DNA of 64,000 nt from Spiroplasma endosymbiont of Diplazon laetatorius (GTDB taxonomy: Bacteria > Bacillota_I > Bacilli_A > Mycoplasmatales > Mycoplasmataceae): the NCBI RefSeq assembly GCF_964019625.1, contig NZ_OZ026458.1:496001-560000 (forward strand), in the 5' to 3' direction. Positions 1 to 64,000 of this stretch are shown here, piece by piece. Position 1 is the stretch's first letter; each line of letters opens with the position of its first letter. The notes under the pieces were generated by a model. It made no database searches. It was not told the DNA's origin and saw only the letters and a program-made list of their open reading frames with translations. The position numbers were made by a program, and so were the translations under genes.

Positions 1-23
1 AATAGTAGAAGGGAAAGTTGTAT

Positions 24-602
24 ATGAAAAATAAAATTAATCCTGCAAGTTTCACAATGATAAAATTCTTGTTAACTTTAGGTTTAATTTTTAACTATAC
101 AATTTCTTTATTAGCTTTTTTTAATGTTTACAAAAATGAAGAAGGAAAATTATTATTAGCAACCAAAACTTATTTAGCAATTCAAATATTATTGTTTGTA
201 TCTTCATTAGTTTGTTTTTTAATATTTTATTTTGTTAGAATAGATGTAAATAAAAAAACAGAATATAAATATAACAAAAAAGAAAAAAAATTAATTTATA
301 TTACTTTATCTACTATAATTTTAATTTTATTAATTTCTTTAATAAATATCCTTTCTATTTCTTTTATATTTGAAAAAATATTTATTATGATAATAGTTTT
401 TATGGTTATTCAACTTTTTACAGGTGTTTCAACTTCAATTTTAGAAAGTTATTCAAGATTAACTGAACAGTCAATTGTAAATCAACATTGATTTAAAAAA
501 GAAGAAGAAACAAAAAAAGAACAAAAAGTAAAAACAGAAACAAAAGTTTTAAAAGAAAAAGAAAACTTTAACCCATTTATGCAGGAGGAAGATAATGATT
601 AA
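24..602 (+). CDS. multi-pass membrane protein, unknown function
   Basis: About 192 residues with four hydrophobic segments (roughly residues 12-33, 48-71, 90-110 and 112-137), then a highly charged Lys/Glu tail. I chose the ATG at 24 because AGAAGGGA lies just upstream; an in-frame TTG at 18 is possible. A TGA at 489-491 is read as Trp. The stop lies inside the next gene: the two overlap by 8 bases and the AGGAGG of the next gene is within this frame, so the pair is probably translationally coupled. I do not recognise the family. Confidence 0.75.
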
Positions 603-1575
603 ATTCGGAACTATAGGTACTTCACAAATCACAGAACAATTTATTTCTGCTGCTATAAAAAATCCAAACTGTAAAGTTACATCTTGTTACTCAAGAGATA
701 GATCTAAAGCTCAAGATATAATTAGAAATCACAAACTTTATGCAAAAGCAGCTGATAGTTTTGATCAAATGTTAGACGAAATTGATGCAGTTTACATTGC
801 TTCACCTAATGGTTTACACTATGATCAAGCAAAATATTTTTTAACACAACAAAAACATGTGTTGCTTGAAAAACCTTTAACACTTTCTTTTAATCAAGCA
901 ATTGAATTATATGAAATTGCAAAAAGAAATAATGTTTTTCTAATGGAAGCATATAAAACTTTTCATTGTCCTCAATTTAAATATTTATTTAACTTTGTTC
1001 AAGACTTTCAACCATTCATTGCAAACTTAAATTTAAATAAATATTCATCAAGAATGGACAAAGTTAAATTAGGACAATTTGATTCTGTATTTGATGAAAC
1101 TTTAGGGAAAGGTTCAACTTATGATATGTTAATTTATCCAGTTGAACTAAGTATAGGTCTATTTGGTCCTGTTATTGAAGTTAAATCAATGGGACAAAAA
1201 TTACCAAATGGAAGTGGTTTAAGTGATTGTGTTATTTTAAGACATGAAAGCGATGTAATCACCAACATAGTGTGTAGTAAAGCAAGTGCTGGAAGAATTA
1301 AAAGTGAATTGCTTTCAGATAAAGCAACACTAACTTTTAAAAATGTTATACAATTAGAAGAGATAAGTTTGTTTCAAACAAAATCAGAAGAAGCTCAATT
1401 AATTCACGAAACAAAAGATGACAGAGATCTATTTGAATATGAAATCTCAGTATTCTTAAAAATGATATATGAAAATGATTTCTACTTAAGAGATTATTTA
1501 CTAGATATATCTTGTGAAACAGTAAGAGTTTTAAATCTTGTTGAAAGCAATCAAACAAAATTAGGAGAAAATTAA
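595..1575 (+). CDS. Gfo/Idh/MocA family NAD(P)-dependent oxidoreductase
   Basis: A 326-residue protein. The N-terminal Rossmann fold opens with a glycine-containing turn (GTIGTSQIT, residues 5-13). The EKP motif at 92-94 is the family hallmark whose Lys contacts the cofactor and substrate. [13 protein letters not shown] stretch in the middle matches the family's GGG-x-x-x-D-x-x-x-YP element. These enzymes oxidise or reduce sugars, inositols or related polyols; the substrate cannot be read from sequence. A strong AGGAGGA site precedes the ATG. deoC starts one base after the stop, so the two form an operon and a sugar-phosphate role is plausible. Confidence 0.9.
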
Positions 1576-1576
1576 A

Positions 1577-2239
1577 ATGAATTTAAACAAATACATTGAT
1601 CACACTTTATTAAAAGCTGACGCTAAAAAAAGTGAAATTGAAAAAATCTGTAGTGAAGCAAAAGAATTTGATTTCGCAACAGTTTGTATAAACCCGACTC
1701 ACATTAGTTATGCAAAAGGTTTATTAGAAGGAACTGATGTAGGAATTACTACAGTTGTTGGTTTCCCATTAGGAGCAACAACAAGTGAAGTTAAAGCTTT
1801 TGAAACTAAACAAGCAATTAAAAATGGAGCAACTGAAATTGATATGGTTATCAATATTGGCGCTGTAAAAGATGCTAACTGAGATTTAGTATTAAATGAC
1901 ATGAAAGCAGTTAAAGCAGCTGCTCCAAATAACTGTGTAAAAGTTATTTTAGAAAATTGTTTATTAACAAAAGAAGAAATTACAAAATGTTGTGAATTAG
2001 CTTTAGAAGCTAAATTAGAATTTGTAAAAACTTCAACTGGATTCTCAACTGGAGGAGCTACTTTTGAAGATGTTGCTTTAATGAAGTCAATTGTTAAAGA
2101 TAATGCAAAAGTTAAAGCTGCAGGTGGAGTTAGAACTTATGATGATGCAATGAAAATGATTGAAAACGGTGCAGATCGTTTAGGAACAAGCGGTGGAGTT
2201 GCTATTGTTAAAGGTGAAGAACACAAAAACGGATATTAA
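1577..2239 (+). CDS. deoC: deoxyribose-phosphate aldolase
   Basis: 220 residues, the normal length for DeoC. The enzyme splits 2-deoxyribose 5-phosphate into glyceraldehyde 3-phosphate and acetaldehyde, feeding deoxynucleoside carbon into glycolysis. The Schiff-base lysine is K151 in the motif FVKTSTGFS, and the second active-site lysine is K180 in VKAAGGVRT. An acidic residue in the EIDMVINIG strand (about D89) fits the proton-relay position. One in-frame TGA at 1880 is Trp. It follows the oxidoreductase with almost no gap and is closed by a hairpin terminator. Confidence 0.97.
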
Positions 2240-2246
2240 TAACTAC

Positions 2247-2278
2247 AAAAGGTTGCTTAAAAAAAGCACCTTTTTTTT
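2247..2278 (+). terminator. Rho-independent terminator after deoC
   Basis: AAGGTTGCTT and AAGCACCTT pair with one bulged base and are followed by eight T. It ends the unit that includes the first three genes. Confidence 0.85.
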
Positions 2279-2280
2279 GA

Positions 2281-2286
2281 TATAAT
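2281..2286 (+). promoter_or_regulatory. -10 element of the coiled-coil gene
   Basis: TATAAT directly after the terminator, 36 bases before the next ATG. No clear -35 is visible, which is common in mollicutes. Confidence 0.55.
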
Positions 2287-2321
2287 ATATATAATGATTT
2301 TACTTTTTAGGAGGCGTTATA

Positions 2322-4172
2322 ATGAAAAAGCATGGTTTTGAAATTGAAGATTATAATTTACCAGCTTCAGTTAGAAAAAGAATCGACGATTTAGTTGATT
2401 TAAACATTAACCCTTCAACAATTAACTTAATAACTGCTGAATTTTCTAAATCAAGTGAAGAAACAAAAGAAAACATAGGTAGATATATAGCTAGACTTTT
2501 AGAAATTGAAGATTTTATTTTACAAGAAGAATACAGAAAAAGCAGAGAAATTAATGCTGGTATAAACTTAAAACAAGAAATGAATATCAAAAATAGACAA
2601 ACAAATCTATTAAGAATTCAACAAATCTTTTTAAAGAAAGATCAAGAAAACGATAAACAAAATAGAGTTAACCAAAGAGCTCAAGAAGTTAGCAGTTCTC
2701 CTGACGCTTTAATTAATTTCAAAGAAGCTATGGTAATTAAAAATCAAGTACAAGTAAGCGAAACTGAAAAGTTACAAGAACTTGCAAATAAAAGAAGAAA
2801 ATTAGAATTAGCTATTTTAGAAGAACAACAAAAAATCAAAACAGCTCAAAAACAATACCATAGAGCAAAACTTGAAGATGATAATATAACTCAAGAGCTT
2901 AAATTAAACATAGTTAAATTTGCAAACCAAAGATTACAAGAAATCTCTGACGCAATTGCAACATATAAAACTGTAGATAAAATTCCTGATGAAATTATTG
3001 ATAATAAATCTAAAGGTAAAGATTTTTTAAATAGTAAAGACAAAACTAACTTTGAAAAATTACAAGAAGATATTAAAAATCTAAATGAGAAAAAAACTAA
3101 AGGTAACGTTTCTCAAACTTTAGAAATAGATCTTGAAACTTTCTTTGATGTGCCTGGTTTTGATGATTATGAAGAATATGAAGCTGTAGCAGCTGAATTA
3201 TTCCAAAGACCAAAACAAGAAAATAATAAGAAAAAACAAAAAAATAAACAAATACAAAAGAAGCAAGAAGTTAAAAAAGTTGAACAAAAAAAGGTAGAAG
3301 TTAAGAAAACAGAACCTAAAAAAGTTGAACAACCAAAACAAAAAGACACAAAAAAAAATTCTCAAACAATAGAAAAAAAAGTCGAAGTTAAAAAGCCGAT
3401 TGCTAAAAGTGATGAGTCAGAAAAAATAATTAAAAAAATTAAAAAAAAGGCAAGAGCTAAAGATAGACAAATAGACAAAATCACAAAAGAAAAAGAAGAA
3501 ATAAAAAAAGAGTTAATTAAATTAAAAGAAGAGAAAAAAATTAACGAACTAAGAGAACTTGAAAATAAAAAGAAAAAACTGAATGAAAATTTTGAAGAAA
3601 CAGTTAAAAAAGAGAAAAGAAAGATAGAAACTACTTATCAAATTCTTGAAAAGAAATGAAAAGCAGAAACTATTAACCAATCTTTAAACTCAAAACAAAA
3701 AGCTTTCAATGCAGTTAAAACTATTAAAGAAAAATCAAAAACAGTTGAACAAGAACCCAAAAAAGTTGAACAACCAAAAGTAATCGAAAAACCAAAACCA
3801 GCTGAGCAACCAAAAGTTGTAGAACAAGCTAAGGTGATCGAAAAACCAAAACCAGTTGAACAACCAAAAGTTGTAGAACAACCAAAAGTTGTAGAACAAG
3901 CTAAGGTAATCGAACAATCAAAACCAACTCAAGAAATAAAACAAGAAAAAATTTCATTCTCAAACAAGAAAAACATTTCTGCAGAGGTTCAGAACCAAAA
4001 CAAATTTGAAGAAGATGAAAAAAGAATTGCATATCTTGAAAGAAAAAAAGCTTTAAACATGATTACTAAAGAAGAACTTGGTGAACTTGAATTTAAAAAG
4101 AAAAAAAATAATCACACTTCTAATAAAGTTGATTTAAGAAAATTCAAATTGGTTAATAAATATAGTCAATAA
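2322..4172 (+). CDS. large coiled-coil protein with KVEQPK repeats
   Basis: 616 residues, mostly charged and helical, with no membrane segment or signal peptide. Residues 1-260 are predicted helix rich in Glu/Lys/Gln. A Lys-rich linker follows, then a long EK coiled coil around 365-445. After an in-frame TGA (Trp, 3657-3659) comes a low-complexity array built from KVEQPK, KVVEQ and EKPKP units (about 470-535). The function is unknown; the architecture suggests a cytoskeletal or scaffold protein. The ATG at 2322 follows AGGAGGC. It is monocistronic between two terminators. Confidence 0.8.
3737..3925 (+). repeat. in-gene tandem repeats coding KVxEQPK units
   Basis: Near-identical units of about 18-24 bases (for example CAACCAAAAGTTGTAGAA) recur head to tail. 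They keep the reading frame and code for alternating KVVEQ, KVIEK and PKPVEQ blocks. Such arrays can change copy number by slippage without a frameshift. Confidence 0.75.
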
Positions 4173-4205
4173 AAAGCAAATAAATTATTTGCTTTTTATT
4201 TTATT
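4171..4205 (+). terminator. terminator after the coiled-coil gene
   Basis: The arms AAAAAGCAAATAA and TTATTTGCTTTTT form a long perfect stem followed by a T-rich run. Confidence 0.85.
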
Positions 4206-4236
4206 AAGAAGATAATATTTGCAATTGGAGAATGTC

Positions 4237-4746
4237 ATGGAATTAAAACTAATTAAACCAACAATTGAATATAAAGAAGAACTAATAGAAATGGTTGTAG
4301 AATTTTGTCAGAACGATAAACCCAAAGATGCAATACCTGGAAGTTCAAACATAAATGGTTATGAATCAATTGAACAATGATTAGAATTTATAAACAAAAA
4401 AGATATTGATACAGTATTAGTTCCTTTTTATCAGTATTTAGTTGTTGATGGAAATAATAAAGCGATTGGATTTTTAAATATAAGACTTTCTTTAAATGAT
4501 CACTTATTAAATTATGGAGGTCATATTGGATATAGCGTGTTGCCAAAAGAAAGACAAAAGGGATATGCTCAAACAATACTTAAAGAGGCTTTAAAAATTT
4601 GTAAAGATAATTCTATTAATGAGGTATTAATAACTTGTAAAGAAGATAACATATATTCTGAAAAAGTTATTCTTAAAAATGGTGGTGTTTTAGAAGATAT
4701 CAGAAATGATGGTAGTTTTAATTTTAAAAGATACTGAATAAAATAA
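4237..4746 (+). CDS. GNAT family N-acetyltransferase
   Basis: 169 residues. GNAT motif A, which binds the acetyl-CoA pyrophosphate, is visible as GYSVLPKERQKGYA (R/Q-x-x-G-x-A form), followed by a helix and the motif B-like strand INEVLITCKEDN. These enzymes move an acetyl group from acetyl-CoA to an amine; the acceptor is not predictable. The start ATG at 4237 is preceded by TTGGAG. Two TGA codons (4378 and 4735) are Trp. It stands alone between terminators. Confidence 0.85.
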
Positions 4747-4748
4747 TT

Positions 4749-4779
4749 AAATTGCTTTAAAATTAAGGCAATTTTTTTA
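4749..4779 (+). terminator. terminator after the GNAT gene
   Basis: AAATTGCTTTAA pairs with TTAAGGCAATTT, followed by a run of T. Confidence 0.85.
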
Positions 4780-4809
4780 TGCTAAAATAACGATATATAA
4801 GGTGGAAGA

Positions 4810-6594
4810 ATGATGCAAACAAGTCAAAAACTTTTTAATGGATTTGATATATCTTGATACACAAAAAATAAGACTAAAAGTTTTCTAAGAAAAGTTGGAT
4901 CAAGTTTTGGTTTTGTTATCATTTTAATGCCTATCTTTGGAATTATTTTATCTATTGGTAATGCAACTGATGTTAAGGTCTTAAAAGATATTGGAAGCAT
5001 TTTATTTGCAAATATTGGTATTTGATTTGCTCTTGCAATAATAATGGGATTTACTTCAAATAAAGGAGCAGCTGTTTATGCTGGTGTTATTTCATATTTG
5101 GTTTTTAATGGTTTTATATCTGCTTTTATAAATGATGCTGACAATAAACCGACTTTTGATATTTGATTTTGAAATGATTTATCAAAAAGTGCTTTCACAT
5201 CTAAATTGTTCTTTGGAGGACTTCTAACATTTAATTCAGGAGTAATTGGAGGTATTTTAATTGGAAGTTATGTAACTTTTATTTATAACAAGTTAAAAGA
5301 TATTAACTTGCCTAAAGGTTTGGAAATATTTGCCAAAGAAAGATTTGCAATAATAGTTTCATTCTTTTCTACTTTTATTTTTGCTTCATTGTTCATAATT
5401 ATATGACCATTAATAGGTTTTGCTTTATCAAGTATTGGTAGTGGGGTTGCAAAATCTCCAATTGGCTTAGACTCGTTTATATTTAGAACTATTCAAAGAA
5501 TGCTAATTCCATTTGGATCAAGTTTATTGTGACAATCACCAATGTGATATACACAAGTGGGTGGAAGTTTAAATGATTTCCAACAAGACTTGTTGATTCA
5601 ATATCTTTACAGAACAGTTGATTCAGTTGATATTCATTTAATTGATCAATTATCTTTAATAACAGAAAAAGCATTCGGCAAAGATGGTATAACTACTTTA
5701 TTTAACAATGAACTTGGAGCTAATGGTTATAATAAAATAGAAGATCTAGTAAATATTTGATTTGAACAAACACAATCTATATTTGACAATAATTATAGTG
5801 GAGATCAATTTATTTGAAACGCCATATCTACAAATAAATATATAACAGTTGACGATTGTTGAAATGCTGGTTTAAGAGTAAGTAGATTTATTTCTGGAGG
5901 TTTTGTTAATTCAATATTTGTACTTCCAGTTTTAAGTGGAACATTATTATTCATGACTCCAAAAGGGGAGAGAAGAAACAAAGTAGGGATGTATGTAACT
6001 GCTGGATTAACTGCAATGCTTGTTGGAGTTACCGAACCTGTAGAATATTTATTTTGCTACACAATGCCTTTATTCTATTTTGTAATTTATTGTCCTTTCA
6101 ATGGTTTAGTATCTGCAATAACTTCACTGTTACATGTAAAAGTTGGAACTTCATTTTCTACTGGAATATTTGATTTTGCATTAAGTGGAATCGTTCCAAC
6201 AGTAAATGGAGTTGATACTAAAATATGAATAATACCAATTATTGGTATTATTGCTGGAACTTTAATGTTTGTAATTGCTTATTTTTGAATTAAATATTTT
6301 AAAGATAAAGATAGAAATATTAAAGTTGAAGCCATTAAAGCAAGAGATTCATTACAATCACTATTGTCTGACTTTGGTGGTTTTAGAAATATTTTAAATT
6401 ATAAATTAGATAACGATAAGTTAGTTTTAGAGTTTAAACATGCACCACAAATAGATAAAATTTTTAGTTGATTTAATGGGGTTGAAAGAAAAGGTAATGA
6501 AATAGAGATTAAATATGATCAAGACAATAAACAAATTCTTGAAATTATGGATTTATTGATAAAAGACAGAGAAATAAAACAAAAAAGGATGTAA
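4810..6594 (+). CDS. PTS sugar-specific EIIC permease (glucose/GlcNAc type) with degenerate EIIB-like tail
   Basis: 594 residues with about ten membrane segments, eleven or more Trp codons being TGA. The EIIC signature GVTEPVEYLF is at about 406-415; its glutamates bind the sugar in this family. The segment MTPKGERRNKVGMYV before it is typical of glucose and N-acetylglucosamine permeases. The cytoplasmic tail (about 517-594) starts LLSDFGGFRNI, like the EIIB GG-x-x-NI start. However, it lacks the C-x-T-R-L site whose Cys carries phosphate, so phosphate must come from a separate EIIB. Transcribed alone; the ATG at 4810 or 4813 follows GGTGGA. Confidence 0.88.
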
Positions 6595-6606
6595 ATCCTT
6601 TTTTTA
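6582..6606. terminator. terminator overlapping the EIIC stop, possibly bidirectional
   Basis: AAAAGGAT and ATCCTTTT pair around the EIIC stop codon, followed by T on the plus strand. The reverse strand also carries A/T tracts and the convergent coaBC ends here. Confidence 0.75.
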
Positions 6607-7779
6607 AATATTGTCATTAATTGCTTTTATTATATTGAAAGCAACTTGATTTTTCTTAACTTCATCAAATTCTATTAGCTCATTTGTTTTTGAAACCAAT
6701 ATTTTTATTTCATTAAAATCCGATTCCATGGCTTTAGCTAAGTTAATAATCAACATATCTAAGTTTTTTTCTTTAACTTTTAATCAAGCTTTATCTAAAT
6801 TAAAGTCATTTGCCAATGAAAAACCTATTAAAAATTGATTTGTTTTTATTTTTCCCAACTCTTTTAAAACATCAATTGCAGGAACTAAATCAATGTGCAT
6901 TTGATCTTCTTTCATTGATCTTTTCTCTATTTTCTTATCAATGTAATTCTCAACTTCAAAGTCATATAAAGCAGCTGAACAAATAACTACATCACAGTTA
7001 TCAAATTCTTTTAGCATTTCATCTAGCATTTCAGGGTTTGTTTTGACATATTTATTGTTCTCATCTTGTAAAATGGGTTCTAAAGTGTCTCCAAATACTG
7101 TTTTAAGGGCTTTTGAGCTATTTTTTAATATATTCTTTAATTCCATACCCATTTTACCGCCGCTAGCGTTTGTAATGTATCTTACTTTGTCTATATAACT
7201 TCTGGTTTTTCCAAAGTTTAAAAGAACTCTCTTATCTTTAAGATTTTCAAAGGTTTTAAAGTGATTTTCAACTACTTGAATAACTTCAATTGGTTCTAAT
7301 GCTCTTCCAATTCCTTCATGTCTGCTTGCTAACTTACCAACTTTAGGTTCAATTCATTCAACATTTCCAGTTGCTAAAAGAGTTGCTTTGTTTTTTTGTA
7401 AAATAGGGTTCAAATACATATTTGAATTCATGCTTGGAAACAATATTGTATTAAAATTTGAAACAGCAAATATTAAACTTACTATATCATCTGCCAAACC
7501 ATTGGCTATTTTTCCTATATAGTTATAACTTGCAGGATAAACTATGTTTAAAGTGCTTTCAAAAGCCAATTTTATATGTTCTCCATAATGGTGAGAATCA
7601 TAAAAATCTTGATCGAAAATATCTTCTAAGTAATCAACACCTTCAAAATCAACAAATTTTTTAGCATTTTTAGTAAGAATCAACTTAACTTCGTATTCTT
7701 TTGTTAATAGATTATAAAGTTCTTTAGATTTGCTAGCTGCAATTCCACCTGTAACTATTAAATTAACTTGTTTTTTCAT
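6604..7779 (-). CDS. coaBC: bifunctional phosphopantothenoylcysteine decarboxylase / phosphopantothenate-cysteine ligase
   Basis: 391 residues, the normal length. It makes 4'-phosphopantetheine for coenzyme A. The CoaC half shows the flavin-binding TGGIAAS (10-16), the GEHIKLAF histidine and PSMNSNMY. The CoaB half shows IDKVRYITNASGGKMG and CSAALYDF. At the CoaC substrate flap the usual LACG is LASR (Ser152), so the Cys proton donor of the family is missing. The ATG at 7779 follows AAGGAAC; a GTG at 7800 is less likely. It converges on the EIIC gene, and coaE lies about 38 kb away. Confidence 0.9.
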
Positions 7780-7859
7780 AATTTGTTCCTTGCTTTTCAC
7801 TATTATTATAATTTAAAACCTTTATTATTAACTTTTTTTCATTTTTTTATCAAAAAATA

Positions 7860-7888
7860 TAGACATAGAGCAATTATCAATCTATAAT
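7860..7888 (+). promoter_or_regulatory. promoter of rpsU
   Basis: TAGACA (7860-7865) and TATAAT (7883-7888) are separated by 17 bases, a good vegetative promoter. Confidence 0.65.
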
Positions 7889-7912
7889 AATTTTTGACTA
7901 GGAGTTGAAAAA

Positions 7913-8077
7913 ATGGCAAGTGTTGTTGTACGCGAAGGTGAACCAATCGAAAAAGCACTAAAACGTTTTCAAAAAGTAGCTGCTTCAAACAAATCAGAAG
8001 CAAGAAGACGCGAATATCATTTAAGTAAAAAAGAAAAACGTATTTACAAACAAAAACAAAACAGAAAATTTGGATAA
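7913..8077 (+). CDS. rpsU: 30S ribosomal protein S21
   Basis: 54 residues, very basic, with the S21 features VVREGEPIEKALKRFQK at the start and an Arg/Lys-rich helix (ARRREYHLSKKEKR) in the middle. S21 sits near the anti-Shine-Dalgarno end of 16S rRNA and takes part in initiation. The ATG at 7913 follows AGGAG. It is a single-gene unit with its own promoter and a hairpin that overlaps the stop codon. Confidence 0.95.
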   Translation: MASVVVREGEPIEKALKRFQKVAASNKSEARRREYHLSKKEKRIYKQKQNRKFG

Positions 8078-8091
8078 TTCCAATTTTTTTT
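8069..8091 (+). terminator. short terminator overlapping the rpsU stop
   Basis: TTGGA and TCCAA flank TAAT, followed by eight T. The stem is short, hence moderate confidence. Confidence 0.55.
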
Positions 8092-8109
8092 AACTTTTTT
8101 GCTATTTTT

Positions 8110-8138
8110 TTGTTTATTATTGACAATTAATATATAAT
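8110..8138 (+). promoter_or_regulatory. promoter of the Lys/Thr-tailed protein gene
   Basis: TTGTTT (8110-8115), 17 bases, TATAAT (8133-8138). A perfect TTGACA at 8120 is too close to this -10 to pair with it. Confidence 0.5.
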
Positions 8139-8171
8139 ATATTTGTTTAGATAGTAATTAAGGGGGCAATT

Positions 8172-8831
8172 ATGGCATTAAAAGGTACACCAAAAAATTC
8201 AAAAACTAACGCAATTCAAAGTTTAAGTTCAACAGGTTCAAGTAAAAAATTAGCAAGTGGTAAAACATTTGAAAGACCAAAGATTTTATACAATGAAGGT
8301 GTTTCAAAAATCGAATTACTAAGACAATCTAACTATTTATCTTCAACTAAAAAAGCAAAAGGTGGAAGAGATTTAAGTGCATTACCAGATGGTGTTAGAA
8401 AATCAATCGAAGAAAAAGAAAGAATTGCTGCTGCGTTAAAATTTGGTACAAGTAATGACGTTGAAGATATCAGAAAAAGATTCTTAATCGAAAAAAAACC
8501 GTTAACTAAAGCAAGAGCTAACGAAATTAGAGATGAAAGAATGGCTTTCTTTAGATCAAACATTGAAAAATCAAGATCAGGAAAAACTAAACTTAACTCA
8601 TTAAACTATGGTTCAGATAAAGATCCAATTAGACAAATGAGAGAAGAAGAAATGGCTAGAAATAGTAAAAAAGTTAAGGATTCTGTAGCTGCAACTAAAG
8701 TTAAAGCAACTAGAAAATCAAAAGATGCCTCAACTACTACAAAAACTACTACTGCTAAAAAAACTACAACAGTTAAAAAAGCAACTACAACTAAAAAACC
8801 AGCTGCTAAAAAAACTACAGCTCAGAAATAA
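8172..8831 (+). CDS. basic protein with histone-like Lys/Thr/Ala tail
   Basis: 219 residues, strongly basic, no membrane segment. Residues 1-165 are a charged helical region I do not recognise. Residues 175-219 are a low-complexity tail of KKTTT, KKATTT and KKPAAKK units, the kind seen in histone H1-like and nucleoid proteins and useful for binding nucleic acid. No in-frame TGA occurs. A strong AAGGGGG site and its own promoter and terminator suggest good expression as a single gene. A nucleoid or RNA-binding role is inference only. Confidence 0.75.
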   Translation: MALKGTPKNSKTNAIQSLSSTGSSKKLASGKTFERPKILYNEGVSKIELLRQSNYLSSTKKAKGGRDLSALPDGVRKSIEEKERIAAALKFGTSNDVEDIRKRFLIEKKPLTKARANEIRDERMAFFRSNIEKSRSGKTKLNSLNYGSDKDPIRQMREEEMARNSKKVKDSVAATKVKATRKSKDASTTTKTTTAKKTTTVKKATTTKKPAAKKTTAQK

Positions 8832-8838
8832 TTATTGA

Positions 8839-8866
8839 ATGAAACTTAAAAAGTTTCATTTTTTTT
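8839..8866 (+). terminator. terminator
   Basis: ATGAAACTT and AAGTTTCAT form a perfect 9-bp stem followed by T. Confidence 0.88.
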
Positions 8867-8899
8867 ATATTTTTATCGACTTTATTAATGAGGTGGAAT

Positions 8900-9451
8900 A
8901 TGTATTATTTAAGATGTAAATTAAAAGAAATAGAAGATGATTTTATAATTGTTGAATCAAATCAAATTGGTTATAAGGGATATAAATTATTTAAAAGCAC
9001 TACTAAATTAGAAGAAGAAATGAACTTATTTTTAATTAATTATAAAAATGATTACATAAATGAAATTCTTTTCTTTGACAACAAAGAAACCAGAGATATT
9101 TGTGAAATACTTTTAAATATTAAAAATATTGGAATAACAACAATTAAAAAAATATTTGTTAACTTATCACATGAAGAATTTAAAGTTATTTGTAAAGAAC
9201 AAAAAGTTGAAGAGTTAATAATATCAACCAAGTTATCTGAAACAATTTGTAAAAAAGTTATTCAAGAAGTTAGATCTAAATTATTTAAAGAGAAATATAA
9301 TTTAAAACAAATGAATGTAATAAATTCTTTAAATAAACTTGGTTATAAAATATCAGATATTTATAAATCAATTCAATCAATAGACTTTAACCTAAACGAG
9401 GAGTTAATTTTAGAAAGAGCTATTTTAAATTTAAATACTTATGAAAACTAA
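8900..9451 (+). CDS. ruvA: Holliday junction branch-migration subunit RuvA
   Basis: 183 residues (family about 190-200). The N-terminal OB fold shows the RuvA pattern MYYLRCKL ... IGYKGYKL, and two helix-hairpin-helix stretches follow (about 70-130), for example LLNIKNIGITTIKKI. RuvA binds the four-way junction and loads RuvB. I chose the ATG at 8900 because the upstream in-frame ATG at 8888 lies inside the GAGGTGGA ribosome site. The frame overlaps ruvB by 11 bases. Confidence 0.93.
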   Translation: MYYLRCKLKEIEDDFIIVESNQIGYKGYKLFKSTTKLEEEMNLFLINYKNDYINEILFFDNKETRDICEILLNIKNIGITTIKKIFVNLSHEEFKVICKEQKVEELIISTKLSETICKKVIQEVRSKLFKEKYNLKQMNVINSLNKLGYKISDIYKSIQSIDFNLNEELILERAILNLNTYEN

Positions 9452-10379
9452 TATTTTTAGACCATCATGTCTTGATGAATTTATAGGCCAAAAGAATGTA
9501 ATTGATAATCTAAATGTTTTTGTTCAATCTGCTAATAAGAGAAATAAAAGTTTAGATCACATTCTAATTTATGGATCATCAGGATTAGGAAAAACTAGTT
9601 TAGGTTATTTAGTTTCTAAAATAATGAAAAAGAAAATTTATGTTCTTAATGGACCTAGTTTGCAAAAACCAAGTGACATAATTTCTCCTTTAACTTCTTT
9701 AAAGGAAAACGAAATACTTTTTATTGATGAAATTCATTCCGTTTCAAAAGAGGTGTTTGAAGTTTTATACCCTGTATTGGAAGATAACAAGTTAAATATA
9801 ATAATTGGAAAAGAATATAATTCAAAAGTAGTAAATATAAAAATACCCAACTTTACTTTAATAGGAGCAACAACTGAAATAAATAAGTTAAATACTCCAT
9901 TTATAAATAGATTCCCTATATCTTTTCATTTTAAACACTACAGTGAAAACGAAATATCTGAGATTCTAAAAATTAATTGCAAAAAACTCTCAATAGAATT
10001 AGAAGATCAAGTAATTTCTTTTATAGCTAGATTTTGTCAAAATACACCTAGAGTAGCAATTAATCTTTTGAAAAGAATTTATGATTACATAATCATTGTT
10101 GATGCAAACAAAGTGGACATAGATTTAATAAAAGATATTTTTAAAAAGTTAGAAATATATGACTTTGGACTAAATTCTCAAGAAGTAAATTACTTAAAAC
10201 TTTTAAATGAACATAATTTTTTAGGGATAGAAACCATTCAACAAGTATTAGGTTTGCAACAACAAATAATTATTAAAAATATAGAACCTATTTTAATAAG
10301 GAATTTTTTAATTGAAAAAACTATAAAAGGTAGAAGAATAACAAGGAAGGGAAAAGAGTGATTAGAGAGTAATTTATAA
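9441..10379 (+). CDS. ruvB: Holliday junction DNA helicase RuvB
   Basis: 312 residues. Walker A GSSGLGKT at 45-52, Walker B ILFIDEIHS at about 87-95, the sensor-1 stretch IGATTEINKL and an arginine-finger region NTPFINRF all fit RuvB, followed by a winged-helix C-terminus. It drives branch migration with RuvA. One TGA near the end (10359) is Trp, giving the true stop at 10377. No ruvC is present next to the pair, as expected for mollicutes. Confidence 0.96.
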
Positions 10380-10416
10380 ATGAAAATGGTAAAATTATAA
10401 AAATGAGGAAAAAATA

Positions 10417-11265
10417 ATGAAGATAGCAGCTTTTAATGTAATAGATTCTATAGATAAAACAGATTTACAAGAGTTTGAAAATTCAGTTGAGTTTTTTAAA
10501 ACAAAAGGTTTTAATGTTATAACACCAGAAAATAACCTGGAAGGAAACAAAGAATTAGCTCTTAAAAATGATTTTGAACGAATAATGACAAGAAAACCTT
10601 TTCTGGTTTTACCAACTTTTTCAAAAAGAGATGAAATAAACTTCATTAAAAAACCAAACTGAAAAAAAATAACTAAATCTCAATCAATTTTTTGTGGAAA
10701 TTCATTTGTAACTCCATTCTTAAATGCAATAACTAAATTTACACCAAATGAAGTTTTATACGGACCCAACTTCATAAAGAACTTCAATCTAAACTCGAGA
10801 GATTCTATGTATATAAATCTTATTCAAAAAGCTTCTATGAAAAATAATAAAGAAGCTTTAGAACTAACTGATGCTAAATTCTTTGGAAAGAAAAATATAG
10901 TTGGTAACTTAATAGGGGGAGAGATCACTTCTTTTAATGAAATGTACTCAACAGGTTACTTACCTAAAGTTAATAAAAACAGTATACTGTTGATAGATGG
11001 TATTTTTGAATCAAAAGAAGAATTGGAATATATTGTTGACGACTTGAAAAAACTTAAAATATTAAATAAAGCAAAAGCTATATTAATTTGTGAATCAATT
11101 TTAGATAATCAAGAAATTCTTGAAGTTGTATTATCTGGTTTTAAAAAAATTAAGAAAGCAAATATTGTTGTTGGTTTAAAAGGTATGTTATCTGAAGAGA
11201 TGAATATACTTAGATTAAATAAAGAAATCAAAATTGATTTTAAAGATAACAAAGTAATTCAATAA
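10417..11265 (+). CDS. peptidase S66 (LD-carboxypeptidase/MccF)-like protein, triad degenerate
   Basis: 282 residues, close to LdcA and MccF length. The family order is recognisable: a Rossmann-like N-terminus, CGNSFVTPFLNAI (about 93-105, equivalent to the nucleophile elbow, Ser96), GNLIGGEITSF in the middle, then LLIDGIF and a C-terminal VVGLKGM. The usual catalytic Glu is Asp194, and the usual His after the last Gly is Met257. Mollicutes have no peptidoglycan, so cell-wall recycling is unlikely; an MccF-type immunity role or a non-enzymatic role is possible. It follows ruvB by 37 bases. Confidence 0.65.
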
Positions 11266-11289
11266 TATTTTTAAGAAAGAAGTAAAGTT

Positions 11290-12069
11290 ATGAATAAAAA
11301 GATATGATATAAAAATTGATTGTGATGAACACATTTAAGTTTATTTATTATTTTCTTAACATTCCTTTTGGTTGGTTTGTATATTTGTGTATTTAAGGAA
11401 TTTTGATATATCCATTATCTTCCGGGAGTTAATCATTACCCTCCATTTCGAGTTGGTAATTTCGATGCATTAATGAGCTTCTTTTCTGTGCAAGTAAACA
11501 TAATGACAATAGTGTGATTATTGTTTTACTTAATAAACTTTAATAAAAACAAAATGGGTATTTGTTCTACTAGATTTAGAACTGTAATTATGAATCTTAA
11601 TATAATTGTTTTTACAATATTTTGAATTGGAATAATATATTATGTTTCTGTTGATCCAAATGAACTTTCTAAATATAGTACATGACAAAAAACATGTACA
11701 GTTATAACTCACTTTATATCTCCTTTATCTTTATTTGTTATATCTTTCTTTGTGATGGGTGAAGAAAGATATAATTACTTAGATTTTTACAAAAGAAGTG
11801 AAGTTTATATAGTTTGTATATATTCATTTTTATATATGATTTATGTCTATGTCAGAGGAAAAATGTATGTAAATGATGGAATGGTTTTATGGGCTTGACC
11901 TTATCCTTTCTTAGATTTTCAAAATTTATTTGTCGGTAAGTCAGTTATTGGTTACATGATGCTTTTATCTTTGGTTTTTGTTTTATGAATAATAGCCAAT
12001 CAAATGTTATTGATTTTATTTAATAACTTAGTTCATAAGTTTAAAACAAATAAAAACACTATCAATTAA
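11290..12069 (+). CDS. Pr6Pr/MAGa3780-like multi-pass membrane protein
   Basis: 259 residues with about six membrane segments and ten Trp codons, nine TGA and one TGG. Features shared with the Pr6Pr (FAR-17a/AIG1-like) group are FFSVQVNIMTIVWLL in an early helix, HFISPLSLFVISFF, and YPFLDF near the end. A second member (61294-62175, minus) shows the matching YFTIQSNILIVVWL and YPYFFLEI. Function in bacteria is unknown. It starts 20 bases after the S66-like gene and is probably in its operon. Confidence 0.65.
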
Positions 12070-12075
12070 TTAACC

Positions 12076-12104
12076 TTCAAAAACATAAAAAAATAGTGTA
12101 TAAT
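12076..12104 (+). promoter_or_regulatory. promoter before the next hypothetical gene
   Basis: TTCAAA (12076-12081), 17 bases, TATAAT (12099-12104). Confidence 0.55.
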
Positions 12105-12135
12105 ATTGATAAATACATTTTGGAGGGGTTTAAAA

Positions 12136-12651
12136 ATGGATAAAAAAGTATATAACTTAAAAAAATCGAGTTTAGGTAAAGTAACTTTCTTGGATGGAAC
12201 ATCATTCTGTATGGTTCAAGGAAAAGGGGATAATGGTCAATCATTTAGAGATGTTTTAATCGTTAGATCTGCTGAAGAAGCTATTAGAAAGTTCCCACAA
12301 TGATCATCAGAAGTTGTTTACTCAAACATCGCTGATAAATTAGGAACACACAATAAAATAATTGATTGATTAATTGAAAACTGAATGGAAAATGGTATTG
12401 TTTCATTTAAAAATGAAATGTATGAAAACTTCGGATTTGAAGAATTCAAAAACATGGACCCAATTACTTTCATTAAATCAGAACCTGAAATGGTTGCTTT
12501 AACATTAGTTCACATTGCAGCTAGATTCACAAACAGTTACTTAAAAATGCCTATTAATGATATTGAAATATCATTAAGATTCATTAAAAACGTTTTAACA
12601 ATTAACTTCTGAGAAGATGGAAATCCAAAAACAGAAAAACCTCAAATGTAA
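12136..12651 (+). CDS. conserved hypothetical protein
   Basis: 171 residues, soluble, no signal peptide. The first 65 residues look like alternating strands (KVTFLDGTSFCMVQGKG), followed by a mostly helical region with many Trp and Phe. The start at 12136 is set by GGAGGGG; an in-frame ATG at 12106 lies at the -10 and is rejected. Four TGA codons are Trp. Single gene with its own promoter and terminator. I do not recognise the family. Confidence 0.75.
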
Positions 12652-12677
12652 GAGATTAATATCTCTTTTTTCTTTTT
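12650..12677 (+). terminator. terminator
   Basis: AGAGAT and ATCTCT around TAAT, then a T-rich run, overlapping the stop codon. Confidence 0.8.
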
Positions 12678-12754
12678 TTTTCTTTTTTATGTCTTGTTAA
12701 CTTGTTAAAAAATTATCAATACTTTATTTGTTATAATTTAATTGGTGATAAACA

Positions 12755-13636
12755 TTGAAAGCAATACTTAAATACTTAACTTCAATTACTATGGTTACTT
12801 CTTCAACTTTAGCAGTAACTGCTTGTGGTGGCACAAATACTACACACAGTTTTTATGAAACTGACTATAATAATGCATTTTCTGCAGTTTTTTCTAGTAA
12901 AGAAAAAAAGAATTTTTCAATGTTACCTAACTTAAAACCAAAAGAATTAGAAGTTGAAAAAGCTAATTCTACAAATTTAGATATTTTAAATTTCAAAAAT
13001 AAAGAATTTAAAATAGATTGTACAAATTACGAATGTAATTCTGTTAATGAATTCAAAGGTAAAAAAATCTCAAAAGAAGAATATAATGGCTTTGAAAATG
13101 ATCAAAAAATAGCAATTCAATATGCTTTGGATGATTTAGCTTCTTGATTTGTAATTGAACCCAATGAATTTGAAGATTCTTTTTATGATTACAGCAACTT
13201 AGAACTTCACTCAAATAATTGAGATAGCACATACTATTTTGATAAATATAAGTTAGAAGATGAATTGGTTTTATGATCAAAACAAAGTACTTTATATATT
13301 AAAAACAACGATAAAAGAGTGGATAGCAATTTCCTTTTCTTCGATAAGACAATTAAATTATCAAGTGATTTTATTCAAAAAACACTAAAAGCAAAAGAAG
13401 TAACTGTTTCAAATGATGGTTTAAAAATTATTTTTAACGTTAAAAATAATGATGAATTTGATGAAAAACTAAACACTGTAAAAGATATTTTTTGAAATTA
13501 TCAATCAAATATTAATTTTGAAAAAGATGAAACAGAAAATAGTTGAACTACAAACAATTTAAATAAATTTAAATTAGATTCTTATAGTGTTGAAAAAATC
13601 AAAGTCGATTTTATATTATCAGGAGGGCAAGAATAA
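12755..13636 (+). CDS. lipoprotein, unknown function
   Basis: 293 residues. A Lys start, a hydrophobic stretch and the lipobox AVTAC (Cys24) give a typical mollicute lipoprotein signal, so the mature protein should sit on the outer face of the membrane. I use the TTG at 12755 because GGTGAT lies five bases upstream, TATAAT is at 12732, and no ATG fits the signal. The rest is Asn/Lys-rich with no recognised domain. Several TGA codons are Trp. It overlaps the next lipoprotein gene by one base, so the two form an operon. Confidence 0.78.
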
Positions 13637-14403
13637 TGAAAAAATTACTTTCAGTTCTTTCAACAATTATGATTTCCTCAACTTCAACACTAACTGTTGC
13701 GTGTGACCCCATAGTTTCAATAGCTTCAAAGAGCTATACTGGTGAAACAAAAGATATAAACATATTTTTTGAAGATAATGACACAATTAAACCATATGAT
13801 TTAAGATATCTTAGATTTATTAATGATTCTTGAGAACATTATGGTTTTGAATCTAGTTTGTCATCAAATAAAGTGGATAAACACAAAACAAATATAGATG
13901 AAAACAATAAATTTCTAGAAATTTTAATAGATATATATAAGCCAACAAGAGATGGTAACAATTTAGATTTCACAGGAATGACAATTGTTATTGAAAATAT
14001 ATTCTTAAACTCAATAGTTGTTGTTAGAGATAAAGATGGTAATTATAGTACTCAAATTGAATCTGAATTAGCAATAACAATTAAGAAGGGTTGAAAGGAA
14101 ACTGGTAAGGTTCTGGCAACAGTTAAAAACATTAATCCTTTAGACAAAAATAGAACTTTTGATTTTATAAATAGAATCATGATGGGAATTGAACCTAGCA
14201 TAATTGTGAGTGAAGAAAGAAATAAATATGGTGATTTTGAAATACAAGGAAACATTTCTAAAGATATGCAAGATAGATTCTCAAATAAGTTAATTACATC
14301 AGCTAATTCAAAATTATCATTAGATTTAACTGGTTTGGTTAGTTTTAATGAAGAAGAAAATTCTATGACAATTGATGGACAAAAATACATATTTAAAGAT
14401 TAA
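13636..14403 (+). CDS. lipoprotein, unknown function
   Basis: 255 residues. Signal MKKLLSVLSTIMISS and lipobox LTVAC (Cys23). The mature part is polar and probably beta-rich, without a known domain. The start codon shares one base with the stop of the upstream lipoprotein gene, and its AGGAGG lies within that gene, so translation is coupled. Possibly the two lipoproteins act together at the surface. Three TGA codons are Trp. Confidence 0.8.
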
Positions 14404-14435
14404 AAAAAGTAATGCTAGGCATTACTTTTTTTAAA
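14401..14435. terminator. bidirectional terminator between convergent genes
   Basis: AAAAAGTAATGC and GCATTACTTTTT flank a 3-base loop, with A and T runs on both sides. Confidence 0.88.
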
Positions 14436-15248
14436 TATTTCACTATTTTTGTAAATTTGGTTTATTAACTCAATTTTACCTCTTAACTCTTCACTGATCA
14501 TTATTCCCTTATTGAAAACTATTATTTTAGATTTTTCATTAATATCTTCAACATTTAAGCCTTCAATTTCGTTTTCATCAATTTCTTGACCAATTATGTT
14601 TGCAAAATAGTGTTCAATTATCTCGCTTGCTTCTCTTTTTTTATCAAAGTCAGGGTCGCTTTCAACTATTTGCATTTCTTCTTTATAAAAATCACTTTGT
14701 TTTGGATTTTCTACATTTCATTTCTTTAATTTTTCTAAAGTCTTTTCTAAATTTGATTCTAAAATGTATTGTAAATCTTCATATTCAATTTCTTCAATCA
14801 AAGTATCTTCACCAAGTTTACTTAATAGTGAATCCATTACATTTAAAGCCTTATCAAGATTTTTTGTAATGTTGTTTATTTGCATTTTCATTATTAATTC
14901 AGTTATTTTTTCTTGAATATTGTTTGGATTTTTTTGAATAGTTTCAAGCAATTCTAATTGAGCTGCATCTCCAATGTTTTTTAAATCATCATTTCCCTTA
15001 ATGTTTAAACTATACTTAGAAATAAAAGCTTTTATTTCGCTGTATTGAGATATTTCGTCAATGTCTAATTTAACTTTGTTTAAAATGTAGTTTGTTACAT
15101 TTACATCAGGAGTAAAGTCTCCAAACCCTTGATCATTATCTTCTAAAAAACCCGATTTAAAATTATCTATTTTTTCATTAAGAAATTGTTTAAATCATTT
15201 AATAGAAATATTATCAATATATTCTTTGAAGTTGTTTGTGTTTTGCAT
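14415..15248 (-). CDS. hypothetical protein
   Basis: 277 residues, acidic and helical, no signal or membrane segment. The ATG at 15248 follows AAAGGTGA. The stop (TAG) lies inside the terminator stem. Two TGA codons are Trp. The C-terminal half is rich in Glu/Ile/Lys and could form helical bundles. I find no motif that points to a function. Confidence 0.7.
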
Positions 15249-15339
15249 ATATTTTCACCTTTAGAAATATAATATCTTATATTAGGTCTTTTTTAAACCC
15301 AAAAATATGATATTATCTAAGTAAAGTAGGTATATCAAT

Positions 15340-16275
15340 ATGAAAAGAAATTCAATAAAAATTATTGATGATGGGTTCTTTTTATTAAATGAAAATCAGA
15401 ATTTTAGATTTGACAAAGATGCCTCTAAAAAAATATTAGAAAACATTCAGTTTCCTATAATAGTTTTAGATACAGAATTTTTTAATCATTCACACGATAG
15501 TGGTAACAATGATAATAAATTGTACAGTGACTCAAACAAGGATTTGGTTTATGTCATTCAGTATTCGTTTGCAAAATCTTTAAAGGAGATTTCCAATAGA
15601 GATAATAAAAAGGCTATTAAATCAATTACAATAAAGAGAAATTTTAATGATAAAACATATGACTTTTTTGATCAATATTCAAAAATGATTATTTCGTTTT
15701 TAAATATGTGTAGAAATAAAGAAATTAGAACAATAGTTTGTGCTGGAGCAAGCAATGATATTAAGATAATTAATCAATGAATTAATGAAAATAAGAAATT
15801 ATTTGCAAGAAAAACATTGAAAATGGCGTTTTATAATAAAGAATCAAAAGAATTAAATGCTAATTACTTTGATATATATGATATTTTAGAAAAAACATTC
15901 TCTTTTTCAAATACAACCAGAACTGGAGAAGAGTTTTGAAAAAGAGAAAACTTACCTAAAGGTAAACAAAGTGATGAAATGATTGCTTTGACTGGATCTA
16001 AAAAGTTCTTTGACTGATTTGAAGATATAAGTCACAACTTACTAAAAGATGAAAAAGAGGATATCTATACAATGTGTTGTAATGCTTATTCTTTCTTTTC
16101 AAAATCAGTAAATGCAAAAATTGATTTTGAAGAATATAAATCAATGAACAAAAACATCAAAAGAGTTATAGATCACTGTTATAACGATGTACTTAAAGTA
16201 TTAGAATTCTTATCTTTTGTATATGAGTTTACTCATGTACCATATTCAAAAAACTCTTATATAAAAAAATATTAG
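15340..16275 (+). CDS. DEDD-superfamily 3'-5' exonuclease-like protein
   Basis: 311 residues. The order of elements resembles the RNase H-like exonuclease fold: IIVLDTEFF at 41-48 (D44-x-E46, Exo I type), VCAGASNDIKIINQW at about 134-148 (Exo II-like ND) and DHCYNDVLKVLEF at 278-290 (Exo III-like, with H-x3-D instead of the usual H-x4-D or Y-x3-D). These enzymes trim DNA or RNA from the 3' end. The assignment rests on motifs only. Divergent from the minus-strand gene; upstream of yqeG. Confidence 0.55.
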
Positions 16276-16342
16276 TTTTGTAAGAAAATATAATATAAGA
16301 AAATTGGTATAATTATATTGTTAATTTGAGGTGGAAAAAATA

Positions 16343-16927
16343 ATGGCAAATAAAAAAGGTAATAATTTCTTATTGTTAAACTATTTTAAACCATCTATCT
16401 ATCTTGAAAGTTATGAAAAAGTTAACTTAGCTTCACTTAAAAATAGTGGTATTAAACTTGTTATGTGTGATATGGATAACACTTTAATAGGTTGAAACGA
16501 AAGAATACCATCTCCTGATGTAATTGAATTTGTGAAGAACGTTTATTCACAAAATATGGAGTTTGTATTGTTTTCAAACAATATCAGAAGTAGGGTTGAA
16601 AACTTTGCTAAAAAAGCAGGTATTAAAAATTACTTTTGAGATTGCAAAAAACCATTACTTGGTAAAATGAAAATAGTTAAGAAACTTTTCAAATACAAAG
16701 AAGAAGAAATGATCTTAATCGGTGATCAATTAGTAACTGATGTACTTGTGGCAAATAGGGCTCACATCAAAAGTATTTTAGTTTCACCATTAAGTAGAAA
16801 TAAAGAAGAGAGCAAAACAGTTCAATTCTTAGAAAAACATATTTTAAAGAAACTTTCACAAAAGAATATTCTTCATGAAGGTTTTTATAACGAAGGGGAA
16901 ATAGGGGGTAATTATGAAATTCTCTAA
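16343..16927 (+). CDS. yqeG: YqeG family HAD phosphatase
   Basis: 194 residues. HAD motif I is CDMDNTLIG (42-50), motif II lies in FVLFSNN and motif III/IV in MILIGDQLVTDV. The C-terminus carries a helical extension longer than in Bacillus YqeG. The protein is a HAD-IIIA phosphatase of unknown substrate that is regularly next to yqeH in Firmicutes. The ATG at 16343 follows GAGGTGGA. The frame overlaps yqeH by 14 bases. Confidence 0.9.
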
Positions 16928-18209
16928 TGATAAAATTACTGAAATTGAAAAACAAATAGAAGAACTTGAAGATCAAGCTCTTCAAATGAACGCTGTCGCA
17001 GAACCAACAATTAAAGTTAAGCAAAAAAACAAAGTTACTTTAACTGAAGCAAAACCAGGAGTTGGAAATACAACAAACTATAATTCAACAGGTCCTAAAA
17101 AATGTATTGGTTGTGGAAGAGAATTACAAACAACTGATGACAGACTTCCAGGATTTAGTTTAAACATTGAAAAACAAGATTTATGTTTAAGATGTTTCAA
17201 AATTAAATACTATAACAAATTAGTTGAACAAGAAATCAATGATCAAGATTTTGTCGATATTATTGATGAGATAAACTCAACAAAAAATAAGATTAGATAT
17301 TATTATGTTGTTGATATCTTCGACCTACCAGGAAGTAGATTAACTTGATTAGAACAATTAATTTCTAAAAAAGAAGTTGTTATTTTAGTTAATAAAATAG
17401 ATTTATTCCCAAAATCAGTTAAAAAAGCAAAAATATTTAATTATGTTAAAAAATTCTTTGAAAACTCACCAATTAAGAATTCAAAAATTTTATTAACAAG
17501 TTCAATTAAATCAGACTATGTTTATGCACTTGTGAATGAATTAAAATCTGTTGAATATGATCAATATATTGTAGGTATTTCAAATGCAGGTAAATCAAGT
17601 TTAATGAACGCATGTTTAAAACTTAACCAACAAATACCTTCAATTGTAACTTCTAAATATGTAAATACTACTTTAGATAAAATCAAAATTAACTTTACAG
17701 AGAAAAACTTTGTCTATGATACACCAGGACTTGTAAAACATAACCACATAGCTATTGCAACTGCACCAAGTTATTGAGATTTCTTTTTCTTTCAAAAAGA
17801 AATTAAACAAGTTACTTATCAATTGAACCAAGGACAATCAATTTTCTATGGAGGTCTTGCTTGATTCACTTTTGAAGAAGGGCAAGCTTATAATGAAAAA
17901 AATGGAAAAGAAGCAAAAACTGGTTTCCATTTATATGTAAATAAACAATTGCCTCTACATAGAACAAAAGCAGAAAATGCTCAAAGTTACTTTAGAAAAA
18001 ATCGTCATACTTTAGCTCCAAGATTGCTGGACAAAGATATTGATTTTGAAACACATACATTTACCTATGATTCAGAAAGAAAAGTTGATTTACACATTTC
18101 TGGTTTAGGATGAATTAATTTCAAATCATATAAAGGTATGAAATTATCTATTACAGTTCCAAAAACAGAATATGGTGTTAAAGTTACAGAACTTGAAGCA
18201 TTAATCTAG
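16914..18209 (+). CDS. yqeH: ribosome biogenesis GTPase YqeH
   Basis: 431 residues. A coiled N-terminal extension is followed by a zinc finger (C64-x2-C67, C91-x2-C94) and a circularly permuted GTPase: the G4 NKID comes first (about 161-164), then G1 GISNAGKS (221-228), then G3 DTPG (about 272). The C-terminal domain (about 290-431) is the RNA-binding part. YqeH helps assemble the 30S subunit. The start lies inside yqeG, and GGGGG precedes it. Confidence 0.95.
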
Positions 18210-18210
18210 T

Positions 18211-18251
18211 AAAAATATTTTATAAAAAAAAAATATTTTTTTTTTTTTTTT
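18211..18251 (+). terminator. A/T-only hairpin with 16-T tract
   Basis: AAAAATATTT (18211-18220) and AAATATTTTT (18231-18240) can pair, followed by an unbroken run of 16 T (18236-18251). It can end yqeH transcription, but the T tract also lies between the -35 and -10 positions of the next gene. Confidence 0.55.
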
Positions 18252-18254
18252 AAT

Positions 18255-18260
18255 TATAAT
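18255..18260 (+). promoter_or_regulatory. -10 element of the GH85 operon
   Basis: TATAAT four bases after a run of 16 T. The tract fills the spacer, so its length would set the -35 to -10 distance. Confidence 0.6.
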
Positions 18261-18279
18261 TATTGTTAAGGGGGATAAA

Positions 18280-20817
18280 ATGAGGAAATTAATATTCTGT
18301 TTGTTAGCTTTAACAAACACAATGCCTTTTTTGTTATACACAGTTTCTTGTGGATCTAACATTAAAGATTATGGTACAGATTTGTCAAAAATTGGGGACT
18401 ATAATTGAAAAAATGAGGAACCATATTATAAAGGTCATAGCGAAAACAATGCATTAGAGATTCCAAAAGTGTCATTGGAATCTAACTTAAAAATGAATAA
18501 CGAAAGAAACTTTTTAGACTATAAAGAATTCAATACTGGTTATAAGACTTCTAGTGAAGTACATAAGCAATCACCAACAGGTGTACCTTTGAATTCAAAA
18601 TTCATGCCTAATGGAAATAGAAAAAAAGATATTATGTCAATCAAAAGAAATGAAATTTTCGATAGAACAAATAGTTTTCTTGATTGAAATTTTAGCAGTG
18701 ACTTAGATGCTAAATACAACAAATCAAGAATAGAATTACAAAAAACAACAAAAGTTGCTTCTAAATGGGTTGAATCACAAGATCCAAAAATAAAAGAAAT
18801 GAACATGTCTGTTCTGGCAAATCACACTTCAAATGAAAATACAATTGTAGGGAACCACAGAACATATTATAGAAGTTTCAATAACTATCAATATAATGAT
18901 ATTTTAGTTTCTTGAGCAGGAGCTGCTGATGAAGGGATAATAGTTCCACCAGCTAAAAATGAAGTTGAAAAAGCACATATAAATGGAACTAAGATATTAG
19001 GAAACATTTTCCTAGATGGTTACCACGGTTTAACAAGACAAATGTTAACTGATTTTTTAAAAAAGGATTCAGCTGGTCAATATTTAATTGTAGATATTTT
19101 AATTAATTTAGCTCTTGAATTAGGGTTCGATGGTTGATTCTGAAATAATGAACCTAATGGTTATTTTTATAATGGATATATTTTAAAATATGAAATTGTA
19201 GAAGAAACAATGAAACAATGAAACAATAAAGTTAAAAATTCAAGTGACGAGAGAGTTAAAGATTTAATTTTATTCTCTTATAAAAATGATGGAACTTTGG
19301 AACTCGATTCTGATGGCAAACCCATAAGTAAAGAATCAATTGCTTTAAAAGAAAATAGTGATTATTTTCAAAGTGATTTTGGTGTTACACCAAATAAATC
19401 AATTAAATACTTAGAAAACCAACAAAAACCTATTGATTCTCATGAAATATATAACATGTATAATTTAGGTGGTTGAATAAATGGTGATATTTTTTACAAT
19501 GAAAATTTAATTGGTAAAAGAGATCTTAGAGATTTAGTTTATATACATTTAGATCCAGAAGGAAAAGAATATATAGATTTTGAAACTGAAAAAAGAGATA
19601 AAAACAGTAACAAATGAACTTATAAAGAAGATGAGTCTATAAATTCTCTTTCAATTTTTGCTGGTCACACAGCAAGTGATTTAGCAGAAAGAGAAGCTAA
19701 GAAATTAGGAAATACACAAGCTTCTGATATTTATGCAATGGCTAAAACCAATTATTATGATGATATGGTATATACAGGTCACAATAGACAATTATCAGAA
19801 AGTGATTATGGTTCTATTTCATATGATACAAGTACTTTTGAAGAAGGTATGAGTTATGGTGTTGGTAATTTAGTACAAGAAAAAACTTTATTAAATGATG
19901 AAAATGAATCATTCTTTACTAATTTTTCAACAGGTAATGGTGCTAAGTTTGCAACATTAACTGGATACACTGAAAATGGAGTAGTTTTAAGAAACGTTGA
20001 AGAAAATTATCCTTGAACAAATACAAATATAGCTGATGCTCAACCCACTTATAAATGAATGGTTAGCGAAGTTGAAGGGGATAAAGAAAATAAAGTTAAT
20101 AGTTCAGAAATAAGTGGTTATTATGATTATTACGAGCCTTTCTTAAAAGGAAATTCTATTGCTCTTGGTGGTGGAATTGATGAAACTAATGGGCAAATAA
20201 AAGATGCTAAATTCACAAGCGGTAAAACTTATAATTGAATGATAATGGGAAGTAACTATAAAAACAAGTATTTAAATGTTTCTTTTGTTTATAAATCAAA
20301 TGATGAAGAATTAAAACCTAAAATATTATTTGAAGAAGTTAGTTCTGGAGAACAAAAACTACAAGCGATGGATGGAGACATCAAAGACATTGGTGGTGGA
20401 TGAAGAGAAATAAGTTCAAATATTAAATCATCTAATACAATTGGTAAGATAGGACTTCAATTCCAACCAAATAAAGATGCAAAAATAAACGTTGGACAAT
20501 TGTCAGTTAATCAAAATAAAATAAATACAAATTACAATCAAAACGAAATTAATTTTAATTCTGAATTAGTTATCGACAGAAATAATGGTTACAAAAATTA
20601 TAGAATCAACTTTGATAATTTAATTGATTCAAAAGATATATATTCTTACTATGAACTTTATTATGAAAATGAAGGTAAAATTTATAGAGTTGGTGAAACT
20701 AATTCAGAAAACTTATACTTAAAAGACATACCAGATTCATCTAAAAATATATACATAAAAGTACAAAATAATGCTTCTAAAAAAATAGAATGAATAAAAT
20801 TGAAAGTCGGGGAATAG
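18280..20817 (+). CDS. surface lipoprotein, GH85 endo-beta-N-acetylglucosaminidase
   Basis: 845 residues. A signal with lipobox YTVSC (Cys24) anchors it outside. The GH85 domain runs from about residue 150 to 500: DILVSWAGAADEGIIVPP, HINGTKILGNIFLDGY, then LGFDGWFWNNE, with the Asn289-x-Glu291 pair expected for substrate-assisted cleavage. A beta-sandwich carbohydrate-binding-like region follows. GH85 enzymes cut the GlcNAc-GlcNAc core of N-glycans. It is followed four bases later by an ABC transporter. About twenty TGA codons are Trp. AAGGGGGA precedes the ATG. Confidence 0.88.
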
Positions 20818-20821
20818 AAAA

Positions 20822-21514
20822 ATGTTAGAAATAAAAAACTTATCCAAAAATATAGGTAAGAATAAAATATTAAATAACATAAATCTTAAAATACAAACAG
20901 GAGAGTGTGTTGGTATTTTAGGATCTAACGGAGCTGGTAAAACAACTCTAATGGAATGTATTGTAGGACAAATAAAACCTACATCAGGAGAAATTCTTGT
21001 TGATGGTGAAAAAGAGTCATTTAAAAAATTTGGGATTCAATTTCAAGAAGGTATTTGACCAATGGGTGTTAACTCTAAAATATTAATAAAGTTTTTTAAA
21101 AAAAATTGATTTAAAGAATTAGATCCACACACAAAAGAATTGATAAAAATATTTGAAATTGAAAGCTTCTTAAATAAAGATTTAAATAATTTAAGTGGTG
21201 GTCAAAAGCAAAGAATAAATACTTTTTTAGCTGTTGTTAATAATCCCAAATATATATTTCTTGATGAAATGATAACTGGTTTGGATTTAAAAATGCAGTT
21301 AAAGTTAATAGAATTTTTCAAAACATATAAATTTCAAGGAAAAACTATTGTAGTAATTTCTCATATACCCGAAGAGGTTGAGGAATTATGTGATAGATTA
21401 GTAATATTAAAAAAAGGTGAAATATTTTTAGATGAAAAAATAAGTGAAATTATAAAAAAATATGGAAGTGTTAGAAAATTATTAATAAACTATTATGAAA
21501 GTGAAAATAAATAA
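20822..21514 (+). CDS. ABC transporter ATP-binding protein
   Basis: 230 residues. Walker A GSNGAGKT (34-41), signature LSGGQ (124-128), Walker B KYIFLDEM (about 141-148) and a switch histidine in VVISHIPEE. It resembles single-domain ATPases of ABC-2 type exporters. The cognate permease follows after one base. Its position directly behind the GH85 gene suggests export or handling of something linked to the surface, but the substrate is unknown. Confidence 0.92.
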
Positions 21515-21515
21515 T

Positions 21516-22376
21516 ATGGAAAAAAATCAAAATAGCTTTATCAAGTTTAACAAAAATTTTCTTAATAATTTCTTATTAATTTCAGGTTCGGTTTTAAAAA
21601 ATTTTAGAACATACGTTTACTTATTTTTCATTCCAATATTTTTCCTTGCTGTTTATTCATGATTTACTGGTGGTAACCAAGCGAATTTTAGAGTTCCAAA
21701 ATTATTTTTATTTATGTTGATCCCAACATACTCAATAATTTTTTTAGTAAACATTTCAATCTCTGAATGAAAAAATTCAGTATTCCTAAAAAGAATACAC
21801 AGTGCAGGTGTTTCTAAACTTGAATTTTTAATAGCTATATGAGCATTTAACTTAATAGCTGGATTAATATCTTTTGGTATTGGTATTTTATCAATATATT
21901 TACTTGGTATTTTATATTTTAAACCTGGTGAAGAAAGCATTTCATCGCTGTTTAATCTAATCACATTTGGTGAATGAATGGGGATACTTTATGCTGTTTT
22001 CCTAAATATCTTTATTTCGATAGCTATAGGAACAATAATAAGTGGACTTATTAAAAGTGTTGCACTTTCTCAAAGTATTTCAATTATAGTTGTGGGTGTA
22101 TGTATTGTGTTTTCAGACAATTTATTACCCATAGAATTAATGTCTTTAAATAAAGGTCTTTTAATATTTAGTTATTTTATACCTCAAAAACATAGTGTTT
22201 GAGTTGGATTAATAGTATCTTCAGCACATAAATTGGATTGAATTGTAGAGAATCCAGATAGAAGATACATAAGTTTCAACTATAATCTAACATTAGTTAG
22301 TTTCACATCATTGATATATACATCATTATTAATGGTGGGTGCATACTTTTCATTTGGGTGAAATAACAAAAAATAG
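21516..22376 (+). CDS. ABC-2 type transporter permease
   Basis: 286 residues with six membrane helices. The cytoplasmic stretch KNSVFLKRIHSAGVSKLEFLIA before the third helix is the usual ABC-2 permease element (W-x-x-G-x-x-x-R-x-x-x-x-G-V-S-x-x-x-F), shortened here. It partners the ATPase just upstream. Seven TGA codons are Trp. The stop is a TAG at 22374. Confidence 0.85.
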
Positions 22377-22456
22377 TTTAAAAATTAAAAAATTTTATAC
22401 TATTAATTTAAGAAAAGTGTTATATTTATATTAACAATGTTTATGGAGGGTATCAA

Positions 22457-23419
22457 ATGAAATTAATTTTAGCTATTGAAGTAGGTGTATCATCATCAAA
22501 GGTTGGTTTAGTAAACCAATATGGGGATTTACAAGCTAAGTTTTCAGTTGATCACGACCTAAACAACCTTATTCCTAATTTACATGACAAAATAATGGAT
22601 GGTTTAGAAGCTATTGGAATTAACTACGAAGAAGAAATTGAAAAAATTGGATTAGCAATGGGTGGATATATCGACCATATGTTAGGTATAGTTAGATATT
22701 CTGCTAACTTAGATTTAAAAAACTACAACATTAAAGAAGTTGCAGAAGAATTATTCAAAAAACCTATTTTTGTAATAAACGATGCTAACGCAAGTGCTTT
22801 AGGAGAATTTTGAACTGGTGTTGCAAAACAATATGATTCAATTATCTTTTACTACATTGATCAAGGAATTGGTGGGGCAGTAATTACTGAAGGTAAATTA
22901 GCTCCAGGTTCAAGAGGTTTTGCAGGAGAATTTGGTCATGGAGGAGGAATCTTCCAAACTAAATATGAATGTTCTTGTGGATTAGTTGGATGTATTGAAC
23001 CAATGTCATCAACTAATGGTATTGAAAACCACTTTAAAGAAACATTCAAAAACAAAAAAAATCATCCAGCATTAGACTTTTTTAATAACCCAGAAACAAT
23101 TACTTTTAAAGAAATTGTTGAAGTTTATGAAGAAAAAGGATATCCATATGAAATTGGTGATTTATTAGAAGAAGCTTTAGAACCAATTGTTATGCATATG
23201 GCATCAATGATTAACGCTTTAGATCCAGAAGCTATAATTTTAGCTGGTGGATTAACACATCTTGGAGATAAATTAATTGAAATTATTCATACAAACATTA
23301 AAAAATACATTATTGATATGTTTGCAGAAGAATTAACTATTGAAATTGCTGAATTAGGAAATGATTCAACAATGATCGGTAGTGCATATTACGCATTAAA
23401 TGATTGAAAAATATTCTAA
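22457..23419 (+). CDS. glk: ROK family sugar kinase, probable glucokinase
   Basis: 320 residues. The N-terminal ATP-binding loop AIEVGVSSSKVGLV (6-19), the catalytic stretch VINDANASALGEF (about 106-118) and the ROK zinc motif C172-S-C-G-x3-G-C179 are all present. The family phosphorylates glucose, N-acetylmannosamine or GlcNAc; glucose is the default guess. It has its own promoter region and GGAGGG site. Two TGA codons are Trp. The terminator overlaps the last codons. Confidence 0.88.
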
Positions 23420-23437
23420 TTTTCAATCATTTTTTTA
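23400..23437 (+). terminator. terminator overlapping the ROK kinase end
   Basis: ATGATTGAAAA pairs with TTTTCAATCAT, followed by T. Confidence 0.85.
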
Positions 23438-23452
23438 TGAAAGGATTTTAAT

Positions 23453-23653
23453 ATGGAAGAATTACTTAAAAGAATTAACGAACTTGCAGCAATTGCAAAG
23501 CAAAGAGAATTAACTGCAGAAGAACTTGAAGAAAGAGCTAAATTAAGAGAAGAATACATTAAATTATTTAGAGCAGGATTTGAGCAACAATTAGAAAACA
23601 CTATTTTTGTTGATGAAAATGGAAATGAAATAAACAGAAACACTAAAAAGTAG
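23453..23653 (+). CDS. DUF896 (UPF0291/YnzC family) small protein
   Basis: 66 residues. The sequence INELAAIAKQRELTAEELEE, then KLREEYIKLFR and IFVDENGNEI closely follows Bacillus YnzC. The fold is a short helical hairpin. YnzC lies in the lexA/yneA region of Bacillus, but its function is not settled. AAAGGA precedes the ATG. It is close behind the kinase but separated by a terminator. Confidence 0.92.
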   Translation: MEELLKRINELAAIAKQRELTAEELEERAKLREEYIKLFRAGFEQQLENTIFVDENGNEINRNTKK

Positions 23654-23680
23654 CACCTATCAATTTGTGCTACTTTTTTA
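23645..23680 (+). terminator. terminator after the DUF896 gene
   Basis: AAAAAGTAGCAC pairs with GTGCTACTTTTT across a 10-base loop. Confidence 0.9.
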
Positions 23681-23726
23681 TATAATTACTCTAAGCCTTA
23701 AAATAATAAGGCGAAGGGGGTAATTT

Positions 23727-24569
23727 ATGAAAAAATTACTAGGAATGTTAGGTGCAGTTGCTTTAGTTGCAACAACAAGCTCTGCAGTTACATCTTGTGG
23801 AATAGGAAATTATGGTATAGAAAAAAATGTTTCTATTGATGAATATAACTTAAAACAAGATGTTACATTTATTATTAATTCAGAATTGGTTGACGGTGAT
23901 TCAATAAAAGTTACTGTTGATAAGGATTCTGATCTTAACCCAAAAATAGACACTAAAGTTGATGGTAAAAATCTAATTGTAACTATTGGATTTGAAAAAT
24001 CTAATTTACCTTTAGTTAAAAAAAGCACAAAAATATATGTAAGTGTTTTAAGAGGTGAAACTAATTTTGAAGAGACTGTAGGTACAATAAAACTTACAGT
24101 TTCTCCAATATTAAAACAACTCTCAAGTGTCTTAAAAACATCTGACTTAAAATATATTGATGATAATTCAGAATCAACAATTATAAAATTAATAGATGAA
24201 CAAAATCCTTTAGCAAAAGGTAATTATAAGTTAAGTGAAATAACACAAGTTTCAGCAAAAGCTACTGGAATAGGAGATTTCAAAGGAACAGTTAATATAA
24301 GCTTTGAAATAATATGTGACATTGAATTAGATAAATATTCAATCAAATTAGACAGAGCAACTAATCCATCTGAAGAAGTAACTATTTTAAATTATGATGA
24401 ATTAAAAAATGTTTCTGTAAGTAATGTAGGTAGTGTTGCTGTGACATTTGAGAAAAAAGATAACAAAATAATAATCAGAGCAAATTCTAATGGAACTTCA
24501 GTGATCGAAGTTAGAGCAGATAATGCCAAGGAAATAAAGAAAATAAATATTTCTGTAAAATATAACTAA
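23727..24569 (+). CDS. lipoprotein with Ig-like repeats
   Basis: 280 residues. Signal MKKLLGMLGAVALVATTSS and lipobox VTSC (Cys24). The mature part is beta-rich. The C-terminal 75 residues, with NGTSVIEVRADNAKEIKKINISV, look like a bacterial Ig-like (BIG2-type) domain, and the first half (about 30-125) may be a similar sandwich. Such domains are common in adhesins and surface scaffolds. AAGGGGG precedes the start. Single gene. Confidence 0.75.
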   Translation: MKKLLGMLGAVALVATTSSAVTSCGIGNYGIEKNVSIDEYNLKQDVTFIINSELVDGDSIKVTVDKDSDLNPKIDTKVDGKNLIVTIGFEKSNLPLVKKSTKIYVSVLRGETNFEETVGTIKLTVSPILKQLSSVLKTSDLKYIDDNSESTIIKLIDEQNPLAKGNYKLSEITQVSAKATGIGDFKGTVNISFEIICDIELDKYSIKLDRATNPSEEVTILNYDELKNVSVSNVGSVAVTFEKKDNKIIIRANSNGTSVIEVRADNAKEIKKINISVKYN

Positions 24570-24584
24570 AATAACTTATAAATA

Positions 24585-24619
24585 TGCAAAAAAACCTTAA
24601 CCAATAAGGTTTTTTTGCA
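24585..24619. terminator. long perfect hairpin terminator
   Basis: TGCAAAAAAACCTTA pairs exactly with TAAGGTTTTTTTGCA across ACCAA. It closes the lipoprotein gene. Confidence 0.9.
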
Positions 24620-24664
24620 TTTTAGAGATATAATTATTTTGAATATAGAAGAGGTTTTGAATAC

Positions 24665-26632
24665 ATGAACAGAAACAATAAAAATTTAAATGCTTTAAGA
24701 ATTTTAGGTATTGAAGCAATTAATAAGGCTAATTCAGGTCACCCTGGAATAGTTTTAGGAGCAAGTCCAATAGTTTATACTCTTTTTACTAAATTAATGA
24801 ACTTAAACCCAAAAAATCCAACTTGATTCAATAGAGATAGATTTGTATTAAGTGCAGGTCACGGAAGTGCGTTATTATATAGTGCATTACACTTATCTGG
24901 TTTTGATCTACCAATGGAAGAAATGAAAAAATTTAGACAATTAAACTCATTAACTCCAGGACACCCAGAATTTGGACACACACAAGGAGTTGAAGCAACA
25001 ACAGGACCTTTAGGTCAAGGTTTTGCTATGGGTGTTGGTATGGCTCTTGCTGAAAGTCATTTAGCAGGTCAATATAACACTGAAAACTACGAAGTTGTAA
25101 ACCACTTTACATACGTTTTGTGTGGAGATGGTGATTTACAAGAAGGTGTATGTCAAGAATCAATAAGTTTTGCTGGAAGATATAAACTAAATAAATTGAT
25201 TGTTTTACATGATTCAAATGACATTCAACTTGATGCACCTGTAGAGGTTGCTCAAGCAGAAGATATTCAAGCAAAATTCAAAGCAGCTGGTTGAAATACT
25301 TTAAAAGTTGAAAATGGTGAAGATTTAAATGAAATTGAAAAAGCTATTTTATTTGCTCAAAATAGTGATAAACCAACTTATATTGAAGTAAAAACAGTTA
25401 TTGGAATTGGTGCAACAAACCAAGGAACTACAAAAGTTCATGGAGCACCTTTAGGTGGAGATATTTCAACAGTTAAAGAATATTTTAATTGAAATGAAGA
25501 AGAATTCACAATACCAAGTGATGTATATAATTTTTGAAACGTTAATGTTGCAAATAGAGGATTTGCAACAAATGATCAATGAGATAGAATGTTTGAACTT
25601 TACAAAAAAGAAAATCCTCAATTAGCTGAACAATTGTTAAAATCAATTAATAAAGAATGAAATATTGATTTAAAAGACTTAGAAACACTTAATAAAGGAA
25701 CAGAACAAGCCACTAGAGTAAGTAGTGGAGAGGTTTTCAACTTATTAAGCAAAAACATACCAGCTATAATTGGTGGAAGTGCTGACTTATGTGAGTCTAC
25801 AAAAATCAAAGGTGCAGATGGAAATTATGATTTTGATAACACTAGCGGAAGAAATATTATGTATGGTGTTAGAGAATTTGCAATGAGTGCAATAAACAAT
25901 GGTATTGCACTACACGGTGGATTATTACCAGTTGGATCAGGATTCTTTGTGTTTGCTGATTACTTAAAACCAGCTTTAAGAATGAGTTCAATTATGAATA
26001 TTCAAACACTAAGTGTATTTACTCACGATTCAGTTGCAGTTGGTGAAGATGGACCAACTCACCAACCAATAGAACAACTTGCAATGTTAAGAAGTATACC
26101 GAACATGAGTGTTTTTAGACCTTGTGATATGGCAGAAACAATAGCAAGTTACTACAACGCTTTAAATGATAAAAATAATCCAAGCGTTATTATAGCAACA
26201 CGTCAAAATTTAAAAGAATTAAATCATTCAAAAGATATTGTTGAAGAAGTTAAAAAGGGAGCTTATATATTAAGTGAGACAAAAGATGCAAACATTACTT
26301 TAATAGCAACAGGTAGCGAAGTTTCTCTTGCACTTGATGTTAAAGAAGAACTTGAAAATAAAGGACAAAAAGTTAATGTTGTTTCAATGCCTAATATGAA
26401 TAAATTCTTAAAACAATCAAAAGAATATCAAGATTCAATAATCAATAGAAAAACTTTAAGATTTTCAATTGAATTAGGTTCAACTTATGGATGACATAGA
26501 TTCTTAGGTGATGATGGTAAAGCATATGGACTAGATACTTTTGGTTATTCAGCACCAGCAGATCATGTTATAAAAGAAATTAAATTCACAAGTGATGAAA
26601 TTTCAAAAGACATATTATCTACATTAAAATAA
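24665..26632 (+). CDS. tkt: transketolase
   Basis: 655 residues, full length. The N-terminal [13 protein letters not shown], the thiamine-diphosphate motif GDGDLQEG (154-161) with its later Asn in [10 protein letters not shown], and [13 protein letters not shown] in the middle domain are typical. The enzyme shuttles two-carbon units in the non-oxidative pentose phosphate pathway, which mollicutes use to make ribose phosphate; DeoC in this window feeds the same pool. GAGGTTTT lies upstream. About a dozen TGA codons are Trp. Confidence 0.97.
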
Positions 26633-26684
26633 TTTTAAAAATATGATAATATTAAAAAAGTAATCGTTAAAAGGAGAAAAAAAT

Positions 26685-26903
26685 ATGATAGCTTGATGAG
26701 GAGCATTATTAATAGCAATAGGGGCAGCGATTGTTGGAGGGATAATTGGTTTTATAATAACAAGAAAAGTTATTCAAAAACAATTAAGAGATAACCCACC
26801 AATTAACGAAAACCAAATTAGAGCTATGTATAGAAGTATGGGTAGAAAACCTACTGAAGCAGATATCAAAAAAACAATGAATGCTGTTAAAAGAGGAAAA
26901 TAA
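26685..26903 (+). CDS. UPF0154 (YneF-like) small membrane protein
   Basis: 72 residues. It begins MIAWW (both Trp TGA), has one membrane helix (about 7-26), then a conserved basic tail with NPPINENQIRAMYRSMGRKP, the hallmark of UPF0154. In Firmicutes this gene also lies near tkt. Function unknown. AAGGAG precedes the start; it sits 52 bases after tkt with no terminator between, so it is likely cotranscribed. Confidence 0.9.
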
Positions 26904-26915
26904 TACCGATGGATA

Positions 26916-26959
26916 AAAAAATATTTTAATTCAATAAAAATATTTTTTTTTTTTTTTTT
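26916..26959 (+). terminator. A/T hairpin with 17-T tract
   Basis: AAAAATATTTT and AAAAATATTTTT can pair, followed by 17 T (26943-26959). It can end the tkt unit, and the tract also covers the -35 position of the next promoter. Confidence 0.6.
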
Positions 26960-26972
26960 GGAAAAATTAATA

Positions 26973-26978
26973 TATAAT
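26973..26978 (+). promoter_or_regulatory. -10 element before the MBL-fold gene
   Basis: TATAAT 13 bases after a 17-T run. A second tract of 16 A (27013-27028) lies in the leader before GGTGGA. Confidence 0.55.
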
Positions 26979-27045
26979 CATTTAGGAATTTAACAAAGCC
27001 AAAGAAATACAGAAAAAAAAAAAAAAAACAGGACGGTGGACAAAA

Positions 27046-27726
27046 ATGATACAGGTTTTCACTTGTAATGACTTTAAAAGAGTTAATGCATTCTTAATGC
27101 ATAATGAAGATAAAAAAGCTATATTATTCGATACAGGATATTTAGCATATAAAGATATAATTGATTTTGTTGAAAAAAATAATATTCAAATTACAGATAT
27201 CTTTATAACACATGGACATTTCCCTCATTTTTATGGAATAAATGAGATATGTAAAAATCAAAATAATCCTAACGTTTTTATTGGAAAAGAAGACTTATTA
27301 AATTTATTTGATTCTTCAAAAAACCTTAGTGAATTATTCGAAGGAGTAGGTAGCTATATAGCAGAACCTATAAAAAATTTAAAAGTAATTTCAGAAGAAA
27401 CTACTTTAGATTTAAATGGATACAAAGTAAATATTTACAGAAAGAATTCTCATACAGAAGGATCTTTAATATTCGAAATACCTGAAAAGAAATTTATCTT
27501 TACAGGTGACTTTATTCTTAAAGATGAAAGTTATCTAGTTGACGGAATTATGCAATTAGATGATGAAAACGAAAAAAATGCAAAAGAAATATTCAATTGA
27601 ATTATTTCTGCATTTGATAAAAACTATAGTGTATTCACAGGACATTATGATTACGGATTCGAAATCAGAAATATTCTTGAAGACAAAGAGGCAAAATTAC
27701 TAAGAAAGTATATTGAAAAAGATTAG
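27046..27726 (+). CDS. MBL-fold (glyoxalase II-like) hydrolase
   Basis: 226 residues. The metal site motif is H56-G-H58-F-P-H61, followed by SHTEGSL (next His), FTGDFI (bridging Asp) and GHYDYG (last His). The usual Asp of H-x-H-x-D-H is Pro60, so binding of the second metal ion may be altered. The family includes hydroxyacylglutathione hydrolases and many unassigned hydrolases. The leader carries a long A tract. One TGA is Trp. Ends at a strong terminator. Confidence 0.82.
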
Positions 27727-27734
27727 ATATGTTT

Positions 27735-27760
27735 ATGTCCTTTATTAAGGACATTTTATT
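27735..27760 (+). terminator. terminator after the MBL-fold gene
   Basis: ATGTCCTT and AAGGACAT form a stem followed by TTTATTTTT. Confidence 0.85.
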
Positions 27761-27771
27761 TTTAATATATT

Positions 27772-27797
27772 AAAAGCACCAATTAATTGGTGCTTTT
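27772..27797. terminator. palindromic terminator for plsY
   Basis: AAAAGCACCAATT and its exact complement run head to head, with A and T runs on each side. It serves plsY on the minus strand. Confidence 0.88.
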
Positions 27798-27800
27798 TTA

Positions 27801-28673
27801 TTATTTAGTTTCTTCAACTTTTTTAGTTGTTTTTTTAGCAGCTGGTTTTTTAGCTGTAGTTGCTTTTGCAACTTTTTGTGTTTTTGCAATATTAGCTTTA
27901 GCTTCTTTTTTAATTCTTGATTTTCTTTCACTTAAGAAAGCAGGTTCGCTTCCACTTAATAAACGTTGAATGTTTTGTCAGTGTCTTGCTAATAATATAA
28001 TCATTGAAATTGTTGTAACAATGTTAATGATTAAGAAGCTGTCAAATACTGGAGCACTGTTATTTCATAAATGCATTTCATTATATCAAACAGCTGTAAA
28101 TTTACCACTATCATATAAAGGACCAAATGCACTACCATCTATATCAAAAGTACTTAAACCAGATATTTGAGGTACTCACATTAATACTGCAGTTAGTATT
28201 GCTGCAAATATTGAACCAATACTTACTTTTCTTGAGATAAGAACAAGAGATAATCAAGTTCCAAACATTACAATTCCCATTAATCAGTTAATTGTAAACA
28301 TTAATCCCATAAAACAACTAACTGCTTTACCACCTTTAAATTTATAATAAACTGGTCAACAGTGACCAATTAAAGCAAATAAACCAGGAATAATTAATAT
28401 AGTGTTTCTAAATATAACATGAGGAATTTGGCTAATAGCTACTGCTATTAAAATAGCCATTATTATTTTAAGAGCATCCAGTATCATAATACCTACTCCT
28501 CATTTTTTACCAATAATCCTACTTGCGTTTGTTGCTCCTGCATTTTTGCTTCCTTGATCTCTAACATCTTTGTTGGTTTTCAATTTAACTATTGTTATCG
28601 AGAAAGAAAAACTTCCTACTAAATAAGCAATAACAGAAGCAATGGCCGTTCCGGCCGCTATTTGTCATCCCAT
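27801..28673 (-). CDS. plsY: acyl-phosphate:glycerol-3-phosphate acyltransferase with basic tail
   Basis: 290 residues with about five to six membrane helices. The first PlsY motif GSKNAGATNASR is at 41-52, and FKGGKAVS gives the second. PlsY acylates glycerol 3-phosphate to lysophosphatidic acid, the first step of phospholipid synthesis. Usual PlsY is about 200 residues; here an insertion lies between helices, and a Lys/Ala/Thr tail (about 245-290, with KKPAAKKTTKK) is added, like the tail of the protein at 8172. TGA is Trp about ten times. Confidence 0.92.
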
Positions 28674-28807
28674 AATATAAATACTCCTTTTTAGGTTTAA
28701 AACACATAAATAATCATACTATAAACTTATGGCAATATGCAAGAAAATAGGTTAAAATAAATAAATAGCAACACCAAAAAGAGTAGGTAAAATGGGGGTT
28801 TTTGTAA

Positions 28808-29491
28808 ATGAAGTTGGTTGAAAAAATAAATTTAAAAAAAATAATATTTAATTTATATAAAAAGGACTTGAGTGGTTTAATAGCGAATAATGATTTTAAA
28901 CTAAACGATGATCAGAAAAATGAATTAATTGCATTGGGTCAAACAGATGATTGTAAGACTTTGTTTGAAGGAATTAATAATTTTTTTGAAAAGAATATTG
29001 AAAGCGATCCTTTAGAATTAAGTTTAATGCTTACATTAATATTACAAAGATATAATTATTTCTACAAAACAGAATTGCAATGAAGAGATTATTGTAAGAA
29101 GTTTGAAAATATAGTTGAAAAAAACCCAGGAGATTTCTTTTTAAGTTATATAAGTGATTTTTTTGATCAACAAATAGATTTATATAATAATAGTTACTCA
29201 GATATTGTTGAAGATTTTAATATTTATAAATGAAATGAAAAATTTTCAAATGACATTAACTTGTTAATAAAAAACATTAGAATATTTAATAACTTTCAAG
29301 AAAAATTATTAAATTGTGAAAAGATGGTTTTCTTTTTACAAGATACAAAAAATATTTATTCTAGTTTGGAATCAGTTGGATTAGAAAATGAAAAACAACA
29401 ATTTTTAGCTCATACAAATGAATTAAAAATAATATTTCAATCATTAGATCACTTAGTAAATGAAATATTAAAACAAATAATTGCTGTTTAA
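28808..29491 (+). CDS. hypothetical protein
   Basis: 227 residues, helical, acidic to neutral, no signal or membrane segment. The ATG at 28808 follows GGGGG at a distance. Two TGA codons are Trp. The C-terminal half (about 150-225) looks like a coiled coil. The next small membrane-protein gene begins 12 bases after the stop, so they share a transcript. Family not recognised. Confidence 0.65.
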
Positions 29492-29503
29492 GAGGTAAAA
29501 GAT

Positions 29504-29797
29504 ATGTTTGAAAAATATTTGAATATGAATAAAGAAGAATTACAAAATTCTTTAGACAAAATTGAAAAAAACTACAAAGAACTATTAAATGAAGAGAAGA
29601 AAATTGATAAAAAAGTTAGAAAAAACCTTTGACTATGATATTTCTTTCCTTTCTTTGGTCTTTTTATTTATCAAATCCATTTGAAAAAGAGAAAACAAAA
29701 TGATGAAAATTATTTTGTTATAAAAGACAAAAAACAAGATCTAATATACATAGAATTAGAAATGCAATTTTTAAAATCTAAAATAGAAAAAATGTAA
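29504..29797 (+). CDS. small single-pass membrane protein
   Basis: 97 residues. A coiled, charged N-terminus (1-40) leads into one hydrophobic segment with Trp encoded by TGA (WLWYFFPFFGLFIY, about 42-57), then a basic stretch and a charged tail. AGAGGT precedes the ATG. It follows the preceding hypothetical gene and is closed by a terminator. Function unknown. Confidence 0.65.
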
Positions 29798-29820
29798 GAT
29801 TGCAAAAGCAATCTTTTTTT
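29796..29820 (+). terminator. terminator
   Basis: AAGATTGC and GCAATCTT flank AAAA and are followed by T. Confidence 0.9.
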
Positions 29821-29889
29821 ATTCTCAAACACAAGAGCTCTTAAAAAAGACTATAAAATATGATAAAATACTTAAAAGGACTTGAAAAT

Positions 29890-30174
29890 ATGAAAAAAAA
29901 TATATTTGATTTAAACGAAAACTTAGAATACTCAATGGATTATGTTTACTACAACCAAGGATTAACATCATGTAATCACTTAACAATAGCACAAGACTCT
30001 AGAGATGATAGATTTAAATGTACTAAATGTTTTATTGTGTTTTCATTCCAAAATAATAAACAAGTATTAAATTTTAAAAGTAGAATAGTTCAACACTTTA
30101 ACTTCGAAAAAGCAGAAATTGCTTTAAGAAGAGAAATTAGAAGACAAAAACTTGGAGAAGAAGATGAAGAATAA
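29890..30174 (+). CDS. small putative zinc-ribbon protein
   Basis: 94 residues. A C-x-H (CNH) followed 15 residues later by C-x-x-C (CTKC) could bind one zinc ion (about residues 28-47). The C-terminus is a charged Arg/Glu helix. The ATG at 29890 follows AAAAGGA; an in-frame ATG at 29860 lies in the promoter region (TATAAA, 29852) and is rejected. It overlaps ribF by 11 bases, so the two are coupled. Confidence 0.65.
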   Translation: MKKNIFDLNENLEYSMDYVYYNQGLTSCNHLTIAQDSRDDRFKCTKCFIVFSFQNNKQVLNFKSRIVQHFNFEKAEIALRREIRRQKLGEEDEE

Positions 30175-31051
30175 TACATTAGCTTTTTTTTATAATAATT
30201 TAACTATGATAATGATGAATCTTGAAGATTCAGTAGGGTTAATTGCTGATTTTGAAAATTGAAGCAAAAAAGAAGATAAGCAAATAGAAGAATTAAAAAA
30301 AATATCTAAAGAAAATAACTTAAAATCAACTTTATTTGTAGTTACTTCAAGAGAAATGAATTATGGACTTTGAAACACAGATAATATAACTAAAAAAGCT
30401 CAAGAAAATGAAATAGACTATGTAATTTTTTACAGCACAAATTCAATGATGGATCATATGCAAGATTCTGACCTATACAGCAACATTGCAAACTTTTTAA
30501 GTATTAAAAAAATGATAGTTTCAAATAATTATATTGATAATAACTATTCAAGATTAAAAACTGACTTTATTAAAGAAAATTGATTACATAACGCAATTAT
30601 TTTAGAAACTAACGAAACAAAAGACTTAAATGATAACTTGAATTTACTTATAGAAAGTAAATTCAAAGAATTTAAAGAATTAAATAACCTAAATTATATT
30701 TTTGATGCAAGAGTAAGTGAAGGTAAAAAACTTGGAAGAACAATAGGTTTTCCAACAATAAACTTAATAACAGAAGAGAGATTACCTTTAACTGATGGTG
30801 TATATGCTTGTGAAGTTTATATCGATCATTTAAAAGAAAGCTTTTTAGGAGCTGGATGTTATTGAAAGAACGAACTTAATCAGGATGTGTTTGAAATATT
30901 CTTAATAGATTTTGATCAAGAAATCTATGGTTGAAAAGTAAGTGTTACTTTAATAGAAAAATTAAGAGAAAACGTTAAAGTTGATGGTTTAGATAAATTA
31001 AAAGAACTATTGGCAAATGATGTTGAAAATACAAAGAAACATAAAAAATAA
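30164..31051 (+). CDS. ribF: riboflavin kinase, RibF-like, with divergent N-terminal domain
   Basis: 295 residues, the size of bifunctional RibF. The C-terminal flavokinase domain is clear: GKKLGRTIGFPTINL (187-201) and LPLTDGVYACEV (about 207-218). The N-terminal half has the length of the FMN adenylyltransferase domain but no G-x-F-D-G-x-H-x-G-H site, so FAD synthesis by this protein is doubtful. The start overlaps the preceding small gene; GGAG lies upstream. Six TGA codons are Trp. Confidence 0.82.
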
Positions 31052-31056
31052 TTTTA

Positions 31057-31089
31057 AACAGAGTTAATGAAAATTAACTCTGTTTTTTT
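31057..31089 (+). terminator. terminator after ribF
   Basis: AACAGAGTTAAT and ATTAACTCTGTT flank GAAA, followed by T. Confidence 0.92.
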
Positions 31090-31127
31090 ATGCTAAAATA
31101 CAAATGAAATGAAAAGAGCAAGATAAT

Positions 31128-32033
31128 ATGGAAAAACCAAAATTTTACTTAGGAAGTCATGTTGGAATGAATTCTGCAAATAATTATTTAATAGGAAGTG
31201 CACAAGAAGCAATTAATAACGGAGCAAATACATTAATGTTCTTTACTGGAGCTCCCCAAAATACAAGAAGAACAGAAACAAGTAAGTTAAACATAAATGA
31301 GTTTAAAACTTTACTTATTGATAATAATATTGATATTAATAAAGTAATTTGTCACGGCCCTTATACAATAAACTTAGCAAATACAGTTAAACCAGAAACT
31401 TATGAGCTTGGAGTAAGACTTTTAAAAGAAGAATTATTAAGACTAGAAGAAATAGGGGTTCACACAGTTGTTTTACATCCAGGAGCAGCTGTTGGAGCAC
31501 CTAGAGAATTAGCTTTACAAAGTATTGCAAAAGGTTTAAATGAGGTTTATAAAGAATTGCCAAATACACCAGTTAGAGTTGCTTTAGAAACAATGTCAGG
31601 AAAAGGAACTGAAGTTTGTATAACTTTTGAAGAAATTAAAACAGTATTAGATTTAGTTGAAGCAAAAGATAAAGTAGGGGTTTGTTTTGATACTTGTCAT
31701 ATGCATGATGCTGGATATGATGTTAAAAACAACTTTGATAAAGTGGTTGAAGAATTTGATAGAGTAGTTGGTTTAGATAAATTAATGGCAATTCATTTAA
31801 ATGATAGTAAAAACCCAATTTCAAACCATAAAGATCGTCACGAAAACATCGGTTATGGTTATATTGGATTTGAAGCTCTTGCAAACGTTGTTCACAACCC
31901 ATTATTTAAAGATTTACCAATAGTCTTAGAAACTCCGTGAATCGATGGAAAAGTAAGTCCTTATAAAGTAGAGATCGAAATGATTAAAAATAATAAGTTT
32001 ACCAATTCTTTTAAAGAAAAAGAAATAATATAA
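31128..32033 (+). CDS. nfo: endonuclease IV (AP endonuclease)
   Basis: 301 residues. It cuts DNA 5' of abasic sites in base excision repair. The TIM-barrel zinc ligands are visible in order: VVLHPGA, ALETMSG, FDTCHMHDAGYD, AIHLND with KDRHENIG, and VLETPW. The ATG at 31128 follows AAGAGCA. One TGA (31938) is Trp. Single gene between terminators. Confidence 0.96.
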
Positions 32034-32060
32034 AAAAACTGCTAATTAGCAGTTTTTTTA
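32032..32060. terminator. bidirectional palindromic terminator
   Basis: AAAAAACTGCTAAT is followed by its exact complement. It separates nfo from the convergent hypothetical gene. Confidence 0.9.
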
Positions 32061-32486
32061 GTTTCTATTATATAAATCCAATCTCAATCTAAGAACTTTA
32101 TCTAAAACTCTAGTACTTTTATCTATTTCTTTAATTTCATCTTTATATGTTGCTTGTAAATAGTTATCATTTGTAGCTATTAACATTGCACACAAAGTTA
32201 AAAACTCAACTCATATAACTTGATTTTCACTGTATTGTTCCATTTCATTAAGATCAATATCTGAATCACTTAAAATTGTTTCTAGTTTAAACTTATATTT
32301 TTTAATACAAATAGAATCAAACAATTCAATTATCTTTTGATCTGAATAAATCGAATTAAAATTGACCAAAACCTTTAAACATAGATCATTTATTTCCTTA
32401 TTTGTAAGTTCTGGTCTTTGGTTATCACCTAATAAGTGAAATAAGGTCTTCATATTTACATTATCATCAAAAAAATCATCTTTCAT
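32058..32486 (-). CDS. hypothetical protein
   Basis: 142 residues, helical, acidic N-terminus, no membrane segment. The ATG at 32486 follows GAGGAG (10-base spacing); an in-frame GTG at 32504 overlaps that site and is rejected. One TGA is Trp. It diverges from the next lipoprotein gene, with about 65 bases between. Family not recognised. Confidence 0.65.
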
Positions 32487-32550
32487 AGGTAAATTTCTCC
32501 TCACTTTAATAATATATTAATGTAAAATAATAAAGAATTAAGGTGAAAAG

Positions 32551-33516
32551 ATGAAAAAATTACTTACAATTTTAACTGGACTTTCAGTTACTATTACTCC
32601 AGCAACTCAAATAGTGAGTTGTAAAATATCAATAGATAATACTTATAGACAACCAAGTGATATAGAAAAGTTTTGAAATCATAAAGGAAATAAAACTTTA
32701 AGTGTTGATTTTAGCTCTGATACAGAAAAACCAAGTGAACCTGAGTTTAAATACGAATTAAGTAAATTAATAGCAAATAACTTTAGTAATCAAAATGAAA
32801 TTGACAATAACAGTATAAACAACATCCTTGGTTTAAAACCATGAGAAAAAGAAAAACAAGCAGTCAATATAGATTTTAAGTATTTCAAAACTAAAAATTC
32901 CGCTTCAGAATTAAAAACTTTTGATAATTTAATGGATTATATTAAAGGAATATCTAAAGATAGTGTTGAGATTTTCTTTCAATATAAATTAAAAAATGAA
33001 GAAAATTATAATAATGAATTTTTAAGTCTAAAAATAACTAAAGTACCAACTATTGGCGAAAATGTTTATAACAATAAAGTATTTGAAAACAAAATATCTG
33101 AGAACGAACAATTTATAATACAAAATTATTATCTTATACCTTTTGGGAAAGAATTCAATGAACAAACAATGAAAGACAAACCAACAGAGACAATATCTTT
33201 AATAGATGCTTTACTTGAATCAATAGAAGACGTTACAAAAATACACTTAACAAATAGCTTAAAGTGAGTTGAAAATGAAAATCCTAACACAAAGGATGAA
33301 AGACCTTATAGTTGAGAAACTTTAACACCAGCTAAATCATTATATTTATACATGATGAAAAGCGAAAAAGATGTTAAATCAGCTTTTGAACAGTTTGTAA
33401 ATGCACTAATGATACAAAGTCACTACCCATCAAATCCCGGTAAAGAATTCGATGAAACAGTTGAATTTCTAAGTTGATTAGGTTTGGCTGGTCGTTCATT
33501 CTTAGTTAACAAATAG
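32551..33516 (+). CDS. lipoprotein, unknown function
   Basis: 321 residues. Signal MKKLLTILTGLSVTITPA and lipobox QIVSC (Cys24). The mature part is acidic, Asn/Lys/Glu-rich and without a recognised domain. AAGGTGA precedes the ATG. Five TGA codons are Trp. It lies upstream of nusB with a 39-base gap and no hairpin, so read-through is possible. Confidence 0.78.
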
Positions 33517-33555
33517 ATCTTATAAAATTAAATAATTAGAAAAGGCGAAAAAGAA

Positions 33556-33957
33556 ATGGAACAAAATATTAGCAAATTAAAAAATAGAAGAAGAAAAACG
33601 ATTCAAATCTTATATCGTCTTTTTTTATTGGAAGAAAACATTAACAAAGTTAAACAAGAAGTTTTAGACGGTTTTCAATTAGAAACTTTTGAAGAGGAAT
33701 TAAATAATTATATTTTTGATGTTTTAGATAATTCATCAGAATATAAAGAAGCAATTTCTGAATTATTACCAGAAACATGAAATTGATCAAGATTACCTAG
33801 AGTAATTCAAGCAATTTTAATTAATGCAGTTTATGAAATCAATAAAGAAATAACACCAAAAGCTGTTGTTATAAATGAAAGTATAGAACTTACAAGAGAA
33901 TACTTACCAAGTTTTGAAACAGCTTTTGTAAATGGAATATTAGATAACATTAAATAA
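33556..33957 (+). CDS. nusB: transcription antitermination factor NusB
   Basis: 133 residues. The start RRRKTIQILYRLF matches the NusB helix that binds boxA RNA. The C-terminus AVVINESIELTREYLPSFETAFVNGILDNI is the family's best conserved element (shown here in outline: VINE, FVNGILD). NusB supports rRNA antitermination. Two TGA codons are Trp. It starts an operon with a large hypothetical gene and xseAB. Confidence 0.88.
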
Positions 33958-33977
33958 AAAGAAAAGGAATTAAAAAT

Positions 33978-35462
33978 ATGAGCATAGCAAATTTTACAAA
34001 TTTTAAAAGTGAATTAAAAGAACATTTACAGTCATTAAAAAGCGAAATCAAGGTTTTAATTTATAAAGAATTTAGAAACTATATTTTTAAAAACAAATTA
34101 AATTCACACCAAGATTTTCCAAAAAGTTTTTTAACAAAAGCTTTTTGTGAACTTGCAACATATTGCTATTTGCAAAATTTTAATGCCAAACTTTTTAATT
34201 CAAAAAACTACAGTTTAATAAAAGATTATCTAAAAAATTCAGAAGAACAATTTATAAATACAGATTTTAAAAATGTTGTTTTAGTTAGTGCAACAAAACT
34301 TTCAAAAGATGATCAAGAATTAAATAAATTCATTAAAAATTTAAGTGATAATTTAAAAGTAAATGTTTTTATCAGAAATTTAGATTGATATAACAATGAA
34401 CATTTTTTAAGAGAAGTTAAATTAGATAAAAAAGTAAGTGAGTATCAAGAAGAATTAATTAAAATGATAAAAACTTATGACAAAGAATTATTTGATTTAA
34501 TTTCTGAAAATAAATTTAAATCTACAAGATTAAGTTTCAAAGAAGATTGAAGTTCGTTTTTAGAAAAAAAAGTTTCATATAGTTTAGAAAAATTTATTTT
34601 TACACCGATTAATTATGATGAGGATAACTATGATAAAAAAATGAAAAAGTTATCTGATTTAGTTACTAGCAGCACAATTTTTGTTTTTATAAACAATGTT
34701 GATGTTGAAGCTAAATATAAGACAACACTATTGAATGATTTAAATTTCTTTTCAGAAATAATTAAATATGACAGTCCAATTTTTACAATTGACAATAATG
34801 ATTTCTTTAGTTTATTAAATCCATTAGCCTTAAATAATTTTAAAAACTTTAGTGACTTAACAAACTTTTTAACTAACAAACCAGTTGGAAGTGATTCAAA
34901 ATCACTAACTGTAGATGATTCAAAATCTTCTGATACATTAAACTGATATTGAAATAAAATATTAGATGAAAATGAAAATAAAGAAGAAATTGAAAACATA
35001 CTTGGTAATGAAAAGAAAGAAGAGGATCTTGAAAAAACAGTTACTTTCAATGATCACTCAAACTTAGATGAAATTTTAAAAGAACATGATTCACATGAAC
35101 TTACATCTGACTTTACAGATATTCTTTCAGAAATAACTAGAGAACACAATCTTTTAAGTCCTGAAAAAACAAAAAAGGCAAGCAAGGAATTTTTAAGGTT
35201 TATTAATTTATTTGATAAAGAGATTAATAACGTTGAGTTATCAACAAATGATTATGATAAAAATAAATATTTATACTTTAGAGATGCGATTAATCAAAAA
35301 AATGTTGAAGAAGTTATGGATTTTTTATCTAACAAGATTGACGACTTAACAGAAATTTTACAAAATAAAAAAATGTCAAAGCAAGATGCTATGAATTATT
35401 ATACTTTGTACATAAAAATAAAAAGTTGTCTTAACGAAATTGAATTCTTAAGAATTAAATAA
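33978..35462 (+). CDS. hypothetical protein between nusB and xseA
   Basis: 494 residues, soluble, mostly helical, with no signal peptide. The N-terminal 130 residues have an alpha/beta look (NVVLVSATKLSKDDQ, NVFIRNLDW). A second possible alpha/beta part (about 220-300) follows and then an acidic helical C-terminus. Four TGA codons are Trp. It is tightly placed between nusB and xseA, which hints at an RNA or DNA related role, but no motif supports a function. Confidence 0.65.
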
Positions 35463-35490
35463 TTTAAATTAAAAATATGAGGTGATAAAT

Positions 35491-36759
35491 ATGACAGAAA
35501 TGATTTTTAAAATTACTGACTTTGCAGATATATTAAAAGAATATGTTGAAGACTCAAATGCTTTTAAAAATGTTAATGTAAAAGGAGAAGTTGCAAACTT
35601 AACTCACAACAAAAGTGGTCATATTTATTTTTCACTTAAAGATAATCAAGCTAAAATAGATTGTGCTATTTGAAAAACTAATGCACATAAATTTACTGAT
35701 CTAAACATAAAAGAGGGGACCGAAATAATTGGGAAGGGTTCCCTTTCTTACTATAAGCCAACAGGTAAATTAACTTTTACAATTTATGATGTAAGAGTTG
35801 ATGGAGTAGGAGAACTTGCATCACTTTATGACAAACGTTTTAAAGAACTACAGGAAAAAGGTTGGTTCTTGGATGAATTTAAAAAATCTATTCCAAAGTT
35901 CCCCAAGAATATTGGAATAGTAACTGCAGCAACAGGTGATGCCGTAAGAGATTTAATCACAACAATTAAAAGAAGATATCCACCCGTAAATATATTTTTG
36001 TTTCCTTCATTAGTTCAAGGTGATGGTGCTGCAAAAGATATTGCAAAAAAAATTAAACAAGCTAATAACTTCGAAACCAAAATAGACACTTTAATAGTTG
36101 GAAGAGGTGGAGGAAGTTATGAAGACCTTTGATCATTTAATGAGTTAGAAGTTCTTGAAGCAATAAGAGAAAGTAATATACCAATCATAAGTGGTGTTGG
36201 TCATGAACCAGATATTACTTTAGCAGATTATGTTTCTGACTTTAGAGCTTCAACACCAACTGCAGCTGGGGAAAAATCAACTCCCGATTACGAAAGTGTT
36301 CTTCAAGCGCTTTCGTCTAAGAATCAAGAATTTGCAAAAGTTTTAAATAACAAAATTGAAAAGATACATTTAGAATTTGATAATATTTCTACAAGATTAA
36401 ACTCAAGTGTTACAAATAAATTGCAAAATTTAAAAAACAGTTTTGAAAACATTTCAAATAACTTTACTTCAATCATTACAAATAAAATAAATTTCATTAA
36501 CAGTAATTTTGAAAACAAATTACAAACTTGAAAAAGAATTTTGTTAAATAAATTAGATAAAAATGTTAATGAATTAAAAGTGTTTGAAGAAAAAATAGAA
36601 TTACAAAGTCCATTCTTACCTTTAGAAAAAGGTTATTCAATTTTAAAACAAGATGATCAGATTATAAGATCTAAAAATGACATAAGTGAAAATAAATTAG
36701 TTACTGCTATTTTAAAAGATGGTGAAGTAAACATGAAATTAGAAAAAGGAAGTGAATAA
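35491..36759 (+). CDS. xseA: exodeoxyribonuclease VII large subunit
   Basis: 422 residues. The N-terminal OB fold ([22 protein letters not shown] in part) is followed by the catalytic domain with [26 protein letters not shown] and [25 protein letters not shown] (key G-H and D residues), then a long coiled coil. With XseB it degrades single-stranded DNA from both ends. The ATG at 35491 follows AGGTGA; the GTG at 35482 is part of that site. The C-terminal ruler is shorter than in larger homologues. Confidence 0.96.
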
Positions 36760-36760
36760 T

Positions 36761-36964
36761 ATGAGCGCAAAAAAATTTAATGAACTGTTAGACGAAATAA
36801 AAAACATTTCAAATAAATTAAATGATTCATCAACTTCAATGGAAGATTCAATTGAATTATTTAAAAAAGGAACAGAAATGATTAAAGAAGCAAAAGAACA
36901 ATTAACTAATCTTGAAGGAGAAGTTAAAAAAGTTCTTGACAATAACGAAACAACAAACTTTTAA
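36761..36964 (+). CDS. xseB: exodeoxyribonuclease VII small subunit
   Basis: 67 residues, two helices. The signature KKFNELLDEIKNISNKL ... SMEDSIELFKKGTEM fits XseB (D-S-I-x-L-F-x-K-G). It binds the XseA coiled coil. The ATG at 36761 follows AAAGGAAG, which lies in the end of xseA; the GTG at 36752 is rejected. Ends at a bidirectional terminator. Confidence 0.94.
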   Translation: MSAKKFNELLDEIKNISNKLNDSSTSMEDSIELFKKGTEMIKEAKEQLTNLEGEVKKVLDNNETTNF

Positions 36965-36965
36965 T

Positions 36966-36996
36966 AAAAAAATGGAATTTAATATTCCATTTTTTT
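36966..36996. terminator. bidirectional terminator xseB/nagB
   Basis: AAAAAATGGAAT pairs with ATTCCATTTTTT. Confidence 0.9.
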
Positions 36997-37714
36997 ATGC
37001 TTTTGCAATTTTATTTGCATCTTCATCTATTATTAAATTAAAGTAGGGATGTAAAGTTAATAAGCTAGAGGGCACAATTTCTGTTACAGGTCCATTTAAA
37101 ATTTGATCTATAACTTCAGCTTTGCTTTCTCCATTAGCTATCATAATTATATTTCTTGTTGCCATTATTTCTCTAGGACCCATTGTTACAAATTCATCAT
37201 TGAATTTAGTTTCATCTAATTTAGGAACACTTATATTTCCTTCTAAATCTTTAATTTTGATAACCCTTGTTGAGTCTCCAAATTTTGTAACTCCAGACAT
37301 GTTTCCACAGAAATGTCCATCAATACCAATTCCTAAAAGAACTAAATCTAATCCTCCGTCTTTTTCTAATTGTAAAATATGTTCTTTTCAATTCAAAAAA
37401 TTCATTCTATGAATGTTTTCTTCTTTTATGTTTCCAGGTATATAGAATATTTTTTCTAAATCTTCTATTGTTATTCCTTTTTCTAAATTATTTCTATAAG
37501 GCACTTCATCAAAGTTATAAAAATGAACTTTAGAAATTGATTTGATATCTTTTAATTTTTCAACTAACAGTTTGTAAAACAATAAGGGGCTTTTACCTCC
37601 AGTTATAGCTACATTAATTCTTTCTTTATCACTATTACTTTCAATTATTTCTATGAATAGTGAAAGTGCTTTTTCTGTCATTTCTTCATAGTTTTTTGTT
37701 TTTATTAATCTCAT
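36995..37714 (-). CDS. nagB: glucosamine-6-phosphate deaminase (NagB/SugarP isomerase family)
   Basis: 239 residues. The start MRLIKTKNYEEMTEKA, the phosphate loop VAITGGKSPLLFY (about 33-45), the NFDEV strand and the catalytic GIGIDGH motif (about 128-134, D132 and H134) fit NagB. The enzyme turns glucosamine 6-phosphate into fructose 6-phosphate and ammonia. 6-Phosphogluconolactonase is the main alternative fold-mate. AAAGGAAA precedes the ATG. It could use amino sugar released at the surface and brought in by a PTS. Confidence 0.85.
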
Positions 37715-37815
37715 ATAAACATTTCCTTTCTGTTCATAATGATTTTATTACTCCAAATAGCTCATTTACTTTCCATTTTGGAAAGTTCATTTTTACTTAT
37801 AAATAAAATAATTGT

Positions 37816-37840
37816 AAAACCCAAATAATTGGGTTTTTTT
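37816..37840 (+). terminator. orphan terminator-like hairpin upstream of the dxs-like gene
   Basis: AAAACCCAA and TTGGGTTTT flank ATAA and are followed by seven T. No plus-strand gene ends here. It lies in the divergent nagB/dxs gap, between a weak -10-like TATAAA (37798) and the gene. Confidence 0.6.
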
Positions 37841-37875
37841 ATTCTCAATATTGTAAAATATGAGTGGTGAGATAA

Positions 37876-39534
37876 ATGAAATTAGCGCAAATAAATGATT
37901 TTAATGATCTTTATAATCAAAGAGGTAATGAAGAACTAACAGAACTAGCTCAAGATATAAGAGATTTCTTAAATGACTTTGTTAATAAAAACAAAGGTCA
38001 TATAGGAAGTAATTTAGGGGTAGTTGAGTTAACATTATCTATTTTGTCATATTTTGATCTAAATAAGTCTATAGTTTTATTTGATACAGGTCACCAATCA
38101 CACGTCTATAAACTATTAATACACGGTATTGATAAGTTTAATACAATAAAACAATTTAAAGGTTTAAGTAACTTTCAAGAAATCAAAGAATCAGAACATG
38201 ATTGAATAAGCACTGGTCACAGTTCAACTTCAATTGCTTATCAATTTGGTTATGCAATAGCAAGTGATAAGGAAAACATAATCTCTGTAATTGGAGATGC
38301 TGCTTTCTTTGGATCATATACATTACCTGGTTTAATAAACTTACAAAATACAGATAAAAAAACAATAACAATCCTTAATGATAACAATGAAGCAATTGGT
38401 GAAAACTCACTTGCAATAAAAGATATTAAAATGTATGTTGAATCTTTAGGTTTAAAATATATTAAATGTGAAGATGGACATGACTTCAAAAAGTTATTTG
38501 AAGCTTTTGATCTGGCAAAAGATTCAAAAGAACATGTTTTCATACATTGTATAACTAAAAAAGCACATGGTTATGTTGGTTCAAATACTTTATTTCAAAA
38601 CCACTCAATTGAAAATGAAGTTGGAAACAGTTACTCTAAATTAATAGCTAAAGAAGTTGAAAAACATTTTACAAAAGAAGACTATTTAGTTTGTCCTGCA
38701 ATGATCAACTCATCAAATTTTACAGATTTAAAAAATAATTTTGATAAGAACGTTATTGATGTTGGAATAAATGAAGAGTTTAGTATTTTAGTTGCAAGCG
38801 CGATATCTAATTCAAACAAAAAAACATTAATTTCTATTTATTCAACTTTTTTCCAAAGAGTTTTTGATCAATTAGCTCATGATGTATTTAGAAATAATTT
38901 ACCTATGACGTTTTTAATCGATAGGGGAGGTTTGAATTTTAGCGGGGGAGTTAGTCATCACGGAATTTATGATGTATCATTAATAAATAACTTTTCTAAT
39001 GCAATAATTTGTCAGCCTTATAGTTTAAATGATGTAAAAGTTTTAATTGAACAATCATTTTTAAATAAAGATAAACAATTTTTTATAAGATACGAAAACT
39101 TATCTGCAATAGAAGATAATTTAAATGAAAATTTTAAAATAGGACAATGACAAGAGTTAATTTATAATCAAAATAACAAAATAACTTTAATAAGTTATGG
39201 AAATGTTTTAAATGAATTCAAACAATATATTGAAGATAATAATTTAGAAATAAATTTAGTTAATGCAAGATATATAAACCCAATTGATAAAGAGTTACTA
39301 ACAAAACATAAAAGAAACAGTATTTTTGTTTATGAACAAGTTCTAAATAAAAATAACTTATATACAAACATTAAAAAAGAATTTGATGATCTAGATGTTA
39401 CAAGTTTTGCTTTTGAAACAAACATTATAGAACACGGTAAAAAAGATTTATTATTAAAAGAAATAAAAATGGATATAGAATCTGTTATAAAGAAAATATT
39501 TGAGGTAAAAAAAGATGCAAAGGATAGTAGATAG
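37876..39534 (+). CDS. 1-deoxy-D-xylulose-5-phosphate synthase-like thiamine enzyme
   Basis: 552 residues, somewhat short for DXS (about 620). Clear DXS features: GHIGSNLGVVELTLSIL and DTGHQSHVYKLL at the N-terminus, a thiamine-diphosphate site GDAAF with ILNDNNEAI (usual GDGA-L and NDN), and a middle transketolase fold with FLIDRGGLNFSGGVSHHG. The GIAEQH motif reads GINEEF (297-302), so the conserved His is missing. No other isoprenoid pathway gene is in this window, and the true reaction is uncertain. GTGGTGA precedes the ATG. Confidence 0.75.
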
Positions 39535-40435
39535 AAATTATTTTTTAGACAAGCTTTCTAAAGATAGAGAAATTAATCAATTAATTTCAAAACAATCAGA
39601 AAAAGAAAATCTAAACTTTTTTGAGAACCTTAAAGAGTTAAGAAGAATACTTCACTTAAAAACTCAAACAGATAAAAAAATATTAAATGAATATAATAAA
39701 TTAATCGTTATACCAACAGGAACAGAAGAAACTTTAATTAGAGAATTAAATCAATTCAACAAAGAGATGTACAATGATTTACCAGAACATTATACAGTTG
39801 ATTTTGGTGTTGAACTAAGTAAAGACAATAAACCAAAAATTAAAAAAACTAATAATTTAAAAACAGCTTATAAGAAAAATATTTTAAATTTATCTAACCC
39901 ATACATTCAAGACTCTTCAATTGTTTTAGATGAGACTACAGATGTTTGAGAGAAAACTGCAATAGATCCATTACTTGAAAAAACTATTCAAGACTTTGAA
40001 ACATTATTAATGAATGAGCCAGTTAATAATGATGACAAGGAAAATTATGTTGAAAAACTTTTAAGAGAAGATGATTATTCTTCTGAAGTTTTAAAAGATG
40101 GTGAAGAAATTTATGTTGACTCTGTTGAAGAAAAAGAAAAAATGATTTCAGATATTAGAGATTCACTTTCAAATGGTAACTATGGTAAATTAAATTTAAA
40201 TAAACCAATTTCATTATCAACAACAAAATATATGAAGAAACTTGAAACACTTAAAAAAGGATTTGTAAAAACTTATGGTAGTGAATTGTTCAAGAAAATT
40301 AGTGAATGAGTTCACCAAGAAGATGCTCTTTATGAAAATGTTGATAGAAATAAAAAGGTAAATAGTTTAAGAAAACAAAAATTAAGTTTTAAAAAGAAAA
40401 GAAAATTTAAAACAAAAGCAAAAAGAAAATTTTAA
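39515..40435 (+). CDS. conserved hypothetical, basic C-terminus
   Basis: 306 residues, soluble, charged, helical. The last 25 residues are almost all Lys/Arg/Phe (KKKRKFKTKAKRKF), suggesting contact with nucleic acid. Its start lies 20 bases inside the dxs-like gene, with GAGGTAAA upstream, so the genes are coupled. Two TGA codons are Trp. tlyA follows after 14 bases. Family not recognised. Confidence 0.68.
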
Positions 40436-40449
40436 GGAGATAATTTTAT

Positions 40450-41274
40450 ATGAAACAAAGACTTGATCAAATTTTATTAGAGTTAGAATTAACAGAAAAC
40501 AGAAATAAAGCTAGAGGTCTAATAATAGATGGAAAAGTTTTAGTTAATGAAGAAAAAATAACTAAACCAGGAACATTATTTGATCAAGAAAAAATAAAAA
40601 TAAAATTATTAAAGCAAGAAAATGAATTTGTAAGTAGGGCAGGTAAAAAACTTTTCAAAGCTTTAAAACATTGAAACATTAATTTACAAGATAAAGTTTG
40701 TTTAGATATCGGCTCTTCAACTGGTGGTTTTACAGATTGTTGTTTACAACATGGAGCAAGTTTTGTTTATGCAGTTGATGTAGGTACAAATCAATTAGAT
40801 TGAAAATTAAGAAGTAACGAAAAAGTTAAATCAATGGAAAAAACAAACTTTAGAAATGTAACTAAAGATTTTTTTGATAAAGAAATTAATTTCTTTTGTT
40901 GTGATGTAAGTTTTATATCTGTTGAAAAAATATTATTACCTCTTAAAGATATAGTTGAAGAAAAAGTGTGCGGAGTAATTTTAATAAAACCACAATTTGA
41001 ATCCGATAAAGAAGATGTTAAGAATGGAAAAATAAATTCTAAAGAAGGTCATATTAAATCAATTAACAGAGTTATTGAATATTGTAATAAAAACAACTTT
41101 TCAGTTAATGATGTTAATTGATCTCCAATACTTGGTAACAAAAAGAAAAATGTTGAATATCTTTGTTTTATAGAAAAAGAAAATGTTGTTAAAAATAAAT
41201 TTGATATAAATAGTATTTCAAAACTTGTTGATGATTGTTGAAAGTATTTTGAGAATTATAATGAAGAAGAATAA
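40450..41274 (+). CDS. tlyA: TlyA family rRNA 2'-O-methyltransferase (hemolysin A family)
   Basis: 274 residues. An S4 RNA-binding domain (1-60, [18 protein letters not shown], with the [12 protein letters not shown] strand) precedes an RrmJ-like methyltransferase with the SAM loop [14 protein letters not shown] (about 84-97), [12 protein letters not shown] and LIKPQFE. Members methylate cytidines in 16S and 23S rRNA at the 2' hydroxyl. AAGGAGA precedes the ATG. It overlaps dinB by 14 bases. Confidence 0.93.
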
Positions 41275-42571
41275 AGTAATATTTCTTTTAGACATGGATG
41301 CTTTTTTTGCAAGCTGTCATATGGCAGATGATCTAAGTTTAAGAAATAAAAATTTAGTTGTTGCTTCTCCAAATAGGAGAGCAATTGTTACAACGGCAAG
41401 TTATAACGCAAGAAGTTTTGGAATAAGAGCAGGTACCCCAGTGTTTCAAGCTAAAGAATTATGTCCTGACCTTTATGTTGCAAACTCTGATTTTAGTTTA
41501 TACATAAAATATTCAGAGCAAGTTTTTGATATCATTTATAAAAACTTTACAAAGGATTTTGAAGTAGCTTCTATTGATGAGTGTTACATAGACATGACAA
41601 AAGTTTGAAAGAAATTCGGTTCTGTTAAAAGAGCTGCGCAAACTTTAATTGATATGGTTTATGAACAAACAGGTTTAACTTGTTCAATTGGAATTAGTAC
41701 AAATAAATTTTTAGCAAAGAGTTGTGTTGATTTCAACAAACCAAAAGGTATTTCTTTTTTATTAGAAGATGACATTGAAGAAAAACTTTGACCTTTACCA
41801 ATAAAAGAAATGTATATGATAGGTAGTGCAACTGAAAAAATATTAAATGAAAATAATATTTTTACAATAAGAGATTTAGCTTTGTCTGATCTAAATAAAA
41901 TTATTGATTTGCTTGGTAAAAGGGGACTTACACTTTGATATTGAGCAAACGGTAAAGGTGATGATCAAGTTTCGCGTGATGCAAGTGAATTTAAATCTAT
42001 AGGAAATGAATTAACTTTAAACTTTACAACAACCAATTACGAAGAAATAGAAGAAATAATTTATGAAGTTAGTTTAAAAATATCTGATAGAGCAAAAAAA
42101 AGATATTTACAAGGAACTACAGTTACAATAGTTGTTAAATTTTTAGACGATACTAAACCTGAAATTTATAATAACAAAGATAGAAAAAAACATTTAACAA
42201 AACAAGAATCATTTCAAACTCCAACAAACGATCCAGAAATCATTTACTCTATAGCTAAACAATGTTTTTATGAACTGTGAGAAGGGCAACCAATTTTATT
42301 GTTGGGAGTAAGGTTAAGTAATTTAACAAATCAAATAGAACAAACAAAACAACTTTCTATTGATGAAATAGATTTAAACGAAGGAATAGATTATAATGAA
42401 ATTGAACAAATTATTTATAATTTAAACTTAAAATTTGGAAAAGATAAAATCTTTACTGGTGAAAAACTTATTAAGTATATGGAAAAGAACATGGTTCAAT
42501 CTAAATACTTAAAAAATGATGATGTACACTTATCAAACGAACAGATAGTTGATAAATGAAAGAAAAAATAG
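41261..42571 (+). CDS. dinB: Y-family DNA polymerase IV
   Basis: 436 residues. The catalytic palm motifs are FLLDMDAFFASC (D11, D13 region), YNARSFGIRAG and ASIDECYIDMT (the D-E pair at about 104-105). A little-finger domain follows from about residue 240. It copies past damaged bases with low fidelity. The start at 41261 lies inside tlyA. Several TGA codons are Trp, and the stop is TAG at 42569. The next gene begins 15 bases later. Confidence 0.95.
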
Positions 42572-42586
42572 GGGAAGTGTATTGAA

Positions 42587-43204
42587 ATGGAATATAGAAT
42601 AGATGATTTAATTTTAGAATTACATTCAATTCATAAACAATTAAATGATTTTTTATTTTCAAGTACCCTATCAGATATTAAAATAGCAATTGAAACAAGT
42701 AAAAGAAGAAACAGTTTAACTTTAGGACATTTTGATCCATCACAAGATTGATCTGATAACAAAAACCAAATAACTATATGAACTTTAACTTTAAATGGAG
42801 ATTATATAAGGTTAATTGGTGTACTAGTACACGAAATGGTTCACCAATTTAACCACGAGAGAGGCATTAAGGACGTTGAAAACAACCAAAGGCACAACAA
42901 AAAGTTCAAAGAGGCTGCTATAGCTGCCAAACTAAATGTTTCTGAAGTATCTAGTAAGGCTAAAGGCTTCAATAACACATCTGTTTCACAAGAATTAAGA
43001 CACTATATTGAAAATAAATTAGATTTTAATAAAGACTTATTTAAAAAAATGATTCACAAAGATGCCTTATCACATGAACCAAAGGGTTATAATAAGTCAA
43101 ACAAATACATATGTGGGTGTGGAACTGTTATAAATAACTCAAGAATAGATCCTTTAAAGATAAAATGCCTAGAATGTAATAAAGTGTTTGAAAAAATCAA
43201 TTAG
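42587..43204 (+). CDS. SprT-like zinc metalloprotease domain protein
   Basis: 205 residues. The gluzincin-type motif H82-E83-M-V-H86 followed by QFNHERG and, later, a zinc ribbon CGCG ... CLEC (about 168-200) match the SprT/Spartan domain. Spartan cleaves proteins crosslinked to DNA; the bacterial role is less clear. Placement directly behind dinB fits a damage-related role, which is inference. GGGGAA precedes the ATG. Four TGA codons are Trp. Confidence 0.82.
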
Positions 43205-43229
43205 TGCATATTGCAATATGCACTTTTTA
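43203..43229 (+). terminator. palindromic terminator
   Basis: AGTGCATATTG followed by its exact complement, then T. It closes the tlyA-dinB-sprT unit. Confidence 0.9.
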
Positions 43230-43323
43230 AAAAATATTGTATATATTTATATAACTTAGTTGATTGCAATGTTAAAATTATTTTAGCAAATAACATAATT
43301 AACTATAGATTTAGGAGGTTCTC

Positions 43324-44181
43324 ATGTCAGGATTCGCACCAAAGTTTTGTCCTACTCACCTACAAATTCACGTATGTGACTTACAAAACGTATTTAACAA
43401 AAACAAAACAATTGAAGAAGATCTTGGAGCTAAAGTAAGAAGACTGCATGGAACACAAACAGAAGAAGAGATAGCCGAACAAGAATCAAAAAGAAAGCAC
43501 CAACCAGGTACTTTAGGAGATATCTTAGCTAAAGCTAGACAAAAAATTGATGCTGAAAAAGAAACAATTTCTCAAAATGATCCAGACAATAAAGTAGCTA
43601 GTGGAGAAGAAATAAACGATAGAATGGCTGCTCTTAGAGCTAAAATGATGGGTGGAAGTGCCCCACCCCCTTCTAATTCACAAGAAACTAGTTCACCTGA
43701 GCCTACAGGACTGCAAAAAGTCATCCAAAATGCTCAAAATCACCAAAAAGAAAATCCTGAAGAGGAATTTAAAGCCCCTCAGAGAGCAACAACTGGTGAA
43801 AATAAATATAAAGACTTACCAAAAGGTAATAAACCCTCTGCAGTGCTTAAAGACTTGGATTTAGATACAATTACAGCTGAAGATGTTGTTGGTGAACCAA
43901 TTTCTAAGAAAGAAAAAACTTTAAAACCAACAAAATCTAAAGAAGAAAGAAAAGAAAATGCAGAAAAATTGTTTAGTCAAGAAGAAACTCAAGAGTTAAT
44001 TCAATTAGCAGTAAAAGAAGCATTAAAACAAGTTGGTATAATTGGAGATGAAAAACCTAAAAAAGCAGCTCCCAAAAAGAAAACAACAACCACTTCTACA
44101 ACAAAAAGAGCAAAAACAGAAGATAAAGATAATCAAAAAATAAGCGAAGACAAAAAACCTAAATTAAAAAAAGAAGATTAA
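43324..44181 (+). CDS. hypothetical protein with Lys/Thr tail
   Basis: 285 residues with no TGA codon. The first 20 residues carry FCPTHLQIHVC (Cys and His spaced as a possible metal site). The middle is Pro/Ser/Gln-rich and likely disordered. The C-terminus (about 240-285) is KKAAPKKKTTTTSTTKR followed by a charged end, like the basic tails of the 8172 protein and PlsY. AGGAGG stands well placed before the ATG. Single gene. Function unknown. Confidence 0.7.
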   Translation: MSGFAPKFCPTHLQIHVCDLQNVFNKNKTIEEDLGAKVRRLHGTQTEEEIAEQESKRKHQPGTLGDILAKARQKIDAEKETISQNDPDNKVASGEEINDRMAALRAKMMGGSAPPPSNSQETSSPEPTGLQKVIQNAQNHQKENPEEEFKAPQRATTGENKYKDLPKGNKPSAVLKDLDLDTITAEDVVGEPISKKEKTLKPTKSKEERKENAEKLFSQEETQELIQLAVKEALKQVGIIGDEKPKKAAPKKKTTTTSTTKRAKTEDKDNQKISEDKKPKLKKED

Positions 44182-44197
44182 TTAATCTTCTTTTTTA
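44171..44197. terminator. bidirectional terminator
   Basis: AAGAAGATTAA followed by its complement and T. It lies between convergent genes whose stops are one base apart. Confidence 0.85.
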
Positions 44198-44502
44198 TTT
44201 ATAGTAACTTTAAATCTAAATCTTTTATCTAAGAAACACGCCAATATAAGCACAATTACATCAGTTATTATAAAACCTAAATTAATTCCCTGATTCACTC
44301 CTCAAGAGGTCTTTCAAAGAATAAAAGTTAGTATATAAATTAAAATGAATCATAATAAATTAAATATAAATAATGATAAATATGAGTTTTTTCTTTTTTT
44401 ATTAGATTCTTTATCTAAAAAATTAATTATTGAAAAATACATAAAGAAAATCGATAAAAGGTTTATTGTTACAAATTGAATTATTTCTATACTTGATCAC
44501 AT
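44182..44502 (-). CDS. small three-helix membrane protein coupled to the deacetylase
   Basis: 106 residues with three hydrophobic segments (about 7-28, 41-63 and 74-91) and a basic C-terminus. Its ATG shares one base with the stop of the deacetylase gene (TAATG), and GGAGG lies 12 bases upstream inside that gene; an ATT two codons earlier would give tighter spacing. Four TGA codons are Trp, including codon 2. Function unknown; the coupling suggests it works with the deacetylase. Confidence 0.7.
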
Positions 44503-45260
44503 TAGAATACTAAACCTCCATATTTTTTATAACTATATTCTGAATCTTCAAAATTAGCTGTTTTGTACCCTTTTTCTTCTAAATATGTAAGTAAATCATC
44601 CAATCACTGAGTTGCATAATCTCTTGTATGAGCTACTAGAATTTTTCCTGCACTTAAATGAGTTTTGTATTGATTTAGTATTTTTTCTTTACCACAAACA
44701 GATTCATTATAATCACAACCCAAATAACCCCTTACAAAATAATTGATATTTAATTTATCTTGTAAATAACCCATACCTCTATGATATTGCAAATAAGGCA
44801 TCCTTACTGGTATGTTTGATATAATTTTTTTTATATCATTGCCCTTTTGATCATAAATTTTTACTATTAGTTCACTTGTTTTGTAAAACTCTTTAAAAGC
44901 TTCTTTTGTATTTAGAAGATAATTGTTGTGATAATAAGAATGATTTCCTAAAGTGTGCCCCTCCGCTATCATTCTATCTACAATAGATTTTGTTTTTCCT
45001 CCATCTGTAAAATATTTTTCATAATTTATACCAGTACCGAAAAATGTGGCTTTTGCTCGATGTTTTTTTAATATATCCATAATAGCTTCATCTGCTTGTC
45101 CTGGACCATCATCAAATGTTAACATGACTACTTTTTCAGAAGTTTTTATTCTATTAACTTCATAATTATTTTTTACAGTAGCAAAATTAAATATGACACA
45201 AACAGATAAAAGCAAAACAATCAGTAAATTTAAAATATTTAGTTTAATTTTATTATTCAT
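44502..45260 (-). CDS. membrane-anchored polysaccharide deacetylase (NodB domain)
   Basis: 252 residues. An N-terminal membrane anchor (about 8-27) leads to an external NodB domain: MLTFDDGP (48-53, with D50 and D51), NHSYYH (H107 and H111 as metal ligands), a RMPYLQYH motif and LVAHTRD with the last His. The family removes acetyl groups from chitin, peptidoglycan or capsule sugars. Mollicutes have no wall, so a capsule, glycolipid or host glycan substrate is more likely. AAAGGTTT precedes the ATG. Confidence 0.87.
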
Positions 45261-45281
45261 TATTAAACCTTTCTACAATAT

Positions 45282-45851
45282 TTACCTAATTTTTTCTACC
45301 AATTCATCTATGGTTTTAAAGAATTCTTCTTTATTTGAATTATTTTCTAAAATAAAATCAAACTTATATTTTTTAAGTTTCTTTTGTTGAAACTTAGTTA
45401 TTGAATCAATTTCTTTAACTTCCCTGTTGTCTCTTTTTTTTACCCTTCAAATTCTTTTGACATGTTCTTTTACCAATAAGATAGTTTTATCAAATTTTAC
45501 TTTTATCCCACTTATTACAGCAGCTTCAACAAATATTAATTCAGCTTTTGTTTCTTTTTGAATTTGATCATTTATTGCATCTGAAATTAACGGTCAAGCA
45601 ACCTTTGTAAAATCTTCATTTAATTTATGATTATTAAATAAGGCCGTTCTTAAGATTTTCCTATCTATTTTACTCTCATTAAGTGCTTGAGGAATATAAT
45701 TTGATATAAATTCCATTATAGGTTCTTGATAAAGAACCTCTTTAGAAACTTTGTCAGCTTCAATAACTCTTATATTGGGATTTTCACTTAAATGTTCTAA
45801 CATTGTTGATTTACCACTCCCAATAAATCCACTTACCCCTATAACTTTCAT
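45282..45851 (-). CDS. coaE: dephospho-CoA kinase
   Basis: 189 residues. P-loop GFIGSGKS (8-15), then EADKVSKEVL as the substrate-binding D-A-D-like element, and the lid VKRIWRVKKRDNR. It performs the last step of coenzyme A synthesis; coaBC is in the same window. GAGGGTG precedes the ATG at 45851. One TGA in the middle and one in the lid are Trp. It is followed by the deacetylase 21 bases downstream. Confidence 0.93.
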
Positions 45852-45911
45852 TTCAACACCCTCTTTTATGTATAAAAAAATCATTTTCTTATAAATAATT
45901 TCTTATTTTAT

Positions 45912-47423
45912 TTAATTATAGATTATTTTATCCACATAACTAGTAATAATTGGTTTAATTGGTGACATTTCTTTAATAACTTCTGCACAAATTTCTCTAT
46001 AAGCTTTGTAGTCTTTGTCATTTTTTGCCACTTCTAAACGATTTATTACATTTCTTCTTGCATCAATATTTTTTCAACTTGAAGAAACTCTGTTTTTTAA
46101 ACAGTAACCAACTTTTGGCAGTAACTCTTCACTTCTAAATGTTATTGCAAAGATTTGTTCTAACTTAATTTCAGCTGCAAATAAATCTCATGTTTTAAGA
46201 GAAAATCTGTAACCTTCAATTAATTCTTCTAGGTCATTTTTGTATCTTCCAAATAAGTTTAATCTTGGATTTAACATTAATTGTTCTATTAATTCAACAA
46301 ATTGTCTATCTGTTGATGTTAACAAATTCATTTGAGCTTCTATTTCCATACCTATTTTATTTCAATCGATTTCACTTGCTTTTGTTAACTCTTCTACTCT
46401 AGAAATTGTATCTCTATATAGTTTTGAATCTGTGTTTTTTGAATCTTCTAACATTTTTGTAAGATTCTTATAGAATAAACTACATTTTCTTGCAAGTTTT
46501 TGATCATATTCAAAAACTTGTTTTTCAGCTTTTGGTTGTTTAACTTCGTCATTAACTGATTTAATAACAACTTCTTTTACTTTTTTATTTTTTTTCTCTT
46601 TAATTTTAGGTTTTTCAACTTTAGCGTAAGTGTCTACTAAGTGTGCTCCAGTTTGTAAGTCAATATCTCTTAAAACTATTAAGTTTATATTTCATCAACT
46701 ACATTCTCCACAAACAACTCCAACAAATGCTGTTATTAAAGCTGAAAATGGAATAATTATTGGCAATATAAATCAACCAATTAATGAAGCAATATCTTTT
46801 GCGTTTTGTGCAGCTGCAGCTCCTCCTGGAGTTTTTGCAAATAATCCAAATGACAATCAATATATTTGTCCAAATTGTGTTGCAAATTTATTAGCAATAG
46901 TTGCAGTAATTGTTTGATCTAAAGAAATGAAGTTTGTTGCACTAAATTTTAATGAAATACCCATTAAAAATGGTAATGCAGATAAGAAAGATAAAATTGA
47001 AACTAAAGTTAAAACAACAAATAATATTCAAGCAAATATCATTGTAAATTGATAACTTCTAATAGGTCTAACTATTCTAGCTATTCCCTTTTTAGTTTTA
47101 GATCTATAACCAACCAAGTGTATAGTCATTCTAGTTAACATTAAGATAAAAGTTGTTCCAGCAACAACCAATGGGATTCAATAAATTATTAATCCAGCTG
47201 AGCCAACCATTATATTTGATCCGTTTTTTAAGAAAAACTTCATAAATGGAGTATATCCAGTTTTAACAGCGGTTCCATTTACAAAGTCCATATTAGTTTG
47301 ATTTACAATTGGAGAAAACATCATCAATAATGAATAAGCAATTATGATAAACGAAAAAACCATTAATGAAATAATCATGAATAGTGATTTTTTATTATTT
47401 TTTAGTAACTTAATTTTGCCCAT
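45912..47423 (-). CDS. large membrane protein with cytoplasmic helical tail
   Basis: 503 residues. Five to six membrane segments lie in the first 260 residues, with a large loop after the first helix (MMFSPIVNQTNMDF). The C-terminal 240 residues are soluble and charged, starting with a Lys-rich linker. No transporter motif is visible. Nine or more TGA codons are Trp. GGGGAAA precedes the ATG. Architecture echoes the 49926-51377 protein. Family not recognised. Confidence 0.7.
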
Positions 47424-47495
47424 AAATCATATTTCCCCATAAAAACTAAATATATTATATAATACTTTTAGTTTTTTTAAATAGTAAATATCTTT

Positions 47496-47527
47496 AAAAA
47501 AATGATTCACATGGTGTGAATCATTTT
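47496..47527 (-). terminator. terminator
   Basis: AAAATGATTCACA and GTGAATCATTTT pair on the minus strand, followed by T. It overlaps the stop of the 347-residue hypothetical gene. Confidence 0.85.
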
Positions 47528-48569
47528 AATATTTTATAAATTGATTGAAATCAGATTTTAAATCTCTGTATGTTAGACAATCATTTATAAGTCTTACTTG
47601 ATTTTCAATTAATTCAAAAGTTGAGAATTTAAATCTTTGATCTCCTGATAAATAAATACCATCTTCTTCTATTTTGTGTTCTGGTTTTAAACAATATGGA
47701 AGTATTTCTCTATTAATTACACTTTCATTAAAGTATTTGAATAAAGGTCTATACTCTCCTCTTCCTGGTCCTAGGTTAACTAAACCAAGTGCTACTCTTG
47801 GATCTACTATAAATAAACTTAATATATTCATTTTAGTTCTATCATCAATAAAGTTAGCTATTGTTTTATTTGTTAATAAGAATGTTTCTCTGTCTAAATC
47901 AGATATTCTAAAGAACTTAAAGAAAGTATTATTTACAATATTGTGAAAGTAAACATCTAAAAACTTATAGTTTTGAGTTATTAAAATATCATTTGGAACA
48001 ATAATTCTTTTTTGATATTCTTGTAAATCAAAGTTAATTGGTGAGTTTTCAACATATTCATAAAGACTTTCAAAAGTTCTTTTACTAAAGATGTAATCAT
48101 ACATTTCAAATAAAACGTAACTTACAACATTTAAAATAATCATTCTATAATCTTCGTCAATTTCAAAGTTTAATACGTCAAATACTCTAAATTTTTTGTT
48201 TGAATCTGAAAATGCATATTTGTATTCACCATTTATTATTGTTACTAAGAAATAAAAGTATTTTAAGAATAATACTTCTTTTCCTGTCATTTCTACAAAT
48301 TCTTCATTCTTTTTAATTCTTTTATCAACAATAGCTTTAGCTACTTTTGATATTTGATCAAATTGTTTTGATATTTTTTGAACATCAAATGCTTCATAGT
48401 CTTTGAATAATACTTCTAAAAAAGGTACATTTTCTACTTCAATTTCCTCAACTTGGTCACTTACAAAGTCAATGTATTTAAAACAAAAAGAACCATCTTC
48501 ATTTTGAGTTTTTCAACTATCTAAGAATTCGCTTGGCAATATTAGATTTCTTTTCATTTTCTTTTTCAT
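47526..48569 (-). CDS. conserved hypothetical protein
   Basis: 347 residues, soluble, rich in Phe/Tyr/Asp, mixed helix and strand. No membrane segment or known motif. AAGGTGGA precedes the ATG at 48569. It starts 12 bases after the stop of a small gene and ends at a terminator, so the two are one unit. One TGA near the start is Trp. Function unknown. Confidence 0.68.
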
Positions 48570-48581
48570 AAATCCACCTTT

Positions 48582-48860
48582 TTATTCATTTTCTATTAAT
48601 CACAATTGTTTCGTTGGAGAAATTGGAGTTGCTGTTATTATTGTTTTTTCTATTTTATCAATTACAAAATAAATATCAGCTTTCGCTGTCTTTATATAAG
48701 TGTGTTTTGAAGTATCAAAGCTATAAGTTGATTTTTCAATCATTTTCAAGATTTTTTCTTTTAACTTAAATTCTTCTTCATCTGCTAGATTAAGACGTTG
48801 TCTTATCCTTTGAATTGAATGAGTTGAAAACCCATATTCGTGTTTATAGTAGTAACTCAT
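48582..48860 (-). CDS. small hypothetical protein, DUF4258-like
   Basis: 92 residues. The pattern F-S-T-H-S-I-Q-R-I-R-Q-R-L near the start and a later ADIYFVIDKIEKTIITA strand resemble the H-x3-R-x3-R and I-x-V-V-x-x-x-x-x-x-I-x-T-A elements of DUF4258-type, RelE-like small proteins. Homology is not certain. AGGTGATT precedes the ATG. It is the first gene of a two-gene unit. One TGA near the end is Trp. Confidence 0.55.
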
Positions 48861-48922
48861 TCAAATCACCTCACTTAATAATTATAAAGAATTTTGACTA
48901 TACATTAAAGTCAAAAGTGAAT

Positions 48923-48950
48923 AAAAAAAACTCCTTAAGGAGTTTTTTTT
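48923..48950. terminator. palindromic terminator
   Basis: AAAAAAAACTCCTT followed by its exact complement. It ends the RDD-family gene on the minus strand. Confidence 0.9.
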
Positions 48951-48951
48951 A

Positions 48952-49263
48952 TTATTTGTTTACAACAATAAAGTTTCCTGATCATCTCTCAGCAAAAGTA
49001 CCTTTTTTAAGACATATCATCACTATGTCAAAAATTCATGTAACTATTAATAAGTATAATAATCCTTGTAATAATCCAAATAAGAATAATTTAAGTTGTT
49101 TTTTTGTTGAGTATTCTAAATCCATAGCTTTCATACCGATTGATGGTTTAGCTTTACAATAATTAATAATAATAAATATAATGTATATACCAAAAGTAAT
49201 ACCCACTAAAGCATTATTAATAAAATTTGAAACAAATCTTCTTCAAAATCCTGCATTTTTCAT
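48952..49263 (-). CDS. RDD family small membrane protein
   Basis: 103 residues with two hydrophobic segments (about 12-35 and 61-84). The start MKNAGFWRRFVSNFINNALVG carries the R-x-x-x-N stretch of RDD proteins (R-x-x-D changed), and KPSIGMKAMDLEY fits the T-I-G-K-x-x-x-x-L-x-V element. Role unknown; some RDD proteins are linked to ion transport. GGGGAAAA precedes the ATG. Three TGA codons are Trp. Confidence 0.72.
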
Positions 49264-49335
49264 TATTTTTTCCCCTTTTTCCTTATTACTAATATATCAT
49301 TTTTTAACCACTTTAACCACTTTAAAGTAATTAAA

Positions 49336-49830
49336 TTAGTATTCTTCATTTATTAAAAATTGCTTAATTTCTCTTCCACTCCTATATTTAACATCTTGGT
49401 TTTTTGAAATTAACCTATGACAAGGAATTAATAATAGTATTGGGTTTTTAGCCATACAACTTGCTATGAAACGTGTGTGATCTGGCATGTTTATCTTTTT
49501 TGCAAAATCAGAATAACTAACGTATTCTCCATAGTCTAAATTACAAACTTCTCTTAAGACATGAATTTGTTTGTCTGTTAGATTAGGCAAAAATAGACTA
49601 TTAAAATCTAATTTAAAATCCTGTTTATTTTCAAATCTTCTAATTAAATCTATGTATTTTTTAAATTCATCACTTTTTAATATATTTCTAACTTTATATC
49701 CTTTATAAAACTCATGTATATTGTCTTTTTCAAAACCAATATAACTTAACTTATCTTCTATCAAACCAATTTTTAATACTTTATTTTTAAAAATGGTTAT
49801 TTTAAAAACTTTAATTATCTTTTCTTCCAT
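49336..49830 (-). CDS. ogt: methylated-DNA-protein cysteine methyltransferase
   Basis: 164 residues. The active-site motif is LIPCHRLI (C137). The helix-turn-helix before it (VSYSDFAKKINMPDHTRFIASCMAKNP in outline) matches AGT/Ogt proteins. It moves an alkyl group from O6-alkylguanine to its own Cys and is consumed. The usual G-x-x-G-G-Y after the motif is reduced to KYRSG. No TGA codon occurs. Adds to the repair set of this window. Confidence 0.92.
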   Translation of the reverse strand: MEEKIIKVFKITIFKNKVLKIGLIEDKLSYIGFEKDNIHEFYKGYKVRNILKSDEFKKYIDLIRRFENKQDFKLDFNSLFLPNLTDKQIHVLREVCNLDYGEYVSYSDFAKKINMPDHTRFIASCMAKNPILLLIPCHRLISKNQDVKYRSGREIKQFLINEEY

Positions 49831-49852
49831 TCATATCACCCATCTAAATTAT

Positions 49853-49881
49853 AAAAAAACACAACTAGAAGTTGTGTTTTT
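49853..49881 (-). terminator. terminator
   Basis: AAAACACAACT pairs with AGTTGTGTTTT, with T on the minus strand, 45 bases after the stop of the 483-residue membrane protein. Confidence 0.85.
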
Positions 49882-49925
49882 AGACCAATATCAAAATAAT
49901 TTTTGTTGTAATCAAATTATTTTTA

Positions 49926-51377
49926 TTAATGTTGATCTTTATCTTTGTTTTTATTATTTTTCTTTTCTTGACGATCTTTAATTTCTTTTAAGAAAGCATC
50001 GATATCTTCTTGAGATTCATAAAGACTTGGATCAATTTCATATTTTCTTCCTTGCATTGCTTCAGAAATCATTGTTTGGTATTCTTCATTTGCTCTAGAT
50101 ATTTTAGCTCTATCAATTCTAGGGTTTAGTCCTAGAATTACAAATACTGTAATTGCAGATAATATAAGTGAAGCAAACATAAATCCTAATAAAACCTTTA
50201 TTAAAGTTGTATTAAAGTTTTGTGCCATATCATTTAACATTTTACTTAAAGCTTCATTATTTAAAGTGAAAGTTTCAGTAATTGCAGGCTTAATTTCTAT
50301 CTTATCTATATTTGTAAACAATGCAGTAAAATATTTCCCAGGAATGTCTTGTCCGAACATATACATCATAGGAGTTCAAAATTGAATCAGCATCATGACT
50401 ATGAACATACCAGGAATAAATAAAGTTGTTCCTGGAATTACAAATTTTAATCTATAACTTTTTGGTGGTTGAATGATTGAAAACACTAAATATGCCATAA
50501 TAACACAAATTATTACTTCAAAAATGATTGAAGTTGCCCCAGAGTTACCACCAACATAAACACCTAAATTAATGGTTCATGAGTTACCTAATTTATTAAT
50601 TTTTAAAAATTCATTTCATTTACTTATGAATGTATCATCAAATTCAAAACCTTTAAGTTTGTCAGCATTTAAAACATAACTTTGTATAGATAAAAAGATT
50701 GTAAGTAGTAGCGAAAATAAAGCAATTAACCCTAAACTTACACCAATAGCCAATTTCAATCATTTAGTGTAAGTTGGTTTTGCATTATATGGATAAAATC
50801 TTGGATCTTGCATTGGATGTGGAGGAATTGATCCCATAAATGGGTTTCCTTGTGCACTTTGTGCTCCTGCAAATTGTTCAAAACCACTTGATTGTGATGT
50901 GTTTGGTTTTTCTTTTGTTTTATCAACAACTTCTGGTTCAACATTTGATTTATCTGATGCTTTTAAGTATTTTTCTTTCATTTCATCAGTTATTTTTGAG
51001 TTTTCTTTAACGAATTCTTCTGTTAATTCAAAAGTTTGATCAGTTAATGATTCTCTTGATATTTGTAAATTATTGAAACAAAATGTTTGTAAGTAAGTAA
51101 TATCACTTAAAACATCATCTGCTTTTTTATTATCTGGTTTTACAAATTTAATTTTTTCTTTAGTGATGTTTACTAAAGCTTTTCCAAATATTGCACCTCA
51201 TTTTTGATCTTTAAAAGTACAATTTTCATCTATTTCTAAAATTAATAAGTCATTAACTAATTCAACTGCTTGTTTTTTAAACTCAACATCACTTAGTAAC
51301 TCTACTCTTAATTTCTCATTTTTAATTAAATTTGCTAATAAAAATATCGAATCTTGATATATCTTGTTAGCTTCCAT
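49926..51377 (-). CDS. membrane protein with long cytoplasmic N-terminus
   Basis: 483 residues. Residues 1-205 are soluble and charged, with a Gly/Pro/Gln-rich part at about 165-200 (GFEQFAGAQSAQGN, then PPHPMQDPRFYPYN). Four membrane segments follow and a charged Lys/Asn/Glu tail ends the protein. AGAGGTT precedes the ATG at 51377. It follows holA by 20 bases and is probably cotranscribed. Six TGA codons are Trp. No recognised domain. Confidence 0.7.
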
Positions 51378-51397
51378 CTTTTTAACCTCTATTCTTA

Positions 51398-52351
51398 TTA
51401 AAAATTAAACATTTTTAATAGTTCAATTTCTGGAATTATTTTATTATCATAAATTCCGCCTTTTATATTCTTTTCAAGGGAATATAACACCTTGATTTTA
51501 TCATTTATTTGACTAATATCTAGTTTATTTTGTTCTAATAATTTAGAAACTCTATAAGGATTTGCTCCTAAAATAGAAGCTATTTCTGAATTATTCATTC
51601 TTTTTTGTTTAAATAACAAAACATTTCTTAAAGTAATTAAGTTACTTGCAAGTAAAGCAAGGAAAGAAAAAATATCATTGTTTATTTCCATATAGCTTTC
51701 CCATTGTTTTAAAAAGGTCTTTACATCATTTGATATGAAGCAATTAGCTAACTGAAAAGTATCAAATTTATGATATTTTGTTGTAATTTCTTCAACCAAT
51801 GAAACACTTAATTTTTTATTTAAAGAAATAATCTTATTTATTTCATTTGTAAAAACTTGCATGTCACTTGGTAACTTATCAATAAATAAATTCAAAGCTT
51901 CATTATCATACTCTATTTGAGCATTTTCTAGTTTTTTAATCATTATTTGTTTCTTTTGATCAGTGGTTGGTTCATCTAATTTAAGCATTTTACAAACTTG
52001 TTCTGTTAACTTAGCTATTTTTAGTTTTTTTGAAAACTTCTCTGAATTTAAAGTCATTATTATTTCAACTTCTTCATTTGTAGAATTAAGTATTTGTTCT
52101 ACAAACTTAACATCATATGTTTTATGAAGTTTAACTTTGCTTTCATTCACAAATCAACAATCATTTATAACTATTATTTTCTTTGAAGAAAATATTGAAT
52201 AAGTATTTACTTCTTCTAAAATAGAAGAAATAGGATCATCAATTAAAGAATATTCAAAAATTTCATAATCACCATTAACATTGGCTTTCTGAATAAGTTT
52301 TTCAACTTGTCTTTTTATTAAAAAGTTATCATTAGAATGAACAAAGAACAT
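51398..52351 (-). CDS. holA: DNA polymerase III delta subunit
   Basis: 317 residues. The N-terminal alpha/beta part (MFFVHSNDNFLIKRQVEKL, then YSIFSSKKIIVINDC) and the helical C-terminus with SFLALLASNLITLRNVLLFKQ and IASILGANPYRVSKLLEQ match HolA/YqeN. It opens the beta clamp inside the clamp loader. AGGTGG precedes the ATG at 52351; the GTG at 52360 lies inside that site. In Bacillus the same gene also lies beside rpsT and comEC. Confidence 0.9.
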
Positions 52352-52409
52352 TTTTACCACCTATTACTTATAATTTACCATTAAAAATTGAGAAAAAAAT
52401 TAATTTATT

Positions 52410-52438
52410 TTGAATTAACTAGGTTTTTACTATATACT
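52410..52438 (+). promoter_or_regulatory. promoter of rpsT
   Basis: TTGAAT (52410-52415), 17 bases, TATACT (52433-52438). Confidence 0.65.
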
Positions 52439-52480
52439 CTATTTGTATATAAAATATCTTGTTTAAAGGGGTGAATCGAA

Positions 52481-52723
52481 ATGGCAAATATTAAATCACA
52501 AGAAAAACGTATTTTAACTAATGAAAAATCACGTTTAGCAAACAAAGCTTTCAGAAGTTCAGTTAAAACAGCAGTTAAAAAAGCTTTAGCTGCAAAAGCA
52601 GAAGGTTCAAAGGAAAAAGATGCTTTAATCAATGAAGCAGTTAGTTTATTAGATAAATCAGTAACTAAAGGAATTTTCAAAGCTAACAAAGCTGCAAGAG
52701 AAAAATCAAGATTAATGAAATAA
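52481..52723 (+). CDS. rpsT: 30S ribosomal protein S20
   Basis: 80 residues, Lys/Ala/Ser-rich. ANIKSQEKRILTNEKSRLAN at the start and LLDKSVTKGIFKANKAAREKSRL at the end (shown in outline) fit S20, a helical-bundle primary binder of 16S rRNA. AAAGGGGTGA precedes the ATG. It is a single plus-strand gene inside a minus-strand block, flanked by holA and comEC, a gene order shared with Firmicutes. Confidence 0.96.
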   Translation: MANIKSQEKRILTNEKSRLANKAFRSSVKTAVKKALAAKAEGSKEKDALINEAVSLLDKSVTKGIFKANKAAREKSRLMK

Positions 52724-52742
52724 TTAATTAGAACAATAATAG

Positions 52743-52771
52743 AAAAAACTCTTTTTAAAAAGAGTTTTTTT
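52743..52771. terminator. bidirectional terminator rpsT/comEC
   Basis: AAAAACTCTTTTT followed by its exact complement. The comEC stop lies within the stem. Confidence 0.88.
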
Positions 52772-54830
52772 GTATTTTAATTGTCTTTCCCCTATTAACT
52801 TTATATTTAAAACTAGAGTCACCATTAGTGACATAAGTTTTACATTGGTGCTTATTTAAAGTTTCAATTGTTTCTTTATTTGGAAAGTCCAAGGTTTTAG
52901 ATTTATGACCAGATATAAAACAAGTTTTAGGTTTTATTACATTCATGAATGCATCAGATGTACTTGTTTTACTTCCATGATGTCCAACTTGTAGAAAATC
53001 TACTCCGCCTTTCACTTTCTCTAAAAATAATTCATCTTTAATTAATTTATACTCTCTTACTTTAGTTGCGTCTCCTGTAAATAAAAGTTTTTTATTTTTT
53101 ATTTCCACAACAGAAACTTGAGAGTTATCATTTTCATCTGAATTATTTAGTTCTATAAAGTTTGTGATTTTTAAATCTTTATAATTAAAATAAGTTTTTA
53201 GATCATGATTATAAAAAACATTTTTTAATCTATAAGTTTCTTTAACGTTATCAAGTTGGTCATAGTGATCTTGATGATTATGACTTATAAAAACAGCTTC
53301 TATATTTCTTACACCACTATAAACAAGATATTGTTCTAAACTGTTTTTGCTAAACCCCGTTCCTCTTCCAGCATCAAACAAAATAGTTTTTCCTTTATAA
53401 TGGCAAACAAAACTATTTCCATTACCAACATTCAACATGGTTATAGTTGGATTTATTTTAGAAAATTGATTTGCTTGAATTATCCAAAAACAATTTAAAC
53501 TAAATAAAGCTATAAGAATTTTTTTAATTTTTGTTTTACTAAATTTGAAGGTAGTAATAAATTTAAATAAAACAAAATAAGTAACTAAGTAAATTACATT
53601 AAAACTTCCACAAATTGTGGTCAAGTTTAAATAAGTAAAACCTTTAGAGTAATAATAAAATATTTCATAAATTAGGTTTAAAACATAACCAAAAAAAGGA
53701 ATAAAAAATAACATTGATATTAAAAAACAAAACACAACAAAAGGTATCAATAATATTTCAAAAATAAAGCTGAATCAATATATTTTATAACCATAAAATA
53801 TTTGAACAGGAATAAAAACACTACTTACAATTAAAAAATTATAAATTATATTTGTAACTAGTTTCTTATCATTATATTTTTTTAAAAAACTAAAACTAAT
53901 AACTGAAAATATAAATCCAACATTAAAAACAAATAATGGTTTTATAAACAAACAAACTATTCACAGTAAACTTAGCTTAGTAAATTTAGATAATTTAAAG
54001 TTTCAATTTTTTTTCATTCAATCAATTATTAAAAGAACACTTGCTTTTAATAAAAACATCTTAAAATTCAAAAGATAAGAATAATAAAAAAGTAGAGATA
54101 TCGGTATTATTCGATACTTTTTATAAGATTTAGATTTATAAAAAACTTTCCTATTTAAAAATTTACTTAAAATATAAATATTCATTCCACTTAAGTTAAT
54201 TAAATAACCAAGCGAATAAGAATTTAAGTTTTTATAAACTAGATCACCACTTTTTTCTTGAAAAAGCATTAACCTAGTCAAATTATTTGTAGAATCTTTT
54301 AACTTATACAAAAAATATTGTATCGAATATAAATTTATTGTCTTAACAGATGCGTTAAATACCTTATACTTAACATTTCTATTAAGTAGGTAGGCATTAA
54401 AATCAAATTCTCAAAAGTTACCATTAACACTGACTTTTTCAAACTCCCCTACCAAAGACACAAACCCCCCTACCGATAATTTAACCTCCCCTACCGGTAT
54501 ATAATAGAGAGTGTTTAACTGTTTTATAAGTGCATAGGTTTCTTTTACCTCTACTACCCTATAAAAATTTCAGTTGAGATGTTTATTTATATCAAATTTA
54601 TAAAATAATAAGAACAAGAATAAAAATAACATGGTAACTATCAAAAAAGGATAAGACTTTTTGATATCAATTGATAAACTTGTAATAATTAATATATAAA
54701 TAAAACTACATACATATATATTGTCTATATCCCTACTCACAGCTATGCACACAAGCGCTATGAAGGTTAAAAAGAAATAGTTTCTTCTAATATATAAGTT
54801 TTGGAATTGCTTTGTTATAGAACTCCACAT
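52755..54830 (-). CDS. comEC: ComEC/Rec2-type DNA uptake channel protein
   Basis: 691 residues. Short N-terminal membrane helices, an OB-like external part (about 90-150), a Competence domain with about eight helices (ITR from NLSGMNIYIL, about 205-440), and a C-terminal metallo-beta-lactamase domain with FDAGRGTG, ISHNHQDH (517-522), FTGDA and QVGHHGSKTS. ComEC passes single-stranded DNA into the cytoplasm in competent Firmicutes. The ATG at 54830 follows AAGGGAA and lies 44 bases inside the upstream exported-protein gene. Codon 2 is TGG, rare here. Confidence 0.9.
54446..54495 (-). repeat. three G-rich 8-mers at exact 21-bp spacing inside comEC
   Basis: GGTAGGGG (minus strand) occurs at 54446-54453, 54467-54474 and 54488-54495. 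The 21-base period equals seven codons, each starting with Val-Gly. The surrounding genome is very A/T-rich. Confidence 0.8.
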
Positions 54831-55320
54831 TGAAAGTTCCCTTGTAAGTTACTTTAAGTTCTTCCATACATTCGTCATAAGTTTTATTCGGATCTAAAAA
54901 TATATCCACACTCTTTTTAGATACAGTTTCACTTACACCACGAGTAGTAAAGAAGTCTTGATCAACTTCAAACCTAGAAGTTCTTACAACCTCTATATCT
55001 TCTTTTGGATAAAACAATACAGTGTTGTTCTTCTTTAAGTTATTATTTGGTTCAATATCAAATAAACTTTCTAAATACTCTAAGTTATTATTTTCTAGTA
55101 ACTCTTTGTAATCATTTGCTTCTTTATCGTTTTTAATTTTACTTGGAAGCAGATCAGGATTCTCAAGAGTTATGTCGTACTTAACTTTAAAGTAAATATA
55201 GTTTTCATTTACATTTTCGATAACAGATTGTTCTCTAACATTAATATTGGCTATAAATAATATGCTAGCTCCAACTAAAAATGAAAATATTAATATTGTA
55301 ATAAACTTAAATTTCTTCAT
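54787..55320 (-). CDS. exported or membrane-anchored protein upstream of comEC
   Basis: 177 residues. One N-terminal hydrophobic segment (about 5-27, ITILIFSFLVGASILFIA) without a lipobox Cys, then a polar external domain rich in Asn/Glu/Asp that I do not recognise. GAGGTG precedes the ATG at 55320; the GTG at 55326 is within that site. It contains no TGA codon. Its end overlaps comEC by 44 bases, which suggests coupled translation and a possible role with ComEC. Confidence 0.7.
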   Translation of the reverse strand: MKKFKFITILIFSFLVGASILFIANINVREQSVIENVNENYIYFKVKYDITLENPDLLPSKIKNDKEANDYKELLENNNLEYLESLFDIEPNNNLKKNNTVLFYPKEDIEVVRTSRFEVDQDFFTTRGVSETVSKKSVDIFLDPNKTYDECMEELKVTYKGTFNVEFYNKAIPKLIY

Positions 55321-55344
55321 AAACACCTCAAATAATATATCGAC

Positions 55345-55375
55345 AAAAAAATAAAAGTTTTCACTTTTATTTTTT
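55345..55375 (-). terminator. terminator between the two exported-protein genes
   Basis: AAAAATAAAAGT and ACTTTTATTTTT flank GAAA, with T on the minus strand. Read-through into the comEC pair remains possible. Confidence 0.75.
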
Positions 55376-55381
55376 TATTTA

Positions 55382-56371
55382 TTAATTTTTTTCAACTAAT
55401 ACATTTAAAGTTATTTTAAAGTTATTAGATTTAAATTCATATTGATTATAGTTTATGTGTGATCCATTAAGTTTTACATGTGATTGTTCATCTTGCAACT
55501 GAGAATCAATTTCAAAATCAATATTAATATTTGGGTTCAAACTATCTTCAACACCTTCAGTTAATTTAACTTCTAAATCAGTTTTCTTATTATCATATGT
55601 AAATATATCTAACTCCAATAAATCATTTGCCATAACAAGAGAATCTCTGCCACCTTGTAAGTCATTTAATGAAAAGAATATAGTTTCTATAGATCTGTAT
55701 TGTTGAGGATTTTGTCTAAAGTAATCAATATAAGATTGCATTAAGTCATCTAAGTTAATGATTTGATTATTTTCTAAACTAACATCAACTTTAGATTCAG
55801 TTACAAATTGTTTCATTTCAAATTGTTTATAAAAACTTGTAATAAAAAAGTCACTCATTATTTGACTTGATGTAAAGTATTGGTTTTCATCATAACCAAC
55901 TAAAGAAACATCTTTTCAAATTGCTCCATCAATAATAAAATCTCCTACAAATGAAATTTTATATTGTGAGTTTTGTCTATCATAAACTTTAAATTCTAAA
56001 CTTTGAACAGTTACATCATTTGACTCTAGTATAAGATAATAAATATTCTTACTTACCAAATGTCCAGATGAATCTAGAGCTCCAAATTTTGTTTCTATAT
56101 GTTCTAACTCAAATAGTTCAATATTATTTTCTTTTTTATATTCTACTCATTGGTTTAATTCATTTTGAAATTCATCTTTCATATCATAAACTTTGTTATC
56201 TAAAAGTTCATTGTTCTGATCAACTTCAAAATTAGAAGTTGTTAATTTCATTGCATAATCAAAATATTTATCTGTTGACTTATTTACTATTAAATTATTA
56301 TCATTAACCAACGGAGCAACTGTTGGACTTGCCATAGAAACTCCTAACAATACTTTTAATAAATTTATCAT
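55382..56371 (-). CDS. secreted protein, unknown function
   Basis: 329 residues. The start MINLLKVLLGVSMASPTVAP looks like a Sec signal with a cleavage site and no Cys, so the product may be released or held by other means. The rest is beta-rich with many Asn, Asp, Gln and Ser and no recognised domain. AGAAGGGT precedes the ATG. Two TGA codons are Trp. Its promoter region carries a 16-T tract and its leader a G-rich block. Confidence 0.7.
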
Positions 56372-56390
56372 TTGAATACCCTTCTTTCAA

Positions 56391-56423
56391 CTTCCCACCC
56401 AACCGCCTTGTTCAATTATTATC
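56391..56423 (-). promoter_or_regulatory. -10 element and G-rich leader of the secreted-protein gene
   Basis: On the minus strand GATAAT (56423-56418) lies 10 bases after a 16-T run. The leader then holds GGCGGTTGGGTGGGAAG (56407-56391), with four G runs that could form a two-layer G-quadruplex. Confidence 0.5.
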
Positions 56424-56433
56424 TCACCATTCT

Positions 56434-56468
56434 AAAAAAAAAAAAAAAATCAAAATTAATTGATTTTA
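56434..56468 (-). terminator. valS terminator with 16-T tract
   Basis: AAAATCAA and TTGATTTT flank a 6-base loop, and 16 T (56449-56434) follow on the minus strand. The stem overlaps the valS stop. Confidence 0.75.
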
Positions 56469-59117
56469 TTTTTTTAGTTCATTAAGTTTTTCAATTAGAA
56501 GATCATGTTGTTTTTTATAATCTTCGTATTTTCTTTTCTCTTCTTCAACTTTATCAACAGCAGCTCTCTTAACAAAGTTTTCATTTGATAACATCTTTTC
56601 ACTTCTTTCAATTTCTTTTGAAAGTTCATTTATTTTTTCTTGAGTTTCAATTAAAACTTTTTCTTTGTCAAAGAAATCTTTGTTAGGAATATCTAAGAAG
56701 TAATCATTAACTGGAAGTGAAGTGAAATCTTTTTCTTCAATTTCATTTATATTTAAATTACAGTTAACCATTTTTTCAATAAATAATTTTATGTAATCGA
56801 TTTCATTTTCTAAATCAGATTTAAAAGTTGATTTAGAAATATTTAAGTGAGCATTTAAACTTATTGAGTTTTTAATATTTTGATTTGCTCTAAACTCTCT
56901 AAGAGTTGTTACAACATCAAAAATATGTTTAATTGATTTAACTTCAGCTTTGTATTCTTTTTCTAATCATTTTTCTTTTAAAATAGATGATTCTAAATCA
57001 AATGATTGATAAATTTCTTCTGTTACAAAAGGCATAAATGGATGTAACATAATTAAAATATTTTTTAATACAAACCCTAATGTTAACTTACTAAATTCTT
57101 TTTGTTCGTTTGTTAATAAATCATTTTCTCCAACTTGAGCTTTTGCCAATTCAATATATCAAGAACAATAGTCATCTCAAATAAAGTTATACAATACTTT
57201 TCCTGCAATAGTAAATTCATATTTATCAATTGCTTCTTTAACTTGTTTTTGAGTTTCACTTAATTTGTTTAAGATTCATAAGTCAATTTGATTTTTAGAT
57301 GAATCAACATTTTCAAATGCTTTATCAAATTCAGTGTTTGTTGGAATGCTTTCGATATTCATCATAACAAATCTTGAAGCATTTCAAATTTTATTAATAA
57401 AGTTTCAAGTACTTGTTAACTTCTCTTCACTATATCTTAAGTCTTGTCCTGGAGATGAGTTTGTCAATAAGAAGTAACGCAATGAGTCAGCTCCATAATT
57501 TTCAATTACATCCATAGGATCAACACCATTACCAAGTGATTTTGACATTTTTCTTCCTTGTTCATCACGAATAAGTCCATGAATTAAAACATCTTTAAAT
57601 GGTTTTGAATTTGTAAACTCTAAACTTTGGAAAACCATTCTTGCTACTCAAAAGAAAATAATGTCATATCCAGTAACCATTGTAGATACAGGGAAATATC
57701 TTTTCATCATTTCTGATTCACTTTCAGCAGTTCAATCCATTGTTGCAAATGGTCAAAAGGCACTTGAGAATCAAGTATCAAGCACATCTGGGTCACGTGT
57801 TCAGTTATTTTCATCTTTTGGAGGATTAATACCTACATAAACCTCTTTTGTATCATTGTGATATCAAGCAGGTATTTGGTGTCCTCATCATAATTGTCTT
57901 GAAATAGTTCAATCATGAGAGTTTTCCATTCATTTATTTAATGTATCATTAAATCTATTTGGAAAGAAGTTGATTGCATTATCACTTTCTTGTAAATCAA
58001 GTACTTGTTTTGCAAGCGGATCCATTTTAACAAATCACTGATCTGATATAAACGGCTCAACTATTGCATTACTTCTTTCTGAATAACCAACTTGGTGAGT
58101 TATTTCTTCTTTTTTGATGAAAGTCCCCTCTTTTGTTAGTTTTTCAATTAATTGTTTTCTAGCTTCAAATCTATCTAAACCTTTAAATTCTAATGCTTTT
58201 TCGTTCATTGTTGCATCATCGTTCATTACAACAATTTGTTCTAGATTATGTTTTAAACCTAATTCAAAGTCATTAATATCATGAGCTGGAGTACATTTCA
58301 TAACTCCAGTTCCAAAGTCTATTTCAACATATTCATCTGCTATAACAGGTATTTCTTGCTGATTTGAGGGGTTTATAACCATTTTTCCAATATAGTTGCT
58401 GTATCTTTCATCTTTTGGGTTAACAACCAAACAAACGTCTCCAAACATAGTCTCAGGGCGTGTTGTGGCCACTTCTAAGAACTGTGAAGGGTTATCAACT
58501 AAACTATATTTAAAATGATACATTCCACCTTGAGTTTCTTTGTAGATAACTTCTATGTTAGAAAGAGCTGTTTTTTGCTTTGGATCTCAGTTAATTATTC
58601 TTTTTCCTTTATAAATTAAACCTTTTTCATACATGTTTACAAAAACATAATTAACTATTTTGTTTAACTGTTCTGAATAAGTAAATTTTTCTTTTGAATA
58701 ATCTAAACTTAATCCCAATTTAGCTCATTGACTTCTAATTGTTGAAGCATATTCTTCTTTTCACTCTCAAACTTTTTCAATGAACTTTTCTCTTCCCAAG
58801 TCATATCTAGATATTCCTTGTTCTCTTAAACGTTCTTCTACTTTAGCTTGTGTTGCAATACCAGCATGGTCCATTCCAGGTATTCAAACAGTATCAAAAC
58901 CATTTAGTTTTTTGAACCTTATAAGTAAGTCTTGTAAAGAACCATCTCAAGCATGACCTAAATGTAATTTACCAGTAACGTTTGGTGGTGGAATTACTAT
59001 TGAGTATGCAGGTTTTTTATCATCCATTTCTGCTTTAAATAAATCTTGTTCTAATCACATTTCATACTTATTTTTTTCAACATCTAAATGACTATATTTT
59101 TTTTCAAGTTCTTTCAT
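56466..59117 (-). CDS. valS: valine-tRNA ligase
   Basis: 883 residues, full length. Class I motifs HLGH (52-55, HIGH form) and KMSKS (523-527). The editing domain contains [14 protein letters not shown] and [12 protein letters not shown]. The C-terminus is the usual valine-specific coiled coil. Some twenty TGA codons are Trp. Expression is set by a T-box leader upstream. It is followed by the secreted-protein gene after a terminator. Confidence 0.97.
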
Positions 59118-59135
59118 ATTAATCTTTCCTTTTGA

Positions 59136-59350
59136 TAAAAAAAATTCCTATTTTTTAATAATTAAATTAAAAAATAGGAACGAATTGTTTTCAATACGCG
59201 GTACCATCCTAATTGGCCAATAAAATAAAAGCCCACTCATTTTCTTTAGTTTTTTTAACTTATACAACCTTCAATAGTGGCAAATTCTAGTTCACACCAA
59301 ACACTAGATCTCTGAAAATCACCAGTTATTTACTCCTTATAAGTTTTAAT
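59136..59350 (-). promoter_or_regulatory. T-box riboswitch leader of valS
   Basis: On the minus strand the leader holds a Stem I region with AGAGA and a TTGGTGTGAAC apical part, then the T-box core AGGATGGTACCGCG (59210-59197), then a terminator hairpin (TTCCTATTTTTTAA with its complement, 59180-59145) and eight T. Uncharged tRNA-Val would pair with a GUN specifier and the UGG of the core to stop termination. Candidate GUU and GUA triplets occur, but I could not fix the specifier. Confidence 0.92.
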
Positions 59351-59358
59351 ACTTATTT

Positions 59359-59364
59359 ATTATA
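59359..59364 (-). promoter_or_regulatory. -10 element of the valS T-box transcript
   Basis: TATAAT on the minus strand just before the leader. No good -35 is seen. Confidence 0.6.
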
Positions 59365-59380
59365 TCAAAACGAAATAAAA

Positions 59381-59406
59381 AAAATAGCACAAAAAGTGCT
59401 ATTTAG
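59381..59406 (-). terminator. terminator of the upstream membrane-protein operon
   Basis: AAATAGCAC and GTGCTATTT flank TTTTT, followed by eight T on the minus strand. The gap from here to 59516 holds no gene that I can see. Confidence 0.85.
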
Positions 59407-59485
59407 TCTTAAAGGTTCCGACTCCCATAAAACTATATTATTAATTTATTAATTATACGTTTTGGTATTTAAGTATCTACACCTG

Positions 59486-59529
59486 TATTTAACTAAGTAT
59501 TTATTTAACTAAGTATTTATTTAACTAAG
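59486..59529. repeat. 16-bp tandem repeat at a gene end
   Basis: TATTTATTTAACTAAG is repeated about 2.5 times. The stop codon of the 273-residue membrane protein lies in the last copy, so losing or gaining a unit would change little of the protein end. Confidence 0.8.
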
Positions 59530-60338
59530 TTAAAGTTTGGAGGAGTAGTTGATTTCTTAACTTCTTTTCAAAAGTCGGCTTCTTTTTGATCTAAAATTGC
59601 ATAGAGTTTATCATATCTATCACTTTGATAAGATAATTCTTTTTTCTCATTTTCATAAACTATTTCTTCAAAGTTTTTTTGTTCATATGATATTTTATTA
59701 TCTTTAATATTTCTTGAAATGTTGTTAAATTGTTTTTTAATTTCTTTAAAGTATTTATTCATAGATATTTTGTAAATAACATATATAAATAACAATAATG
59801 CTGAAGAAAGAATTGCTCCAAATAAAAACACTGATATTGCAAATGATATTTCTTTGTTATTATTTAGCACTTTTTCAAAAAATATAAATATTCAACTTCT
59901 AGAAAATTCAAATTCTAAATCATCTATTACAGGTAATCTAGCTATATCTGTTTGAATAAAGTTAGTTCCTGTAATTACATTATTTAAATGTGATCCTTGC
60001 ATTATTGAAAACAATAAGAATGGAGTTAATGATAATACTGTTTTAAAGAAAGCAGATAAGTTGTTTTTTCTTAAAGTTCATTTTAAAGTAGTTACATTCT
60101 TTTCGTTTATATCTAAATTTGTTAAGTAATTTGTATAACCTGTTATATATTTGTAAAGTATAACAATGATTCCAGTTATACCAATAGCAGCTTTTAATAA
60201 AATAATATAATTAGACTTGATTATAGTTTCTCTTAAAACATCAACAGCTGGAAGGATGAAAAAAATAGCAAATAATAATGATAAAATGCTGTAAATTATT
60301 AAATTTGGTAAATCTACTCTTTTAAATTTTAATTTCAT
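59517..60338 (-). CDS. multi-pass membrane protein
   Basis: 273 residues with five hydrophobic segments (about 12-34, 43-63, 91-111, 142-180 in two parts) and a coiled, charged C-terminal 90 residues. GAGGGTG precedes the ATG at 60338. Three or four TGA codons are Trp. A terminator separates it from the upstream operon. Layout resembles the adjacent 297-residue protein. Function unknown. Confidence 0.68.
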
Positions 60339-60397
60339 CTTTACACCCTCTATGCAATTATTATAGAACTTTAAAATTATATTGCAAATAATTGAAT

Positions 60398-60431
60398 AAA
60401 ATAAAAACCACTTATATAGTGGTTTTATTTA
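60398..60431 (-). terminator. terminator
   Basis: AAATAAAACCACT and AGTGGTTTTTATTT pair with one bulge. The stop of the 297-residue gene lies in the stem. Confidence 0.82.
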
Positions 60432-61322
60432 AATATTAAAGAAATCTAAGAATATATGATCATATATTCTCTCAAGTCAAAATAAGTCTTTTGCTTTTCT
60501 TTTAGAAAACTCTAAAGTAGAGCTTGTTTCAAGCAATTCATAATAGTTTGCTCAAATTTTTTTGTAATCTTCTAGTATTTTGTCATTTACTTTTTGTAAT
60601 TCTAAAATCTCTTTATCTTTTAAGTCTTTTTTATTTGTAAAGATAAATAATCCATTTTTAGAAGTAATATTATTTTTATCAAAACTTACATTTAAACAGT
60701 GTTGTGCAAATTTAGCATCATCAAATAGTGATTCATTTGAAAAATATTGATCTTTAATTACATTGTTGTAATTAGATTCGACATCTTTGTTTGAAGCTGC
60801 TAATTTTTGAAATGAGTTTAAAAATGATGGTAATAAAAGTACATTTAGCATTGATTCTAAAACTGCATTTAAAACAGGAGTTTCACTCAATACATTATTC
60901 AATTCATAATTTACAAAAACCACTGTAATAAAGTTAGCAGTTATTATATAAATTCAAAATCAAATTGGTGTAAATTCAATTGATCTTTGAGCTTTAAATT
61001 TGTGATTATCTAATTTAACTGTGTATTCAAATACATCAATAGATTGAAAGAATTTGTTTTTTGCAAATCAGTTAGTATATGTAAACTTTAAAAGTAAATA
61101 TATACTTCCCCCAACAATAGAAAAACCAATTTCTGGTTGTTCAATGTTTTTGCTTTTTAAAACTAGGTTCAAAACGAATAGAATTAGAGTTATTGCATAA
61201 ATTATTTGGTCTATTAAAAATATAGAAAATCCAAAATAATTAGTTTTAAAAAACTTATTTATTATTTTGTGATGTTTTTTAAGTAACTCTAAACTATTTT
61301 GCTTGTTTTTGTTTCTTTTCAT
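60429..61322 (-). CDS. membrane protein with cytoplasmic helical tail
   Basis: 297 residues. Two N-terminal membrane helices (about 31-53 and 60-80), two more near 117-160, and a soluble C-terminal half. The GGGTGAA ribosome site and the start lie inside the preceding gene, overlapping by 29 bases. Five TGA codons are Trp. It is coupled to the Pr6Pr-like gene. Function unknown. Confidence 0.68.
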
Positions 61323-62175
61323 CTTTTATTCACCCATTTCTGATATTGCTTGTTTTTGAACCTATAAATAAATAAAGTGATCCTAAACCAATAACGATAC
61401 CAACAATAATGATAACTGTCATAAACATTCAGAATAACCCATTATTAATTAATGTTTCACCCATATTGGGATTTAAAGCATATTTGTTGTGTATTTCTAA
61501 GAAAAAATAAGGATAAGCACTGTGATGATGCGCTAAAGGTGCATTTGATCCATAACTTCTATAGATTAATTCCCCACGAATTAAAGCATATGCAAGATAT
61601 GCTACTGGATAAATTGCCATTTTATAAAAGTCATGTTTTATGAACTTTTTAAAATCAAAAACTAAATCTTGTTTCATGAAGAACAAGAAGTATAATACAG
61701 CTGCTAATGGCCCAACTGTGTGTAGAACCATTTGTTCAACTCATCATAGAGCATCTAAGCTTTCTCTACCTTGTTTTGAACTTAGCAATTGTGGTAATAA
61801 TAAACCATTAAAGATAAGCGCTGTAACTGTTATGTATGTTACAACACTCAATGATAAAGCTCTTTGTAATGGTTTTATTTGACCTTCTTTGTTGTGATTG
61901 AAAAAACCAATCATAAGTCAAACAACAATTAAAATATTTGATTGAATAGTAAAGTAACTAAAGTAATTAATAACATAACCAAAATAATCATGACCAATGA
62001 AGTCACCTTTTTCATTAAAAATAGCTCAAATACTGTATTCTTCATTGTTTTTAGGAACACCAATATTAATCATTCCTTTAATTAACATTTCCAATAAAAA
62101 GACTGTGATTAATACTGCAACAACTAATTTATATCAAAGTCTAAAATCTTTTAAATTTTGTTTTGTAATAAACAT
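61294..62175 (-). CDS. Pr6Pr/MAGa3780-like multi-pass membrane protein
   Basis: 293 residues with six to seven membrane segments. Diagnostic stretches are YFTIQSNILIVVWLMIGF (about 84-101), VLHTVGPLAAVLYFLFF, HHHSAYPYFFLEIHNKYALN and a last helix. It is a paralogue of the 11290-12069 protein. A GGG-TGA near the end must be read as Trp; the true stop is the TAG at 61294. GAGGT precedes the ATG. Function unknown. Confidence 0.75.
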
Positions 62176-62203
62176 GTTTTTTACCTCTAATCTTTATACA
62201 AGT

Positions 62204-62262
62204 AAGGCAACTTGCTTCGCAAGTTGCCTAAGAAGCACGCTACGCGTGCTACACAACGTTAA
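62204..62262. repeat. GC-rich double hairpin
   Basis: Two perfect palindromes lie 4 bases apart. The first pairs AGGCAACTTGC with GCAAGTTGCCT around TTC (62205-62229); the second pairs AGCACGC with GCGTGCT around TAC (62234-62250). An AACGTTAAC block follows. Together they are far richer in G+C than anything around them. No T run follows, so this is not an ordinary terminator. Confidence 0.85.
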
Positions 62263-62271
62263 CTAAATATT

Positions 62272-62312
62272 AACAAAAAAAACACAAAACATAAAGTTTT
62301 TGTGTTTTTTTC
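62272..62312 (-). terminator. terminator of the small lipoprotein gene
   Basis: AAAACACAAAAAC pairs with GTTTTGTGTTTT (one bulge) on the minus strand and T follow. Confidence 0.8.
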
Positions 62313-62617
62313 TATTCTATATTAAAAATTAATTTATTTAAATACTTATTAAATCATTCTTTAGTGCCAATTAAATTAACATAACTTTTTTGAGTACCAT
62401 CTTTAAAAAATAATTGTAAATCTATATCTGTACTTCCTTGAATACCACCAAATAATTTAAAATCTTTAACAGTTGTTTTATCAACAGTATCAACATAATT
62501 ATTTCTCATATCCCTAATTTCCACCATATTAGTATTTTTATCAGTACAAGAAATAACAACAGCACTAGAGACAGAAATCAAACTTACAGCTCCAAATAAA
62601 GATAATAATTTTTTCAT
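62312..62617 (-). CDS. small lipoprotein
   Basis: 101 residues. Signal MKKLLSLFGAVSLISVSSA and lipobox VVISC (Cys24). The mature 78 residues carry no known domain. One TGA is Trp (TKEW), and the stop is TAG at 62312. AAGGAG precedes the ATG. It lies between the double hairpin and the large surface or virus-like gene, so it may belong to the same accessory block. Confidence 0.78.
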
Positions 62618-62645
62618 AATTTTTTCTCCTTTTTAAAAGAATAAC

Positions 62646-62671
62646 AAAAAAATACCTTAATTAAAAGGTAT
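62646..62671 (-). terminator. terminator of the large right-edge gene
   Basis: AATACCTT and AAGGTATT flank TTAATT; T follow on the minus strand. Confidence 0.8.
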
Positions 62672-62796
62672 TAATATTAGTATTTTTGGAAAAAAAATTC
62701 TTTAAATTTCATTAGCTATTTTTTAACATGTTCCAGGAAGTATTTAAAATAAATCAATATTTATGGTAAATTTTAAAAAATACATTGGAATATTTT

Positions 62797-64000
62797 CTAA
62801 AATATTTTACCTAGTGCAATAGCTATTGCTAAAGTAAGAATAGAATAAACCATTAATGAAAAAGTAACATTAAAAGCAAATAAATTTTGAATAGATTTTA
62901 ATAACTCTGTTGTACCAACTAAAGACTGAATTAAAGGTCCTGTAATCTTATTAAAACCTGTAAAATCTAAAACAGTATTAATTAAATATATTCCAGCGTT
63001 AGTAACACACCCAAAAAGATTAGTTAAAGAACATGTCATATATGGAATATTAAAATTTCCACTAGGATTTTGAACTACATTATTTCAATCATTAGAATTG
63101 TAAATAGTAAAATTTAAATCTCTTAAAATTATATTTTTAATTCTATCTGTTGAAATACTATTAAATCCTAAAATTGTAGAAAATGAATTAAAACCTTTTA
63201 TTTGCTCTTTAATTTCATAATTTACTAATTCAATATCAGGTGTATTAGTATTCGAAGAACCAGTGGAATAATCAAAAATAGAACTTTTACTATTTAAATA
63301 TTGATAATAATTTTGATTAGAATCATAAATAATGTTTGAAATATTATCATATTTAGCTTGAAAACTAAAAGGTAAAACTTCATTGCTTTCTACCATTCTT
63401 TTATCCATATTTACTAATAGCCCTTTTGGATAAAGGTTAAAACCATTTTTTATAAAAATATTATAGTTAATAAAGTGCTTTTTTAAAACAGTACTATAAG
63501 GCATATTCATAATAACATTTGTATCTGGATCTAAATCAAAAATAAATTGAACCAAATTTCTATAAAAACTATTAAAAAGATTAATAATTTCATTAATATT
63601 ATATTCCTGGTTTAATTTATACTTATCAAAAAACTTATTTAAAGCATTTTCGAAATCAAAATTAAAAACTAATCTAGAACTATTAAAGCTATAAGGACTT
63701 TGATTTTCAATTAAAGGAGTAAATAAAACATTGAAAAAGTCATAATAAATATTTTCTTTCCCAGAACCACCAGTAACTTTAAATTCAAATTCTTTGTTAT
63801 TAACAACATCTAATAAACTGAATTTATCTTTATAAATTTGAAATGAAAAATACTCTTTATCTTTAATTACTAAATCCAAATCATAAAAACTATCACTACT
63901 TAATTGGGTATAAAAATAAAGAACTCACAATTTAACTCAATATTTACTACTATTAGAATCGATAGAACTAGAATCAAATCAAGTACTAATATCGTTAAAA
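62797..64000 (-). CDS. large surface or virus-like protein with C-terminal membrane anchor (5' end cut by the window)
   Basis: One frame open from the window edge to TAG at 62797, 400 residues visible. A TGA at 63087 that would split it is Trp. The visible N-terminal 320 residues are Asn/Ser/Tyr/Phe-rich with no membrane segment; the last 80 hold a Cys pair (CSLTNLFGC), an amphipathic stretch and a strong final helix (FSLMVYSILTLAIAIALGKIF, shown in part). This layout, large exposed domain plus C-terminal anchor, resembles filamentous-virus adsorption proteins such as those of Spiroplasma plectroviruses. That link is inference; no homology could be tested. Confidence 0.6.

Follow-up and report, generated by a model that had tools for sequence, protein, structure and literature searches.

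The run of 16 thymidines (T16) in front of a gene for a GH85-domain surface lipoprotein raises the question whether its length could influence the expression of this gene. The original prediction was that the run fills the spacer between a -35 and a -10 element, so that slippage would control a surface glycosidase and the ABC transporter behind it. The window, i.e., the whole stretch of DNA that was analyzed, has a length of 64,000 nt, and all positions refer to it. The reading favored here, to which we assign a probability of about 0.5, is that the run forms part of the core promoter region of a GH85-ABC operon and, as a homopolymer, is prone to slippage. The features of the locus are as follows:

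16914-18209, forward strand: yqeH, ribosome biogenesis GTPase (TIGR03597 above cut-off, E 7.8e-98); its terminator region overlaps the tract
18211-18240, forward strand: weak A/U-only inverted repeat running into the tract (arms 18211-18221 and 18230-18240, from RNA folding), possibly a remnant or a weak terminator of yqeH
18236-18251, forward strand: T16 homopolymer tract, read directly; one of 31 such tracts genome-wide, with lengths of 15-17
18255-18260, forward strand: putative -10 element TATAAT, read directly; -10-like hexamers are present in the G002, G009, G004 and G010 orthologs
18268-18274, forward strand: Shine-Dalgarno-like AAGGGGG, read directly; GGGG is invariant in seven aligned relatives
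18280-20817, forward strand: GH85-domain surface lipoprotein, 845 aa in code 4 (Pfam PF03644, E 2.9e-23; lipobox YTVSC)
20822-21514, forward strand: ABC transporter ATPase (Pfam PF00005, E 2.2e-25)
21495-22376, forward strand: ORF overlapping the ATPase gene, without a Pfam or NCBIfam match; a permease is presumed from position only
22457-23419, forward strand: ROK-family sugar kinase-like gene (Pfam PF00480, E 6e-49), possibly part of the operon

The T16, the TATAAT and the lipoprotein ORF were all present as predicted. Upstream of the tract lies an A10 run (18224-18233), which is separated from it by TA, and the three nucleotides directly preceding the tract are ATA, not GC. Downstream, AAT is followed by TATAAT, which is probably used as the -10 element of GH85, and then by the Shine-Dalgarno-like motif and the ATG at 18280. 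The distances from the tract are thus 3 nt to TATAAT and 28 nt to the GH85 ATG. A search for RNA families found none at the T16 locus. The predicted position of the tract before a surface glycosidase gene and an ABC transporter is favored by the lipobox, by the GH85 domain and by the ATPase ORF, which starts 4 nt after GH85 and thereby makes co-transcription of the two genes plausible.

The claim that the tract fills a -35/-10 spacer did not gain support from the locus, at which no -35 element is recognizable. A sigma-70 scan reported no consensus -35/-10 pair at the tract, and the hexamers 15-21 nt 5' of TATAAT were read as AATATT-like. Mollicute -35 elements are often degenerate. A function of the GH85 tract as spacer filler would be an extrapolation from the tract class described below, not from the locus itself. 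The more general claim of a promoter position fared better, because the tract adjoins the likely -10 of GH85 and this geometry is kept in five species.

These five species are the window species and G002, G009, G004 and G010, in which T15-T17 was found before GH85, with seemingly the same upstream gene. In all five the tract ends 1-3 nt 5' of a -10-like hexamer, which is TAAAAA or TAAATT in the four orthologs, and the distance from the tract end to the GH85 start is 26-30 nt. The multiple alignment of the GH85 loci is unreliable within the homopolymer and was left out of the spacing measurements. The geometry was retained despite an identity of the GH85 proteins of only 62-64%. In further orthologs the layout varied: in G012 the arrangement is TTTGC[T16]GGTTAAAAT, more distant from the ATG, in G014 a T16 is present 48 nt from the ATG, and in G018 a similar arrangement contains only T6, after a hairpin. 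In the orthologs of G019, G015 and G011 a long tract is absent, which counts against the favored reading. The GH85 promoter region thus includes a tract that recurs and is kept within the lineage, yet is non-essential, because several more distant orthologs lack it.

A feature unique to GH85 was rejected, as T16 is one among 31 T or A tracts of at least 12 bases in the genome, which have lengths of 15 (2 tracts), 16 (17 tracts) and 17 (12 tracts). In the window the number of runs declines geometrically up to a length of 10, and then there is a jump to 16 (three runs) and 17 (one run). Extrapolation of the window's own run-length statistics led to an expectation of about 0.02 runs of at least 15 in the window and about 0.3 in the genome. 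The observed numbers were 4 and 31, respectively, and a chance origin was rejected. A scan for runs of at least 9, with a pattern that misses a few, yielded 30 runs of 9-10 bases and 27 of 15-17, and no run with a length of 11-14. Related genomes contain the same narrow class with slightly shifted modes (16 in G004, 17 in G009, 17-18 in G026), and some more distant relatives have no such tracts or a wider length spread. A sequencing artefact may be behind such tracts, but the class was seen in many genomes with species-specific modes, which argues against this explanation. The class of 15-17 with none of 11-14 is a clean natural case for the question what sets the length of bacterial homopolymers. 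Apart from the single tracts, intergenic regions were found to contain perfect palindromes, T15-18/A15-18 and some 34 nt long (L067, L071 and L073 in G002, L084 in G009, and G019), and each half is as long as the single tracts.

The frequency of -10 elements beside tracts of this class was determined for 152 tracts from six genomes, and positions 20-99 downstream were used for the expectation. A -10-like hexamer began 1-3 nt past the T tract in 22 cases (6.2 expected), and an exact TATAAT was found at these positions in 10 cases (1.0 expected). The number at offset -1 was also high (18), but it is biased because the tract itself supplies the first T. On the A-oriented side the -10 excess was weaker, i.e., 12 versus 6. 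On the other flank, TTG began 4 nt 5' of the tract in 36 cases, compared to 1-14 at neighbouring positions. TTG and -10 co-occurred 24 times versus 15.3 expected (p=0.0014); the distance between them would correspond to a spacer of 13-20 nt. The plainest cases in relatives are ACTTGC[T17]GTCATAATTAG in G026 and TTGAC[T16]ATAATTA in G019. The TTGC or TTGA at the 5' edge of many sibling tracts suggests that tracts of this class serve as spacers. At the GH85 locus of the window the -10 is present and the TTG is absent.

Several further tract arrangements were noticed at other sites. G019 contains a promoter-like family of about eight copies with TTGAC[T16-17]ATAATTA...CAATTTGAATT (e.g., C1:605987 and C1:822062), which is a candidate for a phase-variable gene family. 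At L053, L078, L095 and L152, in several species, CTTTGC[T16-17]AT(G/T)ATTA and a subsequent inverted repeat precede an oxidoreductase-like gene; no Rfam match was obtained. In the window, a T17 (26943-26959) and an A16 (27013-27028) flank TATATAAT before a gene for a protein with a metallo-beta-lactamase fold (27046-27726), and the A16 ends 17 nt 5' of its ATG. A T16-17 with TATATAATCATTT directly behind it was seen also in G002, G009 and G019.

The class is also associated with lipoprotein genes. Among the genes that start at most 150 nt past T-oriented tracts, 28 of 82 encode lipoproteins, compared to 7 of 172 other genes of the same loci (p=5e-10) and 5 of 61 genes in the window (p=0.0002), whereby the p-values are only indicative because the classifier was adjusted once, the sample of tracts in the relatives is non-exhaustive, and orthologous loci are non-independent. 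After A-oriented tracts the number of lipoprotein genes was 0 of 22. In G000 alone, 5 of 12 genes after T-oriented tracts encode lipoproteins. The classifier was a regular expression, and the adjustment was a loosening of its hydrophobicity rule, as the earlier form missed evident lipoproteins, GH85 itself among them. This earlier form had the same direction, with 26 lipoproteins after T-oriented and 0 after A-oriented tracts. Sequence comparison shows that the GH85 tract is real, that close relatives have kept it and that it is part of a class, present throughout the genome, with a link to lipoprotein promoters. The T runs that precede surface-protein genes may make the expression of these genes flicker. 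A further tract of the window, at 56434-56449, is an A16 that reads as T16 on the minus strand; it precedes, by 62 nt, the start of an ORF whose N-terminus resembles a signal peptide.

Slippage, the source of variation named in the original prediction, gains support from length differences of single bases. G004 and G010 are sister species, and ten pairs of their orthologous tracts have clearly matching flanks; for two of these pairs the match is restricted to the downstream flank, as the comparison was ungapped, and one mis-assigned pair was left out. A difference of a single T was seen in 5 of the 10 pairs, among them the GH85 pair (T16/T15). Near-identical repeat copies within one genome differ as well, i.e., T16/T17 in G019 and T14/T15 in G014, copies of the hairpin element GTTCCCCCCAAATTGGGAACG included. 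The one-T differences between species and between copies would fit to slippage, and a one-base assembly error at such runs may also be behind them.

The tract could also be viewed from the side of the upstream gene. T16 would then mainly serve yqeH as a terminator U-tail, the proximity of the tract to the -10 would result from the short intergenic region, and the tract length would hardly matter for GH85. A hairpin of at most -5 kcal/mol ends at the tract in 48 of the 152 cases and on the other side in 4, which counts against the favored reading; such a hairpin was found also for 13 of the 43 promoter-like tracts. The G009 ortholog offers a textbook terminator, in which the GH85 tract serves as U-tail to a strong hairpin (z -4.53) behind the upstream gene. 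The original prediction was overstated in this respect, as the class to which the tract belongs also forms terminator tails. Intrinsic terminator U-tails need far fewer T than T16, and the window tract is much longer than this function requires. In addition, the hairpin in the window is weak, consists of A/U only and, with -4.8 kcal/mol, is not above shuffled sequence (z -0.66; G002, -1.96), and the distances to the -10 and to the start codon are fixed where the upstream hairpin is weak or absent. A mere terminator tail is thus judged to be unlikely. The simplest history would be that the T-tail of the yqeH terminator grew and now overlies the GH85 promoter. As a separate observation, the repeated hairpin GTTCCCCCCAAATTGGGAACG, followed by T14-T17 and then ATCATTTTTTATT, is present in G019 and G014 at many sites.

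Two further explanations dispense with switching or with a function. The T-rich stretch might be a fixed promoter element that replaces a -35/UP-like region and tolerates one-T changes. The tract covers exactly the -35 region, a -35 itself is not present, and the tract is kept beside the -10 in five species, all of which would agree with a fixed element, but the TTGC or TTGA at the edge of sibling tracts points to a spacer, and we consider the explanation improbable. Alternatively, T runs might grow neutrally to a mutational set-point of 15-18 wherever short T runs existed, as in terminator tails and promoter spacers. The very narrow, context-independent and species-specific lengths, with none of 11-14, speak for such growth. 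The tract lengths are alike in promoter-like and terminator-like settings, which indicates that the length is not tuned to promoter spacing and counts against the favored reading. As the length is independent of the context, a mutational set-point accounts for the narrow lengths better than selection for promoter spacing. The strong, strand-specific association with lipoprotein genes and the retention before GH85 across five species argue against a purely neutral origin, which we hold to be hardly probable.

According to the favored reading, the run could act as follows. The tract ends 3 nt before the -10 and would cover the region where RNA polymerase contacts the spacer and the -35 region. 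Replication slippage would add or remove a T, the upstream sequence would be shifted relative to the -10, and the promoter strength would change at random, in the manner of a switch or of a volume control. In one relative or more, the tract doubles as U-tail for the terminator of the upstream gene, a fusion of terminator and promoter. Length variation within a population, and expression that tracks the length, would be expected. The basis is comparative: the position and the conservation of the tract, the link of its class to -10 elements and to lipoprotein genes, and the one-T differences. On-off switching of GH85 is plausible on these grounds, and the original interpretation is, as a whole, partly supported.

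A much broader proposal is put forward only tentatively, and the odds are against it. In the Spiroplasma-type lineage, the named members of which live with insects lacking antibody immunity, about 30 T tracts per genome might lead to genome-wide stochastic expression. Replication or repair would hold a species-specific set-point of 15-18, and many tracts would combine a terminator with a promoter, through which surface lipoproteins and further genes would vary. If promoters are switched by these tracts, the contingency loci of Spiroplasma-like bacteria would form a system like the one known from vertebrate mycoplasmas, and the 31 loci of the genome are ready for testing in existing reads.

Poly-T promoter tracts in other Mollicutes have already been suspected, and in the open-access literature, to which the search was confined with subscription papers outside its scope, no report of such a tract class in Spiroplasma was found. 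The GH85 tract resembles the known kind of contingency promoters, and its membership is putative. With the U-tails of intrinsic terminators it shares the T run after a gene-end hairpin, which is clear in the G009 ortholog, but the window tract is much longer than usual, adjoins a -10 and has a weak hairpin. The homopolymeric A tract in the vlp promoters of Mycoplasma hyorhinis is an established switch (PMC10502178), and it is likewise a homopolymer of similar size in promoters of surface lipoprotein genes, with slippage as the expected source of variation. In contrast to GH85, it consists of A, belongs to a clustered multigene family and has been demonstrated to switch; the GH85 locus has no recognizable -35, and its switching is putative. 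A second established switch is the repeat in the promoter spacer of vmm in Mycoplasma mycoides (PMC10502178), where the repeat length also changes beside a lipoprotein promoter, but the repeat is a TA dinucleotide and switching has been demonstrated. In Mycoplasma mycoides capri a GC(T)17-20 motif, the function of which was stated to be unknown, precedes a lipoprotein family (PMC3053259). The tract length is nearly equal and the GC is shared by many sibling tracts and the G009 ortholog, whereas the distance to the ATG is 88-113 nt there and 28 nt in the window, and the window tract follows ATA instead of GC. In Mycoplasma bovoculi, a homopolymeric thymidine tract in the putative promoters of the vpb surface-protein genes was proposed to be phase-variable (PMC3931370). 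The vpb genes are similar in having poly-T in putative promoters, but they form an array of five paralogues for which phase variation is only proposed, whereas the tracts described here stand before unrelated genes scattered over the whole genome.
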